In this document: piece after piece, positions 1 through 64,000 of the stretch
Layout: every line of letters starts with the position of its first letter
How positions within the stretch are numbered: position 1 is the stretch's first letter
NCBI RefSeq assembly: GCF_902497775.2
Contig: NZ_OZ024668.1
Location: forward strand, 4,510,326-4,574,325
Length of the DNA stretch: 64,000 bases
DNA from: Pseudomonas fluorescens
GTDB lineage: Bacteria; Pseudomonadota; Gammaproteobacteria; Pseudomonadales; Pseudomonadaceae
Direction of reading: 5' to 3'
Program-made: the position numbers and the translations under genes
The notes under the pieces: generated by a model
What the model saw: the letters and a program-made list of their open reading frames with translations, nothing else
The model's database searches: none
Told to the model about the DNA's origin: nothing

Positions 1-513
1 GCTACGCACACAAGCGCCGAAATCAGCCTGAGGCGAGCCCAGCCACGACCATTGATCCAGCGCGCAGCGAGCGTCACCGGTGACCCGCACCACACCCGGA
101 TAGGCCGCCGGAAACACCGGCGCGCCCTGGGCCGGGCTCGATGCACACACCAGCACCCCGGCGTCGACCGCCGCCAGGCAAGCCTGGCGCAAGGCCAGGC
201 GATCTTCACGCAGGCCCAGACTGAGGTTGATCAGGCGTACTTTGCATTCCAGCAGCCAATCGATAGCCGCCGCGACCTGCAAGGCGCTGGTTACCCCGCG
301 CTGATCGAACACCTGCGCGATGCACAAACCTGCCTCGCTCGCCCGTAAAGCGATGGCCGCGGCAACCGCCGAGCCATGGCCGAGGGCATCGGCAATGCTC
401 TCACTGGCATCAACCCCCAGGCTACCCAGCTCGAAGCGGCACGAGGCAACAATGTTGGCCGTACCCGGCGCATGCCCACTGTCGACCACACCGACCAGCA
501 GTTCAGGCTTCAT
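1..513 (-). CDS. Subtilisin-like serine protease, QhpE-like (partial, C-terminus beyond window)
   Basis: The first 171 residues of an S8-family protease are present. The N-terminus reads VGVVDSGH (catalytic Asp region), the catalytic His motif GHGSAVAAAI follows near residue 46, and the substrate-strand motif LINLSLG is near residue 95. The Ser region lies outside the window. There is no signal peptide or propeptide, so the enzyme is probably cytoplasmic. The ATG overlaps the end of the upstream ABC exporter gene by 11 bp, so the two are co-translated. A cytoplasmic subtilase next to a peptide-type ABC exporter is the hallmark of quinohemoprotein amine dehydrogenase maturation. There QhpE removes the leader of the cross-linked gamma subunit before export. 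The structural genes would lie beyond the left edge. Family call is firm; the Qhp role is inferred from context. Confidence 0.8.
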   Translation of the reverse strand, partial: MKPELLVGVVDSGHAPGTANIVASCRFELGSLGVDASESIADALGHGSAVAAAIALRASEAGLCIAQVFDQRGVTSALQVAAAIDWLLECKVRLINLSLGLREDRLALRQACLAAVDAGVLVCASSPAQGAPVFPAAYPGVVRVTGDARCALDQWSWLGSPQADFGACVRS

Positions 514-2227
514 CGGGCTGCCCCTGGCGCACGCGCAGTTGGCCGTCGCGCAGTTCCAGACGCACATCGGCATCGGCCAGGGTTGAAGGACGATGGCTGA
601 TCAGGATGCGGGTACGCTGACTGAACAGGTCGTCGATGGCGGCGATGACTTCCCGCTCGGTGGCTTCATCGACTGCCGAGGTGGCCTCATCCAGCACCAG
701 GATCAGCGGGTCCTGGAGCAACGCGCGGGCAATGGCGATGCGCTGTTTCTGACCACCGGACAACTGCTGGCCGCGCTCGCCCAAAGGGCTGTCGAGGCCT
801 TCGGCCAAGCTCGCGATCAGGCTGTCCAGTTGCGCCAGGCGCGCCACTTCGCCAATCGCCTCGCGGCTGGCTTCGGGCACGCTATAGGCGATGTTGTCCG
901 CCAGGCTGCCACGAAACAGCACGATGTCCTGGCTGACCACGGCCACCCGTCGACGCAGCTCGAACAGGTCCAGCTCGCGCAGGTCGCAACCGCCGAGCAG
1001 GATGCGCCCGGCCTGCGGGTCGTAGAAGCGCTGCAGCAGGTCGATCAATGTCGTCTTGCCGACCCCGGAAGCGCCACTCAAAGCCACCTTGCTGCCGTGG
1101 GGAATATCGGCCTGCACCTCGCACAGCAACGGCGGCCGCCCCGGATGGGCGAAGCTCACGCCTTGCAGCTGCAGATCCGCTCGCGCCGGCACCGCCAGCG
1201 GTTGCGCAGGGCTGCTGACCTGCGCCACTTCGCCGCGCAATTCCATGACCCGGCCAAGGCTGACGCTCATGCGCTGCATCGCCACATACAAGCCCAGCAG
1301 GCTCTGCACCGGCCCTACGGCCATGCCCAGGTAGGTGGAAAAAGCGATCAGCGCGCCCAGTTGCCAGGTGCCCTGCACGACCCAGTAGCCACCGACCAGA
1401 AAGGCACAGGCACGCGACAGCGAGGTCAGGGTGCCAGGCACCGCCTGGGTAAAGAACTCGGTGACCTGCACCCGCAGCAGCTGGTTCATGTAGCCCTGCC
1501 CCAGACCGTCCAGGCGTCGGGCCTCGCGTTGCTGCTGGCCAGCGGCCTGGATGAACTTCATCGCCGGCAAGGTCTCGACCAGAAACGAGGAAACATCCGC
1601 CGAACGCTCACGCAACTGGCGCACTTCCCGTTCGACCTTGCGCCGCATCCAGCGCAGCCACAAGACATCCAGGGGAATCAGCAACAGCGCCAGCAACGAC
1701 AGCTGCCACGACAGCGCCAGCAGCATCGCCAGGGCGCAGACCAGGCCAATGACACTGGACACGGCCGAGAACAACGAGTCGACGGCAAAGCGCTGGATCT
1801 CGGCGACATCGCCATCCAGGCGCGACATCAGGTCGCCAATCCGCCGCTTGCCGTAGAAGCTCGGCGACAGGCCCTGCAGGTGCCGGTAGATCTCGTCGCG
1901 CAAGGCAAACAGCATGCGCCCGGACAGGCGCGTATGCAGGTAACGGTTGAGCCCGGACAACAGGGTGCCGAGGATCCCGGCCACCACCATCAGGCCGGCA
2001 ATGGTTGCCAGGGTGGGAAAATCGCGCGCAAGCAGGCCATCGTCGATCAGCAGCTTGGTCAGCCACGGCTGCACCAGCACCAACAAGGTGGCGCACAGCG
2101 ACAAGCCGAGCAAACCGGCGATCGCCAGACGCTGCGGGCGAACGAAGCCGTACAACCAGCGCAGCGCCGCATCCAGTGCCGGCGGGTCGGCATGGTCGAT
2201 CAAGCGGGCCAGCAGGCGCTGGATCAA
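503..2227 (-). CDS. ABC transporter, fused permease/ATPase (QhpF-like peptide exporter)
   Basis: This 574-residue half-transporter has an N-terminal six-helix exporter domain (about residues 25-310) and a C-terminal ATPase. Walker A is GASGVGKTT near 388, the signature is LSGGQ near 490 and Walker B is LVLDEATSA near 510. It would act as a homodimer in the inner membrane. The reading frame begins with TTG inside the TTGA that contains the stop of the upstream regulator, so translation is coupled; an internal start cannot be excluded. Position between a sigma-54 activator and a subtilase matches the efflux transporter of pea/qhp loci, which exports the processed gamma subunit of quinohemoprotein amine dehydrogenase. 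That substrate is inferred from the neighbours. Confidence 0.88.
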   Translation of the reverse strand: MIQRLLARLIDHADPPALDAALRWLYGFVRPQRLAIAGLLGLSLCATLLVLVQPWLTKLLIDDGLLARDFPTLATIAGLMVVAGILGTLLSGLNRYLHTRLSGRMLFALRDEIYRHLQGLSPSFYGKRRIGDLMSRLDGDVAEIQRFAVDSLFSAVSSVIGLVCALAMLLALSWQLSLLALLLIPLDVLWLRWMRRKVEREVRQLRERSADVSSFLVETLPAMKFIQAAGQQQREARRLDGLGQGYMNQLLRVQVTEFFTQAVPGTLTSLSRACAFLVGGYWVVQGTWQLGALIAFSTYLGMAVGPVQSLLGLYVAMQRMSVSLGRVMELRGEVAQVSSPAQPLAVPARADLQLQGVSFAHPGRPPLLCEVQADIPHGSKVALSGASGVGKTTLIDLLQRFYDPQAGRILLGGCDLRELDLFELRRRVAVVSQDIVLFRGSLADNIAYSVPEASREAIGEVARLAQLDSLIASLAEGLDSPLGERGQQLSGGQKQRIAIARALLQDPLILVLDEATSAVDEATEREVIAAIDDLFSQRTRILISHRPSTLADADVRLELRDGQLRVRQGQPDEA

Positions 2228-4128
2228 GGCTGCGTCTGCTTGAGCTTGCGGTACAGGGTTGCGCGGCTGATGCCCAGGGCTTCGGCTGCTGCGGTGACAT
2301 TGCCTGCATGGCGCTCCAGGGCCTGGCGAATCAGCACACTCTGGCTTTCGCGCATGCTGGTGCCGGGCGGCTGGGCACTGTCGCGCAACTCATCGAGCAG
2401 GTTGTCGGGCAGATGATCCAGGCCCAGTTCCTGTTCATCGGTTTCACGCATGGCCAGCAACAAGCGCAAGGTCATCTCCAGCTGACGAATGTTGCCCGGC
2501 CAGTGATAGTCGGCAAACAGTGCACTCAGTTCACACGAAAGCTCGACGCCGTGGCCGCCGAGGTGATCCAGCAGGTTGCGCACCAGCGCCGCAAGGTCTT
2601 CGCGATCACGCAGGGCCGGCAGTTGCACGCTGATGCCATGGATACGGTAATAAAGGTCTTCACGAAACTGCTGGCTTTGCACCTGGGCCTTGAGGTCGCG
2701 GTGGGTGGCGCAGATCAGCGCAATGTCCAGGTCCTGCTCCTGGCCTGCGCCCAGCGGCGCCACCTTGCGCTCCTGCAACACCCGCAACAAGCGCGCCTGC
2801 AAGGCCAGCGGCATATCGCCAACTTCGTCGAGAAACAGCGTGCCGCCATGGGCCTGCTGCAGGCGCCCGATCATGCCGCCACGCCGCGAGCCGGTGAACG
2901 CCCCCTCGCGGTAGCCGAACAGCTCCGATTCGATCAGGCCTTCAGGGATCGCCGCGCAGTTCACCGCCACGAACGGTTTGTCGGCGCGCGCGCTGTCCTG
3001 ATGCAGGGCGCGGGCAACCACCTCCTTGCCGCTGCCGGTCTCGCCCAACAGCACCACCGGCAGGCCGTTGGCCAAGCCTTGGCGGGCCATGCGCAACGCC
3101 CGGGCATGGCGGCTGTTGCCCGCGCCCAGGCGCTCCAGGTCTGGCTGTTGAGGGCTTTGCCGAGGCGGGCGCGCAGGCGCCAGGGTAATACTCAGCGGCC
3201 GTTGCGGCACCTGCAGGGTCTTGTAGAAAAAACCGCCCTTGGCCGTTTCGATGCTCTCGACCTTGCCCAGTTGCACCCGTGCCAGCCACTGCTCCAGGCG
3301 CATGCCGAGCAGGCTGTCGCAGTGCTGGCCGAGCAGCTCGTCGCGGCGGCTGCCGAGCAGTTGGCAGGCCTGGTTGCTGACGGCCAGGATACGCCCGTCC
3401 AGCCCCAACGCCAGCAGGCCCTGCCAGGGCGAACCGAGGTATTGCCGGCGGCTGTGGAAGGCCAGCACGATGTGCTGCGGATAACTGCTGGTGAACAGCT
3501 TGCCTTCGATCTGGCTGACCGCCAGGGCGAGCAAGGCGGTACGGTCTTGCAAGCGGCCCAGGGGCCCCTGGCGCGTCAGGTCGAGCACGCCGAACAGATC
3601 GCCTTGTGGGCAGTGGATCGGCACTGAGGTACAGGAATAATCGCTGAGCCGTTCGAGAAAATGTTCACCGCAATCAATCTGCACCGTGCGCGCCTCCACC
3701 AGCGCCGTGCCCAGGGCATTGGTACCGCGTTCGGCTTCGCTCCAGCGGGTGCCTGGGGCAATCCCCGCCTCGGTGCTGTGGCGCACCACCTCGGCCGGGC
3801 CTTCGACGGCGAGGATGGTCGCATCGGCGTTGGCCAGGATGATCAAGGCGTCCTGGCCCTGGTGCCCACTCAAGTAATCGAGCTCGGCGGTGGCGGCATC
3901 GAGCAGCAGGCGGTTGTTGGCCAGTAACAAATCAAGGTTGGCGATCGGCGCCAGACCGAGCTCATTGTGGCTGTGCACACCGACGCCATGATCAAGGCTG
4001 CGCCGCCAGGAAGCGTCGATTTCGGCACGCAGCACGCCTTCCGGCACCTGGCCGTCCACCGCGAGCATTTCCCGGGCCCGGCGTGTACTGGCAGGTAGTG
4101 CAATCGTTGTTGTTTTTTGCGGGCTCAT
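2224..4128 (-). CDS. Sigma-54-dependent transcriptional activator (GAF-PAS-AAA+-Fis, AcoR-like)
   Basis: This 634-residue enhancer-binding protein has an N-terminal GAF-like sensor (about 60-210), a PAS-like stretch (about 225-290), an AAA+ domain and a Fis-type helix-turn-helix at the very C-terminus. Walker A is GETGSGKE near 364, the sigma-54 contact loop GAFTGS near 410 is intact, and Walker B is LFLDEVGD near 430. I start at the ATG at 4128, which has GGAG six bases upstream, rather than an in-frame TTG 30 bp earlier. It heads a tightly overlapping run with the ABC exporter and subtilase and probably activates the neighbouring amine dehydrogenase operon. The effector is not evident from sequence. 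Confidence 0.9.
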   Translation of the reverse strand: MSPQKTTTIALPASTRRAREMLAVDGQVPEGVLRAEIDASWRRSLDHGVGVHSHNELGLAPIANLDLLLANNRLLLDAATAELDYLSGHQGQDALIILANADATILAVEGPAEVVRHSTEAGIAPGTRWSEAERGTNALGTALVEARTVQIDCGEHFLERLSDYSCTSVPIHCPQGDLFGVLDLTRQGPLGRLQDRTALLALAVSQIEGKLFTSSYPQHIVLAFHSRRQYLGSPWQGLLALGLDGRILAVSNQACQLLGSRRDELLGQHCDSLLGMRLEQWLARVQLGKVESIETAKGGFFYKTLQVPQRPLSITLAPARPPRQSPQQPDLERLGAGNSRHARALRMARQGLANGLPVVLLGETGSGKEVVARALHQDSARADKPFVAVNCAAIPEGLIESELFGYREGAFTGSRRGGMIGRLQQAHGGTLFLDEVGDMPLALQARLLRVLQERKVAPLGAGQEQDLDIALICATHRDLKAQVQSQQFREDLYYRIHGISVQLPALRDREDLAALVRNLLDHLGGHGVELSCELSALFADYHWPGNIRQLEMTLRLLLAMRETDEQELGLDHLPDNLLDELRDSAQPPGTSMRESQSVLIRQALERHAGNVTAAAEALGISRATLYRKLKQTQP

Positions 4129-4246
4129 CGGCTGCTCCGGATCGGTATCCCGATTCAAGCAAGACCCACGCCAGCAAAGGTCGGCGGGGCAAGCGGCTGC
4201 CTTCCTTTTACGTCAAGGGCGGTTGCGCTGCAATCACCGGGTATCA

Positions 4247-6967
4247 CTATTGCAACATCCCCAGGGATTTGGCCCGGGCCACCGCCTGGGTCCGACGCTC
4301 GACGCCAAGCTTGGCGTTGATGTGGCTGGCGTGGGTTTTCACCGTATGCAGGGAAATGAACAGACGCTCACTGATTTCCTGGTTCGAACAACCTTGGGCG
4401 ATCAGCTCCAGCACCGCCATCTCGCGGCTGCTCAACGACTCGTTGCCCGCCGTCGACTCGACCGGTTCAAACGTCGGCAGCAAGCCCAGCAAGCTGTTTT
4501 GGGCAGGCCCTTGAGGGTTTTGCAGCAACTGCTCGCGCAGCCATTTAGGGTGATCCTGCAACAGCCGCTGGAAGGGTTGCAGGGCGCCGCCGCGCGCGGA
4601 CTCCAGGGCCAGGATCAACAGGCCCCGCGCCTGTACCTCGTTATTGCTGGCCAGCAGCAGAACCATCCATTGGCACAGCGCAGTGACACACAACATCTGC
4701 CCGCCGCTGGCCTGGCCGCGTTCCACCAACCCCTGCAAGCGCCGCCCGGCTTGCTCGAGCCGGCCCTGGGTGCGTTCGAGCAAAGCCTGCTGCAGTTCGA
4801 TATGCAGCGGCAACAACGGGTGGAACTCGGGAGCGGCAGCCGCCTGTTCGCCGCCGTAAGTCTGGCCCAGGCGCAGCAGCCAGGACTCGGCCAGATCGGT
4901 ACGGCCCTGGGCCAGCCACAACTCGCATTTGACCAGGGTGATCATCGCCAGATAGAAAATCGGCGGCACATCCCAGATGTGCATCAGCCGCTCGGCTTCG
5001 GCAAGTTCGGCGAAAGCTTCGGCGAAGCGCCCTTCGCGGCCATCGAGCGAAGCAATCACGCAATGGCCGATCAGTACGCTGATGTCACGACAGGCGCGTG
5101 CCTCGATCAGGCCGGCGCGCAGGCGGTTACGCCCGGCTTCCGGTTGCAGCCGGGCCGCCAGCAGGTAGCCCTCGTACAGGGTCAGCCGTGCGCGCGCCGC
5201 GTACAACCGTTGCGCCGACAAACCCTGCAGGCGTTGCAGGCCCTGGCGGACTTCATCCAGGGCGCGCAACACTTCGCCTCGGGCGTGCAGTACCCGCGCC
5301 CGGTCGTAATGGGCCAGGGCTTCGAACAGGGGATTGCCAACCCGCTGGGCCAGCTCCAGCGCCTCGCGGTTCCAGCCACGGGCACGCCAGAAGTCAGCAT
5401 CGGCAATGGCCAGGTTGGACAAAGTCGAGAGGCACACCAGGCGCTGCCCGTAACGTTTGAACGGCAAGCTGTTAAGCGCTTCGGAGCAGTATTGGAGGGT
5501 CCGCTGGCGGTCGCCGCGGCCACGGGCGATCACCCCGCTGAGCGCCAGCCATTGGGCCAGCATGGATTTCTGTGCGGTGGCCGAAGGCGCCGGCAAGAAG
5601 CGGCTCAGGTGGCTGGCCAGCTCTTCGGCGGCATCCAGCTGCCCGGCCAGGCCCAGGGCCCAGCTGTACAGCACGATCAGCCGCGGCGTGCTGATCAGCA
5701 GGCTGTCGGGCAGGTCCATCTTCCAGCGCAGGAGCATGCCGACGTTCTGTTCGGCCAGCAGTTGTTCTTCGGACAGGTTCTGCACCAGGTTGGCGGCCAC
5801 GTCCAGATGCCCGGCACGCAGGGCCTGCTCCACCGCTTCATCGAGCAGGCCCTGGCCGTGGAACCAGCGACAGGCGCGTAAATGCAGGCTCGACAGTGGC
5901 AGGCTGGCCTGACGGCTGCGCAGCAGGTCAGAGAAGAGGTGGTGATAACGGAACCAGCGCCCATGTTCGTCCAGCGGCACCAGGAACACCTGATGGGCCT
6001 GCAGGTAGCGGAGGATCTCGGCGCTGTCATGACTTTCGCGCAGGGCATCGCAGAGCTCGGCGCAAAAGCGTTCCTGGCAGGCGGTGTCGTAGAGAAAACC
6101 CTGCACTTCGACCGGCAGTATCTCGATGACTTCTTCGAGCAGGTAGTCGCGAATCAGTCCCTCGCCACCGTGCAGGGCCTGGGGCAAGACGCTGTCGGCA
6201 CCGGCCTCGTTGGCTGCCAGCAGCCAGAAACGCAAACCGGCGACCCAGCCATCGCTGCGCTGGATCAGGTTGTCCAGCGCCTGGCCGCGCAATACCGTCG
6301 GTTGCTGGCCTAGTACGGCCAGGGACTCATCGGTGGTCAGACGCAGGTCCTGTTCGTTGAGTTCAAGCAACTGGCGCGACAGGCGCAGGCGCGCCAGGTG
6401 CCAGTCCGGCCGTTGCCGGCTGGTGACCAGCAGCACCAGGCCAGGCGGCAGGTGATTGAGGAAGAACTGCAGGCAGCGGTCGAGCACCGGGCCCTGGGCC
6501 AGATGATAGTCATCCAGCACCAGCAGTAAGGGGTTGTGCGGTTGCAGGTGACGAGCGAGCTCGTCGAGCAGACCGTCGAGCCATTCTTCGAAGGCAAACG
6601 GCTGGTGCCGCTGCCGCATCTTCAGCAGGCCCAGGGCCTGGCCGCCAAGCGCCGGGCAGTACTGCTGCAAACCTTCGAGCAGGCGCTCAAGGAAACGTCC
6701 GGGGTCGTTGTCGCGCCGGCTCAACCCCAGCCACAGGCTGCTCCAATGGCTGGGCAGACCCTGGCAGAACTCCACTGCCAACGAGCTTTTACCGAACCCC
6801 GCCGGTGCATTGACCAGCAGCAAGCGCCCACCGAGCCCCGCGTGCAGACGCTGGCACAAGCGCGGGCGCGGTACGTGACCGTCGGGCAATGGCGGGCGAA
6901 AGAAGCGGCCCTCCAGGACGCTCATGGCCTGGCTGGCGAACCCTTGCGTACGGGACAGATCAGTCAT
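4247..6967 (-). CDS. LuxR-family LAL regulator (MalT-type, ATP-binding)
   Basis: At 906 residues this is a large ATP-binding LuxR regulator. The P-loop APAGFGKSS lies near residue 56, a helical repeat region of TPR/MalT type fills the middle, and a GerE/LuxR helix-turn-helix is at about 845-905 (SSREMAVLELIAQG, then LHTVKTH). Such proteins activate catabolic genes on binding a small inducer with ATP. It lies downstream on the same strand of the DUF1329/DUF1302 pair and acyl-CoA ligase, the same order I recall in P. putida, which suggests it controls that module. A terminator hairpin separates it from the DUF1329 gene, so it is probably transcribed separately. Confidence 0.88.
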   Translation of the reverse strand: MTDLSRTQGFASQAMSVLEGRFFRPPLPDGHVPRPRLCQRLHAGLGGRLLLVNAPAGFGKSSLAVEFCQGLPSHWSSLWLGLSRRDNDPGRFLERLLEGLQQYCPALGGQALGLLKMRQRHQPFAFEEWLDGLLDELARHLQPHNPLLLVLDDYHLAQGPVLDRCLQFFLNHLPPGLVLLVTSRQRPDWHLARLRLSRQLLELNEQDLRLTTDESLAVLGQQPTVLRGQALDNLIQRSDGWVAGLRFWLLAANEAGADSVLPQALHGGEGLIRDYLLEEVIEILPVEVQGFLYDTACQERFCAELCDALRESHDSAEILRYLQAHQVFLVPLDEHGRWFRYHHLFSDLLRSRQASLPLSSLHLRACRWFHGQGLLDEAVEQALRAGHLDVAANLVQNLSEEQLLAEQNVGMLLRWKMDLPDSLLISTPRLIVLYSWALGLAGQLDAAEELASHLSRFLPAPSATAQKSMLAQWLALSGVIARGRGDRQRTLQYCSEALNSLPFKRYGQRLVCLSTLSNLAIADADFWRARGWNREALELAQRVGNPLFEALAHYDRARVLHARGEVLRALDEVRQGLQRLQGLSAQRLYAARARLTLYEGYLLAARLQPEAGRNRLRAGLIEARACRDISVLIGHCVIASLDGREGRFAEAFAELAEAERLMHIWDVPPIFYLAMITLVKCELWLAQGRTDLAESWLLRLGQTYGGEQAAAAPEFHPLLPLHIELQQALLERTQGRLEQAGRRLQGLVERGQASGGQMLCVTALCQWMVLLLASNNEVQARGLLILALESARGGALQPFQRLLQDHPKWLREQLLQNPQGPAQNSLLGLLPTFEPVESTAGNESLSSREMAVLELIAQGCSNQEISERLFISLHTVKTHASHINAKLGVERRTQAVARAKSLGMLQ

Positions 6968-7120
6968 GGCCGGCTCGTTTTAGTTAGAGAATCTTCGGCA
7001 GTACGGATCAGGGCAGACTAGCGGTTTAAATGGCACATTTGAAGATGATTGCCCCGCTTTGCGGAAAAAAGACTACAACAAAAAACGACAAACCTGGGCC
7101 GCTAACGGCGTACAAACAGA

Positions 7121-7144
7121 AACGCCCCGGCAAGCCGGGGCGTT
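7121..7144 (-). terminator. Rho-independent terminator after the DUF1329 gene
   Basis: An 11-bp perfect inverted repeat with stem ACGCCCCGGC and a two-base loop, followed on the minus strand by a T-rich stretch. It lies 28 bp past the DUF1329 stop codon. Confidence 0.8.
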
Positions 7145-7171
7145 CTGGGAGATCACACGGAGGTTTGAAGC

Positions 7172-8542
7172 TTAGCGCACACCTTCCTGGCGAAGCGCTG
7201 CAGGCTGGAAGTCGGCCTTGGAGGCAGTAAAGCCGAAGTCGTAGGCTCTCTTTTCCTCGTTCTTCATGCCCAGGGCCAGGTAGCGACCGGACTGCAGGTC
7301 GTAGATGGCTTCCAGGGTGTACCACGGCACCTGGACGTTGTAGTAATCCTGGGAGTGGGCCTCGGACACGCGCCACAGCTGGTTGCGACCGTCGTACTGG
7401 TCGATCACCGCGGCTTGCCAGGTGTCTTCGTCGATGTAGAAGTCACGCTTGGCGTAGATATGGCGCTGGCCCGGCTTCAGGGTCGCGACCACATGCCATA
7501 CCCGGCGCAGCTCGTAACGGGCGAGGTCCTGATTGATGTGCCCGGCCTTGATGATGTCGGCGTACTTGAGCTTAGGATCGTCGAGTTTGTAGCTGTTGGA
7601 GGCAATGAACATCTCTTTCTTGCCTTCCAGCTTCCAGTCGTAACGATCCGGCGCGCCGTTGTACATGTCCAGGTTGTCGGAGGTGCGCAGGCCGTCGGCA
7701 GCGGTACCGGGGCCGTCATAGGAAACCTGTGGCGCTGCCCGTACCCGGCGCTGGCCGGCGTTGTAGACCCAGGCCTTGCGTGGCTCTTTGACCTGGTCCA
7801 GGGTTTCGTGCACCAGCAGTACGGTACCGGCCAGACGCGCCGGCGCCGTCACCTTCTGCTTGAAGTAGAACAGCACGTTGCCCGGGTTGGCTGGATCGTA
7901 GTCCTTCATCCGGTCACGGAAGACGAACTGGTCCTGGAAATACACCAGGCTGTACGAACCGTTTTGTTGCGGCGTGGCCTGGGTCACCAGGCGGGTCACG
8001 CTGCCGCCGCGGTAGCGGGTGATGTGGTTCCAGATCACTTCCACGCCGCTTTTCGGAATCGGGAACGGCACGGCGGTGTCGAAGTTTTCCAGGCCGTTGC
8101 CACCCCCTACCAGGTTGGTGCTGGTGGCGTTTTTCTTGATCGCGGCAAACACCGCATCCGGCACGGTGGCGCCCCGGTGGGTCGGGTACACCGGAATCTT
8201 GAAAGTGTCCGGGTAGCGCTTGAACATGGCGACCTGACCTGGGGACAGTTTGTCCTTGTACTGGTCGACGTTCTGCGCGGTGATGGTGAACTTCGGTTGC
8301 TCGTTGCCATACGGGTCGGAAAGGAACCCCTTGGCATCGGCGCTACCGGCGCTCTTGGCCAACGGCTTCCAGGCAGTAATCGAACCGTCGGCATTACCGG
8401 CCTTTTCGGCGCCCATCGGTGTCAGGCTCGCGCCCAGCTTGGCCGCCTCGTCGGCGGAAACCGCCGCCATGACACTGGTCGCCAACAGGGACAGGCCCAG
8501 TACACCGGCTTGCAGCAGAGTCTTGGTTGTTTTCATCTTCAT
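7172..8542 (-). CDS. DUF1329 family secreted protein
   Basis: This 456-residue protein has a clear Sec signal (KTLLQAGVLGLSLLATSVMA, cleavage predicted near residue 26). The family is thought to adopt a LolA/LolB-like fold at the outer membrane and nearly always pairs with a DUF1302 protein. The start ATG at 8542 has AGGA five bases upstream. It lies 21 bp downstream of the DUF1302 gene, so the two form an operon. In Pseudomonas the pair is often found with acyl-CoA ligases or alcohol dehydrogenases and is associated with hydrophobic substrate use. Molecular function is unknown; transport or handling of a lipophilic substrate is the common inference. Confidence 0.88.
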   Translation of the reverse strand: MKMKTTKTLLQAGVLGLSLLATSVMAAVSADEAAKLGASLTPMGAEKAGNADGSITAWKPLAKSAGSADAKGFLSDPYGNEQPKFTITAQNVDQYKDKLSPGQVAMFKRYPDTFKIPVYPTHRGATVPDAVFAAIKKNATSTNLVGGGNGLENFDTAVPFPIPKSGVEVIWNHITRYRGGSVTRLVTQATPQQNGSYSLVYFQDQFVFRDRMKDYDPANPGNVLFYFKQKVTAPARLAGTVLLVHETLDQVKEPRKAWVYNAGQRRVRAAPQVSYDGPGTAADGLRTSDNLDMYNGAPDRYDWKLEGKKEMFIASNSYKLDDPKLKYADIIKAGHINQDLARYELRRVWHVVATLKPGQRHIYAKRDFYIDEDTWQAAVIDQYDGRNQLWRVSEAHSQDYYNVQVPWYTLEAIYDLQSGRYLALGMKNEEKRAYDFGFTASKADFQPAALRQEGVR

Positions 8543-8563
8543 GGTCGTCCTGAATCCGAATTC

Positions 8564-10450
8564 TTAGAAGTTCACGCCGAAGCTGAGAGCGATGAAATCG
8601 CGGTCATCCACGGTGGTGTACTTGCCGTCGAAGAAATTGGTGTACGACAGGCTGGTGGTGTAGGTGTTCTGGTACTCGGCGTCCAGGCCCAGGCTGATCG
8701 CCTTGCGCCCTTCCTCGAAGTTGCCGCCTGGGCCTGGCGAATAACCGGAGACGTCATGAGACCAGGCGACGTTCGGCTTGAGGTTGACCCCGGCGAACAC
8801 GTCGTTGTAGTCCCAGATCGCCCGGGCGCGGTAGCCCCAGGAGGTGCTGGTGGTATAGCCGTCGTTTTCGCACTTGCGGCTCAGGTTGGCAGTGGAGGCA
8901 CCCGGACCCGCACCGCCGATGGTGCCGGTGTTGAGCGCCAAGCAGGTATCCTGGCCGCCAGTGGCTGGCAGTGGGCCCGGGCCATAGACCGGGTCACGTC
9001 CATAACGCACTTCGCGGGCGTTTTCCAGACCGCCGACATGGGTCACCCCCAGCTCGCCGACCACGGTCAGACGGCTGGCACCCATCACCTGGTCGAAGAA
9101 GTGCGTCAGGGTGGTCTGGAACTGGGTGACTTCCTTGCGGCGGTAGCCATTCAGGTCTTGCCCTGGCACGCCATTGAGCAGGGAGGCGTTGGCCAGCGCG
9201 CCACCGATTGGACGCACGCCGGCGAACAGGATGTCGGTGGTGTTCAACTGCACCGGCGCGTTGGGACGGTAGCTGATTTCACCGCTCCATGCGGTACCGG
9301 TAGGCAGGGTGGTGGAGAAGCTCAGGCCGTACAGGCGGATGTCTTCCGGGTACTCGACGAAGTACTGCGAGTTGCCCGCGACGATCAGCGGTGCCAACGG
9401 CCGCAACGCCGCCGGCAGGCCAGCCAGGCCGCCGTACACGGACGGCGGCGCACCCGTGGCGCTGAAGATCGGCGCACGGCTGTGGTAGTTCATGAAGTAG
9501 GCGCCGAACTCGGTACCCAGCGGGTCGTACATATAGCGCAGAGCCACCCCGAACTGACCGCTGTCACGCGCATCGCGATCCGCGCCGCGCCGTACCAGCA
9601 CGCCTTCTTCGTTGATGTTCACGCCACGGGAGGCGAGGAACTGCTGGGCCGCGCCCGGCACCGTGCGGCTGCTGTTGAGCACGCGCAGGTTGTCGGCACA
9701 GCCATCGGCAATGATGTCCGGTTGGGAGAAGAAGGTTCCGCAGTTGTCGACGACAGTCTGGTCCCATTCGATCTGGTAGAAAGCTTCTGCCGAGAGGTTG
9801 TCGGTCAGGCTCTGGGACACATAGAACATGTTGACCGGAATCAGGCCTTCCTTCACTTCGGCGCCTGGGCGGCGGAAGGCGGCCACGTCGATCGGGTTGA
9901 TCGAGTTGATACCGCCACCGATGAAGGTACTTTCACCCCAGCTGACGACCTGCTTGCCCAGGCGCACCGAGCCCGGCTGGTCGGCAATCGAGTAGTTGTG
10001 GTAGACGAAGGCGTCGAGAATCTGCCCGCCGGACGATTGCGCGCCCTCTTTACGGTTGGAGTCGCTGATGTCCTTGAACTCGCGATGCTCATCCTTGAGT
10101 TCGAAGTCGTACCAGTACTTGCCACGGACGAATACCCCGGTATCGCCGTACTTGAGCTCCAGGTCATGGATGCCCTTGAAGATCTTCGAGAAGGTTTCAC
10201 CGCGCTTGAAGTTCAGGTGGCCGTCATCGGAGGTCTGCGACAGACCCTTGCCGCCGTTGTTGACGCCGATCAGATCCTTGTTCGGGCTGGCTGTCGACCA
10301 GCTCGCCCCCACCGACAGCGACGAGTCGAACGAGCCTTCGATTTCACCGATGTTGAAACTGACGCCGAATGCAGGACCGGCGAGCGTAGAAGCGAGGCTG
10401 ACGGCCAGGGGCAGTTTCGCCCGGCGCCAGAACAGATTTGCTGATGTCAT
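8564..10450 (-). CDS. DUF1302 family outer-membrane protein
   Basis: This 628-residue protein begins MTSANLFWRR and has a signal peptide ending near AGPAFG. The rest is rich in short alternating aromatic segments and ends in NF (ALSFGVNF), typical of an outer-membrane beta-barrel C-terminus. The frame extends 37 codons further upstream, but the ATG at 10450 has GGAG eight bases ahead and starts a proper signal sequence, so I prefer it. It precedes the DUF1329 gene in one transcript. The family is uncharacterised biochemically; a porin-like role for hydrophobic compounds is a reasonable inference. Confidence 0.87.
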   Translation of the reverse strand: MTSANLFWRRAKLPLAVSLASTLAGPAFGVSFNIGEIEGSFDSSLSVGASWSTASPNKDLIGVNNGGKGLSQTSDDGHLNFKRGETFSKIFKGIHDLELKYGDTGVFVRGKYWYDFELKDEHREFKDISDSNRKEGAQSSGGQILDAFVYHNYSIADQPGSVRLGKQVVSWGESTFIGGGINSINPIDVAAFRRPGAEVKEGLIPVNMFYVSQSLTDNLSAEAFYQIEWDQTVVDNCGTFFSQPDIIADGCADNLRVLNSSRTVPGAAQQFLASRGVNINEEGVLVRRGADRDARDSGQFGVALRYMYDPLGTEFGAYFMNYHSRAPIFSATGAPPSVYGGLAGLPAALRPLAPLIVAGNSQYFVEYPEDIRLYGLSFSTTLPTGTAWSGEISYRPNAPVQLNTTDILFAGVRPIGGALANASLLNGVPGQDLNGYRRKEVTQFQTTLTHFFDQVMGASRLTVVGELGVTHVGGLENAREVRYGRDPVYGPGPLPATGGQDTCLALNTGTIGGAGPGASTANLSRKCENDGYTTSTSWGYRARAIWDYNDVFAGVNLKPNVAWSHDVSGYSPGPGGNFEEGRKAISLGLDAEYQNTYTTSLSYTNFFDGKYTTVDDRDFIALSFGVNF

Positions 10451-10783
10451 CGACGCTACTCCATGTACTTTATTTTTATGGCAGTGAGTCCTTTGCAGAA
10501 ACGCATCGGTCGAGCGGTGTGAGCGCACCTTTTGCTCGAGCGAGTGGCTGGGCACATGCATGTGCGATCCCCCGTTCCTGAAAATCCCCTGAACCGACTA
10601 TAGCCAGCAGGTTGAACTGCTTGATCCCTCTAAAGTGTGATTTGCATCCCAACCCCTCTGGCGTGGTCTGCATGACCGGCCACTACGCTGGCAGGGGGAA
10701 GAATGGCTGAATTTCGTCATTTGACAAGGCGCCCATGCGTCTGGCCTGCGGGTCGCGCCCGATCAGGCGCGCCCCACCAGGTT
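10451..10783. other. Intergenic region upstream of the DUF1302 operon
   Basis: This 333-bp gap holds no supported gene. It must contain the promoter of the DUF1302-DUF1329 operon and the 3' end of the acyl-CoA ligase transcript. A possible minus-strand -10 (TATAGT, about 10598-10603) lies about 150 bp before the start codon, with a poor -35, as expected for an activator-dependent promoter. Confidence 0.4.
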
Positions 10784-12466
10784 TTACAGGGTCGAAAGGA
10801 AAGTGCTGTTACTGGCTTGCCACTGGCTGATATCCAGGCGGATGCGCTTCTTGTCGAGCTTGCCGACGCTGGTCTTGGGAATTTCAGTAACAAGGGCGAT
10901 CTGGCTGGGGATCGCCCATTTGTTGATGTGCCCCAGTTCCACGAATGGCTTGAGGTGTTCCTTGAGCGTCTTGGCGTCGATGCTCTGGCCGTCGTGAATC
11001 ACCAGCAGGGCAAACGGCCGCTCGCCCCACTGCGGATCGGCAACCCCCACCACCGCCACTTCGCGGATCGCCGGGTGACGGCTAATCAAATCTTCGAGCT
11101 CCAATGACGAGATCCACTCGCCGCCCGTCTTGATCACATCCTTGATGCGGTCGCGGATATCGATCACGCCCATGCTGTCGAGGGTGGCGACGTCACCGGT
11201 ATGCAGCCAGCCGCCTTGCCAGAGTTCGGCGCCCTTCTCGGCTTCGCGCAAGTAACCCATGGTCAGCCACGGCGCGCGCAACACCAGCTCGCCCTGGGTC
11301 TCGCCATCGGCCGGGAGGAAGTTGCCGTTGCCGTCGACAATCGCGGTTTCCACCAGTGGCACCGGCACCCCGGCCTTGATCCGGTAGGTGATGCATTCGT
11401 CTTCGCTACCGGCCAGCAGCTCGTCATTGAGGTGGGCGCAGGACACCAGCGGGCAGGTCTCGGACATGCCGTAAGCGGCAGTCAGCTGAATTCCATGGGC
11501 CTTGGCCGCCTCATACAAGGCGCGGTTCAGGGCACTGCCGCCGATGATGATTTTCCAGCCGCCAAAGTCCTGTTGCTGGGCGCCCTTGGCGTTGAGCAAC
11601 ATCTGCAGGATGGTCGGTACGCAATGCGAAAAGGTTACCTTCTCCTTGCGCCACAGCTCGCAGAGCATTTCCGGTTCGTAGCGTCCGGGGTAAACCTGCT
11701 TGATCCCGAGCATGGTCGCCACGTAGGGAATACCCCAGGCGTGCACGTGGAACATCGGGGTGATGGGCATGTACACATCGTTGCTGCCGAGCAGGCGCAC
11801 GCTGTCGATGCTGCCGGTGACCGTCGCTGCCGCCAGGGTGTGCAGTACCAGTTGCCGGTGGGTGAAATACACCCCCTTGGGGTTACCGGTGGTGCCGGTG
11901 GTGTAGAAGGTGGTGGCTACCGAGTTCTCGTCGAAATCGGGGAAGTCATACACCGGGCTGGCCGCCGCCAGCAGTTGTTCGTACTCACCGACCAGGTTCG
12001 GCAGGTCGGCGGTTTTCTGCTCGCCGTCGGTCAGCAGCACGGTTTTCTCCACCGTGGTCAATTGCCCGGCGATGGCCTGGTAGAGACCGACGAAATCGCT
12101 GTTGACCAGCACGAAGCGGTCGTCGGCGTGGTTCATGGTGTAGAGGATCTGTTCCGGCGACAGGCGCACGTTGATGGTGTGCACCACCGCGCCGATCATC
12201 GGAATGGCGAACATGCATTCGAGGTAGCGATGGCTGTCCCAGTCCATCACCGCCACGGTGTCACCGGCCTTGACTCCCGCCTCGGTAAGCACGTTGGCCA
12301 GCCGCGCGATGCGCTCGCTGAGGGTCAGGTAGCTGTAGCGCAACTGATCGCGATAGACGATTTCGCGGGTTTTCTCGTAGCGGCTGCCAGATAGCAGCAA
12401 ACGCTTGATCAACAGTGGAAACTGGTAGGCGCCCTCGGCGGGAGGAATGACGCGAGTCTGCAACAT
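10784..12466 (-). CDS. Fatty-acid--CoA ligase (AlkK-like, medium-chain)
   Basis: This 560-residue AMP-forming synthetase activates a carboxylic acid to its CoA thioester. The ATP-binding loop YTTGTTGNPKG lies near residue 190, the GMSET-like motif (YGMSETCP) is in mid-protein, and the catalytic lysine motif GKLDKKRI is near the C-terminus. The start at ATG 12466 has AAGGGA six bases upstream; an in-frame GTG eight codons earlier is less likely. It resembles AlkK-type medium-chain ligases and stands upstream of the DUF1302/DUF1329 genes on the same strand. Substrate length is inferred from that context, not from residues I can read. Confidence 0.88.
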   Translation of the reverse strand: MLQTRVIPPAEGAYQFPLLIKRLLLSGSRYEKTREIVYRDQLRYSYLTLSERIARLANVLTEAGVKAGDTVAVMDWDSHRYLECMFAIPMIGAVVHTINVRLSPEQILYTMNHADDRFVLVNSDFVGLYQAIAGQLTTVEKTVLLTDGEQKTADLPNLVGEYEQLLAAASPVYDFPDFDENSVATTFYTTGTTGNPKGVYFTHRQLVLHTLAAATVTGSIDSVRLLGSNDVYMPITPMFHVHAWGIPYVATMLGIKQVYPGRYEPEMLCELWRKEKVTFSHCVPTILQMLLNAKGAQQQDFGGWKIIIGGSALNRALYEAAKAHGIQLTAAYGMSETCPLVSCAHLNDELLAGSEDECITYRIKAGVPVPLVETAIVDGNGNFLPADGETQGELVLRAPWLTMGYLREAEKGAELWQGGWLHTGDVATLDSMGVIDIRDRIKDVIKTGGEWISSLELEDLISRHPAIREVAVVGVADPQWGERPFALLVIHDGQSIDAKTLKEHLKPFVELGHINKWAIPSQIALVTEIPKTSVGKLDKKRIRLDISQWQASNSTFLSTL

Positions 12467-12595
12467 AGGAGTCCCTTTTCTAGAGTGCACAGGCTAAGCA
12501 AGACATGTCCTACTCTAGAACGCCACAGCAGCGGCCAAATCAGCCAAAGGAATGATTTGGCCGGCGCAGGAACTAGTGGCGTTTAACTATCACGG

Positions 12596-13225
12596 TCAGT
12601 GCATCTCGGTGAACGCGATCTTCACACCCAGGGCAACCAGTACCGCGCCCATGGTACGGTCGAACCAGTGGCCCATACGCGCGAAAGCGGCGCGCACCCG
12701 CTGCTGGCTGAACAGCATGGCCACCAGGCAGAACCACAGACCGGTCGCCACGGCCAGGTACACACCATAGCCGGCCTGGATCGCCAGCGGCGTGTGCGGG
12801 TTGATGACCACGGTGAACAACGACAGAAAAAACAGCGTCGCCTTGGGGTTCAGGCCGTTGGTCATGAAACCTGCGACAAATGCCGCTCGTGGCGTGCGCT
12901 CAACCGTCGAGGCCTGGACATTGTCGCTGCCAGGCGCGGCCGGCCGGGCGCGCAGGGCCTTGAAGCCGATGTACAACAGGTAAGCGGCCGCCAGCCATTT
13001 CAGGGCATTGAACAGCATGATCGACTGCGACACGATCAAGCCTATGCCCAGCAGGGAATAGCCCACATGCAGGAAAATCGCGGTCCCGACACCAAAGGCC
13101 GTCCAGGTACCGGCACGCCGGCCATGGGTAACACTCTCGCGCACCACCACGGCGAAATCCGGGCCGGGGCTGGCCACCGCCAGCAGGTGAATCAACGCGA
13201 CAGTCAGAAATTCGGCCCAATACAT
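12596..13225 (-). CDS. LysE/RhtB family amino-acid exporter
   Basis: A 209-residue inner-membrane protein with about six hydrophobic segments. It has the family signature SPGPDFAVVVRESVTHGRRAG close to the N-terminus and the LLYIGFKALRA segment in the middle. The ATG at 13225 has AGGAG five bases upstream; the frame extends six codons further from a TTG without a ribosome site. LysE/RhtB proteins export amino acids or derivatives. Transcribed alone, divergent from the oxidoreductase gene. The substrate cannot be told from sequence. Confidence 0.88.
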   Translation of the reverse strand: MYWAEFLTVALIHLLAVASPGPDFAVVVRESVTHGRRAGTWTAFGVGTAIFLHVGYSLLGIGLIVSQSIMLFNALKWLAAAYLLYIGFKALRARPAAPGSDNVQASTVERTPRAAFVAGFMTNGLNPKATLFFLSLFTVVINPHTPLAIQAGYGVYLAVATGLWFCLVAMLFSQQRVRAAFARMGHWFDRTMGAVLVALGVKIAFTEMH

Positions 13226-13376
13226 GGGGGCTCCTTGCGACAAAGAAGGTAATCGGGGGCGCTACATTACGCTTTCGCCCTGTCAGGCAATAGCCCGTTA
13301 CTAGCAAAAACAGGCTTGACTCTCCTCCTAAGGGCAGGCGTTAGCCTTCGCGCTTTTGCCCCTGGAGCGGCCTTCG

Positions 13377-13955
13377 ATGAGCAAACGAATCCTGGTGATA
13401 CTCGGCCACCCTTCGCCTAACAGTTTCTGCGCCGCATTGAGCGACAGCTATCTCAACAGTGCCCGCGACAACGGCCATGACGTCCGCCTGCTGGAGCTCG
13501 GCAGCCTGGCCTTCGACCCGATCCTGCATGACGGCTATCAACAGATACAAACCCTGGAACCCGACCTGCTGCATGCCCAGCAACTGATCCGCTGGGCCGA
13601 ACACCTGGTGTTCGTCTTCCCGGTCTGGTGGGGCGGCATTCCAGCGCTGCTCAAGGGCTTCTTCGACCGCATCCTGCTGCCTGGCTTCGCCTTCAAGTAC
13701 CGCAGCGACTCGCCCTTCCCCGAGCAACTGCTCAAGGGCCGCAGCGCCGACCTGCTGGTGAGCATGGACACGCCACCGTGGTATTACCGCTGGGTCTATC
13801 GCATGCCGGCCCTGCAGCAGATGCGTCGTACTACCCTGGGCTTCTGTGGAATCAGGGCGCAAAAGACGTTAACGTTTGGCCCCATCATCAGCTCGAGCGA
13901 ACGCCAACGCGAAACCTGGCTGCAACAGGCGCGCAGGCTGGCTCACCGGCATTAA
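13377..13955 (+). CDS. NAD(P)H-dependent quinone/flavin oxidoreductase (NQO/KefF type)
   Basis: A 192-residue flavodoxin-fold enzyme. The N-terminus VILGHPSPNSF is the FMN/FAD phosphate-binding loop, and the later segment PVWWGGIPALLKGFFDRI is the conserved isoalloxazine-contacting region. Such enzymes reduce quinones or electrophiles by two electrons. The start ATG has GGAG nine bases upstream. A MerR regulator begins 11 bp after the stop codon, so the pair is co-transcribed and the regulator probably senses a substrate of the enzyme. Confidence 0.88.
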   Translation: MSKRILVILGHPSPNSFCAALSDSYLNSARDNGHDVRLLELGSLAFDPILHDGYQQIQTLEPDLLHAQQLIRWAEHLVFVFPVWWGGIPALLKGFFDRILLPGFAFKYRSDSPFPEQLLKGRSADLLVSMDTPPWYYRWVYRMPALQQMRRTTLGFCGIRAQKTLTFGPIISSSERQRETWLQQARRLAHRH

Positions 13956-13966
13956 CAGGACGTTCG

Positions 13967-14335
13967 ATGTACATCGGCAAAGCCGCGCAACTGTCCGGAG
14001 CGACCATCAAGAGCATTCGCCACTATGAGCGCATCGGCCTGTTGCCGGCGCCCAGGCGCCAGGGCAGCTATCGCCTGTATGACCAGCAGAGCGTCACTCT
14101 GCTGAGCCTGATCAAGTGCGCGCAAAAGCTCGGCTTCAGCCTCAAGGAGATGCAGATGCTGGTCAGTGCAGAGCAGGCCGGCTTGCCGATCGAGCGGGTG
14201 CGCCAGGCGATTGCCGGCAAGAAAGCCCAGTTGCAGGCGCAGATCCAGGCGCTGCAGCAACAGCATCAAGGCCTGCTCGAACTGGAAACCAGTCTCGAGC
14301 AAAGCCATTACGATTGCTTCGACTACAACGCTTGA
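13967..14335 (+). CDS. MerR-family transcriptional regulator
   Basis: A 122-residue regulator with an N-terminal winged helix (MYIGKAAQLSGATIKSIRHYERIGLL) and a long coiled-coil dimerisation helix at about 80-115 (KKAQLQAQIQALQQQH). The only cysteine is near the C-terminus, so it is not a typical metal sensor of this family. AGGA lies six bases before the ATG. A 12-bp perfect palindrome (CGATGTACATCG) spans the start codon. It is downstream of the quinone reductase and upstream of the 2-hydroxyacid dehydrogenase, and probably forms a short operon with them. Confidence 0.88.
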   Translation: MYIGKAAQLSGATIKSIRHYERIGLLPAPRRQGSYRLYDQQSVTLLSLIKCAQKLGFSLKEMQMLVSAEQAGLPIERVRQAIAGKKAQLQAQIQALQQQHQGLLELETSLEQSHYDCFDYNA

Positions 14336-14354
14336 GCCCATTGGAGCCGCCCTA

Positions 14355-15317
14355 ATGTCCACCTCCCGTCGCGCCGTGTTTCTCGACCATAGCTCTCTGG
14401 ACCTGGGTGACCTGGCGCTGGATCGGCTCAAGAACTGTTTCGATGAGCTGCAACTCTATCCGGCAACCGCCCCCGAGCAAGTCACCGAACGCCTTCAGGG
14501 CGCAACGGTGGCGATCAGCAACAAAGTCATGATCGATGCTGCCACCTTGGCGGCCTGCCCCGAGCTGAAGCTGATTCTGGTCGCCGCCACCGGCACCAAC
14601 AATGTCGACCTGCAGGCGGCCCGCGCCCAGGGTGTGGTGGTCAGCAACTGCCAGGGCTACGGCACGCCGTCGGTGGCCCAGCACACCCTGACCCTGCTGC
14701 TGGCGCTGGCCACACGCCTGAGCGACTATCAAAAGGCCGTCGCCGATGGCCAATGGGCCAAGGCCAAGCAGTTCTGCCTGCTGGACTTCCCCATCGTCGA
14801 GCTGGAGGGCAAGACCCTCGGCCTGCTCGGCCATGGTGAGCTGGGTGGCGCAGTGGCGCGCCTGGCCGAAGCCTTCGGCATGCGCGTACTGCTCGGCCAA
14901 CTGCCCGGTCGCCCGCCTCGCGAAGACCGCCTGGCGCTGGACGAGCTGCTGCCGCAGGTCGATGCCCTGAGCCTGCACTGCCCGCTCAACGAACATACCC
15001 GCAACCTGATCGGCGCTCGCCAACTGGCCCTGCTCAAGCCCGGCGCCTTTGTGATCAACACCGCTCGCGGCGGCCTGATCGACGAGCAGGCCCTGGCCGA
15101 CGCCTTGCGTGCTGGCCACCTGGGCGGCGCGGCGACCGATGTGCTGAGTGTCGAGCCCCCGGTCAACGGCAATCCGCTGCTGGCGGCGGACATCCCGCGC
15201 CTGATCGTCACCCCGCACACTGCCTGGGGCGCGGTCGAGTCACGCCAGCGAATCGTCGAACAGTTGAGCGAGAACGCCGAGGCGTTTTTCGCCGGCAGCC
15301 CTCGCCGCCAGGTCTAA
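14355..15317 (+). CDS. D-2-hydroxyacid dehydrogenase (glycerate/hydroxypyruvate reductase type)
   Basis: A 320-residue NAD(P)-dependent enzyme. The Rossmann loop GLLGHGELGGAVA is near residue 155, the catalytic Arg is in INTARGGLID, the Glu is in VLSVEPP and the proton-donor His is in TPHTAWG. It reduces 2-oxoacids such as hydroxypyruvate or glyoxylate. GGAG lies eight bases before the ATG. The gene lies 19 bp after the MerR gene. P. putida annotation calls the homologue glycerate dehydrogenase; the exact substrate is inferred. Confidence 0.87.
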   Translation: MSTSRRAVFLDHSSLDLGDLALDRLKNCFDELQLYPATAPEQVTERLQGATVAISNKVMIDAATLAACPELKLILVAATGTNNVDLQAARAQGVVVSNCQGYGTPSVAQHTLTLLLALATRLSDYQKAVADGQWAKAKQFCLLDFPIVELEGKTLGLLGHGELGGAVARLAEAFGMRVLLGQLPGRPPREDRLALDELLPQVDALSLHCPLNEHTRNLIGARQLALLKPGAFVINTARGGLIDEQALADALRAGHLGGAATDVLSVEPPVNGNPLLAADIPRLIVTPHTAWGAVESRQRIVEQLSENAEAFFAGSPRRQV

Positions 15318-15368
15318 GCCAGGCCAGGCTCTGGTAAACTGCGCCACTTTTTTCAGGAGTCGCCGTCC

Positions 15369-16367
15369 ATGGACCCGCGCAGTGAAGTGTTGCTTCGTCA
15401 GGCCGATCTTTTTCAGGGCTCGCTGTTGCTGGCCGGTTTGCCTGCCGACGACCTGCTCGGCAAACTGCCGGCGGCCCATGGCTGGAGCTGGCACGCCGGC
15501 GATCAGACGGCACTCGATGCGCGCTTCGCCGGGCGCAGCCACTTCGGCGTAGCAGCGCCGGCCCAAGCCTTCGATGCCGCCGTGCTGTTCTTGCCCAAGT
15601 CCCGCGACCTGGCCAACTACCTGCTCAACGCCCTGGCCTCGCGCCTGGCCGGCCGCGAGCTTTACCTGGTCGGCGAAAAACGCGGCGGCATCGAAGGCGC
15701 GGCCAAGCAGCTGCATGCCTTTGGCAAGCCGCGCAAACTCGACAGCGCCCGACACTGCCAGTTGTGGCAGGTCACCGTGGAACACGCCCCTGAAGCCAAA
15801 CCCCTGCAAAGCCTGGCCGAGCAGTTTCAACTGGAGCTGGCCGATGGCCCGCTGCAGATCGTCAGCCTGCCGGGGGTATTCAGCCACGGCCGCCTGGACC
15901 GTGGTAGCGCCCTGCTGCTGGAGAACCTCGATCAATTGCCGAGCGGCCACGTACTGGATTTTGGTTGTGGCGCGGGCGTGCTCGGTGCGGCGATCAAACG
16001 CCGCTATCCGCAAAACCGCATCACCTTGCTCGATGTCGATGCCTTTGCCGTGGCCAGCAGTCGTCTGACCCTGGCCGCCAATGGTCTTGAAGGTGAGGTG
16101 ATCAGCGGCGACGGCATCGATGCCGCGCCGCGCGAGCTGGACGTGATCATCAGCAACCCGCCGTTCCACACGGGCGTTCACACCAATTACCAGGCCTCGG
16201 AAAATCTGCTGCGAAAATCCGCCGATCATCTGAAAAAAGGCGGCGAAATGCGCCTGGTTGCCAACAGCTTCCTGCGCTACCAGCCGCTGATCGAAGAAGC
16301 CCTGGGCAACTGTCGGATCCGCGATGAGGGGCAAGGCTTTCGCATCTACCAGGCAACACGCGGTTAA
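15369..16367 (+). CDS. rsmC: 16S rRNA m2G1207 methyltransferase RsmC
   Basis: At 332 residues it has the RsmC double-domain layout: a degenerate N-terminal methyltransferase-like half (about 1-160) and a catalytic C-terminal half. The SAM-binding motif [12 protein letters not shown] is near residue 200 and the guanine-N2 catalytic motif SNPPFHTG near 262. It methylates G1207 of 16S rRNA on the 30S subunit. AGGAG lies upstream of the ATG. It appears monocistronic; the transcript must end before the riboswitch region that follows. Confidence 0.92.
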
Positions 16368-16409
16368 AAAGAGCGCTTGCCGAATCGGGTTTGCCTAGGC
16401 AGAATCCGC

Positions 16410-16606
16410 TCCGTCCTAGGGGAGTAGTCTCCCGCGAGCACCCAGCTCGCCCGGTACGCGTCAACATACTTGGTCAACAGACCATGGCGCGTGCGACCCA
16501 CGGTCCGCACAGACGGACCCAGGGTTTGACAAGACCTATGACACGAACACCTTACCCGGGGCGGGAAGGCTGTACGTGTCATAGCCGTGTCGACCCGCCC
16601 CCGTAG
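16410..16606 (+). ncRNA. yybP-ykoY manganese riboswitch (leader of UPF0016 gene)
   Basis: The 247-bp gap before the UPF0016 gene carries the features of a yybP-ykoY leader. There is a GGGGAGTAG start at about 16419-16427, then several GC-rich paired segments, including complementary GGTCCG/CGGACC arms around 16501-16520. A 3' GGCGGGAAGGC-like stretch at about 16561-16571 follows, shortly before the ribosome site. Established knowledge: this Mn2+-sensing aptamer controls Mn exporters, including UPF0016 proteins in Pseudomonas. A long ORF here on the plus strand is spurious. Boundaries are approximate. Confidence 0.75.
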
Positions 16607-16614
16607 GAATCCTG

Positions 16615-17202
16615 ATGCTGGAATCATTGCTCGTCCCCACCGCGATCGTGGCCCTCGCCGAAATTGGCGACAAGACCCAATTGCTCGCGCTGATCCTTGC
16701 CGCGCGCTTTCGCAAACCCTGGCCGATCATCGCCGGTATCATCGCCGCCACGTTGGCCAACCATGCCGCTGCAGGCGCAGTCGGCGCCTGGGTCAGTACC
16801 TTCTTCAGCGCCGTTACCCTGCACTGGATTCTCGCTGCAAGCTTTGCCGCCACGGCGTTGTGGACACTGATCCCGGACAAGATGGACGATGACGAAGCCA
16901 GCACTGCGCGGCGCTTCGGCCCGTTCCTGACCACCCTGATCGCGTTCTTCATCGCTGAAATCGGCGACAAGACCCAGGTCGCCACGGTGATGCTGGCGGC
17001 GCAGTATCCGCACCTGATCATGGTGATTATCGGCACCACCCTGGGCATGTTGATTGCCAACGTGCCGGTGGTACTGGCGGGTAACTTTGCCGCCGAGAAA
17101 CTGCCATTGACCCTGATCCGCCGCCTGGCTTCGGCCGCGTTCTTCGTCCTGGCCGCGGTGGCGGTGTATTCGGCGATGCAGGTCAGTGGCTGGATAGGCT
17201 GA
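16615..17202 (+). CDS. UPF0016/TMEM165-GDT1 family manganese exporter
   Basis: A 195-residue membrane protein with two homologous halves. Each carries the family motif E-x-GDKT: EIGDKTQLLAL near residue 14 and EIGDKTQVATV near 107. About six transmembrane segments are visible. Bacterial members export Mn2+ from the cytoplasm. The upstream manganese riboswitch supports this assignment and implies induction by excess manganese. The gene is followed at once by a REP hairpin. Confidence 0.9.
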   Translation: MLESLLVPTAIVALAEIGDKTQLLALILAARFRKPWPIIAGIIAATLANHAAAGAVGAWVSTFFSAVTLHWILAASFAATALWTLIPDKMDDDEASTARRFGPFLTTLIAFFIAEIGDKTQVATVMLAAQYPHLIMVIIGTTLGMLIANVPVVLAGNFAAEKLPLTLIRRLASAAFFVLAAVAVYSAMQVSGWIG

Positions 17203-17206
17203 TCAC

Positions 17207-17265
17207 AATCGCGGGTCAAGCCCGCTCCTACAGGGGCCTGTGGGAGCGGGCTTGACCCGCGATTT
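17207..17265. repeat. REP inverted pair
   Basis: Two facing copies of a Pseudomonas GCGGG-type REP (core GCGGGTCAAGCCCGCTCCTA) separated by a few bases, forming a long hairpin. It lies between the convergent UPF0016 and M48 protease genes and can serve as a two-way transcription stop. Confidence 0.88.
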
Positions 17266-18081
17266 TTACTTGCGGGCCTGCTCGTACAACGGCATCACCT
17301 TCGGAATCGCCGCCTGCAACGCAGACTGACGGCTGGCCGAGGCCGGGTGGGTACTCATGAACTCCGGCTGCGAACCGCCCGAGGCCTGGGCCATCTTGTC
17401 CCATAGGCTGATTGCCGCATTCGGGTTGTAGCCGGCACGGGCGGCCAGCTCCAGGCCGATCAGGTCGGCTTCGTTTTCGTTGGCACGGCTGTTGGGCAGG
17501 GTCATGCTGTACTGCACCACGGTGTCGGCAATCGCCATGCTGTCCTGGCCCAGGCCCAGCAAGGCACCGGCGCCCTGGCGAGCCATCTGCACGCCATAGG
17601 CCTTGGACATCGCTTCACGACCATGCTCGCGCAGGGCGTGGGCGATTTCATGACCCATGACTGCAGCGAGCTCGTCGTCAGTCAGCTTGAGCTTTTCGAT
17701 CAGGCCGCTGTAGACAAAGATCTTGCCGCCAGGCCCGCAGTTGGCGTTGAGCTCGTCGCTCTTGATCAGGTTCACTTCCCAGTTCCACTGCGCCGAATCC
17801 GGGCGGAACTGCGGCGCCTGGGCAATCAGACGGTTGGCGATAGCCTGCACACGCTTGGCATTGGCGCTGCTCTTGTCGAGCACACCCTTGCTCGACGCCT
17901 CGCCCAGGGTTTGCTGGTACGACTGGGCATACATCTGGTTGACTTCATCGGTCGACAACATGCTGAACATGTATTGCTTACGCTCGACACCCACGGCGCC
18001 GCCGCTGGTGGTGTTCACCGCCTGGCAGCCAGCGAGCAGGACGCTGGCGCTCAATGCACCGATTACAAATGACTTACGCAT
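17266..18081 (-). CDS. M48-family metalloprotease lipoprotein (BepA/LoiP-like)
   Basis: A 271-residue protein with a lipoprotein signal (LSASVLLAGC, lipidated Cys at about residue 19). The zinc site is HEIAH near 144, and the third ligand motif NENEADLIG is near 203, so the active site is complete. Members degrade misfolded outer-membrane proteins in the periplasm. The ATG at 18081 has GGGAG seven bases upstream; an in-frame ATG seven codons earlier is possible but lacks a signal sequence advantage. It is divergent from the chemoreceptor gene. Confidence 0.9.
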   Translation of the reverse strand: MRKSFVIGALSASVLLAGCQAVNTTSGGAVGVERKQYMFSMLSTDEVNQMYAQSYQQTLGEASSKGVLDKSSANAKRVQAIANRLIAQAPQFRPDSAQWNWEVNLIKSDELNANCGPGGKIFVYSGLIEKLKLTDDELAAVMGHEIAHALREHGREAMSKAYGVQMARQGAGALLGLGQDSMAIADTVVQYSMTLPNSRANENEADLIGLELAARAGYNPNAAISLWDKMAQASGGSQPEFMSTHPASASRQSALQAAIPKVMPLYEQARK

Positions 18082-18237
18082 GAAAACACTCCCTTCGAAC
18101 ATGCCGCGTATCCTAGGCCGACTCGGTTGAGCCCGCCATATCCGTGATGAAGATTTCTCCAGACGGTGCTCATGCTTTCGCCCCGCCGGGCCGATAACGC
18201 AAGGCAGACGCCTTTCCTTGCGCTTGGAGCCCCCTTC

Positions 18238-20379
18238 ATGAAGTTCCGGTCGATCCAGTTTTCCGTCGCTGCCCTTGCCGGCGCCATTGTCCTGAGCATT
18301 GTCGCCGCCCTGGTGCTCTACGCCGTGTATTCCGGTGAACGTACCCAGGAGCTGGTGCAAAGCCGCACCCAGCAGCAGTTCGAGGCAGTGATCGAGCAGC
18401 GCCTGACCGCCCTGGCGCGGACCCAGGTCAGCGAGATCCAGCGCGGCCTGGAAGCACCGCTGCTGATAGCCAAGGGCCTGGCCACCAGCAACGCCATGCT
18501 CGGCATGCCGGATGCCAGCGGCAAGCCGCTGCTGAAGATCGAACGCGAACAACTGATCGCCCTGCTCAAGCAGACGGCGCTGACCAACCCGCTGATCCTC
18601 GGCACCTACCTGGGCTGGGAAACCAATGCCCTGGACCACGATGACGCCCGCTTCGTCGGCACGTCAGTCATCGGTATCGACAGCGCCACCGGGCGCTTTC
18701 TGCCCTGGTGGTTCCGCAACGAAGACGGCAGCCTGGGCCTGGACAAGCTGGCCGACGTCAACGACCAGACCATCCTCGCCACTGGTGTGCGCACCAGTGA
18801 ATATTACCTGTGCCCACGGGATTCGAAGAAAGCCTGCGTGATCGACCCAGCGCCTTATAAAGTAGGCGACAAGGTGGTAATGCTCGCCTCGTTCGTCGAG
18901 CCGATCATGATCGACGGCAAGTTCCAGGGCATCGCTGGCGCCGACCTGTCGGTGAACTTCATTCAGGAACTGCTCAATACCGCCGACCGCCAGCTCTATG
19001 ACGGTGCCGGCGAACTGGCGCTGGTGTCCGGCAACGGCCGCCTGGTGGCCTTTACCAAGGACCCGAGCAAGTTCGGCGAGAAAGCCAGCGACGTCCTCGA
19101 CGCCAATGCCGCCGGCACCCTGGCGCAACTGAGCGGCGAAAACCTGCACTACGAAGTCGATCAGGCAGCCGGCCGCATCGAGCTGTACCTGCCCTTCAAG
19201 ATCGCCCATACCGACGCGCGCTGGACCTTGCTGCTGGAACTGCCGATCAGCGCGGTGATGGCCGATGTCGAGAAGCTGCAAAGCGACCTCAGTGCCCAGC
19301 GCCGTACCGACATCACCGGCATGACGGTCGTCGGCCTGGGCATCGCGGCCCTTGGCCTGCTGGTGATCTGGCTGTTGGCCCACGGTATTGCCCGGCCACT
19401 GCGGCAGATGGTGGCGATGCTCGACGACATCGCCCAGGGCGAAGGCGACCTGACTCGCCGCCTGAGCAGCGACCGTGCCGACGAACTGGGCTCGATCGCC
19501 ACGGGCTTCAACACCTTCCTGAGCAAGCTGCAGGCGATGATCAGCCAGGTGGTGGCCTCGGTGCAGAAGGTCAGCGACTCCTCCGAGCACACCGCCGATA
19601 TCGCCATCCGCACCAACCAGGGCGTGCACAAGCAAATGGCCGAGATCGACCTGGTGGCCACCGCCGTGCACGAGATGACTGCCACCGCCCAGGACGTGGC
19701 GCGCAATGCCACCCATGCCGCCCAGGCGGCTAGCAACGCTGACCAGGCAGCGCATCAGGGCCTGGCCATTGTGCGCGATACGTCCAGCTCGATCAGCGCC
19801 CTGGCCGAGGAAATCGGCCGCGCAGTCGGCGTGGTGCAAACCCTGGCCCGCGACAGCGAGAACATCAACGCCATCCTCACTGCCATTCGTGCGATCGCCG
19901 AGCAGACCAACCTGCTGGCGCTCAACGCCGCCATCGAGGCAGCCCGCGCTGGTGAACAGGGCCGTGGTTTTGCCGTGGTGGCCGACGAGGTGCGCAACCT
20001 GGCACAGAAAACCCAGCAGGCCACTGAAGAAATCCAGCAGATGATCCAGCAACTGCAGCAGGGTACCCGCGATGTAGTGCGGGTGATGGAAGACAGCCAG
20101 GGCAAGACCGACGACAGCGTGCAACAGGCCGCGCGCGCCGCCCAGGCACTGGAGAGCATTACCCAGGCGGTGTCGGTGATCAACGACATGAACACGCAGA
20201 TTGCCAGTGCCGCCGAAGAGCAGAGCGCGGTGGCCGAAGACATCAACCGCAATGTGATCAATATCGGCCAGGTGGCCAACGAGGTGGCTGGCGGCGCAGA
20301 TGAGTCGAGCACCGCCAGTGCCGAACTGACCAAGCTGGCCGAGCAGCAGCGGCGTTTGATCAATCAGTTCAGGGTGTGA
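18238..20379 (+). CDS. Methyl-accepting chemotaxis protein (dCache sensor)
   Basis: A 713-residue chemoreceptor. Transmembrane helix 1 is at about 10-32, a roughly 320-residue periplasmic double-Cache domain follows (with [11 protein letters not shown] as a probable ligand-pocket segment near 160), then helix 2 near 362-382 and a HAMP domain to about 437. The cytoplasmic signalling domain has the conserved tip [20 protein letters not shown] near 554. The ATG at 18238 has GGAG eight bases upstream; the frame extends 24 codons further upstream but the membrane helix begins just after this ATG. The ligand is unknown; dCache receptors of this genus often bind amino acids, amines or organic acids. 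Confidence 0.9.
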
Positions 20380-20391
20380 CCCGCGATGCTT

Positions 20392-21015
20392 TTAGGCCGG
20401 GGTCAAGCACTCCGGCCCATTGAGCTTCGGATCATTGACCATATTGGCCAGCACCCGCTCACGCAGCGCTGCCTGGCTGCTCGCCAGCAGCTCGTACAAG
20501 CGCGCTGGCGGGGTTTCGGGATCAAGCCAGGTCGCCTGCCCGGCCGCATCGAGAATCAGCGGCCGGCGCTGGCTCATCGCCGCCTGGGTCACCACTGCGG
20601 TACTCAGCCAGACCTGATCCTGTACCGGATACGCCTCCCAGATCGCGGCAAAAAACAGCGAAGAGCCCTCCCCCGGTGTCAGCCAGTAGGGCCGCTTGCG
20701 CTGGGTACCGCGCCATTCGTAAAACCCGTTGGCCGGCAGCAGGCAGCGGCGCAGGCGAAACGCTTCACGGAACATGGGCTGTTCGGCCAGGGTTTCGGCC
20801 CGGGCATGGGCCGGGGTGCGCGACAGGTCGGTGAGCCAGGCCGGGGTCAACCCCCAGCGCGCCCGCGCCAGCTCCATCTGGCCGTCCTCGAGACGGCGCT
20901 GGATCAGCACCGAGGCGCCGGGGGAGATATTCCATTGTGCCTGCTGGTCACTGGGGAATCCCGGCAAGGCAGCAAAGGCCGCAGACCAGCGAAACAGCGC
21001 ATAACGTCCACACAT
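20392..21015 (-). CDS. SRAP/YedK-HMCES family abasic-site processing protein
   Basis: A 207-residue protein beginning MCGRYALF; after Met removal, Cys2 is the nucleophile that forms a thiazolidine link with abasic sites in single-stranded DNA. The family motif LLPANGFYEWRG (about residue 95) with its catalytic Glu is present. It protects AP sites during replication. It is the last gene of a three-gene minus-strand run with the DUF2007 and CPxCG genes, 12 bp after the DUF2007 stop, and ends 12 bp from the convergent chemoreceptor gene. Confidence 0.9.
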   Translation of the reverse strand: MCGRYALFRWSAAFAALPGFPSDQQAQWNISPGASVLIQRRLEDGQMELARARWGLTPAWLTDLSRTPAHARAETLAEQPMFREAFRLRRCLLPANGFYEWRGTQRKRPYWLTPGEGSSLFFAAIWEAYPVQDQVWLSTAVVTQAAMSQRRPLILDAAGQATWLDPETPPARLYELLASSQAALRERVLANMVNDPKLNGPECLTPA

Positions 21016-21027
21016 GAGGGCAAAAAC

Positions 21028-21288
21028 CTAGCAAATCAGGGTTCCGGGGATGTTCTCCGGTTCGTCGCCCGCAAGTGGCTGGGCGCTATTGTACGCGGCG
21101 ATCAGCTCGCGTGCGCAGGCGGCCTGCTCATCGGCCACTGCCAGGCCAAGCAATCCGTGCATCGGCAGATCGCCCATGGCCCCCATCAGGTCGCGGCCGA
21201 CCAAGTGCACGGTGATGCCTTCGCTGGCAAGCATACCGATGAGCATTTGCGCCTCCAGCAGGCTTTCAGGGTCGTAGATTCGCTGCAT
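21028..21288 (-). CDS. DUF2007 family small protein
   Basis: An 86-residue cytoplasmic protein beginning MQRIYDPESLLEAQMLIGMLASEGI. This matches the DUF2007 pattern, a small ferredoxin-like fold sometimes called putative signal-transducing protein. The start ATG overlaps the stop of the upstream CPxCG gene (TGATG), so the two are translationally coupled. Function unknown. Confidence 0.82.
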   Translation of the reverse strand: MQRIYDPESLLEAQMLIGMLASEGITVHLVGRDLMGAMGDLPMHGLLGLAVADEQAACARELIAAYNSAQPLAGDEPENIPGTLIC

Positions 21289-21470
21289 CAGTCATTCTCA
21301 CCATAAACGTCCAGCATCCATTCCTCGCCATGCACCTGCAGCACGAACCTGATCGGCTTGCAGCACACCTGGCAGTCCTCGATGTACTCCTGGTCGCCAC
21401 CCGACAGATCCACCGTCGTCTCGACTTCTTCACCACAATAAGGACAATCGTAGATCGCTGGTTCCAGCAT
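21288..21470 (-). CDS. CPxCG-motif cysteine-rich zinc-ribbon protein
   Basis: A 60-residue protein with two Cys pairs, CPYCG near residue 9 and CQVCC near 34, forming a probable zinc ribbon. It matches the conserved gammaproteobacterial CPXCG small-protein family of unknown function. It is first in the run with the DUF2007 and SRAP genes. Confidence 0.85.
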   Translation of the reverse strand: MLEPAIYDCPYCGEEVETTVDLSGGDQEYIEDCQVCCKPIRFVLQVHGEEWMLDVYGEND

Positions 21471-21591
21471 CGCGGCCTCCCGAGTGACTTGTGCGTATAA
21501 TTGCCGGTCTATTTACAGGCCCTGAGTGTGTCTGAGCCGTTTTTCAGACCCCGGCCCTACCTATTACCCTAGCCGTTTCCAACAAGAGAGC

Positions 21592-22758
21592 ATGATGGGC
21601 GAATTCGATGCCATCCGACCGTACGACGACGCTGAAGTCCCTGCCGTTCTGGCACGGCTGCTCAGCGACCCGGCATTCCTCGATATCCTCACCCACTTCC
21701 GCTTCCCGCGCATGGCCGGGGCTTTCGGCTGGCTGCTCAAGCCGCTGATCGCCCGGCGCCTGCGCAAAGAGTTTGCCGGGGTCAGTTGCGTTTCGACCCT
21801 GCAGGACAAGGTCGAGTACTACGTCGACCATACCATCGAGCGGGCGACGGACGGCGTGACCTACACCGGCGTCGAGCAGCTCAAGGCCGGTACCGCCTAC
21901 CTGTTCCTGGCCAACCATCGCGATATCGTCATGGACCCGGCCTTCGTCAACTATGCCGTGTACCACGCCGGCCTGCCGACCCCGCGCATCGCCATCGGCG
22001 ACAATCTGCTGCAAAAGCCGTTCGTCAGCGACATGATGCGTCTGAACAAGAGCTTTATCGTGCACCGCTCGATCACCGGGCGCCGGGAAAAGCTTGCGGC
22101 TTATCAACTGCTATCGGCCTACATCAACCACTCGATCCGCAACGACGGCCAGTCGATCTGGATCGCCCAGGCTGAAGGCCGGGCCAAGGATGGTGATGAC
22201 CGTACCGATTCGGCGATCCTGAAAATGTTCCACATGAGCCGCAAGGACGAACCGTTCGGCGCCGTGATCCAGTCGCTGAACCTGAGCCCGGTGTCGATCA
22301 GCTACGAGTACGACCCGTGCGACCAGGCCAAGGCCCGCGAGCTGTACATCCGCGCCACCACCGGTACTTACAGCAAGGCGCCGGGCGAGGACGACATCAG
22401 CATCGCCCAAGGCATCACCGGCTACAAAGGCCGCGTGCACATCAACTTTGCCCCGCCGGTGACCGAGTTCGTCGAGGACACCAAGCAACTGGCAGCGGAG
22501 ATTGATCGGCAGATTCTGGCCGGCTACCGGTTGTTCCCGGTGCATTACCTGGCCTATGCGCAGTGGACCGGTGTCGACCCGGCACTGCAAGTACCGGCGG
22601 CGGCCAAGGTATTCCCGGCCGATGAACTGGCCCGCGCCCAGGCCGAGTGGCAGCGCCGCCTGGACGCTTGCCCGGCCGAGCAGCGGCCGTACCTGGTGCA
22701 GCAGTATGCGATGCCGGTACGTAACCAGTACCGGGTCAAGGCGGGATTGGCGTTGTAA
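21592..22758 (+). CDS. PlsC-type 1-acyl-sn-glycerol-3-phosphate acyltransferase family protein
   Basis: A 388-residue protein whose central part carries the acyltransferase motif NHRDIVMD (HX4D, near residue 127). A downstream AEGRAKDGDDRTD-like segment near 210 corresponds to the phosphate-binding block. It is longer than housekeeping PlsC and has no clear transmembrane helix apart from a hydrophobic stretch near 45-55. It probably transfers an acyl chain to a lipid acceptor. Two adjacent ATG codons follow an AAGAGAG stretch; I use the first. A REP pair follows the stop. Confidence 0.82.
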   Translation: MMGEFDAIRPYDDAEVPAVLARLLSDPAFLDILTHFRFPRMAGAFGWLLKPLIARRLRKEFAGVSCVSTLQDKVEYYVDHTIERATDGVTYTGVEQLKAGTAYLFLANHRDIVMDPAFVNYAVYHAGLPTPRIAIGDNLLQKPFVSDMMRLNKSFIVHRSITGRREKLAAYQLLSAYINHSIRNDGQSIWIAQAEGRAKDGDDRTDSAILKMFHMSRKDEPFGAVIQSLNLSPVSISYEYDPCDQAKARELYIRATTGTYSKAPGEDDISIAQGITGYKGRVHINFAPPVTEFVEDTKQLAAEIDRQILAGYRLFPVHYLAYAQWTGVDPALQVPAAAKVFPADELARAQAEWQRRLDACPAEQRPYLVQQYAMPVRNQYRVKAGLAL

Positions 22759-22764
22759 ATTTAT

Positions 22765-22815
22765 CGCGGGGCAAGCCCGCCCCCACATTACCGGTGGGAG
22801 CGGGCTTGCCGCGCG
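22765..22815. repeat. REP inverted pair
   Basis: Facing copies of GGGCAAGCCCGC-type REP forming a hairpin, between the convergent acyltransferase and small membrane-protein genes. Confidence 0.87.
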
Positions 22816-22821
22816 AATGGA

Positions 22822-23082
22822 TTACACCCAGGTACTGAACCAGGACAGCAACAAGGCCAACGCCAGGAAGGCAAAGCCGAGAATGTAATAGAAGCGGTTG
22901 ATGCGCAGGCTCATACCATCGACCACCGCTTCATCGGCGGCCATGCCCGCCAGGGTTTGCGCCGTGCGGCGACGGGCGCTGTGCAGCAGCAGGCCGCCCG
23001 GACAGGTCAGCACCAGGGCCAGCAGGTTGATCAGCTTGGCCGGATGGGCGGCAAACAGCCCCCAGATCACTTGCAACGACAT
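22822..23082 (-). CDS. Small conserved membrane protein
   Basis: An 86-residue protein with two predicted transmembrane helices (about 15-33 and 63-82) separated by a charged stretch. GAGG lies seven bases before the ATG. I do not recognise a named family. It stands alone, bounded by a REP hairpin. Confidence 0.72.
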   Translation of the reverse strand: MSLQVIWGLFAAHPAKLINLLALVLTCPGGLLLHSARRRTAQTLAGMAADEAVVDGMSLRINRFYYILGFAFLALALLLSWFSTWV

Positions 23083-23251
23083 CGCAAAACCTCAAAAGAA
23101 GTACATCGATACTTTCGACACGGCGGGCATTCTACCCAAGCGCCGTGCCCCTGCCTGTGCTTTGCGACAAATGACGATTAATTCGCGCCGTCACACGCTC
23201 GTCATCTAGACACGCCACTCTATCGGCCGTCGCCAACCACCGGAGCTTGTC

Positions 23252-23458
23252 ATGCTGCACGCCGAAAACCAGGACCGCCTCTACCTGATCGCCCAGAGCG
23301 ACGAGCAACAGGCACTGATCGACGGCCTGGCGTTCAACGTCCAGGACCGCCAATGGCTGGTGTACTGCGCCCTGGGCGGGCATGCTCATGAGCACCTGCC
23401 CGAGGTCGACGGCCCGACGGGCATCAGCGTACTGGACTTCTACGTCGAAGCCGCCTGA
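23252..23458 (+). CDS. Small hypothetical protein
   Basis: A 68-residue acidic protein (MLHAENQDRLYLIAQSDEQQ) with no signal or membrane segment. GGAG lies six bases before the ATG, and a terminator follows 16 bp after the stop, both favouring a real gene. Function unknown. Confidence 0.7.
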   Translation: MLHAENQDRLYLIAQSDEQQALIDGLAFNVQDRQWLVYCALGGHAHEHLPEVDGPTGISVLDFYVEAA

Positions 23459-23474
23459 AACTCCAGAAAAGCAA

Positions 23475-23512
23475 AAGCCCGATGCCTGCCACGCAGACAT
23501 CGGGCTTTTTGT
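23475..23512. terminator. Bidirectional terminator
   Basis: Stem AAGCCCGATG/CATCGGGCTT with a 13-base loop, followed by TTTTT on the plus strand and flanked by A-rich sequence on the other side. It serves the convergent 68-aa gene and the YajG-like gene. Confidence 0.88.
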
Positions 23513-23521
23513 TGTGCAGGC

Positions 23522-24106
23522 TTATTCGCCGAGGATCTGGCCGATGGCCTGGTCCTTGAACAGACGGGTCAGCGCGTCGCTGAGCACATCACCCACCAGC
23601 TTGGTGTTGGTTTCCTGGTTGGGCGCCATGCCGAAGCGCTGGTCCAGCGAAGCGCCGTAACGGCCACTGTAGCGACGGTTGGCGTTGGCCACGTCAGCCT
23701 TGAAGGTCGCGCCGATGGTGGCTTCGGTCACGTACATGCCCTCTTTGGGCGACTGGTACTTGAGTTCGGCCAGGGTCACGGTCAGCTGTGGCGCGTTGTA
23801 GGCATTTGGTGTCGGGGTGAAGCCCAGCAGGCGCACAGCCGCTTCGGCCTGGGCCTGCAGTTTTGGCAGGATGTCGTTGCCAGTCACGGTAATGGCGCTG
23901 GTTTCAGGGTACAGGCCGCCACGGGTGCCCAGGGTTTGCGAAGCACGGCCATCGACCACCTTGACCACCACCGGCTGGCCATGACCGACCGGTGCCAGTT
24001 GGGCGTTGAGTTTTGGTTGCGGGCTGAGTTGTTGCGGGCTGTGGGCACAACCGGCCAGGGTCAGACTGGTCACCGCGATCAAACCGAACAACAAACGTTG
24101 CAACAT
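23522..24106 (-). CDS. YajG family lipoprotein
   Basis: A 194-residue lipoprotein with lipobox SLTLAGC at about residue 19. The remainder matches YajG-type proteins, with a conserved NAPQLTVTLAELKYQ segment and a C-terminal region ending DQAIGQILGE. It is outer-membrane anchored with unknown function. The ATG at 24106 has GGAG eight bases upstream; the ATG two codons earlier would leave no spacing. Confidence 0.82.
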   Translation of the reverse strand: MLQRLLFGLIAVTSLTLAGCAHSPQQLSPQPKLNAQLAPVGHGQPVVVKVVDGRASQTLGTRGGLYPETSAITVTGNDILPKLQAQAEAAVRLLGFTPTPNAYNAPQLTVTLAELKYQSPKEGMYVTEATIGATFKADVANANRRYSGRYGASLDQRFGMAPNQETNTKLVGDVLSDALTRLFKDQAIGQILGE

Positions 24107-24280
24107 GCTCATCTCTCCAGAATAGGCAGCAAAGGCCGCCAGTATAACCAGCACGGGGCAGCCCAGCTATCGGCGTGCCATTAGTGAATAAGACAGGCAT
24201 GCCCGGCTCCGGTTCGCTGTCACAATCGTTTCATCAGTGCCCGGTTATCCTTGCCTCAGTTCTTCACAGGGATACCCGCC

Positions 24281-24514
24281 ATGTCCTCGCTCCTGGCCCT
24301 GCTGTTCAAACGCAATCCACAACGTTGCTTCGCCCGCCTCGACGCCCTGGGCCATTGCCAGGCCTTCAAGCAGTGCGCGCAGGCCCCGGCGACCAGTGGT
24401 TGGGTGGAAATCAACGAAATTCGCCTGGCCTGGCTCAACCGGCCGCTGCCCGCCAGCGCCCGTGTTTCAAAGCGTGTCAGCGGAAACTGGCTGCAACGCA
24501 GCCTCGCAGCCTGA
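24281..24514 (+). CDS. Small hypothetical protein
   Basis: A 77-residue basic protein (MSSLLALLFKRNPQRCFARL...). AGGGA lies eight bases before the ATG. Two overlapping frames are open here; this one has the best ribosome site and start. No recognised domain; probably a genus-specific conserved protein. Confidence 0.6.
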   Translation: MSSLLALLFKRNPQRCFARLDALGHCQAFKQCAQAPATSGWVEINEIRLAWLNRPLPASARVSKRVSGNWLQRSLAA

Positions 24515-25120
24515 GTTTTGCCTCAATAAAAGTCGCTAATAAAGAGCTTTTCTGCCCGCGACATCGCTATAATCTCCCCCCGATTATAAGGACGTCTCCT
24601 GATCGGGCCTCGCAGTACCGCCAATGCCCAGCATTGCGCCTCCCCCGCACCGCCCACAGAGAGCCTTCCACACAGGTCTTGCACCAGCCAGTGTGCCTGC
24701 GTCATCCGGCCCTCTGCTCTGCCTGAACCTGCCGGGTCTGCCATCGCGCAGTCCATTTTGAGGTTCACGTCTCCAAAAGAGCGTGAAAAAACGGGTTTTC
24801 ACAACTTCACAAGAGTGTGGCGAGCAATGAACAGTCTGGCATGTGCAATAGCACCTAAAGTGTCCCGATCAGCCCTGAACAGCTGGCAACAGCGCTCATC
24901 TCGCATGGGTGACTGAAGCCGGTCCATAACGCACGACGGATACCTTGACCATAAGTCGAATTGCCGCACCGGCTGTAAAATGCGTTCATAGGCAACGCAA
25001 AGCCCGGTTGGCGGTGTCCGCTGAAGTTGCAAAAACTGCGAAGAATCGGACATGGCGATCCTGGCAAGCCAGGGATCCTATGCTGTCAATTTGGTGCTGA
25101 AGATTTTGGAGACGCGTTAC
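24515..25120 (+). promoter_or_regulatory. Long non-coding region with promoter upstream of mqo
   Basis: This 606-bp gap holds no convincing gene. A perfect TATAAT -10 stands at 24568-24573 with a weak -35, giving a potential leader of about 540 nt before the mqo ATG, or a separate small RNA. A short hairpin (GTGAAAA/TTTTCAC) sits near 24783-24801. Short frames here are antisense or lack ribosome sites. Confidence 0.5.
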
Positions 25121-26626
25121 ATGGCGCAGAACGAAGCAGTCGATGTAGTACTGGTAGGGGCAGGCATCATGAGTGCCACCCTGGCCGTACTGCTCAAGGA
25201 ACTCGACCCGGCGATCAAGCTGGAAGTCGTCGAGTTGATGGATTCGGGTGCCGCGGAAAGTTCCAACCCGTGGAACAACGCCGGGACCGGCCATGCCGGG
25301 CTGTGTGAACTGAACTACACGCCACAGGCCGCCGACGGCAGCATCGATATCAAGAAAGCGGTGCATATCAATACCCAGTTCGAGGTGTCCCGGCAGTTCT
25401 GGGCCTACCTGAGCAAGAAAGGCGCGTTCAGCTCGCCACGGGCGTTCATCAACCCCGTGCCGCACCTGAGCTACGTCGAAGGCGAAAAGGGCATCAGCTT
25501 CCTCAAGAAGCGATTCGAGATGCTCAAGCAGCACCACGCCTTCAGCGAAATGGAATACACCGAAGACAAGGCGGTGATGAACGAGTGGATGCCACTGATG
25601 ATGCCGGGTCGCCCTGCCGACCAGCAGATCGCCGCCACCCGCGTCATGAAAGGCACCGACGTCAACTTCGGCGCGCTGACCAACAAGCTGCTCAAGCACC
25701 TGGCCAACGCGCCTGAGGCACAGGTCAAATACTGCAAGAAGGTCACCGGCCTGCGCCGTAACGGCAGTGGCTGGACCGTCAGCATCAAGGACGTCAACAG
25801 CGGCAGCAGCCGTGAAGTCGACGCCCGCTTCGTGTTCCTCGGCGCAGGTGGCGCGGCCCTGCCGCTGCTGCAACTGTCGGGTATAGAAGAGAGCAAGGGC
25901 TTCGGCGGCTTCCCGGTCAGCGGCCAGTGGCTGCGTTGCGACAACCCGGAAGTGGTCAAGCGCCACCAGGCCAAGGTCTACAGCCAGGCCGCGGTAGGTT
26001 CGCCACCGATGTCGGTACCGCATCTGGATACCCGCGTCGTCGACGGCAAGACCTCGCTGCTGTTCGGCCCGTATGCCGGCTTCACCACCAAGTTCCTCAA
26101 GCACGGCTCGTTCCTCGACCTGCCGCTGTCGGTTCGCATGGGCAACATCGGCCCGATGCTGGCCGTGGCCCGCGACAACATGGACCTGACCAAGTACCTG
26201 GTCAGCGAAGTGATGCAGTCGATGGAGCAGCGCCTGGACTCCCTGCGCCGCTTCTACCCCGAGGCCAAGGCCGAGGACTGGCGCCTGGAAGTGGCTGGCC
26301 AGCGCGTGCAGATCATCAAGAAAGACCCGAAAAAAGGCGGCATCCTGCAGTTCGGTACCGAACTGGTTGCAGCCAAGGACGGCTCCCTGGCCGCCCTGCT
26401 CGGCGCTTCGCCAGGTGCTTCGGTGACCGTCTCGATCATGCTGGAACTGATCGAGCGCTGCTTCCCCGAACAGTCCAAGGGCGCCTGGGCTGCCAAGCTC
26501 AAGGAAATTTTCCCGGCGCGGGAAAAGGTCCTGGCCGCCGACGCTGCCCTGTACCACAAGATCAGTGCGTACAACGACGAGGCCCTGGGCCTGGTCGAAA
26601 GCAGCCCGGCACAAAGCTACGCATAA
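25121..26626 (+). CDS. mqo: Malate:quinone oxidoreductase
   Basis: A 501-residue FAD-dependent peripheral membrane enzyme that oxidises malate to oxaloacetate and passes electrons to quinone in the TCA cycle. The FAD Rossmann motif [13 protein letters not shown] is at the N-terminus, followed by the family segment [22 protein letters not shown] near residue 45 and [12 protein letters not shown] in mid-protein. GGAG lies nine bases before ATG 25121; the frame extends upstream but without a better start. A strong terminator follows. Gene order matches mqoB (PA4640) of P. aeruginosa as I recall it. Confidence 0.95.
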
Positions 26627-26635
26627 CCTGCCGGC

Positions 26636-26666
26636 ATAAAAAAACGCCCTTCGGGGCGTTTTTTAT
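26636..26666 (+). terminator. Rho-independent terminator of mqo
   Basis: Short strong hairpin AACGCCC-TTCG-GGGCGTT flanked by A and T runs on both sides, so it can also act for the convergent PA4642-like gene. Confidence 0.92.
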
Positions 26667-26677
26667 GGGCGCTGGTA

Positions 26678-26968
26678 TCAGCTGCGGGCCTTGTCGATGA
26701 TCTCGATGTACTCGGCGGCGCTGCGCTGATCCTTGATGGCCTCGATAAAGGTCTGGCCGTGCTCGTCCTTGCCGTCAAGGTCATAACCGGCTTCGACGAA
26801 AAAGCCGACATAGCGCTCGAAGTCATCGATGCGCAGGCCGCGATAGCCCTTGATCAGCTTGTGATGCGACGGCGAAGTAACGTTATCGGCCGGCTCGTAC
26901 TGGAGGAACGACTTGATGTAGTCGTCGCTGATCTCATCACCAATCACTTGCTTCTTGTCTTTACGCAT
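26678..26968 (-). CDS. PA4642-family conserved protein
   Basis: A 96-residue acidic protein (MRKDKKQVIGDEISDDYIKSF) with no signal or membrane segment. GGAG lies six bases before ATG 26968; the longer frame upstream is spurious. Position between mqo and hpt matches the conserved gene PA4642. Function unknown. Confidence 0.8.
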   Translation of the reverse strand: MRKDKKQVIGDEISDDYIKSFLQYEPADNVTSPSHHKLIKGYRGLRIDDFERYVGFFVEAGYDLDGKDEHGQTFIEAIKDQRSAAEYIEIIDKARS

Positions 26969-27038
26969 TGCCGACTCCAACTGGACCATCACGGACATTT
27001 TCACAGGTCGGCAGTTTACCCCCGGGCAGCGCCGGCAC

Positions 27039-27506
27039 TCAACGCGCGCGTACGCTGCCGGTGTGCAGATCGGCCCAGATATGGCCATTGGGGTAACTGA
27101 GGAACTGCACATAGACGGTATCGTTGCGCAACAGATCGAGCATCACCCGGTACTGGGCCAGCGGATAGTTGAGCGTCAGGGTCTTGCTTTTGTCGTCGAA
27201 CACCGGCTTTTTCAGGCTTTTGCTTTCGGCATCGAAGCTGATCAATACCTGGCTGATGGTCGCGCCCTTGCTCAGCGGCTTGCCCTTGAGGCGCAGGATC
27301 AACGGCGAAGTGACGGGGATCGGTTGCTGGTTGGACTGGCGCTGATTGCCCACCACCACCGAGTAGCTGGTGACCTGCAGCAACTGCTGCGAATCGGCAG
27401 TTTCCTTGCGCACCCCAAGGTCATCGGGCGGCAGGAACTGGCTGTGCAGGGGCGCTGCGGCCAGCGGCAGGCTCAGCAGGAACAACAGGGGGAAAAGTGC
27501 TCGCAT
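27039..27506 (-). CDS. Secreted hypothetical protein (PA4643-like)
   Basis: A 155-residue protein with a Sec signal (MRALFPLLFLLSLPLAAAPLHS). AGGAG lies six bases before the ATG. The mature part is predicted to be mostly beta and periplasmic. I recognise it by position only; function unknown. Confidence 0.75.
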   Translation of the reverse strand: MRALFPLLFLLSLPLAAAPLHSQFLPPDDLGVRKETADSQQLLQVTSYSVVVGNQRQSNQQPIPVTSPLILRLKGKPLSKGATISQVLISFDAESKSLKKPVFDDKSKTLTLNYPLAQYRVMLDLLRNDTVYVQFLSYPNGHIWADLHTGSVRAR

Positions 27507-27592
27507 GACAGGCTCCTTGGGGGCAGCCTGGCACTCTAGCATGGGGTTGCGCTCACCGGGCAAGCCGGGTCGACTTGCCCCACTGCTGGACG

Positions 27593-28150
27593 TCAGAGAC
27601 CTTTGACGGCGTAAATACCATTGGCGTTGCGCCAGTAACCTTTGTAGTCCATGCCGTAACCGAACACATAACGGTCAACACAGCTCAGGCCGCAGAAATC
27701 GGCCTTGAGGTCGGCGCTGGCCTTGCGGTCATGGTCCTTGTCGATCAGCACGGCAGTATGCACGGCGCGGGCACCGGCATGTTTGCAGAAATCGATAATT
27801 GCGCTGAGGGTATGACCTTCGTCAAGAATGTCGTCGATGATCAGCACATCGCGATCAATGAACGAGACTTCCGGCTTGGCCTTCCAGAACAGGTCGCCGC
27901 CACTGGTCTGGTTGCGGTAGCGGGTGGCGTGCAGATAGGAAGATTCCAGCGGGAATTGCAGATGGGTCAGCAGTTTGCCGGCGAAGATCAGGCCGCCGTT
28001 CATCACGCAGAACACCACCGGGTTGCTGTCGGCCAGCACTTCGGTGATCTGCGCGCCCACGCGGGCGATGGCTGCCTCGACTTCGGCTTCGGTGTGCAGG
28101 CAGTCAGCCTCGCGCATGACTTGACGGATGTGCTCGAGATCGGCGGACAT
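27593..28150 (-). CDS. hpt: Hypoxanthine-guanine phosphoribosyltransferase
   Basis: A 185-residue purine salvage enzyme converting hypoxanthine or guanine plus PRPP to IMP or GMP. The PRPP-binding loop LIIDDILDEGHT lies near residue 97, and VDRYVFGYGMDYKGYWRN near the C-terminus forms the purine-binding site. GGAG lies six bases before ATG 28150. It is divergent from upp, placing purine and pyrimidine salvage back to back. Confidence 0.92.
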   Translation of the reverse strand: MSADLEHIRQVMREADCLHTEAEVEAAIARVGAQITEVLADSNPVVFCVMNGGLIFAGKLLTHLQFPLESSYLHATRYRNQTSGGDLFWKAKPEVSFIDRDVLIIDDILDEGHTLSAIIDFCKHAGARAVHTAVLIDKDHDRKASADLKADFCGLSCVDRYVFGYGMDYKGYWRNANGIYAVKGL

Positions 28151-28317
28151 GGCGCTCTCCAAGGGGCGGCAATTGAGAAAAGCGGGCAAAGGTACGCATC
28201 CAATCGCGTCAGATCAAGCATTTCTGGACTAACGTCCAGTAAGCCTGAGGACATGCATGGCTGAATAGATTAATCTAGCGCGGTTTTTTTGCCCGCCCCC
28301 CCCCGGAGCTTTTCCTT

Positions 28318-28956
28318 ATGCCTACCCGTGAGATCCGCCATCCGCTGATCCGCCACAAGCTCGGCCTGATGCGCCGTGCCGATATCAGCACCAAGAACTT
28401 TCGCGAGCTCGCCCAGGAAGTCGGCACGCTCCTGACCTACGAAGCGACCAAAGACCTGCCCCTGGAAAGCTATGAAATCGATGGCTGGTGCGGCAAGGTC
28501 CAGGTCGAGAAAATCGCTGGCAAGAAGATCACTGTAGTACCGATCCTGCGCGCCGGCATCGGCATGCTCGACGGCGTGCTCAGCCTGATTCCGGGCGCCA
28601 AGGTCAGCGCCGTGGGCGTCGCCCGCAACGAGGAAACCCTCGAAGCGCACACCTACCTGGAAAAACTGGCACCGGAAATCAACGAGCGTCTGGCGCTGAT
28701 CATCGACCCGATGCTGGCCACCGGCGCGTCGATGGTTGCAACGATCGACCTGCTCAAGAAAGCCGGCTGCAAGGACATTCGCGCCATGGTACTGGTCGCC
28801 GCACCGGAAGGCATCAGCGTGGTCGAGAAAGCGCACCCGGATGTCCAGATCTACACCGCCTCGATCGACGAGCGCCTGAACGAGCACGGCTACATCATCC
28901 CAGGCCTGGGCGATGCCGGTGACAAGATCTTCGGTACCAAGCAGAAGGACGCCTGA
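28318..28956 (+). CDS. upp: Uracil phosphoribosyltransferase
   Basis: A 212-residue enzyme making UMP from uracil and PRPP. It has [19 protein letters not shown] at the N-terminus, the PRPP loop [12 protein letters not shown] near residue 130 and the uracil-binding C-terminus [17 protein letters not shown]. The uracil permease gene starts two bases after the stop, forming a salvage operon. Confidence 0.96.
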
Positions 28957-28958
28957 AC

Positions 28959-30233
28959 ATGCAGGATGAGTTCAACGACCCGCTCTGGCGCCAGGTCGTC
29001 TCCGGCGCGCAGATGCTCTTCGTCGCCTTCGGCGCGCTGGTATTGATGCCGCTGATTACCGGCCTCGACCCCAACGTCGCGCTGTTCACTGCGGGTTTGG
29101 GAACTCTGCTGTTTCAGGTGGTTACCGGCCGTCAGGTGCCGGTGTTCCTGGCTTCGAGCTTTGCCTTCATTACCCCGATCATCCTCGCCAAGGGCCAGTT
29201 CGGCCTGGCCGAAACCATGGGCGGGGTCATGGCGGCAGGCTTCGTCTACACCTTCCTCGGCCTTGCGGTGAAAATCAAAGGCACCGGCTTTATCGACCGC
29301 CTGCTGCCACCGGTAGTGATCGGCCCGGTGATCATCTCCATCGGCCTGGCCATGGCGCCGATTGCCGCCAACATGGCCATGGGCAAGGCCGGTGACGGCG
29401 CCGAGTTGCTGCCTTACAGCACCGCCATGATGATCTCCATGCCGGCGCTGCTGACCACCCTGATCGTCGCGGTATTCGGCAAAGGCATCTTCCGCCTGGT
29501 GCCAATCATCGCCGGCGTGCTGGTAGGCTTTGCCCTGTCGTTCTACTTTGGTGTGGTCGACACCGCCAAGATCGCCGCCGCCCCCTGGCTGGCCCTGCCG
29601 CACTTCACCGCGCCAGCGTTCAACTGGCAGGCGATCCTGTTCATCGTACCGGTAGCCCTGGCGCCTGCGATCGAGCACATCGGCGGGGTGATTGCGGTAG
29701 GCAGCGTGACTGGCCGCGACTACCTGAAAAAGCCTGGCCTGCACCGCACCCTGCTCGGTGACGGCATCGCCACCACCACCGCCGGCCTGTTCGGCGGGCC
29801 GCCCAACACCACCTACGCCGAAGTGACCGGCGCGGTGATGCTGACCAAGAACTACAACCCGAAGATCATGACCTGGGCGGCAGTCTTTGCCATCACCCTG
29901 GCCTTCATCGGCAAGTTCGGCGCGCTGCTGCAAAGCATTCCGGTACCGGTAATGGGCGGCATCCTCTGCCTGCTGTTCGGCTCGATCGCGGCGGTGGGCA
30001 TGAACACCATGATCCGGCACAAGATCGACCTCAGCGAGGCGCGCAACCTGGTGATCGTTTCGGTGACCCTGGTGTTCGGTATCGGCGGCGTGCTGATCGG
30101 TAGCGGCACCGGCCCGGATGACTGGGGCCTGAAGGGCATCGCCCTGTGCGCCGTGGTGGCTATCGCGCTGAACCTGCTGCTGCCGGGTAACGACAGCTGG
30201 AAGAACAAGGCGCTGGACGATCAGTTGCCTTGA
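28959..30233 (+). CDS. uraA: Uracil permease (NCS2 family)
   Basis: A 424-residue nucleobase:cation symporter with about 14 membrane segments. The NCS2 signature glutamate region VALAPAIEHIGGVIAVG lies near 230 and GLFGGPPNTTYAEVTGA near 275. It imports uracil for Upp; translation is probably coupled because the ATG follows the upp stop by two bases. A REP hairpin follows. Confidence 0.95.
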   Translation: MQDEFNDPLWRQVVSGAQMLFVAFGALVLMPLITGLDPNVALFTAGLGTLLFQVVTGRQVPVFLASSFAFITPIILAKGQFGLAETMGGVMAAGFVYTFLGLAVKIKGTGFIDRLLPPVVIGPVIISIGLAMAPIAANMAMGKAGDGAELLPYSTAMMISMPALLTTLIVAVFGKGIFRLVPIIAGVLVGFALSFYFGVVDTAKIAAAPWLALPHFTAPAFNWQAILFIVPVALAPAIEHIGGVIAVGSVTGRDYLKKPGLHRTLLGDGIATTTAGLFGGPPNTTYAEVTGAVMLTKNYNPKIMTWAAVFAITLAFIGKFGALLQSIPVPVMGGILCLLFGSIAAVGMNTMIRHKIDLSEARNLVIVSVTLVFGIGGVLIGSGTGPDDWGLKGIALCAVVAIALNLLLPGNDSWKNKALDDQLP

Positions 30234-30245
30234 TCTGAAATCCAT

Positions 30246-30290
30246 CACGGGGCAAGCCCGCTCCTACTGTAGGAGCGGGCTTGCCCCGCG
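30246..30290. repeat. REP inverted pair
   Basis: Nearly perfect facing REP arms (GGGGCAAGCCCGCTCCTAC and complement) with a one-base centre, between the convergent uraA and hemH genes; a likely transcription end for both. Confidence 0.9.
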
Positions 30291-30299
30291 ATGAGGCAC

Positions 30300-31313
30300 T
30301 CAAGCCTTTTCGCACATCCCCTTCAACGCCTGCACCCATTGCGGGTGATCATTCAGGCACGGCACCAGCACCAACTCCTCGCCACCCGCCTCGACAAACT
30401 GCTCACGCCCACGATCACCGATCTCCTCCAGGGTCTCGATGCAGTCGGCGACAAACGCCGGGCACATCACCAGCAGCTTTTTCACGCCTGACTTGCCCAG
30501 TTCATCCAGCCGGGTTTCGGTGTAGGGCTCGATCCACTTCGCCCGCCCCAGCCGTGACTGAAACGACACCGACCACTTGCCATCGGGGATGCCCATTTTT
30601 TTCGCGAACGCCTGAGCGGTGCGCAGGCACTGGCCGCGATAGCAGACTGCAAGCATCTCGGGCGACGCGTCACGGCAGCAATCAGCGTCCTGCAAGCAAT
30701 GCTTGCCGGTGGGGTCGAGTTTTTTCAGGTGCCGCTCGGGCAGGCCATGGAAGCTCAGCAGCAGGTGATCGTAATCCTCCTGCAGATAAGGCTGCGCGCT
30801 GGCCACCAGGGCATCGATGTATTCAGGCTTGTCGTAGAACGGCGGCAGAATCGCCATCTCGAGCGGCAGCTTCTGCTCGGCAATCACTTGCCTGGCCTGT
30901 TCGATGACCGTGGTCACCGTGCTGTCGGCAAACTGTGGGTACAGCGGCGCCAGGGTGACCTTCTTCACGCCTTGGCTGGCCAGGCGCGCCAGTACCGTCG
31001 GCAACGAAGGCTCGCCGTAGCGCATGGCGATTTCCACCGGACCGTGGCTCCACTGCTCGCGCATGGCTGCCTGCAGGCGGCGGGTCAGCACCACCAGCGG
31101 CGAGCCCTCGTCCCACCAGATCGAGGCATAGGCGTGGGCCGACTGCTCCGGGCGCTTGATCAGGATCAGCGATACCAGCAAACGCCGCACCGGCCACGGC
31201 AGGTCGATGACATAGGGGTCCATGAGAAACTGATTGAGGTACCGGCGCACGTCGGCGACAGAGGTGGAGGCCGGTGAACCCAGGTTGACCAGCAGCAAAG
31301 CGTGATCGGTCAT
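30300..31313 (-). CDS. hemH: Ferrochelatase
   Basis: A 337-residue enzyme inserting Fe2+ into protoporphyrin IX, the last step of haem synthesis. The N-terminus is [11 protein letters not shown], the catalytic His lies in [11 protein letters not shown] near residue 190, and the conserved Glu region [14 protein letters not shown] is near 262. The ATG at 31313 follows the TIGR01777 stop by 13 bp, so the two are co-transcribed; the frame extends well upstream but inside the neighbour. The shared promoter region carries a TGTACA-type operator that may place haem synthesis under the light-response regulator. Confidence 0.95.
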
Positions 31314-31326
31314 GCAACGTCCTATT

Positions 31327-32232
31327 TCAGAGGCGGCTGGACAGTTCATCCAGGGCCGATTGCAGATCATTGAAGCGGAAGGTGAAACCGGCAGCCAGCA
31401 AACGTACCGGCCGCGCCCGTTGCCCACCCAGCAGCAGGGTCGACAACTCGCCAAGCCCGGCCTTGAGCACCAGCGCCGGCAGCGGCATGAACGCCGGGCG
31501 ATGCATGGCCCGGCCCAGACGCCTGGCAAACTCGCGGTTGCGCACCGGCTCCGGGGCGCAGGCATTATAAGGACCGCTGGCATCCTTGTGCTGCAAGAGA
31601 AAATCAATCAGGGCGATCTGGTCGTGTATATGGATCCACGGCATCCACTGGCGACCATCGCCGATAGGCCCGCCCAGCCCCAGTTTGAACGGCAGGCGCA
31701 GGCGCGACAAAAAGCCGCCCTCGCTCGACAGCACCAGGCCGGTACGCACCAGCACCACACGGATCCCCAGCGGCTGCGCGGCCATGGCAGTTTCTTCCCA
31801 GGCGATGCACAGCTGACTGGCAAAATCCTCCTTGACCGGCTGCGAGGCTTCGGTGAGTTCACGCTCGCCACCATCGCCATACCAGCCTACCGCCGAGCCC
31901 GAGATCAGCACCTCGGGGCGCTGCTGGCGCCTCTCCAGCCACGCCAGCAGTTGCTCGGTCAAGGTGATACGGCTGGCCCAGAGCAAGGCGCGACGGCTGG
32001 AGCTCCAGGGCCGATCGGCGATCGGCGCACCGGCCAGGTTGATCAGCGCATCCACGCTATCGTCATCGTCCAGCTCATCGAGACGGGCAATGCCGCGCAC
32101 GCCAGCACCACATAACCTGCCCACCTGCTCAGGGCGTCGACTCCAGACCGTCAACCGATGCCCCTGGGCCAGCCAGTGCTGACACAGGTGTTGGCCGATC
32201 AACCCGGTACCGCCGGTCAGCAATATATGCAT
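31327..32232 (-). CDS. TIGR01777-family NAD-dependent epimerase-like protein (YfcH type)
   Basis: A 301-residue SDR-fold protein with the dinucleotide loop [13 protein letters not shown] at the N-terminus, [13 protein letters not shown] near 110 and a C-terminal [13 protein letters not shown] typical of the TIGR01777/YfcH group. The substrate is unknown. GAGGA lies seven bases before the ATG. It leads the hemH operon and is divergent from the FAD oxidoreductase; the 186-bp gap between holds a TGTACA-type repeat. Confidence 0.88.
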
Positions 32233-32341
32233 GGCTGTGTCCTCACATGGCGCGCCAGTGGTCTATTTTTAACAACAAGGCACTTTTTTGACCGATCGCT
32301 CTCGGATAAACATAGGCCAACCTGTGGTAACGAGCGGAATC

Positions 32342-32369
32342 ATCTTATACAAGATTCATGCATTGTACA
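32342..32369 (-). promoter_or_regulatory. TGTACA-type operator overlapping a probable minus-strand promoter
   Basis: Direct repeats TATACA (32346-32351) and TGTACA (32364-32369) are spaced 18 bp start to start. On the minus strand the downstream copy would occupy the -35 position of a possible promoter whose -10 (TAAGAT) is at 32342-32347, 16 bp away, reading toward the TIGR01777-hemH operon. The same repeat geometry recurs upstream of the DUF523 operon. Probable target of the MerR/LitR-type regulator encoded nearby. Confidence 0.55.
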
Positions 32370-32388
32370 GGTTTGCCGAGCAGCGTAG

Positions 32389-33405
<1,017 letters not shown>

Positions 33406-33479
33406 CACCTTCTGGGGCCGCTTCTGGCCAGCCCCTCCCGACGTTTTTCGACACCCTGCACAAAGGCTGTACAAGTAAT

Positions 33480-33507
33480 TTGACTTGCATAGGTTTATCT
33501 CTATGAT
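33480..33507 (+). promoter_or_regulatory. Sigma-70 promoter of the DUF523-merR-phrB operon
   Basis: TTGACT (33480-33485) and TATGAT (33502-33507) with a 16-bp spacer, both close to consensus. The start would be near 33514. A TGTACA copy sits just upstream (33468-33473). Confidence 0.72.
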
Positions 33508-33517
33508 GGGATTTACC

Positions 33518-33541
33518 TGTACATAATTATATTTTTGTACA
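33518..33541 (+). promoter_or_regulatory. TGTACA direct-repeat operator
   Basis: Two perfect TGTACA copies (33518-33523 and 33536-33541) separated by 12 bp, placed just after the predicted transcription start, a position suited to repression. Spacing equals that of the repeat at 32346-32369. Confidence 0.62.
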
Positions 33542-33562
33542 ATCTTTTTTCAGGATCTGTTC

Positions 33563-34531
33563 ATGGACGCTCGTGACCTGCCGCGCAAACCCCGCATCGC
33601 TGTCAGCGCCTGCCTGATCGGTCAAGAGGTACGCTTCAACGGCGGCCACAAAGCCTCGCGGCTGTGCAACGAGATCCTCAGCGAACATTTCGATTTCGTC
33701 CCGGTCTGCCCAGAGGTCGCCATCGGCCTGGGCGTGCCGCGTGCACCTATTCGCCTGGTTGGCGACCCTGCCGACCCGCAGGCCGTCTGCAGTCGCGACC
33801 CCGGCCTGGATTTGTCCGGCCCGCTGCGCGCCTATGGTCAGCAGATGGCCAAGGACCTCGACGACATCTGCGGCTACATCTTCATGCACAAATCACCCTC
33901 CTGCGGCCTGGAGCGGGTCAAGGTCTACCAGGCCAATGGCTACCCGGCGCGTGAAGGCGGCCGTGGGCTGTTCGCCGCCGCATTCTGTGAACAACGGCGC
34001 GACCTGCCAGTGGAGGAAGATGGCCGGCTCTGTGATCCGGTGTTGCGCGAGAACTTCATCACCCGGGTGTACGCCTACGCCGACTGGCAACAGGTGATTG
34101 CCAATGGGATCAGTCGCGGCGCCCTGATCACTTTTCATGCCCGCTACAAATATCAGCTGATGGCGCACAACCCGCAGCAATACAAGACCCTGGGCAAGCT
34201 GTTGGGTAGCATGAGCCGTGACGACGACCCCGAAGTACTCGCCCCGCATTATTTCAGCCAGCTGATGCAGGCCCTGCGTCGCTGCGCCAGCCGCGGCACG
34301 CACAGCAACGTGCTGCTGCACCTGAGCGGTTACCTGCGCGATGCCCTGAGCCGCGACGACAAGCAGGAAATCCAGCAACTGATCGCTCAGTACCATGCTG
34401 GGGTAGTGCCGCTGGTGGTGCCACTGACCCTGCTCAAGCATCACTTGCGCAACCACCCCGACCCGTATCTGGCGCAGCAGGTGTACCTGCAACCGCACCC
34501 GGAAAACCTGAGTCTGCGCAATGCCATCTGA
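33563..34531 (+). CDS. DUF523 (TudS-like) + DUF1722 (YbgA) fusion protein
   Basis: A 322-residue two-domain protein. The N-terminal DUF523 half (about 10-155) belongs to the TudS thiouracil desulfurase-like family and carries three conserved Cys (SACLIG, PVCPEV and SPSCGL motifs) that in TudS bind a [4Fe-4S] cluster. The C-terminal DUF1722 half (about 190-305) contains ALITFHARYKYQLMAHNP. AGGA lies seven bases before the ATG. It overlaps the MerR gene by 11 bp and is first in the phrB operon. Repair or removal of thiolated bases is a plausible but unproven role. Confidence 0.87.
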   Translation: MDARDLPRKPRIAVSACLIGQEVRFNGGHKASRLCNEILSEHFDFVPVCPEVAIGLGVPRAPIRLVGDPADPQAVCSRDPGLDLSGPLRAYGQQMAKDLDDICGYIFMHKSPSCGLERVKVYQANGYPAREGGRGLFAAAFCEQRRDLPVEEDGRLCDPVLRENFITRVYAYADWQQVIANGISRGALITFHARYKYQLMAHNPQQYKTLGKLLGSMSRDDDPEVLAPHYFSQLMQALRRCASRGTHSNVLLHLSGYLRDALSRDDKQEIQQLIAQYHAGVVPLVVPLTLLKHHLRNHPDPYLAQQVYLQPHPENLSLRNAI

Positions 34532-35423
34532 AGCCCTGCTGCCGATCCGCGAGGTGACACGCCTGACCGGAGTCAACCCGGTCACCCTGCGCGCCTGGGA
34601 ACGCCGTTACGGTTTGATCGTGCCGCAGCGCACCGGTAAGGGCCATCGCCTCTACAGCCAGGAAAACGTCCAGTGTATCCAGCAGATTCTCACCTGGCTC
34701 AACCGCGGCGCTGCGGTCAGCCAGGTCAAAACCTTGCTGGAGACCCCACCCTGTGAAGCGCAGTCGCCGGGCAGTGACTGGCAAAACCTGCGCGAGCAAC
34801 TCAAGGACGCAATCGCCGCCCTCGCCGAGCGCCGGCTTGAGCAACAGCTGAACCAGGCCATGACCCTATACCCGGCGGCAACGCTCTGCGAACAGCTGTT
34901 GATGCCGTTGCTTGCCGATCTGGAACTGCGCTGGCAGGGCCAGTTTGCCGCGGGCCTTGAGCAAGTGTTCTTTCATTCCTGGCTGCGCAGCAAACTGGGC
35001 ACGCGGATCTACCACAACAACCATCAACTTGGCGGCGCCCCGTTGCTGCTGGTCAACGGCTCGGACCTGGCCTTCGATCCACGGCTGTGGCTGTGCGCTT
35101 GGCTGGCGAGCAATGCCGGGTATCCGGTGCAGGTGTTCGACTGGCCGCCGCCCGGCAACGAGCTGAGCCTGGCGGTCGCCCAACTGCAGCCATGGGCGTT
35201 GCTGCTGAGCCTCGACAAGTCACTCGACATCAGTCGATTGCAACGCAACCTGGCCAACGTCGAAATTCCGAAACTCCTGTGTGGCCGCGCAGTCAGCATT
35301 CATAAGCATGCCCTGCAGGCCTGGACGGACGAGACGCTGTTTGCCCTCGACTCGCCCCAGGCGGCGCTGCACTGCCTGCAACAACTCAGTGGGCGCACGC
35401 CTGAACACCACCGTCAACGGTAA
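34521..35423 (+). CDS. MerR/CarH-LitR family regulator without a B12-binding motif (class II LitR-like)
   Basis: A 300-residue protein: winged helix at 7-75 (IREVTRLTGVNPVTLRAWERRYGL), then a helical and Rossmann-like C-terminal region of the CarH/LitR type. The His-containing cobalamin motifs expected in photosensing CarH are not seen: the helical region reads LEQVFFHSW and the Rossmann edge reads LLLVNGSDLAFD. This matches class II LitR proteins of Pseudomonas, which work with a separate LOV photoreceptor to derepress photolyase genes in light. The start overlaps the preceding gene. phrB follows 9 bp later. Likely targets are the TGTACA repeats at 32346 and 33518. Confidence 0.85.
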   Translation: MPSEALLPIREVTRLTGVNPVTLRAWERRYGLIVPQRTGKGHRLYSQENVQCIQQILTWLNRGAAVSQVKTLLETPPCEAQSPGSDWQNLREQLKDAIAALAERRLEQQLNQAMTLYPAATLCEQLLMPLLADLELRWQGQFAAGLEQVFFHSWLRSKLGTRIYHNNHQLGGAPLLLVNGSDLAFDPRLWLCAWLASNAGYPVQVFDWPPPGNELSLAVAQLQPWALLLSLDKSLDISRLQRNLANVEIPKLLCGRAVSIHKHALQAWTDETLFALDSPQAALHCLQQLSGRTPEHHRQR

Positions 35424-35432
35424 AGGAACACC

Positions 35433-36875
35433 ATGCAACTGATCTGGCTGCGCAGCGACCTGCGCGTACTCGACAACACTGCACTGGCAGCGGCCTGCGA
35501 ACGCGGCCCGACCCTGGCGGTGTGGCTGATCAGCCCCGGACAGTGGCAGAGTCATGACGATGCGCCATGCAAGGTCGACTTCTGGTTGCGCAACCTGCAA
35601 AGCCTGAGCACAGCGCTGGCGCAATTGAACATTCCCCTGTTGATCCGCCACGCCGACACCTGGCAACAGGCGCCGCAGACCCTGCTGAAACTGTGCCGTG
35701 AGCATCAGGTCCAGGCGGTGCATTTCAACGAGGAATATGGCGCCAATGAGAGCACCCGCGACCAGGCGGTACAGACCGCCCTTGGTCAGCAAGGCATCGC
35801 CGTGCACGGCTATCTCGACCAGTTGCTGTTCAGGCCCGGCAGCATCCTGACCCGCAGCGGCGGCTACTTTCAGGTCTTCAGCCAGTTCCGCAAGGTCTGC
35901 TACGAGCGCCTGCACCTGGGCTTGCCGCCCCTGGCCAACGTGATCAAGGCGCAATCGTCGACAACGGTCGCCAGCGACCCGGTGCCTGATGAAGTTGCCG
36001 GTTTCAAGGCACCCACACAGTCCTTGCGCGCGCACTGGCCAGCGGGTGAAGAAGAAGCACAGCGCCGCCTGCAACGCTTCATCGACGAATGCGCCGAAGA
36101 CTACCAGGTGCAGCGTGACTTCCCCGCAGTCGCCGGTACCAGCCAGTTGTCAGCCTACCTGGCAGCCGGGGTGATCTCGCCGCGCCAGTGCCTGCATGCC
36201 GCGCTAAACCACAACTTCGGCGAGTTCGACAGTGGCAACCGCGGCCTGGTGACCTGGATCAACGAGCTGCTCTGGCGGGAGTTCTACAAGCACATTCTGG
36301 CTGGCTACCCGCGGGTTTCGATGCACCGTGCCTTCCGCCGGGAAACCGAAGCCCTGCCCTGGCGCCATGCGCCGGACGAACTCGAGGCCTGGCAGCAAGG
36401 GCAGACCGGTATCCCGATCATCGATGCGGCCATGCGCCAATTGCTCGCCACCGGCTGGATGCACAACCGTCTGCGCATGATCGTCGCCATGTTCCTGACC
36501 AAGAACCTGCTGATAGACTGGCGCGAAGGCGAGCGCTTCTTCATGCGCCACCTGATCGATGGTGATCTGGCCGCCAACAACGGCGGCTGGCAATGGAGCG
36601 CATCAACCGGTACCGATGCCGCGCCGTACTTTCGTATTTTCAATCCGCTCAGCCAGTCGCAACGCTTCGATGAAGGCGGTAGCTTCATTCGGCAATGGCT
36701 GCCGGAACTGGCGGAACTGGATGAAAAAAAAATCCACAACCCAGTGATTACTGACGATCTTTTTGCTTCTATTCTTTATCCACAGCCCATTGTGGACCTC
36801 GGCAGCAGTCGCCAACGTGCGTTGGATGCATTCAAGAATTTACCCACGCGGCAGGAAGAGAGGGCAGTAAGGTGA
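35433..36875 (+). CDS. phrB: Deoxyribodipyrimidine (CPD) photolyase
   Basis: A 480-residue class I photolyase repairing UV cyclobutane dimers with blue light. The N-terminal antenna domain starts LIWLRSDLRVLDNTAL; the C-terminal FAD domain contains WINELLWREFYKHIL near 285, GWMHNRLRMIVAMFLTKNLL near 345 and WQWSASTGTDAAPYFRIFNP near 390. AAAGGA lies before the ATG. It follows a LitR-like regulator, so light induction is probable. The stop overlaps the SDR start (GTGA). Confidence 0.95.
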   Translation: MQLIWLRSDLRVLDNTALAAACERGPTLAVWLISPGQWQSHDDAPCKVDFWLRNLQSLSTALAQLNIPLLIRHADTWQQAPQTLLKLCREHQVQAVHFNEEYGANESTRDQAVQTALGQQGIAVHGYLDQLLFRPGSILTRSGGYFQVFSQFRKVCYERLHLGLPPLANVIKAQSSTTVASDPVPDEVAGFKAPTQSLRAHWPAGEEEAQRRLQRFIDECAEDYQVQRDFPAVAGTSQLSAYLAAGVISPRQCLHAALNHNFGEFDSGNRGLVTWINELLWREFYKHILAGYPRVSMHRAFRRETEALPWRHAPDELEAWQQGQTGIPIIDAAMRQLLATGWMHNRLRMIVAMFLTKNLLIDWREGERFFMRHLIDGDLAANNGGWQWSASTGTDAAPYFRIFNPLSQSQRFDEGGSFIRQWLPELAELDEKKIHNPVITDDLFASILYPQPIVDLGSSRQRALDAFKNLPTRQEERAVR

Positions 36876-37594
36876 GCGAACCCATCGCGCGTAAGGTGTG
36901 GGTCACCGGCGCAGGCAGCGGCCTGGGCCTTGCGTTGGTGCAGCAACTGCTTGAGCAAGGCTGGAAAGTCGCTGCCAGCGGACGCGCATCGCCTGAATTG
37001 AAGGGACTGTCGCAGCTCAACCCCGAGCAGTTGTTGTTGCTTGACGGCAATCTGGATGATGGCGTGCAGGCGGTGCAAGCCGGCCAGCAACTCCAGGCTC
37101 ACTGGGGCGCCCTCGATTGCCTGCTGGTGAATGCCGGCACCTGCGATTACCTGGACGCCAGCCTCCCGCCGACGGCAATTTTCGAAGCCATCGCCAGCAG
37201 CAATCTGAGCGCCTCGATCCACTGCCTGAACGTTGCTGTGCCGTTATTGGAAAAAGGCCAGGCGCCGCAAGTCCTGGCGGTGCTCAGCCGCTATTCGGCG
37301 CTGCAACTTTATGAGCCAAGCCAACCGGCAACGCCGGACAACAACCTGGCACAGGTGTTTCGCGCTGAGCGACAGATGCTGGAGAGCAAAGGCATCGCCT
37401 TGACCGTGGTCGCGCCCCAGGCGTTGAAAATGCCGCTGGTGGCGGTTCAGGTCCGGCCTGAACAGTGGACGCCGCAAAGCGCCGCGGATGTGATCATCCA
37501 GCGACTGCCAGAGCGTGCCCCTGAGCTTCTGCTCGAAGCCCTCAATCTCAACAGCCTCTGGCCACTGCCCGAACAACCTGCAAGCCCTGTGTAA
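36872..37594 (+). CDS. Short-chain dehydrogenase/reductase
   Basis: A 240-residue SDR with the NAD(P) loop VTGAGSGLGLALV at the N-terminus and LLVNAG near residue 85. The catalytic Tyr segment is atypical: SRYSALQLYEPSQP has no clear YxxxK, so activity on the usual substrates is uncertain. It starts with GTG inside the phrB stop (GTGA) and is the last gene of the photolyase operon. The stop codon lies in a hairpin. Confidence 0.83.
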   Translation: MSEPIARKVWVTGAGSGLGLALVQQLLEQGWKVAASGRASPELKGLSQLNPEQLLLLDGNLDDGVQAVQAGQQLQAHWGALDCLLVNAGTCDYLDASLPPTAIFEAIASSNLSASIHCLNVAVPLLEKGQAPQVLAVLSRYSALQLYEPSQPATPDNNLAQVFRAERQMLESKGIALTVVAPQALKMPLVAVQVRPEQWTPQSAADVIIQRLPERAPELLLEALNLNSLWPLPEQPASPV

Positions 37595-37606
37595 AGCACA
37601 GGGCTT
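37582..37606. terminator. Hairpin between convergent SDR and pagL genes
   Basis: A 10-bp perfect stem AAGCCCTGTG/CACAGGGCTT with a five-base loop that includes the SDR stop codon. There is no T run, so termination is probable rather than certain. Confidence 0.6.
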
Positions 37607-37615
37607 GATGCAGGA

Positions 37616-38134
37616 TCAGAGCGGCATGCGGTAATGCAGCGAGTAACTTTCCACCCCATCGTTGGGCGTTTTCAGCCCGGCGTTGGAATAGTGGATCGCG
37701 CGCACGCCAACTTCATGTCCGCCAGCGAAGCGCAGACCAAAGCCGATACGGTCTTCGAACTGGAAAGAAGAGCCCAGCTTGCTGCTCTCGACTTCGGTAC
37801 TGGAGAACGCGGCGACACCAATTCCGGCTTCGATATAAGGTTTGACCGACTCACCGGCGAACTCGTAAACGAACACCGGCGCAAATGACAGGCTGTGGTT
37901 ACTTGCTGTCTCGTCGCCATCCCAAAAGGTGTAGGCACCATCCCAATAGCCGGTGATACGGCCTACGCTGGTTTGCCACCAGCTAGCATCCCAGTTCGAT
38001 TGCAGACCGAGGCGATAGGTCATGGTCGAGTCGCCGGTCTGCCCGACCGAGAACGACACGTCCGCCGCTTGAGTTGTAAAAGATTGCCCCAGGGTTACGG
38101 CTGCAAGCGCAGCCAAGCAAAGCAGTTTCTTCAT
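37616..38134 (-). CDS. pagL: Lipid A 3-O-deacylase PagL
   Basis: A 172-residue outer-membrane beta-barrel with a signal peptide ending near TTQAA. The active-site segment AIHYSNAGLKTPNDGVE near residue 145 contains the catalytic His and Ser (HxSNAG) and the downstream Glu, all intact. It removes the 3-O acyl chain from lipid A, modulating LPS recognition. AGGA lies eight bases before ATG 38134; an upstream frame extension is unlikely. Position next to murI matches P. aeruginosa pagL (PA4661). Confidence 0.93.
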   Translation of the reverse strand: MKKLLCLAALAAVTLGQSFTTQAADVSFSVGQTGDSTMTYRLGLQSNWDASWWQTSVGRITGYWDGAYTFWDGDETASNHSLSFAPVFVYEFAGESVKPYIEAGIGVAAFSSTEVESSKLGSSFQFEDRIGFGLRFAGGHEVGVRAIHYSNAGLKTPNDGVESYSLHYRMPL

Positions 38135-38249
38135 GAGAAACGTCCTTTTTCCTAATGCTGTTGTTGGTTTTTCTGTCTCACCAGACAATAAATAGAAATC
38201 GACAGCGTTGCGTTAGTTCAGTCAATGTTGAGTGCTTTTCACACTTTTT

Positions 38250-39050
38250 TCACATTGGGAAGCTTCGCACACTGTCAGACTTATTCCACAACATTGGAAG
38301 GATGTTTCGCAAATGTTCGGGGCTGGCACTGGTCCAGAATTGCGCATCACGCGCCGGCCCGGCGGCCAGAAGTTCACGCTCACCCAGCAAGCGCTGCAAC
38401 TGCCGGGCGACCGCAGCGCCGGTATCGATGATGGCTACCGAGGCCGGGATCATTTGCGCCAGCAAAGGCTTGAGGAAGGGGTAATGGGTGCAGCCCAGGA
38501 TCAGGGTGTCGCAACCAGCATCGAGCAAGGGGGTTACATAGCCTTGCAGCATCTCGCGCACTACCGGGCTGTTCAGGTCGCCCGCCTCGATACACTCCAC
38601 CAGGCCCGGGCAGGGCTGGGTGACGACGCGCACGTCATTGGCAAAGCGATCGAGCAAGGCGACGAATTTGGCGCTCTGCAAGGTACCGGTGGTGGCCAGC
38701 ACTCCGACGACACCGCTGCGGGTTGCCGCCGCGGCGGGTTTTACCGCCGGCTCCATCCCTACTATCGGCCAGCGCGGATACTGTTCGCGCAAATCAGCCA
38801 CCGCCGCCACTGTCGCAGTATTACAGGCCAGGACCATGGCCTTGGCGCCTTGTGCACGGAAGAACTCGGCGACCATCCGGCAGCGCTGACGGATGAACTC
38901 CGGCGACTTCTCGCCATAGGGAATGTACCCGCAGTCGCCGACGTACAGCAGCGACTCGTTGGGCAGCAGGCGCTGGATCTCGGCCAGCACCGACAGGCCG
39001 CCGACTCCGGAATCGAAAACGCCGACCGGCGCCGCCGCAACGTCAGCCAT
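38250..39050 (-). CDS. murI: Glutamate racemase
   Basis: A 266-residue racemase supplying D-glutamate for peptidoglycan. The catalytic cysteines are in [10 protein letters not shown] near residue 74 and LGCTHYPFL near 185; the N-terminus [14 protein letters not shown] is the substrate loop. The ATG at 39050 overlaps the moeB stop by 8 bp; the frame upstream lies inside moeB. It is the last gene of the hemA-prfA-prmC-moeB-murI operon. Confidence 0.94.
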
Positions 39051-39798
39051 GATGCTTGCCACACACGCTGCAGCCCGGGTCACGCTTGACCCGCAGCTCA
39101 CGGAAGCGACTACCGAGGGCATCGATCAGCAGCAAGCGCCCTACCAGCGGCTCACCGAAACCGGCCAGCAGCTTCAGCGCCTCAAGTGCTTGCAGGCTGC
39201 CGACCAGCCCGACCAGCGGGCCGAGGACACCGGCTTCGCTGCAGGTCAGCTCGGCTTCGCTGCCATGCCCGTATAGGCAGTGATAGCAGGGGCTATGCGC
39301 AAGACGCGGGTCGAACACCGACAACTGCCCTTCCAGGCGAATGGCCGCGCCGCTGACCAGCGGCTTGCCGTGGGCGACACAGGCAGCATTGACCGCTTCG
39401 CGGGTGGCGAAGTTGTCCGAGCAATCCAGCACCAGGTCCACGGCCTTGACCGCTTCGGCCAGGGAGTCTTCATCGAGGGCACTGCGATGGGCCTGCAGGG
39501 TGATTTCAGGGTTGATCGCCGTGAGGCGGGCAATCGCCGAATCGACCTTGCTCAGGCCTACCGAGGCACTGTCGTGCAATACCTGGCGCTGCAGGTTGGT
39601 GACGTCCACCGTGTCGAAATCGGCCAGGTGCAGCTCGCCGACACCGGCCGCTGCCAGGTACAGCGCCACTGGCGAACCGAGGCCACCGAGACCGACGATC
39701 AACGCCCGGCTGTTTTTCAGGCGTAGCTGACCGTCGATGTCCACCTGCGCCAGGAGGATCTGCCGGCTGTAGCGCAACAGCTCCTGGTCGGTCAGCAC
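39043..39798 (-). CDS. moeB: Molybdopterin-synthase adenylyltransferase-like protein (MoeB/HesA/ThiF)
   Basis: A 251-residue E1-like enzyme that adenylates the C-terminus of a sulfur-carrier protein. The nucleotide loop [18 protein letters not shown] is near residue 33, the conserved DxxxxxNLQRQ segment near 60, and zinc Cys pairs CYHC (about 170) and CSVCG at the C-terminus. It starts with GTG overlapping the prmC stop by 7 bp. MoeB or ThiF function cannot be separated from sequence alone; MoeB is the usual call at this locus. Confidence 0.88.
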
Positions 39799-40622
39799 GA
39801 CAGCCGTCCCAGGGTGATGCGCTCGTGGCCGTTGAGGTCGAGGCGGCTTTCGATCTGCTCGAAATCATGTTTGGCCAGCAGCTCGCGCACGGCGGCGGCC
39901 TGGTCATAACCGTGCTCGAGCAGCAGCCAGCCAGCGGGCAGCAGGTGCTCCGGCGACTGGCTGACGATGCTGCGCAGATCGTCCAGCCCGTCTGCGCCGG
40001 AGACCAGCGCACTGCTTGGCTCAAAGCGCACATCACCAGCCACCAGGTGCGGGTCGGCGGCAGCAATGTACGGCGGGTTGCTGATGATCAGCTCAAAGCG
40101 CTCGCCGGCCAGGGCATCGAACCAGTGGCTGCTGCGCACTGTGACATTGTTCAGTTGCAGGCGCTGGCGGTTGCGCTCGGCCAAAGCCACGGCTTCGAGC
40201 ACGCGGTCGACGGCGGTGACCTGCCACAGCGGACGTTCACTGGCCAGGGCCAGGGCAATCGCGCCGGTGCCGGTGCCCAGGTCGAGCAACTTGACGGCGC
40301 TGGCCGGCAGCAACCGCAGGGCGGTTTCGACCAGCAGTTCGGTTTCTGGCCGCGGGATCAAGGTATGCGGGGCCACCTCCAGGTCGAGGTTCCAGAACCC
40401 CTGCTGCCCCAGAATGTAGGCCACCGGCTCGCCGGCGCGGCGGCGTTGCAGGTAGTCGGCAAAGGTCAGCGCCGCTTCGCTGGTGACAATACGCTCCGGC
40501 CAGGTGTGCAGGTAGCTGCGCGACTTGCCGATGGCCGCAGCCAACAGCAGTTCGATATCCAGACGCGCCGTCGGCGAATCTGGCAGCTGCGCACCGCGGA
40601 GCAAGCTGGCAATAATCGTCAT
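39792..40622 (-). CDS. prmC: Release factor glutamine N5-methyltransferase
   Basis: A 276-residue enzyme that methylates the Gln of the GGQ motif in release factors RF1 and RF2. The SAM motif LLDLGTGTGAIALAL is near residue 112 and the catalytic NPPYIAA near 182. The ATG directly abuts the stop of prfA, whose product is its substrate. Confidence 0.95.
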   Translation of the reverse strand: MTIIASLLRGAQLPDSPTARLDIELLLAAAIGKSRSYLHTWPERIVTSEAALTFADYLQRRRAGEPVAYILGQQGFWNLDLEVAPHTLIPRPETELLVETALRLLPASAVKLLDLGTGTGAIALALASERPLWQVTAVDRVLEAVALAERNRQRLQLNNVTVRSSHWFDALAGERFELIISNPPYIAAADPHLVAGDVRFEPSSALVSGADGLDDLRSIVSQSPEHLLPAGWLLLEHGYDQAAAVRELLAKHDFEQIESRLDLNGHERITLGRLSC

Positions 40623-41705
40623 TTACTCACCCAGTGCAGCCAGTTGATCCGCCTGGTACTCGGCCAGCAACGGCTCGATTACCGCGTCCACCCCACCGGC
40701 CAGAACGTCATCCAGGGAATACAGGGTCAGGTTGATACGGTGATCGGTCACCCGCCCCTGTGGATAGTTGTAGGTACGAATTCGTTCGGAACGATCACCC
40801 GAGCCAACCAGCAGCTTGCGCTCGCTGGCCATGGCATTCTGCGCCGCGCTGGTCTGGATGTCGTTGAGCTTGGCCGACAGCCAGGACATCGCCCGGGCCC
40901 GGTTCTTGTGCTGGGAACGTTCTTCCTGGCACTCGACGACGATGCCCGTGGGCAAGTGGGTGATGCGGATCGCCGAGTCAGTCTTGTTGATGTGCTGACC
41001 ACCGGCACCGGAGGCGCGGTAGGTGTCGACACGCAAGTCCGCCGGGTTGATCTCGATCGCCACCTGCTCATCAGGCTCCGGCAGCACCGCCACGGTGCAG
41101 GCCGAGGTGTGGATACGGCCCTGGGACTCGGTCTCGGGCACACGCTGGACGCGGTGGGCGCCGGACTCGAACTTCAGCTTGCTGTAAACGCTGTCGCCTT
41201 CGACCCGAGCAATGATTTCCTTGTAGCCGCCGTGCTCGCCTTCGTTCTCCGAGAGAATCTCCAGGCGCCAGCCGCGTTTCTCAGCGTAACGCGAATACAT
41301 GCGGAACAGGTCGCCGGAGAAGATCGCCGCTTCATCACCGCCGGTACCGGCGCGGATTTCCAGGAACACGTTGCGCCCGTCGTTGGGATCCTTGGGCAGC
41401 AGCATACGCTGCAGCTGGTTTTCCAGCAGCGCCAGTTGCTCCTTGGCTTCGCGCACTTCGTCCACCGCCATTTCGCGCAGGTCCGGGTCGCTGTCCTTGA
41501 GCAACGCCTGGGCACCGGCCAGGTCATCCTGGACCTTGCGCCACTGCGCGTAGGCAACGGCTACCGGCTCGACTTCGGCATATTCACGGGAATAGGCGCG
41601 AAAGCGAGTCTGGTCGCAAATGACCTCGGCATCGCCCAGCAGGGCGGTCAGTTCCTCGAAACGGTCCTGGAGCGTGTCCAGTTTATTGAGCAGCGACGCT
41701 TTCAT
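40623..41705 (-). CDS. prfA: Peptide chain release factor 1
   Basis: A 360-residue factor recognising UAA and UAG. The GGQ motif is in [15 protein letters not shown] near residue 235, and the stop-codon recognition loop is in the preceding domain. The start ATG overlaps the hemA stop (ATGA), and the stop abuts prmC. Confidence 0.96.
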
Positions 41706-42979
41706 TGCGGGGTTTTATCCGTCGAACCCTCGGAGAGGGCAAAGAGTTCCTGGGCCATGGCCAGCGCATCGAGGCGGCCTTCGGCAGAGAGCTTTTTCAG
41801 CTGCACGCTGGGCGCATGCAGCAGTTTGTTGGTCAAGCCACGGGCCAGTTGCACCAGCACGTCGTCGGCACTGGCGCCATTGGCCAGCAGGCGCTGGGCC
41901 TTTTGCAGCTCTTCGTCGCGCAAGCGTTCGCTCTGCTGACGGTAAGCCTTGAGTACATCCACCGCCGCCAGCTCGCGCAGGCGCAGCATGAAATCTTCGG
42001 CGCCCACCGAAACCAGTTCTTCGGCGGCCTGGGCAGCGCCCTGGCGGCTCTTGAGGTTCTCGGCGACCACTTCGTGCAGGTCATCGACGGTGTACAGGTA
42101 CACGTCATCGAGCTCGCCAACCTGCGGTTCTATATCCCTCGGCACAGCGATGTCGACCATGAAGATCGGCTTGTGCCGGCGCTGTTTCAGGGCGCTTTCC
42201 ACCGCGCCCTTGCCGAGGATCGGCAACTGGCTGGCGGTGGAACTGATGACGATATCGCTGTTGACCAGCTCCTGGGGAATGTCGGCCAGCAGCACCGCAT
42301 GGGCGCCGAACTGTTCGGCCAGGGTGCTGGCGCGCTCCAGGGTCCGGTTGGCGACGACGATGCGCCGCACGCCCTGCTCGTGCAGGTGACGGGCCACCAG
42401 GGTAATGGTTTCACCGGCGCCGATCAGCAGCGCCTGGCTGCGGCCCAGGTCACTGAAGATCTGCTTGGCCAGGCTCACGGCGGCAAAGGCCACCGACACC
42501 GGGTTTTCACCGATGGCGGTATCGGTACGCACCTGCTTGGCGGCGCTGAAGGTGGCCTGGAACAGGCGCCCGAGCAGCGGGCCGATGGTGCCGGCTTCGC
42601 GGGCCACGGCGTAGGCCGATTTCATCTGCCCGAGGATCTGCGGCTCACCCAGCACCAGCGAGTCGAGGCCCGAGGCCACCCGCATCATGTGCCGCACGGC
42701 ATCGTGATCTTCATGGATGTAGGCACTGGCGCGCAGTTCATCCAGGCTCAGCTGATGATATTCGGCCAGCCAGCGCAGGATGCTCTCTGCAGCCAGGTGG
42801 TCCTGCTCTATATAAAGCTCGCTGCGGTTGCAGGTCGAAAGGATCGCGGCTTCGCGGCTGGCGGTCAGTCGGCAGAGCTGCTGCAAGGCGTCCACCAACT
42901 GCTCAGGGGTAAACGCCACGCGCTCGCGTACGTCTACCGAGGCAGTCTTATGGTTGATACCGAGGGCAAGAAAGGCCAT
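41702..42979 (-). CDS. hemA: Glutamyl-tRNA reductase
   Basis: A 425-residue enzyme reducing Glu-tRNA to glutamate-1-semialdehyde, the first step of tetrapyrrole synthesis. The catalytic Cys is in [11 protein letters not shown] near residue 50; the NADPH domain contains [17 protein letters not shown] near 188. It heads the hemA-prfA-prmC-moeB-murI run. No strong ribosome site is seen. It is divergent from the TPR lipoprotein gene. Confidence 0.96.
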
Positions 42980-43155
42980 GCAAGGTCGCTGATTGTGACG
43001 AGAAGCCGATAATTGTCCTACTTCGCAGAGCGCAGAACAACCACCGCTCGCTATTGTCTCTATAGTCTACCCCTACCGAGACCTTCGCTTATGGGTTTGC
43101 CCCGGCGCTTGTGTCATGATGATCCGACCGCTGGTAAGCCGCCCAAATCCCGATT

Positions 43156-44880
43156 ATGAATAGATCCTACGCGTTGCTCCTTGCCCTTGCCTTGCTCCAG
43201 GGCTGTCAGACCCTGGCCCCGGATTCACCGGATGCCAAGGCGCCTGCAGATGCCGCCCCGGTGCAACCGGCCAAGCCTATCGTCTACGGGTCGTTCAGCC
43301 AGGACACCGTGTACAGCCTGCTGAGCGCAGAACTTGCCGGCCAGCGCGATCGCTTCGATATCGCCCTGGACAACTATGTCAGCCAGGCGATCAAGACCCA
43401 GGACCCGGGCATTTCCGAGCGCGCCTACCGCATCGCCGAATACCTCGGCGCCGACCAGGCCGCGCTGGACACCTCGCTGATCTGGGCGAAAAACGATCCG
43501 GACAACCTCGACGCCCAGCGCGCCGCTGCCATACAGCTGGCCCGTGGCGGTCGCTATGACGAGTCGATGGCGTTCATGGAGAAAGTCCTCCAGGGCCAGG
43601 GCGACACGCACTTCGATTTCCTCGCCCTGTCGGCGCTCGAAACCGACCCGGACACCCGCGCCGGTTTGCAAAACAGCTTCGACCGCTTGCTGGTGAAATA
43701 CCCCGACAACGGTCAACTGGTGTTCGGCAAGGCCCTGCTGCTGCAACAGGACGGCAAGGCCCAGGCCGCCCTCGACCTGCTCGAAGCGCACCCGCCCGAG
43801 GCTGGCGAGATTGCCCCGGTGTTGCTGCGCGCCCGCCTGCTGCAAGGCCTGGACCGCGGCAAGGAAGCCCTGCCGTTGCTGCAAAAAACCATTCGCCAGT
43901 ACCCCGACGACAAGCGCCTGCGCCTGACCTACGCGCGCATGCTGGTTGAGCAAGATCGCCTGGCCGATGCCAAGGCCGAGTTCGTCAGCCTGGTCCAGCA
44001 GTACCCGGATGACGACGAGCTGCGTTACTCGCTGGCCCTGGTCAGCCTGGAAACCAAGGACTGGGACGAAGGCGCCGGCTACCTCGAAGAGCTGATCGCC
44101 CGCGACAGCCATGTCGATGCCGCGCACCTGAACCTGGGCCGCATCCACGAGGAGCGCAACGACCCCGAAAGCGCCCTGAACGAATATGCCCTGGTCGGCC
44201 CCGGCACCGACTACCTGCCGGCGCAGCTGCGCCAGGCCGATATCCTTATCGCCAATGGCCGCAGCAGCGAAGCTTCGCGGCGCTTGGCCGCAGCCCGTGA
44301 CGCCCAGCCCGACTACGCCATCCAGTTGTACCTGATCGAAGCCGAAGCCTTGGGCAGCAATGACAAGAATGCCCAAGCCGAGCAGGTGCTGCAGCAAGCG
44401 ATCAAGCAATACCCGGACGACCTGAACCTGCTGTACACCCGCGCCATGCTGGCGGAAAAACGCAACGACCTGGCACAGATGGAAAAAGACCTGCGCAGCA
44501 TCATCAGCCGCGAGCCGGAAAACGCCATGGCCCTCAACGCCCTGGGCTACACCCTGGCCGACCGCACCAGCCGTTACGCTGAAGCCAAGACCCTGATCGA
44601 CAAGGCACACCAGATCACCCCGGACGATCCGGCGGTGCTCGACAGCCTCGGCTGGGTCAACTACCGCATGGGCAACCTCGATGAAGCCGAACGCCTGCTG
44701 CGCCAGGCCCTCGAACGCTTCCCCGACCACGAAGTCGCCGCCCACCTGGGTGAAGTGCTCTGGGCCAACGGCAAGCGCCGCGAAGCCCGCCAAGTCTGGG
44801 CCAAAGGCTTCGAAGCCCAGCCCGACAGCCCTATCCTGCGCAAGACCGTCCTGCGCCTGACCGGATCCGAGACTCTATAA
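43156..44880 (+). CDS. TPR-repeat lipoprotein
   Basis: A 574-residue protein with a lipoprotein signal ([10 protein letters not shown], Cys near 16) followed by an array of tetratricopeptide repeats to about 560, for example the [24 protein letters not shown] repeat near 500. It is outer-membrane anchored, with a probable scaffold role. It is first in a conserved run with lolB and ispE; lolB starts 4 bp after its stop. Matches PA4667 by position. Confidence 0.88.
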
Positions 44881-44884
44881 GCCT

Positions 44885-45502
44885 ATGTTTTTGCGCCACT
44901 GCATCACCTTCTGCCTGATCGCCCTGCTTGCCGGCTGTGCCGGCTTCGGCTCCCGCGAGGCCCTGCGGGGCGAAGGGAGCCCCCAACTGTGGCGCGAGCA
45001 CAAGCAACAACTGAGCACCCTCGATGGCTGGCAGATCAACGGCAAGGTCGGTATCCGCGCGCCGAAAGACTCCGGCAGCGGCACGCTGTTCTGGCTGCAA
45101 CGCCAGGATTACTACGACATCCGCCTGTCCGGCCCGCTGGGTCGGGGCGCCGCACGCCTGACCGGGCGCCCCGGCGGCGTCACCCTCGAAGTCGCCAACC
45201 AGGGTCGCTTCGAGGCGCAAAGCCCGGAAGCCCTGCTCGAAGAACAACTGGGCTGGGAGCTGCCGGTTTCGCACCTGGTCTGGTGGATTCGCGGCCTGCC
45301 CGCCCCCGACAGCAAGAGCCAGCTGACCCTCGATGGCGACAGCCGCCTGGCCAGCCTCAAGCAGGATGGCTGGGACGTGCAGTACCTGAGCTACGCTGAA
45401 CAGAACGGCTACTGGCTGCCCGAACGCATCAAGCTGCACGGGCAAAACCTCGACGTGACCCTGGTGGTCAAGGACTGGCAACCTCGGCGACTGGGCCACT
45501 GA
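44885..45502 (+). CDS. lolB: Outer-membrane lipoprotein receptor LolB
   Basis: A 205-residue lipoprotein (lipobox IALLAGC, Cys near 18) that receives lipoproteins from LolA and inserts them in the outer membrane. Conserved segments are [15 protein letters not shown] and [20 protein letters not shown]. It lies between the TPR lipoprotein and ispE genes with 3-4 bp gaps, a fixed arrangement in Pseudomonas. Confidence 0.94.
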
Positions 45503-45505
45503 TCT

Positions 45506-46357
45506 ATGAACACTGCAACCCTGACCCTGCCGGCACCGGCCAAGCTCAACCTGATGCTGCACATTCTGGGTCGCCGCCCTGACGGCTACCATGAGCTGGA
45601 AACCCTGTTCCAGTTTCTCGACCACGCCGACGAACTGTCCTTCGCCCTGCGCGAAGACGGTGAAGTTCGCCTGCTCAGCGAGATCGACAACATTCCCCAT
45701 GACAACAACCTGATCGTCAAGGCCGCGCGCAAGCTCAAGGCCCTGACCGGCTGCAGCCAGGGCGTGGATATCTGGCTGAAAAAGATCCTGCCCATGGGCG
45801 GCGGCATTGGCGGTGGCAGCTCCGACGCCGCCACCACCCTGCTCGGTCTCAACCATTTGTGGCAACTGGGCTTGAGCGAAGACCAACTGGCCGAACTGGG
45901 TCTGAGCCTGGGCGCCGACGTGCCGGTTTTCGTGCGCGGCCATGCGGCGTTCGCCGAGGGCGTGGGCGAGAAGCTGACCCCGGTCGACCCCGAAGAGCCC
46001 TGGTACGTTGTGCTGGTCCCGCAAGTATTTGTTAGCACAGCAGAAATTTTTTCAGATCCGCTGTTGACACGTGATTCCTTGCCCCTTAAGATGCGCCCCG
46101 TTCCCAAGGGAAACAGTCGAAATGACTGCCAACCGGTGGTAGAGCAGCGTTACCCAGAGGTACGCAAATCGTTGAATTTGTTAAACGAATTCACTGACGC
46201 TCGGCTTACCGGCACTGGAAGTTGTGTGTTTGGGGCCTTCCCAAACAAAGCTGAAGCTGATAAAGTTTTGGCCCTTCTTGCAGAGACCCAAACAGGGTTT
46301 GTAGCTAAGGGAAGCAACGTTTCGATGTTGCATCGCAAGCTGCAGAGTCTGCTCTAG
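45506..46357 (+). CDS. ispE: 4-diphosphocytidyl-2-C-methyl-D-erythritol kinase
   Basis: A 283-residue GHMP kinase of the MEP isoprenoid pathway. The N-terminus [24 protein letters not shown] is diagnostic, the ATP loop [17 protein letters not shown] is near residue 95 and [10 protein letters not shown] near 240. It ends 34 bp before tRNA-Gln. The last third (about 46020 onward) is visibly richer in A and T than the start. Confidence 0.95.
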
Positions 46358-46391
46358 GAATCGAGTACCAGGTACTCGCAGCAACAGATAC

Positions 46392-46466
46392 AGGGGCGTC
46401 GCCAAGCGGTAAGGCAGCAGGTTTTGATCCTGCCATGCGTTGGTTCGAATCCAGCCGCCCCTGCCA
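46392..46466 (+). tRNA. tRNA-Gln (anticodon TTG)
   Basis: A full cloverleaf: acceptor arms AGGGGCG and CGCCCCT, D-arm with CCAAGCGGTAAGG, anticodon stem CAGG-TTTTGAT-CCTG with TTG in the loop, T-loop GGTTCGAATCC, and an encoded CCA at 46464-46466. It lies between ispE and prs, as in other Pseudomonas. Confidence 0.96.
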
Positions 46467-46514
46467 TTTTCCTTATACTCATCCAGGTATACCCTCAGCC
46501 TTCAGGTACTGCGC

Positions 46515-47456
46515 GTGTCCAAGATGATGGTCTTTACGGGGAACGCTAACCCCGATCTGGCTCGGCGTGTCGTACGTCAGCTGCATATCCCACTGGGTGA
46601 TGTTTCTGTCGGAAAGTTCTCCGACGGCGAAATCAGCACTGAGATTAATGAAAATGTTCGTGGTAAGGACGTTTTCATCATTCAGCCGACTTGCGCGCCA
46701 ACCAACGATAATCTGATGGAACTGGTAGTGATGGCCGATGCCTTCCGCCGCTCCTCAGCTTCCCGAATCACTGCCGTGATTCCTTACTTCGGATATGCCC
46801 GCCAGGATCGCCGTCCGCGTTCGGCGCGTGTAGCTATCAGCGCCAAAGTCGTCGCTGACATGCTCACCGTCGTAGGTATCGACCGTGTTCTCACCGTCGA
46901 CCTGCACGCTGACCAGATCCAGGGTTTCTTCGATATTCCGGTAGATAACATCTACGGCTCCCCCGTTCTGGTGGATGACATCGAAGACCAGCGTTTCGAG
47001 AACCTCATGATCGTGTCCCCGGACATCGGCGGCGTCGTGCGTGCACGTGCTGTTGCCAAGTCCCTGGGCGTTGATCTGGGTATCATCGACAAACGCCGTG
47101 AAAAGGCCAATCACTCCGAAGTGATGCATATCATTGGCGACGTCGAAGGACGTACCTGTATTCTCGTCGACGACATGGTCGACACCGCCGGCACCCTGTG
47201 CCACGCGGCCAAAGCCCTGAAAGAACACGGCGCTGCCAAGGTTTACGCCTACTGCACGCACCCTGTCCTGTCGGGTCGGGCGATCGAGAATATCGAGAAC
47301 TCCGTGCTGGACGCACTGGTGGTGACCAACACCATCCCGCTGTCCGCTGCAGCACAAGCCTGTGACCGTATCCGTCAACTGGATATCGCACCGGTTGTTG
47401 CCGAGGCGGTTCGCCGCATCAGCAATGAAGAATCGATCAGCGCGATGTTCCGCTGA
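46515..47456 (+). CDS. prs: Ribose-phosphate pyrophosphokinase
   Basis: A 313-residue enzyme making PRPP from ribose-5-phosphate and ATP. It has [13 protein letters not shown] at the N-terminus, the catalytic flexible loop [17 protein letters not shown] near 98 and the PRPP loop [14 protein letters not shown] near 215. I choose the GTG at 46515 (MSKMMVF), which gives the standard family length; an ATG three codons in is the alternative. A strong terminator follows. Confidence 0.95.
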
Positions 47457-47490
47457 GGGTTTTACCCTCGCGAATCTCTCGTTGACGAAA

Positions 47491-47533
47491 AGCGCCCCGC
47501 CCCAACACTGGTTGTTGGGGCGGGGCTTTTTTG
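47491..47533 (+). terminator. Rho-independent terminator of prs
   Basis: A GC-rich stem (GCCCCGCCCCAAC and complement) with a short loop, followed by TTTTTT. Confidence 0.93.
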
Positions 47534-47594
47534 CCCACCCCGTTTGGCGCTGGTCGCAAACGCCTGCGGGAGATGGCTATTTTGGAGATACAAA

Positions 47595-48194
47595 ATGACT
47601 GATTTCACTCTGAACGCCCAAGCGCGTACCGACCTGGGGAAAGGTGCGAGCCGCCGCCTGCGTCGTCTCGCCGCCCAGATCCCTGCCGTTGTTTACGGTG
47701 GTGACAAAGAAGCTCAATCCCTGACCATCGTGGCCAAGGAAATCGCCAAGCTGTTCGAAAACGAAGCTGCTTATAGCCACGTTATCGAACTGAACATCGA
47801 CGGCAAGAAAGAAAACGTCGTTGTTAAAGCGATGCAGCGTCACCCAGCCAAGCAATTCATCCTGCACGCTGACTTCGTCCGCGTTGTTGCTGGCCAGAAA
47901 CTGACCGCCAAAGTACCAGTGCACTTCATCAACGAAGAAGCTCCGGTCAAGAAAGGCGGCGAGATCTCCCACGTTGTCAACGAGATCGAAGTTTCCTGCG
48001 AAGCCAAAGACCTGCCTGAGTTCATCGAAGTCGACCTGGCCAACGCCGAAGTCGGCGCGATCGTCCACCTGTCGGACCTCAAAGCTCCGAAAGGCGTTGA
48101 GTTCGTCGCTCTGGCTCACGGTAACGACCTGGCTGTTGCCAACGTTCACGCTCCGCGTGTTGCGCCTGAAGCTGCAGAAGGCGCTGCCGAGTAA
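47595..48194 (+). CDS. rplY: 50S ribosomal protein L25/Ctc
   Basis: A 199-residue long-form L25 with the N-terminal 5S-rRNA-binding domain ([28 protein letters not shown]) and a C-terminal TL5/Ctc beta domain. GGAG lies seven bases before the ATG. It is followed by pth, a common pairing. Confidence 0.95.
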
Positions 48195-48271
48195 TCTACT
48201 CAGCACGCCGGCGTTGACCGGGTTACAGTGCCCAGCGCTGTAACCCACAACTCCAAGGAAGAGCCCCTGAC

Positions 48272-48856
48272 GTGACCGCCATCCAACTGATCGTCGGCCT
48301 GGGAAACCCCGGCCCCGAATACGAACAGACCCGGCATAACGCAGGGGCTCTTTTCGTAGAACGCATTGCCAGCGCCCAGCGCGTCAACCTGACCGCCGAC
48401 CGCAAGTATTTCGGCCTGACGGCTAAATTCAGCCATCAGGGCAACGACGTTCGTCTGCTGATTCCGACCACCTACATGAACCGCAGCGGCCAAGCCGTTG
48501 CTGCACTGGCGAATTTTTTCCGCATCCCGCCAGATGCCATCCTGGTGGCCCACGACGAACTCGACCTGCCTCCCGGCGTCGCCAAGCTCAAGAAGGGCGG
48601 CGGCCACGGCGGGCACAACGGGCTGCGCGACATCATCGCCCAGCTCGGCAACCAGAATGACTTTCACCGTCTGCGGCTTGGCATCGGCCACCCGGGTGAC
48701 AGCAGCAGGGTCTCCGGTTTCGTCCTCGGCAAGGCGCCACGCGCCGAGCAGGAGAAGCTGGACGCCAGTATCGATTTTGCCCTCGGCGTGCTGCCGGACA
48801 TCCTCGCCGGCGACTGGACGCGTGCGATGAGAGAGCTGCACAGCCAAAAGGCCTGA
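48272..48856 (+). CDS. pth: Peptidyl-tRNA hydrolase
   Basis: A 194-residue enzyme recycling stalled peptidyl-tRNA. It has [20 protein letters not shown] with the catalytic His at about residue 22, [15 protein letters not shown] near 65 and [13 protein letters not shown] near 110. The start is GTG with AAGGAAGAG upstream. It lies between rplY and ychF. Confidence 0.96.
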
Positions 48857-48877
48857 CTCCACGAAGAGGGATTCACC

Positions 48878-49978
48878 ATGGGTTTCAATTGCGGCATCGT
48901 CGGCCTGCCCAACGTCGGCAAGTCCACCCTGTTCAACGCCTTGACCAAATCCGGCATCGCCGCTGAGAACTTCCCGTTCTGCACCATCGAGCCGAACAGC
49001 GGCATCGTGCCAATGCCCGATGCACGTCTGGACGCCCTGGCGGCCATCGTCAAGCCGAACCGCGTGCTGCCGACCACCATGGAATTCGTCGACATCGCCG
49101 GCCTGGTTGCCGGCGCCTCGAAAGGTGAAGGCCTGGGCAACAAGTTCCTCGCCAACATCCGCGAGACCGACGCCATCGCCCACGTGGTGCGCTGCTTCGA
49201 AGACGAGAACGTGATTCACGTCTCCAACAGCGTCGATCCCAAGCGCGACATCGAGATCATCGACCTGGAACTGATCTTCGCCGACCTCGACAGCTGCGAG
49301 AAGCAACTGCAGAAAGTCGCGCGCAACGCCAAGGGCGGTGACAAGGACGCCCTGGCGCAGAAAGCCATCCTCGAAAAACTGATCCCGCACTTCACCGAAG
49401 GCAAGCCTGCGCGCAGCCTGATGAAGAACATGGCAGACGACGAGAAGGCCCTGGTTCGCGGCTTCCACCTGCTGACCAGCAAGCCTGTGATGTACATCGC
49501 CAACGTTGCCGAAGACGGCTTCGACAACAACCCGCACCTGGACGTGGTCCGCGCCATCGCCGAAGAAGAAGGCGCGATCGTGGTGCCGGTGTGCAACAAG
49601 ATCGAGGCAGAGATCGCCGAGCTCGACGACGGTGAAGAGAAAGACATGTTCCTCGAAGCCCTGGGCCTCGAAGAGCCAGGCCTGAATCGCGTGATCCGCG
49701 CCGGTTACTCGCTGCTCAACCTGCAGACCTACTTCACTGCCGGCGTGCAGGAAGTCCGCGCCTGGACCGTGCGCGTCGGCGCCACCGCCCCGCAAGCGGC
49801 CGGCGTGATTCACACCGACTTCGAGAAAGGCTTCATCCGCGCCGAAGTGGTCGCCTATGACGACTTCATCCAGTACAAGGGTGAAAGCGGCGCCAAAGAA
49901 GCTGGCAAATGGCGTCTGGAAGGCAAGGACTACATCGTCAAGGACGGTGACGTGATGCACTTCCGCTTCAACGTCTAA
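48878..49978 (+). CDS. ychF: Redox-regulated ATPase YchF (Obg-like)
   Basis: A 366-residue P-loop protein: G1 [16 protein letters not shown]3-like [20 protein letters not shown], coiled-coil insertion about 130-200 and a C-terminal TGS domain. It hydrolyses ATP and binds the ribosome; it is linked to oxidative stress response. It is the last core gene before the mobile island. Confidence 0.96.
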
Positions 49979-50036
49979 ATTGTAGCTGGCATTGCAGGTG
50001 ATTGCTTAGGGTTGCGAGACAGTCCTTTAATCATCC

Positions 50037-50065
50037 CGAAAGCCCCCATATATGGGGGCTTTCGT
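50037..50065 (+). terminator. Rho-independent terminator of ychF
   Basis: Stem CGAAAGCCCCCA with its complement around a short TAT-rich centre, then T-rich sequence; near-perfect and probably bidirectional. Confidence 0.88.
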
Positions 50066-50193
50066 GTTTCTATGGCATGCATGAGATTGCAGCAGCATGC
50101 ACAAAAAAACGACTACACCGGTGTATACGGTTCTTGGACAGCCCTCGATTAGGTGTATACGATGGCAATTTTCCGGAAAGGGACAGTGCCTGG

Positions 50194-50735
50194 ATGCTTA
50201 CGGACGCTCACTGCCGGGCTGCCAAGCCCAAAGCCAAGCTGTACCGCATCAACGATGCTAGAGGCCTTTACCTAGAGGTGAAACCGAACGGCGTGCGCGC
50301 TTGGCGTTACCGATTCAAACTGAGTGGAAAGGCCTCCTGGTTCGCTCTAGGCGACTACCCTAGTATCTCGCTGGCAAATGCTCGCGAGAAATGCGACGAG
50401 GCTCGCAGGCTAGTCAGACAGGGAATTAGCCCAGTACAGAATCGGCAATTGGAGAAAATTACGCGAGAGCTTGATGCCTCGAATACGTTCGAATCAGTCG
50501 CCTCGGAATGGCTCGCATTGAAAGACTGGGAGCCTGTGACGAAAACACGTCGCCTAGGGATGCTCAAAAGAGTTGTGTTTCCATCAATTGGAAAACTCCC
50601 TGTGCGGACTATCAAGCCGGCGCACGTTTTAGACATTCTTAACAGGACGGTTAGGCGTGGCGCACCATCCGTTGCGGCGGAAGCTAAACGCACGATGTCG
50701 GCAGTATTCGAATTAGCTGTCGCGACCCTGAGAGC
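50194..50735 (+). pseudogene. Truncated P4-type tyrosine integrase
   Basis: The first 180 or so residues of a P4-like integrase are present: the arm-binding DUF4102 domain (LTDAHCRAAKPKAKLYRINDARGLYLEVKPNG, about 1-85) and the core-binding domain to about 175. The catalytic domain with Arg-His-Arg-Tyr residues is missing because an IS3-family element begins at 50736. The frame runs five codons into the IS and stops. The 3' half is not found on the other side of the IS, so it has been deleted. GC content drops relative to ychF. Marks the left end of the island and is not functional as it stands. Confidence 0.88.
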
Positions 50736-50743
50736 TGTAGTGG

Positions 50744-51906
<1,163 letters not shown>

Positions 51907-51970
51907 CAGACACCTCTCTGTGGCGAGCATTCTCGCCTAAATGGGTGTCCGGAATCATTAGACCACTACA

Positions 51971-52495
51971 CCTTGATCGATAGCGCTCAAATGTGAGCTA
52001 AGGGTAGCTCACCATGTGATCGACCCGACTTGATCAATTTGGGACCGTAAGAAAACCGCTAAGGAAGCCGAGCGGAGGCTTATCTGGCTGAATCGAATAG
52101 GACAATTGCAATGTTTTTTTCAACCTGGTTATCCACGCTGAAACGCAAATAATTCCTTGTGCCTGACTTCCGATCGCAACTGACGCCTCGCTCGCTCGTT
52201 GTCGGCCGGACGACAAAGCCGGGAATGCTTCGCTATCCCGGCTTCGCTGTCCGGCTCAACTGAAAATCCAGAAGCACTGCGTCCACCAGCCGCTACTCGT
52301 GAAAATGGCTTCATTGGGGCGCCTACAGAATTCGGAAAAAATCATACGCTAAGGTTTCGAACTCTAGTGGCGCGCCAGATTTAGAGCTTACCCACCTCTA
52401 TCCGTCTGGCTCCCGAAAGCCCGCGGGCTGTGGCCTATACTGAATCGGTCAATATGTTCGCAGCCAACGTGTAGTAATGAAAGGAATCCCACGAC
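51971..52495. other. Gene-poor island segment with nested hairpin
   Basis: 525 bp between the IS and the next gene. No remnant of the integrase 3' half can be read here in any plus frame. The notable structure is a nested inverted repeat: an outer GCCGGAC/GTCCGGC pair (52205-52211 and 52249-52255) enclosing an inner AAGCCGGGA/TCCCGGCTT pair (52216-52224 and 52236-52244). Short minus-strand frames here look spurious. Confidence 0.5.
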
Positions 52496-52738
52496 ATGGC
52501 CGATATCGAGAACCACTCTGAACAGCTTGAAGCACGTATTAGCGAGTTGAAAGCGCAGAATCAGCAGTTGCAGGACGATTACGACGATGAAGTTCTTTTG
52601 TGCACGGGTCTGCTGCGCGCTCTGGTCAATACAGACTATGGCTTCTGTGAAACGCTGGTGAAGCACGCCGACTGCTCGGCTGAGCGCAAAGCCGACGCCC
52701 TGCAATACATCGCCGATGCGCGTGCTGGGTATGGCTGA
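52496..52738 (+). CDS. Small hypothetical coiled-coil protein
   Basis: An 80-residue protein; residues 1-30 (NHSEQLEARISELKAQNQQLQDDY) form a predicted coiled coil, and the C-terminal half contains two Cys. AGGA precedes the ATG by ten bases, and a TATACT -10-like element is seen near 52435. It stands 60 bp before the HNH nuclease gene and may be co-transcribed. Function unknown. Confidence 0.65.
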   Translation: MADIENHSEQLEARISELKAQNQQLQDDYDDEVLLCTGLLRALVNTDYGFCETLVKHADCSAERKADALQYIADARAGYG

Positions 52739-52798
52739 GCGGGCTAGCGGCCCAAACCTGGCATGGCTTCGTCATAGATCAACAGCAGGGGTGTCAAA

Positions 52799-53854
52799 AT
52801 GTCGAAAGGAGATCGCCTTTTCCGGGGGCCAGAAAGTCATGCTGCCGAAAAACTATCCAGGGATGCACTAGCGCCATTCCTGAATGATCGAGGTTACGTT
52901 GTTATTGCCGACAAGCGAATTCAAACGGGCGTGGCCACTCAGCAGTTCATCAGTATCCGTACTCCTGATAGTCAGATACTGAGCATGCGCGTCCGGCTGT
53001 GCTGGCGGCGCGATGGACGAAATCCCAACGAGAAGAAATACGCAGCGGCTCAGTTGGCGGCGCACCTGCGGCAAGGTGGATGGGATGCGACGCTGGAGCA
53101 CATCACATCGCGAGATACGAAGCGCGGGCTCACTCACAATTTGCTCGTGCAGCGTGACGAAGGCGCAATTATCTTTGCCGCGCTCATTCCTATCGAAAGC
53201 CTCCATGCCATCTGGAACCGCCAGCGCGAGGTCAGCGATGACCTACAACGCCGTGAGTTGAAGGGGCGGGCCAAGAAGAATCACGCTCAGAACGGTACCA
53301 GCCCGACTCTGTGGTTACAGGATGACCGGACACCTGATGGACACGAGGTGGCCGATGCACTGTGGCAGTGGCCGGGTGTGATCGACTTAGCCACGCTCAT
53401 TCCCCATGTGGTGGAGTCGGTAGTAGTCGACGATACCTACGACGACTGCCCGGCTCCGGACTACTCGTCTCTGGGCCGGGATGAAGGCGAGCGCGCGCCC
53501 GTGCTTCGCTCGGAGGTTCGTCGCGACCCCCACGTACGTCGAGCCGTACTCGAAAGGGCCGGGTTTGCGTGTGAGCGTGAGGATTGTGGCAAGCGCCGGG
53601 ACTTCCCTGGCTTCCTGGATGTTCATCACATCTTAGGGGCCGAGAAGTCAGACCGTGTATACAACTGCGTGGCCCTGTGCCCGTGTTGTCACCGCGAAGC
53701 GCACTATGCACCATATGCCAATGACCTCAACAAGCAGTTACTTACATATGCCAAGAGGTTCGGCGGAACCGCTGCTGCGCAGTGGAAGGGCCCACCATCG
53801 TGTTCGGCGATTACGTCTGGTGGCAAGGCCGGTAGTCTGCCTGAAGAGCCTTAG
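52799..53854 (+). CDS. HNH endonuclease with uncharacterised N-terminal domain
   Basis: A 351-residue protein. The C-terminal part (about 257-305) is an HNH nuclease with Cys-rich zinc sites: CEREDCGKRRDFPGFLDVHHILG, then NCVALCPCCHREAHY. The DVHH and final His residues form the catalytic beta-beta-alpha metal site and look intact. The N-terminal 200 residues match nothing I recognise; they are basic and could bind DNA or modified bases. Standalone HNH proteins in islands are often restriction-type defence nucleases. There is no methylase neighbour, so a modification-dependent or phage-specific target would be needed. AGGGG lies seven bases before the ATG. Confidence 0.8.
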   Translation: MSKGDRLFRGPESHAAEKLSRDALAPFLNDRGYVVIADKRIQTGVATQQFISIRTPDSQILSMRVRLCWRRDGRNPNEKKYAAAQLAAHLRQGGWDATLEHITSRDTKRGLTHNLLVQRDEGAIIFAALIPIESLHAIWNRQREVSDDLQRRELKGRAKKNHAQNGTSPTLWLQDDRTPDGHEVADALWQWPGVIDLATLIPHVVESVVVDDTYDDCPAPDYSSLGRDEGERAPVLRSEVRRDPHVRRAVLERAGFACEREDCGKRRDFPGFLDVHHILGAEKSDRVYNCVALCPCCHREAHYAPYANDLNKQLLTYAKRFGGTAAAQWKGPPSCSAITSGGKAGSLPEEP

Positions 53855-54496
53855 CGTACGATTTTTTTCGAATTCTGGGGGCTCCCCTCATAGCAAGGGT
53901 TTGGGATCTGGTCGGAAACCTAAAAATCAATGCCTTCACCGAAGGCACATGACAGCATTCGCGTTTCTATCCATCAAATGAGCCTGCGCGCACACGCGCC
54001 CGGTTGAGGCGCGGGGCGGCTTGCCGTCCTGGGGCGATTTATCCGGGTCTTAGCGCCCGCAGGGTGGCCGGAGGCCAGGACAGGGCAGCTCTATCGCCCT
54101 GAGCCGCTTAGACAGGCTGTTACGCGCTAGTCGGTTTGCTTCCAGTCAGCGGCCGCAGGCCTCTGCCGGAGTTTGGGGCGAGTAGCCCCATGTTCTTTAC
54201 CGTGCCGTGCCGGAGGCACGACTTTGCACGGGCGCTATCTGAGGTACACCTCGTAAAGCTCTGTTTTTACCCGTAGGGGGAAACTGAAAGGGATATAAAA
54301 TTTCATTTATTTAAAAGCTTCGGCCGGGCCCCTCGAGAGACTCTAGAAACGGCACCAAAAATGTCGGCTCCGCCAGCGAATCGGTGGTTTTTCGAGAGCT
54401 GACCAACTACCCCTTGGACACGCACAAATCACAGGCGTGAAGCGGCCTCCGCGTGAGCGGATATAGAAAAAAGGAGAGGGAGGGTAGTTTTGGGCC
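53855..54496. other. Gene-free region downstream of repA, probable replication origin
   Basis: 642 bp without a credible gene. It lies immediately 3' of repA, where IncFII/IncI-type plasmids carry CIS and oriR. It has a GC-rich part with small hairpins (53931-53947; 54206-54220), then an AT-rich stretch (about 54291-54317) next to a cluster of 6-bp palindromes (54310-54347). A weak DnaA-box-like TTATCCGGG is near 54030. The origin role is inferred from position. Confidence 0.45.
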
Positions 54497-55339
54497 TTAG
54501 CCTGACGCCTTGACAGCGACGTTGGCCAGCAGCTTGCTCAACCTGTCAGTAACCTGGTTACCAGTCACCGCCTGCGGCCTCGATGGCCCCTCATCTGAGG
54601 GTCGTCTCACTGATGCCGGCAGGTCGTCTGATTCGCGGCTTTCCTTGGCACGCCAACGATTACGGGACACTTCACGACGCAGCAGCTCCTTCGAATGGCG
54701 CTCCATGTCGTCAAGACGGCGCTGGCCAATCACATTCAATTGAACCTGGCGACGTTTACGCGCGGAGTTCTGCACACGCTCAAACACATGCAGTAACCCA
54801 AGGTCTTTCCAGAAGAGTTTGGTGAAGCGGATAAGCACGCGTGTGCGCACCAAGTGCAAGCCACCTTCGTCTTTTTCATCAAGGCGGATTCGCTCAATTC
54901 GACGGTAGACGTAGCCGGCATCGTCGAGGGTCTTGAACAGCCGGCACAGCACCGGGGCTGAGACGCCTTCGGAGTCTTCGGCAATTTTGCGTTGGGTGTT
55001 GAGCACATATCGCCCAGCTTCAGGATCGATGTATCCCAGTATCCCGGTGGCCAAGTCCAAGCGCACCAGCAACTGCTCTGCTACTCGTTCGATCACTTGA
55101 AATTTCTCAACACGGGTACGTCGATCACCGTGCACCGTATCAAGCCGACGCAGGTACTGACCTCGGTAGCCGACCATGTTGCTAAGACGCTCGTAGGCTG
55201 AACGGATGAGCGGATTCTTGAGCTGCTGATCGGAGAGGTGCCGAGGGGCTGCGTACTGGGCAGGCATAGGGCGCGCGGGGCAGCGCAGCGCAGAATGCGG
55301 ATTGGAAGGTAAAAGCCGGACAGCTTTGCGGTAGGTCAT
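54497..55339 (-). CDS. repA: Plasmid-type replication initiator RepA (IncFII/RepA-like)
   Basis: A 280-residue basic protein resembling IncFII-type RepA in pattern. It has FQVIERVAEQLLVRLDLATGILGYIDPEAGRYV near residue 80, a probable helix-turn-helix around IAEDSEGVSAPVLCRLFKTLDDAGYV near 115-140, and RVLIRFTKLFWKDLGLL near 170. A strong ribosome site (GGAGG, six bases) precedes ATG 55339, and the ATG overlaps the stop of an upstream leader ORF. Upstream hairpins fit antisense-RNA copy control. On a chromosomal island it would allow replication after excision. The assignment rests on pattern recall and context. Confidence 0.72.
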   Translation of the reverse strand: MTYRKAVRLLPSNPHSALRCPARPMPAQYAAPRHLSDQQLKNPLIRSAYERLSNMVGYRGQYLRRLDTVHGDRRTRVEKFQVIERVAEQLLVRLDLATGILGYIDPEAGRYVLNTQRKIAEDSEGVSAPVLCRLFKTLDDAGYVYRRIERIRLDEKDEGGLHLVRTRVLIRFTKLFWKDLGLLHVFERVQNSARKRRQVQLNVIGQRRLDDMERHSKELLRREVSRNRWRAKESRESDDLPASVRRPSDEGPSRPQAVTGNQVTDRLSKLLANVAVKASG

Positions 55340-55461
55340 CCCTCACCTCCAACGCACCCCGGCTTGTACTGAGCAATCTGTCTAATCCGATTCAGTGCAC
55401 ACGTATTGCTTCCACCGTTATAACGATGAGACATCGGATTGAATTTTATTGAATTTCCCAT
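55336..55461 (-). CDS. Leader peptide translationally coupled to repA
   Basis: A 41-codon ORF (MGNSIKFNPMSHRYNGGSN...) whose TGA overlaps the repA ATG as ATGA. AAGAGG lies upstream; a GTG three codons earlier is an alternative start. Short ORFs in this position (tap in IncFII, repY in IncI plasmids) must be translated for Rep synthesis. Its sequence resembles nothing known to me; position and coupling carry the call. Confidence 0.6.
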   Translation of the reverse strand: MGNSIKFNPMSHRYNGGSNTCALNRIRQIAQYKPGCVGGEG

Positions 55462-55499
55462 CGGGCACACTCGCCTCTTGTGCGTCAGAGCACACCTAC

Positions 55500-55528
55500 T
55501 TGCGAACAGCAGGGATGGGAGCTAGGAT
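55500..55528 (+). promoter_or_regulatory. Candidate promoter of a counter-transcribed copy-control RNA
   Basis: TTGCGA (55500-55505) and TAGGAT (55523-55528) with an ideal 17-bp spacer, reading away from repA into the two hairpins. The transcript would be antisense to the repA leader. Confidence 0.45.
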
Positions 55529-55560
55529 GCTAACTTGTCGACAGTTGCATCGTTTTGTGG

Positions 55561-55638
55561 TTCTTCAGCCGCCAAGCTGAAGAATGCGACACACCCCTGC
55601 TGTAGTCACCAGAAGCCCGCTCGCCAAAGCGGGCTTCT
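55561..55638 (+). ncRNA. Candidate antisense RNA / repA leader stem-loops
   Basis: Two perfect hairpins: a 9-bp stem at 55561-55584 and an 11-bp stem at 55611-55638. Both have the same six-base loop: CGCCAA on the plus strand, UUGGCG on the repA mRNA strand. UUGGCG is the kissing-loop motif of IncFII/IncI-type rep mRNA targets. No clear T run marks the 3' end of a plus-strand RNA. Confidence 0.6.
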
Positions 55639-55642
55639 GCAT

Positions 55643-55861
55643 TCAGGGATTCTGCCGAGCGGCGGATTCGGCTATCGGGGGCCGTTTGGTTGCTTTGGAT
55701 TCGAGCCAATGATCAAGATCATGCTCGAACCAGCCTACTATCCCGCCGCTTAATTGCACCGATGGTGGGAATGAAGGGTCGTTACGCTCGAGACGCCAAA
55801 GTGTTGAAGGGTTGATGCCCCCTAGCTTTTTGCAAACGGCTTTCCGGCGAATGATCTGCAT
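55643..55861 (-). CDS. AlpA-family DNA-binding regulator/excisionase
   Basis: A 72-residue winged-helix protein (MQIIRRKAVCKKLGGINPSTLWRLERND) followed by FPPSVQLSGGIVGWFEHDLDHWLESK, the AlpA/MerR-like pattern. In P4-like satellites and islands AlpA-type proteins activate the integrase or act as excisionase. AGAGG lies five bases before the ATG. It is upstream of the repA leader on the same strand. Confidence 0.85.
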   Translation of the reverse strand: MQIIRRKAVCKKLGGINPSTLWRLERNDPSFPPSVQLSGGIVGWFEHDLDHWLESKATKRPPIAESAARQNP

Positions 55862-56281
55862 GACTACCTCTGCGCTTTATCAGTTGCATGCAGTGTCAGC
55901 AGCGGTCATTCCCAAGTCACGGAGTCTCATTTTATTATTTTCACTTCTCGAAAATCCGTGATTCGCTCTCTCGATGAAGGACGCGGTACCAGCCTGGCTT
56001 CTAGAGCTGCGAAGAGGGTAGCAAAAGCCAAAGTGTATACGAGGGTGACTATATTCTGCGGGATGGCGCACAGACCCCTTGCAGAACGGGACCTGTAGCT
56101 CAGACTTACGTTTCAACGTCTGACCCAGCATCCTGATGCATCCGAAACCCCTTGAGGCCTCGCCTCAAGGGGTTTTTCTTTGCCCGCGCAAGCCACTGCT
56201 GCCGACAGCGGCGCCGGCAAGCCATGTCTATACTCAAGCTCGTTTTCAAGCAACCCTCCTCCACTGAGCAGGTATCGGCGC
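55862..56281. other. Right-end region of the island
   Basis: 420 bp without a supported gene. A GTGTATACGA copy (56033-56042) matches one near the left end (50153-50162), and an orphan terminator follows at 56145-56177. The TGTAGCTCAG segment near 56095 is tRNA-like but no cloverleaf forms. The element end is somewhere in about 56040-56145. Confidence 0.45.
56145..56177 (+). terminator. Rho-independent terminator
   Basis: A 14-bp stem AAACCCCTTGAGGC with complement, then TTTTT. No gene on the plus strand precedes it within the island, so its original partner may have been lost or displaced by the insertion. Confidence 0.85.
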
Positions 56282-57091
56282 ATGGCCAAAAAGAAGGAAA
56301 AGCAAAGCAGCAGCGAACGTCTGCAACGCAAGGACTACGAGCAGCAACTCAAGGCCCTGCACATCGAACTGGTCAAACTGCAGCAGTGGGTGGTGGCCAA
56401 GGGGTTGAAGGTCTGCATCGTCTTCGAGGGCCGCGATGGCGCCGGCAAGGGCGGCACCATCAAGGCCCTGACCGAGCGCGTCAGCCCGCGGGTGTTTCGG
56501 GTCGTGGCGCTGCCCGCGCCCACCGAGCGTGAAAAAAGCCAAATGTACGCCCAGCGCTACATCCAGCACATGCCCTCGGCGGGCGAAGTGGTGATCTTCG
56601 ATCGCAGCTGGTACAACCGCGCCGGCGTCGAGCGGGTGATGGGCTTTTGTACCGAAGAGCAATCGAAAAAATTCCTCTCGGTAGTACCGTCCTTCGAAAA
56701 AATGCTGGTCGAGTCCGGGATCATCCTCATCAAGTACTGGCTGGAGGTCAGCCCTCAGGAGCAAGAGCGGCGCCTGAAGGAACGCATCACCGATGGCCGC
56801 AAGATCTGGAAGCTGACGCCCATGGACCTCAAGTCCTTCACCCGCTGGGACGATTACACCCGCGCCCGCGATGACATGTTTGCCGCCTCCGATACCTCGT
56901 GGGCGCCCTGGTACGTGGCACGTTCAGAGGACAAGCGACGGGTGCGGCTGAACATCCTCAGCCACTTCCTCAAGCAGGTTCCCTACGAGGACATCACCCA
57001 CAAGCAAAAGATCGAGCTGCCCAAGCGCGGTAAAATCGGCCGTTACAAAAGCGCCAACTACACCTCGCGCCTGGTGCCCGAGCTCTTCTAA
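56282..57091 (+). CDS. ppk2: Polyphosphate kinase 2
   Basis: A 269-residue PPK2-family enzyme transferring phosphate between polyphosphate and nucleotides. Walker A EGRDGAGKGGTIKAL lies near residue 49, Walker B VVIFDRSWYNRAGVERVMGFC near 103 and the lid region RRLKERITDGRKIWKLTP near 165. The single PPK2 domain and the Asp-rich Walker A fit class I, which phosphorylates nucleoside diphosphates. Its stop overlaps the convergent MFS gene by 3 bp. PAO1 PA0141 is a likely homologue. Confidence 0.93.
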   Translation: MAKKKEKQSSSERLQRKDYEQQLKALHIELVKLQQWVVAKGLKVCIVFEGRDGAGKGGTIKALTERVSPRVFRVVALPAPTEREKSQMYAQRYIQHMPSAGEVVIFDRSWYNRAGVERVMGFCTEEQSKKFLSVVPSFEKMLVESGIILIKYWLEVSPQEQERRLKERITDGRKIWKLTPMDLKSFTRWDDYTRARDDMFAASDTSWAPWYVARSEDKRRVRLNILSHFLKQVPYEDITHKQKIELPKRGKIGRYKSANYTSRLVPELF

Positions 57092-58245
57092 AGGGCCCCC
57101 GCTGCCCGGAAGGCCCGACGCCGGGCGCTGCGGGCGAACACCACGAACAGCGCAGCCATGGCCGTCAACGCCATCGGCAGGCCATGGGGGGCGACATCCA
57201 TGGCCGCGCCGCTGAGCAGCGGGCCGAGCAGGCTACCGACACCCCAGAGCAAACCAACGCTGGCATTGGCGGTGACCAGGTCCTGGCCCTTGAACTGCTG
57301 ACCGATCAGCACCAGCGCCAGGGTATAGACCCCGCCCGCCACCGCGCCGAGCACCACCAGCGCCGGCCACAGCAACCATTGCATGCCGATCAGCCACGGC
57401 AGCGCCAGGCCGATCAGCATTGCCACCACGCCGCACACCAGGTGCACGGTGGTGCGCTCGCAGCGGTCGGCCAGCCAACCGATCGGCAACTGGAAGAGCA
57501 TGTCGCCGGTCAGGATCACCGTCACCATCAACGCCGCTACACCCACCGCGTATGCGTGGTTGGTGGCATACACCGGCAGCAGCGAGAGAATCACCGCATC
57601 GAAGAACGAGAAGAACAGCACGCCCATGCACAGGGCCGGCGCGACGCGGAAAAAGCCCGCCAGGGAAAAGCTCTTGCCGCCCTCCTCGCCATGCTCGACA
57701 TGGTCATTGGGCACCGTCAGCACGATGCACAGCAGGGCCAGGCCGTAGCAGCCAGTCACCACCGTGGTCACCCAGGTGCTCTGCGCCCCGACCAACGCCA
57801 GCATCGCCGGGCCGAGCATCTGGAAACCGGTGAAGGCCGTGGCGTACAGGGCCATGATCTTGCCGCGGTTGTGCTCCGGGCTCAGCTCGTTGACCCACGA
57901 CTCACCGAGGATGATCGCGATACCCATGCCGATACCCAGGCCCAGGCGCAACAGGCCGAGCAGGTAGATCGAGGAGAAGCCCCATTCGAGCAGGCCGATA
58001 CTCAGGGTGCACAGGCCGAAGCACAGCAGGTAGATGGTGCGCCGGGTCAGGTGCCGGCAACAGGCATCGACCATGAACGCCGAAAGCATCATCCCCGCCG
58101 CCGGAATCGCCGAGACGATACCGATCTGCAAAGTGCTGGCACCGGCGTCGAGTAAACGCAGGGACACCAGCGGCAAACTCGCCCCGAGGCTGAAACCGAC
58201 CACCGAAACCGCAAACAACAAGCCGAGCAACAAACGCGTATTCAT
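57088..58245 (-). CDS. MFS transporter (YcaD-like)
   Basis: A 385-residue permease with 12 predicted helices. The N-terminus is MNTRLLLGLLFAVSVVGFSLGASLPLVSLRL, and the loop segment ESWVNELSPEHNRGKIMALYATAF near residue 100 matches the UPF0226/YcaD group. GGAG lies five bases before the ATG at 58245. The substrate is unknown. Confidence 0.87.
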   Translation of the reverse strand: MNTRLLLGLLFAVSVVGFSLGASLPLVSLRLLDAGASTLQIGIVSAIPAAGMMLSAFMVDACCRHLTRRTIYLLCFGLCTLSIGLLEWGFSSIYLLGLLRLGLGIGMGIAIILGESWVNELSPEHNRGKIMALYATAFTGFQMLGPAMLALVGAQSTWVTTVVTGCYGLALLCIVLTVPNDHVEHGEEGGKSFSLAGFFRVAPALCMGVLFFSFFDAVILSLLPVYATNHAYAVGVAALMVTVILTGDMLFQLPIGWLADRCERTTVHLVCGVVAMLIGLALPWLIGMQWLLWPALVVLGAVAGGVYTLALVLIGQQFKGQDLVTANASVGLLWGVGSLLGPLLSGAAMDVAPHGLPMALTAMAALFVVFARSARRRAFRAAGAL

Positions 58246-58617
58246 TACCACTCCAAACCCACCGGCACAGGCGCGACATCGCACCTGCGCAGGCGCATAC
58301 ATGACCGTAAAAAGATTCGCATACAGGCGCGCCAGCCACGGCAAAATGCCGGGCATACAGCTGCCAGGTCAGGAGGTGTGACGGTGAGGCGAGAAGGTAA
58401 AGGCGAACAACACGCTGCGCCGACGCTTGAGCACCGTGTCACACGGCCAGTCGCACACAACGGCCTGGATAACAGCCGGCTGGATGGCGCGTGGACGGGA
58501 AAAGCGGTTCATGGGTCGACTACAGGCAAAAAGGAAGGTCGGCACTCTAGGTGAAGCCCGGGCCAGACGTCAATCTCGCCGTGCTACTCTCGCGCCATCA
58601 TGGAAGAGGTTCAGCGC
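58246..58617. other. Intergenic region between divergent MFS and hypothetical genes
   Basis: 372 bp. Frames here lack ribosome sites and look spurious. I see no clear promoter consensus, repeat or RNA structure. Confidence 0.4.
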
Positions 58618-59175
58618 ATGTCCGAGCATCATCAGTTCATTTTCCCCCGCTATCGCCACCTGCCCGCAGCGGACTGGAAAGCCCTGGAGCGACAGCTGCT
58701 GGCGCTGGGCTGGCTGGAGTCCGCCGCGGCCGATGCCGTGGATGAAACCGGCGACAGCGACGCCAGCCTCTGGTGCAGCCCGCTGTACCGGCCGAGTGCC
58801 GAGCTGTTCCAGCGTCTAGGGATCGAGCCTGACCCTGAGCAGGTCGTGCGCCTGTTTGAATTCGAGCGCGGCCAGCCGTTCGTCTGCGCGGGCGAGAACT
58901 TCACCCTGCCCGCGCAGTACCAGCAAGCGCAGGTGGACGAGGAAACCTTCATGCAGTTCATGGACGACGCCATCCAAGCGCCGCACACGACATGGCTCAA
59001 CCCGGTCGATGGCAGCGCCTGTTACCTGATGGACCTGAACTGGGACTTCAGCTTCAGCGTTGGCGAGCAAGTACTGCGCAGCGACCGCCTGAACCGCGCC
59101 GAGGCCGAACGCCTGGCGGCGCTGATCGGCGAGTTGGCCGGGCAGCCGATGAGCTGCGCCCACCGGCATCGCTGA
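58618..59175 (+). CDS. Conserved hypothetical protein
   Basis: A 185-residue acidic cytoplasmic protein (MSEHHQFIFPRYRHLPAADW). It has no signal, membrane segment or motif I recognise. AGAGG lies eight bases before ATG 58618; an ATG six codons upstream is possible. It is convergent with the fosmidomycin-type exporter, 6 bp apart. Function unknown. Confidence 0.72.
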   Translation: MSEHHQFIFPRYRHLPAADWKALERQLLALGWLESAAADAVDETGDSDASLWCSPLYRPSAELFQRLGIEPDPEQVVRLFEFERGQPFVCAGENFTLPAQYQQAQVDEETFMQFMDDAIQAPHTTWLNPVDGSACYLMDLNWDFSFSVGEQVLRSDRLNRAEAERLAALIGELAGQPMSCAHRHR

Positions 59176-59181
59176 ACGGCC

Positions 59182-60399
59182 TCAGCGCTTGGCGGTGGCC
59201 GGCAGGAGGATCGCCAGCAGGCCGAACAGCGGCAGGTACGAGCACAGGCTGTAGACGTACTCGATGCCCTTGAGGTCGGCCAGATAACCCAGCGCCGCCG
59301 CACCGATGCCGCCAAAACCGAACATCAGGCCGAAGAAGATCCCGGCGATCATGCCGACGTTGCCCGGCACCAGTTCCTGGGCATACACGACAATGGCCGA
59401 GAACGCCGAAGCGAGGATGAAGCCGATGATCACACTGAGCACGCTGGTCCAGAACAGGTCGACATACGGCAGCAACAGGGTGAACGGCGCCACGCCGAGG
59501 ATCGAGAACCAGATCACCGCCTTGCGCCCAATGCGGTCACCGATCGGTCCGCCGAAGAAGGTCCCGGCCGCTACCGCGCCGAGGAACAGAAACAAATGCA
59601 GCTGCGAGCTGGCCACCGAGAGATCGAACTTCTCGATCAGGTAGAAGGTGAAGTAGCTGGTGAAGCTGGACATGTAGAAGTACTTGGAGAACACCAGCAG
59701 CCCCAGCACCACCAGGGCACCGATCACCCGCTGGCGGGAAAGGCCATGGGTGGCGCGCTGGCCCTGCTTGGCCTTGAACAGGTTCAGGTGTTCCCGGTAC
59801 CAGCGGCTCAGGCCATAGGTGACCAGCACGGCGCAGACCGCAAACAGACCGAACCACACCACATTGCCCTGGCCGAAGGGAATGATGATCGCCGCCGCCA
59901 GCAACGGGCCGAAGGCGGAGCCGGCGTTGCCGCCGACCTGGAAGCTCGATTGCGCCAGGCCAAAGCGCCCGCCTGAAGCCAGCCGGGCGATACGCGAAGT
60001 TTCCGGGTGGAAGGTCGACGAGCCGATGCCCACCAGCGCCGCGGCCAGCAGTATCATCGGGAAGCTACCGACATAAGCGAGCATGACAATGCCCACCAGG
60101 GTGCACAGGGTGCCCAGCGGCAGCAGGTTCGGCATCGGCTTGCGGTCGGTGTAGAAGCCGACCCACGGCTGCAGCAACGAGGCGGTGATCTGGAAGGTCA
60201 AAGTGATCATCCCGACCTGGGTGAAGGTCAGGCCGTAGTTGGCCTTGAGCAGCGGATAGATCGACGGCAGCACCGACTGGATCAGGTCGTTGATCAAGTG
60301 CGCCAGGGCACAGGCAGCGATGATGCGCATCACCAGCGGGCTGCTCTGGGCAGGCGCGGCGCTTGCGGTTGAAGTGGACGAGGCACTGCTCACAGCCAT
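59182..60399 (-). CDS. fsr: Fosmidomycin resistance-type MFS transporter
   Basis: A 405-residue permease with 12 helices. The segment ALAHLINDLIQSVLPSIYPLLKANYGLTFTQVG near residue 33 is characteristic of the Fsr group, as is STFHPETSRIARLASGGRFGLAQS near 130. Family members export fosmidomycin and related compounds. ATG 60399 follows a GGAAG; an upstream frame adds 11 residues without better support. It is divergent from the sigma-factor gene. Confidence 0.88.
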   Translation of the reverse strand: MAVSSASSTSTASAAPAQSSPLVMRIIAACALAHLINDLIQSVLPSIYPLLKANYGLTFTQVGMITLTFQITASLLQPWVGFYTDRKPMPNLLPLGTLCTLVGIVMLAYVGSFPMILLAAALVGIGSSTFHPETSRIARLASGGRFGLAQSSFQVGGNAGSAFGPLLAAAIIIPFGQGNVVWFGLFAVCAVLVTYGLSRWYREHLNLFKAKQGQRATHGLSRQRVIGALVVLGLLVFSKYFYMSSFTSYFTFYLIEKFDLSVASSQLHLFLFLGAVAAGTFFGGPIGDRIGRKAVIWFSILGVAPFTLLLPYVDLFWTSVLSVIIGFILASAFSAIVVYAQELVPGNVGMIAGIFFGLMFGFGGIGAAALGYLADLKGIEYVYSLCSYLPLFGLLAILLPATAKR

Positions 60400-60493
60400 G
60401 ACAAAAGCTTCCATCCGGTGGGCGGGATCCAATTATCCAGAAATCGTTAGCAAGCGCACTATTCTTTTCGACCAACGTGCTTTTGACGTACTT

Positions 60494-60512
60494 GTTAATA
60501 ATTCTCAATAAC
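60494..60512 (+). promoter_or_regulatory. Fur box upstream of the ECF sigma gene
   Basis: A 19-bp partly palindromic site containing TAATAATTCTCA, close to the Pseudomonas Fur consensus. A TTGACG -35-like element is 6 bp upstream, so bound Fur would block this promoter when iron is plentiful. Confidence 0.7.
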
Positions 60513-60573
60513 GTTAGCATCGACGGCGTTTTCACAGACTCCACTGCCTGCCTATCCGAGGCCCGCACACACC

Positions 60574-61095
60574 ATGTCCGATGACCAGGACAATCGCAGC
60601 CTGTCGCTGCTCTATCAGCATCACCGCAGTGAACTGCTGGCCTTCCTGACCCGCCGCGTGCGTTGTCGGGAAACCGCCCGCGACCTGCTGCAGGACGCCT
60701 TCGTCCGGTTGATGCACAGTGAGCGTGGCGAGGTTGGCAACCTGCGGGCCTTTTTGTACCGCATCGCCAACAACCTGAGCATCGACCATGCTCGGCGCAG
60801 CCAGGTACGCGGGGTCAATGACGAGCAGGCGCTGGAGCAACTGCTCAACGAAACCTCACCCGAGCGCAGTGCCGTGGCCGGAAACACCCTTGACCATCTC
60901 GAACGGCTGATCGACGGCCTGCCCTCGCCGACCCGCGAGGTGTTTTTGCTCGCCCGGGTCGAGCAATTAAGCTACAAGGACATCGGCGCGCGCCTGGGGC
61001 TCGACCCGCGCGCGGTCGAGCGTCATCTGAACAAAGCCCTGAGCCATTGCGCCGCGGCTGCCCTGCATAACCGAAACAAGACTGACCTGCCATGA
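60574..61095 (+). CDS. ECF sigma factor, FecI-like
   Basis: A 173-residue iron-starvation sigma factor with region 2 at about 10-80 (LLQDAFVRLM, FLYRIANNLSIDHARR) and region 4 at about 115-160 (REVFLLARVEQLSYKDIGARLGL). It would direct transcription of the adjacent TonB receptor gene when released by the FecR-like protein. The stop overlaps the FecR start (ATGA). Preceded by a Fur box. Confidence 0.93.
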   Translation: MSDDQDNRSLSLLYQHHRSELLAFLTRRVRCRETARDLLQDAFVRLMHSERGEVGNLRAFLYRIANNLSIDHARRSQVRGVNDEQALEQLLNETSPERSAVAGNTLDHLERLIDGLPSPTREVFLLARVEQLSYKDIGARLGLDPRAVERHLNKALSHCAAAALHNRNKTDLP

Positions 61096-62033
61096 ACCCA
61101 TCGCCAACCTCCACCCATCCGAACGAACCTGGCGACCGGGAACAGCAAGCCCTGGACTGGTTCACCCGGCTACGCGCCGACGACCTCAGCCTCGAACAGC
61201 GCCAGGCCTTCGAGCACTGGCGCCAGACGCCCGAAAACGCCCGGACCTTTGCCGAGGTCGAGTTGTTCTGGCAACAGCTGGAGCTGCCGGCACGGCGCCT
61301 GCACAAGCTCGAACGCCGCGCCGCGCCTCGCTCCTGGGGCGGCTGGGCAGTGGCGGCCAGCGTCTTGCTGATCAGCGGCCTGGTAATGCTGCAACTGCCG
61401 TTGCTGCAGCGCCTGAACAGCGATGTCGCCACCGCCGTTGGCGAACGCCGGCAGATCCAGCTGGCCGATGGCTCGCGGCTGACCCTCGACAGCGCCAGCG
61501 CCGTCGATGTCGACCTGCGCGGCCCGGTGCGCACGCTGCGCCTGGTGCAAGGGCAAATGTTCATCGAGGTCACCCACGATGGCCGGCCTTTCATCGTCGA
61601 CATCGATGATGCCCAGGTCCAGGTGCTGGGTACGCGGTTCTCGGTCAGCCGTGGCCGCGATCACGATGAAGTGGTGCTGCTCAAGGGCAAGGTCGAGGTC
61701 AGCAGCGCCGGCGACAAACGCATGCTCGCTCCCGGTGAACGCGTGACCCTCAGCGGCAGCCGCCTGGATCAGGTCGAGAAGGTCGATGCCGAACGCCTGC
61801 TGGCCTGGCGCGAGGGGCAACTTCGGGTCCGCGAGGTGCCGTTGCGCCAGGTCCTGGAACAGCTTGCCGAGTACCAGGGCAGCCGCCTGCTGTACATCGA
61901 TGAACAGGTTGGCCGACGCTCGGTCAGCGGCAGCTTCAACCTCGACCAGGCCGGTAGTGCCATCGATGCCCTGGCACGCAATCAGAACCTGAGCGTGAGC
62001 AACCTGGCCGGACAATGGATCATCGTGCGCTAA
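61092..62033 (+). CDS. FecR-family anti-sigma factor/transducer
   Basis: A 313-residue inner-membrane protein. A cytoplasmic DUF4880 domain (about 15-60, ALDWFTRLRADDLSLEQRQAFEHWR) binds the sigma factor; a single helix lies near 85-105; the periplasmic FecR domain (about 110-205) follows; and a C-terminal STN-like part (about 240-313) contacts the receptor. It transmits the ferric-siderophore signal from the receptor to the FecI-like sigma factor. Confidence 0.93.
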   Translation: MNPSPTSTHPNEPGDREQQALDWFTRLRADDLSLEQRQAFEHWRQTPENARTFAEVELFWQQLELPARRLHKLERRAAPRSWGGWAVAASVLLISGLVMLQLPLLQRLNSDVATAVGERRQIQLADGSRLTLDSASAVDVDLRGPVRTLRLVQGQMFIEVTHDGRPFIVDIDDAQVQVLGTRFSVSRGRDHDEVVLLKGKVEVSSAGDKRMLAPGERVTLSGSRLDQVEKVDAERLLAWREGQLRVREVPLRQVLEQLAEYQGSRLLYIDEQVGRRSVSGSFNLDQAGSAIDALARNQNLSVSNLAGQWIIVR

Positions 62034-62136
62034 GCCTATAAAAAATTATTTGCCACGCGTGCGGTAATTGCCGCTTCTGCTGCGTCACACCTCCACATAA
62101 GAAGCATTATCGTTTGTATTCTCTGGGGGAGGACAC

Positions 62137-64000
62137 ATGCAGTACCCACGCGATTTCGTATTCCGTCGTCAACCGCTGGCCCGCGCCATCCTGGCGGCCA
62201 GCCTGTTTTCCGTAACCCTGGGCCTGCCGGTGCAGGCCGCCGAGTCTGCCCAGACCCAGGCCCAGTCGCAGGACTTCAACATCCCGGCGCAGCCCCTGGC
62301 CGATGCCCTGGACCAGTTCAGCGCCCAGACCGGGCTACAGGTGATCTACGACGCCAACCAACTGAGCGGGCGTTCGTCCCCCGGCGCCAAGGGGCGCATG
62401 AGCCCGACCCAGGCGCTGCAGGCCCTGACCGCCGGCAGCAATGCACGCCTGAGCCAGCCGAACACCAGCAGCTTTGTCATCGACCTGCCGATGGAACTGG
62501 GTAGCGCCCTGCAACTGGATGCCGTGAGCATTTCCGGCAAGGCGCCGGGCTCCACCACCGAAGGCACCGGGCTGTACACCACCTACTCCTCCAGCAGCTC
62601 GACGCGACTCAACCTCACCCCGCAGGAAACCCCGCAGTCGCTGACCGTGATGACCCGCCAGCGCCTGGATGACCAGCGCCTGACCAACCTCAGCGATGCC
62701 CTGGAAGCGACCCCCGGAGTGATTGTCGTACGCGACGGCCTGGGTGCCGAGACCGACAGCTACTACTCGCGCGGCTTTGTCATCCAGAACTACGAGATCG
62801 ACGGCGTGCCGACCGTCACGCGGATGGACAACTACACCCAGAGCATGGCGATGTACGACCGCATCGAGATCGTGCGCGGCGCCAGCGGCCTGATCAGCGG
62901 CATGGGCAACCCGTCGGCGACCATCAACCTGATCCGCAAACGGCCGACCGCCGAGGGCCAGGCCAGCGTCACCGGCTCGGCGGGCACCTGGGACCGCTAT
63001 GGCACAGGCTTCGACGTCTCCGGGCCGCTGACCGAAAGCGGCAACGTGCGTGGCCGCCTGGTCGCCGACTACAAGACCGAAGGCGCCTGGGTTGACCGCT
63101 ACAAGCTGGAAAGCCAGCTGCTCTATGGCATCACCGAGTTCGACCTGAGCGAAGACACCCTGCTGACTATGGGCTTCAGCTACCAACGCACTGACGTCGA
63201 CTCGCCGCTGCGTACTGGCTTGCCAACCCGCTTCAGCACCGGCGAACGCAGCAACCTCAAGCGTTCGATCAACATGGCTCCGGACTGGTCCTACAACGAC
63301 CATGAACAGACCAGTTATTTCGCTTCGGTCGAGCAGCAACTGGGCAACGGCTGGAGCGGCAAGATCGAGTACAGCCATTCCGAGAACAAGTTCGACGAAG
63401 TGTTCGGCTTCCTCATGGGCGACCTGCAGCCCGACGGCAGCGGCCTGAGCCAGTTGCCGACGCGGTTTTCCGGCACACCGCGCCAGGACAACCTGGACCT
63501 GTACCTGACCGGCCCGTTCAGCCTGTTCGGTCGCGAGCATGAACTGATCGGCGGCGTGACCCTGTCCAAGTACAACGAAAACGTACCGAGTTGGGGCGGC
63601 TGGCGCTATGACTACAACGCAACGCCCGGCGCGTCGGTCGACAACATCTTCGACTGGGACGGCAAGCAGCCCAAGCCGGACTGGACCATCAGCGGCAAAT
63701 CCTCGATGGAAGAAACCCAGTACGCCGCCTACCTCACCTCGCGCCTGCACCTGACCGACGACCTCAACCTGATACTCGGCAGCCGGGTGATCGACTGGAA
63801 GCGTGACACCGAAGATCGCCCTTACGGCGGCGAAAAAACCGAGGTCAATCGCAAGGAAACGGGGGTCTTCATCCCTTATGCCGGGGTGGTCTACGACCTT
63901 GATGAAACCTGGGCGCTGTATGCCAGCTATACCAAGATCTTCAACCCGCAAGCCTCTTGGGTCACCGACGAGAACAACAAGCCGCTCGATCCGATGCAGG
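62137..64000 (+). CDS. TonB-dependent ferric-siderophore receptor with signalling domain (partial, 3' end beyond window)
   Basis: The first 621 residues of a transducing receptor, open in frame to the window edge. The signal peptide ends near VQAA. The N-terminal STN signalling domain (about 46-118: FNIPAQPLADALDQFSAQTG, VIYDANQLSG) contacts the FecR-like protein. The plug domain (about 150-275) contains TPQSLTVMTRQRLDDQ and VRGASGLISGMGNPSATINLIRKRP. Barrel strands follow. GGGGGAGGA lies before ATG 62137. It imports a ferric hydroxamate or pyoverdine-like chelate; the ligand is not evident. Expression probably depends on the FecI-like sigma encoded 1 kb upstream. Confidence 0.93.
   Translation, partial: MQYPRDFVFRRQPLARAILAASLFSVTLGLPVQAAESAQTQAQSQDFNIPAQPLADALDQFSAQTGLQVIYDANQLSGRSSPGAKGRMSPTQALQALTAGSNARLSQPNTSSFVIDLPMELGSALQLDAVSISGKAPGSTTEGTGLYTTYSSSSSTRLNLTPQETPQSLTVMTRQRLDDQRLTNLSDALEATPGVIVVRDGLGAETDSYYSRGFVIQNYEIDGVPTVTRMDNYTQSMAMYDRIEIVRGASGLISGMGNPSATINLIRKRPTAEGQASVTGSAGTWDRYGTGFDVSGPLTESGNVRGRLVADYKTEGAWVDRYKLESQLLYGITEFDLSEDTLLTMGFSYQRTDVDSPLRTGLPTRFSTGERSNLKRSINMAPDWSYNDHEQTSYFASVEQQLGNGWSGKIEYSHSENKFDEVFGFLMGDLQPDGSGLSQLPTRFSGTPRQDNLDLYLTGPFSLFGREHELIGGVTLSKYNENVPSWGGWRYDYNATPGASVDNIFDWDGKQPKPDWTISGKSSMEETQYAAYLTSRLHLTDDLNLILGSRVIDWKRDTEDRPYGGEKTEVNRKETGVFIPYAGVVYDLDETWALYASYTKIFNPQASWVTDENNKPLDPMQ

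Follow-up and report, generated by a model that had tools for sequence, protein, structure and literature searches.

How is a plasmid-type replication initiator kept in check once it has become part of a chromosome? The question is raised by a locus of Pseudomonas fluorescens in which the gene for such an initiator is preceded by a small regulatory gene, two hairpins with the same loop and a short open reading frame (ORF). Within the 64-kb stretch of DNA analyzed here, referred to as the window, the minus strand carries in order alpA, the hairpins HP1 and HP2, the leader ORF and a rep gene of 280 codons (Table 1). The reading favored here, with a probability of roughly 0.6, takes the leader to be an RNA brake that acts in cis on the RepJ-type initiator of a chromosomally integrated element. 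Most likely, this brake is a variant form of one known from plasmid copy-number control, in an unusual place.

Table 1. Features of the alpA-leader-rep locus and of the surrounding island, in window positions. L018 is the corresponding locus of P. avellanae; SaL2 is a stem-loop of the plasmid module REx-C.
Feature	Position	Strand	Basis or remark
alpA (AlpA-type regulator, 72 aa)	55643..55861	-	PF05930; 89% identical in L018
HP1, loop UUGGCG	55610..55639	-	perfect 12-bp stem; 30/30 nt identical in L018
P0, 5' arm (long stem around HP2 and HP3)	55592..55609	-	MFE of window and L018
HP2, loop UUGGCG	55561..55584	-	perfect 9-bp stem; at the SaL2 place
HP3, third hairpin	55526..55551	-	two one-sided pair-keeping changes in L018
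P0, 3' arm	55502..55517	-	MFE of window and L018
Predicted antisense promoter, TTGCGA-N17-TAGGAT	55500..55528	+	8/12 consensus matches
Predicted antisense RNA, ~105 nt, two CGCCAA-loop hairpins	55535..55640	+	deduced from HP1 and the promoter; folded over 55535-55650
Leader ORF	55336..55470	-	41 codons (ATG 55461) or 44 (GTG 55470)
rep Shine-Dalgarno, GGAGG	55346..55350	-	sequence
RepJ-family replication initiator gene, 280 aa	54497..55339	-	homology to RepJ
Origin-like region 3' of rep	53930..54316	-	conserved with RepJ plasmids
attL-like repeat, 3' end of ychF	49959..49976	+	near-repeat
attR-like repeat	56104..56121	+	16/18 identical
Integrase gene, N-terminal part only	50056..50751	+	interrupted by IS 50733-51973

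The island and its RepJ-family gene

The locus is flanked by an 18-nt near-repeat, one copy of which forms the end of a gene that we take to be ychF. Since the repeat is found at both ends, it suggests that a 6.1-kb island was integrated at the end of this gene. Of the integrase, the ORF retains just the arm-binding and core-binding parts; the DNA beyond it has stops in all three forward frames. Because the integrase is broken, the island may be unable to move now and the element may be a relic. The IS within the integrase gene, presumably of the IS3 type, encodes rve and HTH_Tnp_1 proteins. Closer to rep, 39-nt inverted repeats (GGGG...CTAAGG, 87% complementary), which we take to resemble Tn3-family ends, bound the segment 52316-53887. 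Between the repeats lie an ORF of 80 aa and the gene of a 351-aa HNH protein matching type IV restriction models (2.4e-11), and no clear target duplication was seen.

The window Rep belongs by homology to the RepJ initiator family (REx-R): its identity to the RepJ proteins of both pPsv48C and pA506 is 73.2% when aligned residues are counted and 71% relative to the longer protein. The original prediction had named the gene repA and compared it with IncFII and IncI/L/M plasmids; a RepA of the IncFII type does not agree with this RepJ homology or with the lack of any Pfam or NCBIfam match to the protein at E values up to 0.1. Relatives are present in 34 of 72,556 plasmid records, 32 from Pseudomonas and 2 from Azotobacter. 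Among genomes of the genus, they were found in 12 of 298, 17 of 398 (with the L018 protein as the query) and 17 of 399, the three sets being overlapping draws. A blastn comparison of the rep gene with E. coli genomes gave no match, and neither RepJ nor AlpA relatives were seen in phage records and viral contigs. A RepJ is likewise reported for pAU10 (PMC13101481), and RepJ stability has been measured (PMC6354349). A relationship between AlpA and the RepB of pA506 and pAU10 was considered and proved unsupported on comparison.

Downstream of rep, the origin-like region is 81.7% identical over 405 nt to the region after repJ of pA506, and a piece of it is 91.5% identical over 141 nt to pPsv48C. 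The RepJ replicon is described as having SaL4 and SaL5 on its downstream side, of which SaL4 appeared essential (PMC5304414); the origin-like region is equated with SaL4/SaL5 by position. Judged by the homology of rep and the conserved region downstream, the island carries a rep gene and an origin-like region as RepJ plasmids do.

A structure prediction for Rep, made from 23 of 260 homologues, reached a mean pLDDT of 63, and its best PDB match (E 0.06) gives a weak hint of a winged-helix fold; the Rep sequence had no PDB match at E up to 1. A tree of 33 sequences has 11 open forks, with L044, L069, L070 and L077 on long branches, and no branching order is claimed for these reasons. Two RepJ proteins, P0006 and P0007, are nearly identical to the window Rep in their last part and of another type in their first part, as in mosaic genes.

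The leader and its conservation in Pseudomonas avellanae

In the original prediction, the leader was described as having two perfect hairpins with a common UUGGCG loop on stems of 9 and 11 bp. The loops and the 9-bp stem of HP2 are as stated, while the stem of HP1 is 12 bp long. The description of a 41-codon ORF whose stop overlaps the rep start codon was accurate, the stop (ending at 55336) and the ATG at 55339 overlapping as ATGA. An opposing promoter-like pair with the stated 17-bp spacing is likewise present on the plus strand (TTGCGA at 55500-55505 and TAGGAT at 55523-55528), although with its 8 of 12 consensus matches it is not reported by a stricter scan requiring at least 9 of 12. The motif AGAGG stands just 5' of the alternative leader start codon, GTG 55470, and by eye an ATG in the same frame stands at the corresponding position of L018. 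The fold of the 310-nt leader is stronger than those of 100 out of 100 shuffles (z -3.34). Also by eye, an inverted repeat, CACGGA...TCCGTG, at 55918-55960 on the 5' side of alpA is kept in L018 and may be an operator.

The rarity of the two hairpins was gauged in a 464-kb sample of this genome, made up of 20 stretches of 20 kb and the window. This sample contains 13 perfect hairpins with a stem of at least 9 bp and a 6-nt loop, and the loop is TTGGCG in two of them, HP1 and HP2. With stems of at least 7 bp and loops of 5-7 nt, HP1 and HP2 are the only pair within 150 nt of each other that have equal loops.

A second alpA-leader-repJ locus was found in P. avellanae (L018), where it adjoins what is presumably an algA-like gene. 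L102 carries the same leader as L018, and the loci of this type that were found number two, the window and P. avellanae. Between the window and L018, there are 13 differences in the 146 nt of 55500-55645. The window MFE structure has 51 pairs, and L018 keeps every one of them, 46 unchanged, 4 through one-sided changes and 1 through a double change. When the same 13 substitutions were placed randomly, 4.1 pairs were broken on average, and none was broken in only 0.18% of 5000 trials (P=0.0018). In the reverse count, the L018 MFE structure has 54 pairs, of which 3 are unpaired in the window. The altered pairs include three of the nine in HP2, all of which still pair; the double change is one of these (55581/55564, T-A to C-G), and the covariation consists of it. 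The loops of HP1 and HP2 are both unchanged. Identical runs of 56 nt and 36 nt (55500-55535) extend over HP1 and the predicted antisense promoter, respectively. The expectation that stems and loops would be kept across homologous loci was therefore borne out in L018, the sole homologous locus compared. The same does not extend to sequestration of the rep Shine-Dalgarno sequence, which is predicted to be paired in the window and mostly open in L018, and for which no conserved role is claimed.

Both alpA (dN 0.05, dS 0.47) and rep (first 200 codons; dN 0.07, dS 0.61) are under purifying selection between the window and L018, with dN/dS ratios of about 0.11-0.12. The leader ORF has stayed open in the window and in L018, and its peptide evolves faster than the two proteins (dN 0.16, dS 0.27). 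Such a weakly constrained peptide is as expected if translation of the leader, and not its product, is what matters.

A DNA search of 398 genomes of the genus with 55300-55900 returned 16 places spread over 15 genomes, the window among them, and no second leader. Of the other 15 places, eleven (from 10 genomes) resemble HP2 with different loops and by eye look protein-coding, three are short matches within alpA, and one is an HP1-like hairpin in another setting (genome G169, L028); all were dropped from the argument. A short alpA-like match was also noted in a further genome (L027, G183:C1:1104128-1104171). The leader had no blastn match in plasmids, and a 35-nt leader pattern had no exact match in viral contigs. 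At a more distant locus, in genome G011, an AlpA-type gene (PF05930; 33.8% identity over 61 residues) is found before a rep gene that is 55% identical. Among the literature matches listed, none describes an alpA-repJ leader in its title or the start of its abstract.

An alternative to a working brake, which we regard as unlikely, is that the control region has decayed. Once integrated, the ancestral brake would have ceased to function and shed its antisense terminator, with RepJ serving another role in the chromosome. The truncation of the integrase by the IS fits such a history, and so does work on PSA3335_1080, a clade III chromosomal repJ homologue of P. syringae pv. savastanoi NCPPB 3335. 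There, a 2.8-kb fragment gave no transformants, a smaller rep fragment replicated when placed behind plasmid SaL structures, and a role other than replication was suggested as possible (PMC5304414). Decay is harder to reconcile with the purifying selection on alpA and rep, the well-conserved origin-like region of the window and the RNA pairing kept in L018. PSA3335_1080 resembles the window Rep in being a chromosomal RepJ. Its printed identity to the RepJ of pPsv48C, 72.7% (PMC5304414), nearly equals the 72.5% (over the longer protein) obtained for the L018 RepJ, and for this reason a leader of the alpA type may be what the 2.8-kb fragment carried. In the accessible text of PMC5304414, no UUGGCG hairpins are described for PSA3335_1080 and the control of chromosomal RepJ homologues is left open; the window leader provides a concrete candidate for such control.

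Relation to plasmid control modules

The closest known counterpart of the leader is REx-C, the control module of RepJ and RepA-PFP plasmids. As described in PMC5304414, REx-C has a conserved core of 175-194 nt over SaL1-3, where SaL1 is a putative antisense terminator with adenine stretches on both sides, SaL2 has a variable loop and SaL3 contains a putative antisense promoter. A leader ORF coupled to rep completes the module and is missing in some members. Autonomous replication requires REx-C, and the incompatibility that it confers was mapped to the control module and could be relieved by changes that fall together in a single stem-loop (PMC5304414). In aligned leaders, pPsv48C and pA506 present the same order of parts as the window, namely SaL1, SaL2, an antisense promoter region and a leader ORF overlapping rep. 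HP1 occupies the place of SaL1 and HP2 that of SaL2. Accordingly, the layout of antisense-type control before the rep gene of an integrated element, as originally predicted, is retained, while its IncFII/IncI model is replaced by REx-C.

Taken feature by feature, the window has a SaL2-type hairpin between the SaL1 place and the predicted antisense promoter, as well as a rep-overlapping leader ORF for which coupling is predicted. It has neither the conserved core sequence nor a SaL1 terminator with adenine stretches. Unlike the SaL1 of REx-C, HP1 has arms (CAGAAG/CTTCTG) without A and T stretches and is without a U-run on either strand, the window reading CTTCTGG where the plasmid reads CTTTTTGG. 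HP2 differs from SaL2 in both stem and loop, and the window unit directly follows alpA on a chromosomal island. By one scan, an antisense-promoter-like pair is found in 6 of 18 loci (the window, L018 and, in the corresponding position, the plasmid-type leaders L067, L068, L070 and L053) and no pair in the other 12, which include pPsv48C (L025), L071 and L052.

The doubled loop can be viewed in the same light. In 12 of 25 distinct REx-C leaders, the loop of SaL1 reads TTGCCG; it reads TTGGCG in 8, CTGGTAA in 3, and CTGCAAA and TTGCAG in one each. Further down the leader, at SaL2, TTGGCG is seen among these 25 only in L006/L053. An apical TTGGCG loop further down is also present in L044 and in L069, where an extra hairpin in between makes the match to SaL2 loose; L006/L053, L044 and L069 are mutually unlike leaders. 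Because HP1 lies at SaL1, where TTGGCG is found in 8 of 25 leaders, and HP2 lies at SaL2, the two identical loops are largely explained and are best read as SaL1-type and SaL2-type loops that happen to match.

A covariance model, R1, was built from 15 of the 25 distinct REx-C leaders. In the window it matches HP1 alone (R1 positions 13-42) at 11.8 bits, with no leader-wide match, and L018 and L044 give no leader match. Since R1 matches HP1 only, the leader is not filed as a member of REx-C, although it is REx-C-like in layout and homology to REx-C is likely. The failure of R1 on the window and L018 agrees with PMC5304414, according to which RepJ clades III and IV do not share a conserved REx-C. 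This comparison suggests that a control module can diverge past sequence recognition and yet keep its layout and loop. New in the present locus are the linkage to alpA, an HP1 without a U-run, the equal loops and the chromosomal island with a broken integrase.

The behavior of R1 also bears on a similarly unlikely alternative, in which HP1 does no more than end transcription between alpA and the unit that follows, HP2 is unrelated and rep is controlled at its own promoter. HP1 begins only 3 nt past the alpA stop, the G169 genome has a similar same-loop hairpin in a different setting, and R1, besides matching HP1 alone, scores the terminator-like window hairpins at 7107-7193 and 49947-50076 higher, at 20.7 bits each. 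Against this alternative stand the lack of a U-run at HP1 on either strand, the survival of HP2 and P0 pairing through the substitutions in L018 and the fact that equal loops in neighboring hairpins were seen nowhere else in the 464 kb.

On pAcX50f of Azotobacter chroococcum (L077), an R1 match of 44.2 bits at 2305-2457 lies before a RepJ relative, unlike the survey in PMC5304414, which found none outside the genus Pseudomonas. In P. aeruginosa CP137942 (L069), a RepJ relative has a REx-C-like leader partly matched by R1 (8.8 bits), with its TTGGCG apical loop about 220 nt 5' of rep. P. aeruginosa CP124676 (L078), a plasmid record carrying phage tail genes, has a SaL1-like hairpin with the loop TTGGCG at 2263-2294, before a distant RepJ relative (33%).

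In the CopA-CopT system of IncFII plasmids and in others, a UUGGCG loop is the target of an antisense RNA. Both IncFII plasmids and ColIb-P9, with its Inc RNA and repZ, combine an antisense RNA with a leader peptide coupled to rep. For ColIb-P9, UUGGCG is described as the antisense target loop in a study cited in PMC10724649. The window shares with these plasmids the UUGGCG loop, a predicted antisense RNA and a leader ORF overlapping rep. It differs in having an unrelated Rep protein, two loop hairpins, no pseudoknot partner and a pyrimidine instead of the purine before the loop (rUUGGCG). Comparison with Rfam found no plasmid antisense family, either at gathering thresholds or, for 55300-55960, at E up to 5. 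With no Pfam or NCBIfam match to Rep either, membership in the IncFII, IncI or IncL/M groups was rejected, as was a pseudoknot of the IncI or IncL/M type, since 55280-55960 contains no CGCCAA in the sense orientation. A switch within the leader RNA itself, with no antisense partner, was also considered. Leader translation would then be set by refolding of HP1, HP2 and P0, or by a protein or trans-acting RNA that binds the loops. Such a switch would suit the strong fold and two identical loops meeting a repeated partner, but is highly improbable given that the sense strand has no loop complement for an IncI-type pseudoknot and that the promoter-like antisense element is conserved in L018.

A candidate antisense brake

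The mechanism that we infer for the RNA brake builds on these computed features. The sense transcript, probably alpA-leader-repJ, would fold into HP1 followed by a long stem that contains HP2 and HP3. From the promoter at 55500-55528, an antisense RNA of about 105 nt would run through HP2 and then HP1. Most likely, its CGCCAA loop would kiss the UUGGCG loop of HP2 and perhaps also that of HP1. Kissing would lower translation of the leader ORF and, through coupling at the ATGA overlap, the production of RepJ, and the integrated replicon would be kept quiet. If functional, the leader would represent a plasmid copy-number brake re-used to silence a replicon in the chromosome. Some steps are less certain than others. 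Because HP1 is without the U-run of the plasmid SaL1, termination of the antisense RNA at HP1 is doubtful, and since its 5' end would be about 65 nt from the leader start, direct blocking of the ribosome-binding site is not obvious. Counted in favor of the brake are the rarity of the hairpin pair, the conservation of pairs in L018, the identical runs, the REx-C order of parts, the apical TTGGCG loops further down in L006/L053, L044 and L069, and the leader ORF kept open in both loci. Counted against it are the two loci only, the one double change, the 3 L018 pairs missing from the window, the R1 result, the 8/12 promoter, the unconserved Shine-Dalgarno pairing and the broken integrase.

A more elaborate version, in which the doubled loop is an adaptation to the chromosome, is improbable. 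The weakened terminator would allow a shared alpA-repJ transcript, the two loops would act as two antisense sites, and the replicon would be held near zero until an AlpA-driven burst, as the signal of excision, overran the antisense RNA. If this version were true, excision and replication would be coupled through an RNA switch.

Other integrated elements offer partial parallels. In the Pf prophage, the excisionase is reportedly linked to the replication initiator, and we know of no RNA brake of such kind there. Like the island, the Pf prophage has a regulator of the excisionase type, which plays into the life cycle of the phage (PMC7379572); Pf is a filamentous phage. In Salmonella, SGI1 is likewise integrated and has its rep gene after a small HTH gene (S004); unlike the window, its Rep has a RepA_C domain and works with iterons, and the main text of PMC7433901 does not contain the word antisense. 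An integrative plasmid of P. aeruginosa is also known (PMC4739549). Elsewhere in the window, a manganese (yybP-ykoY) riboswitch is found at 16406-16527 with a score of 49.6 bits.
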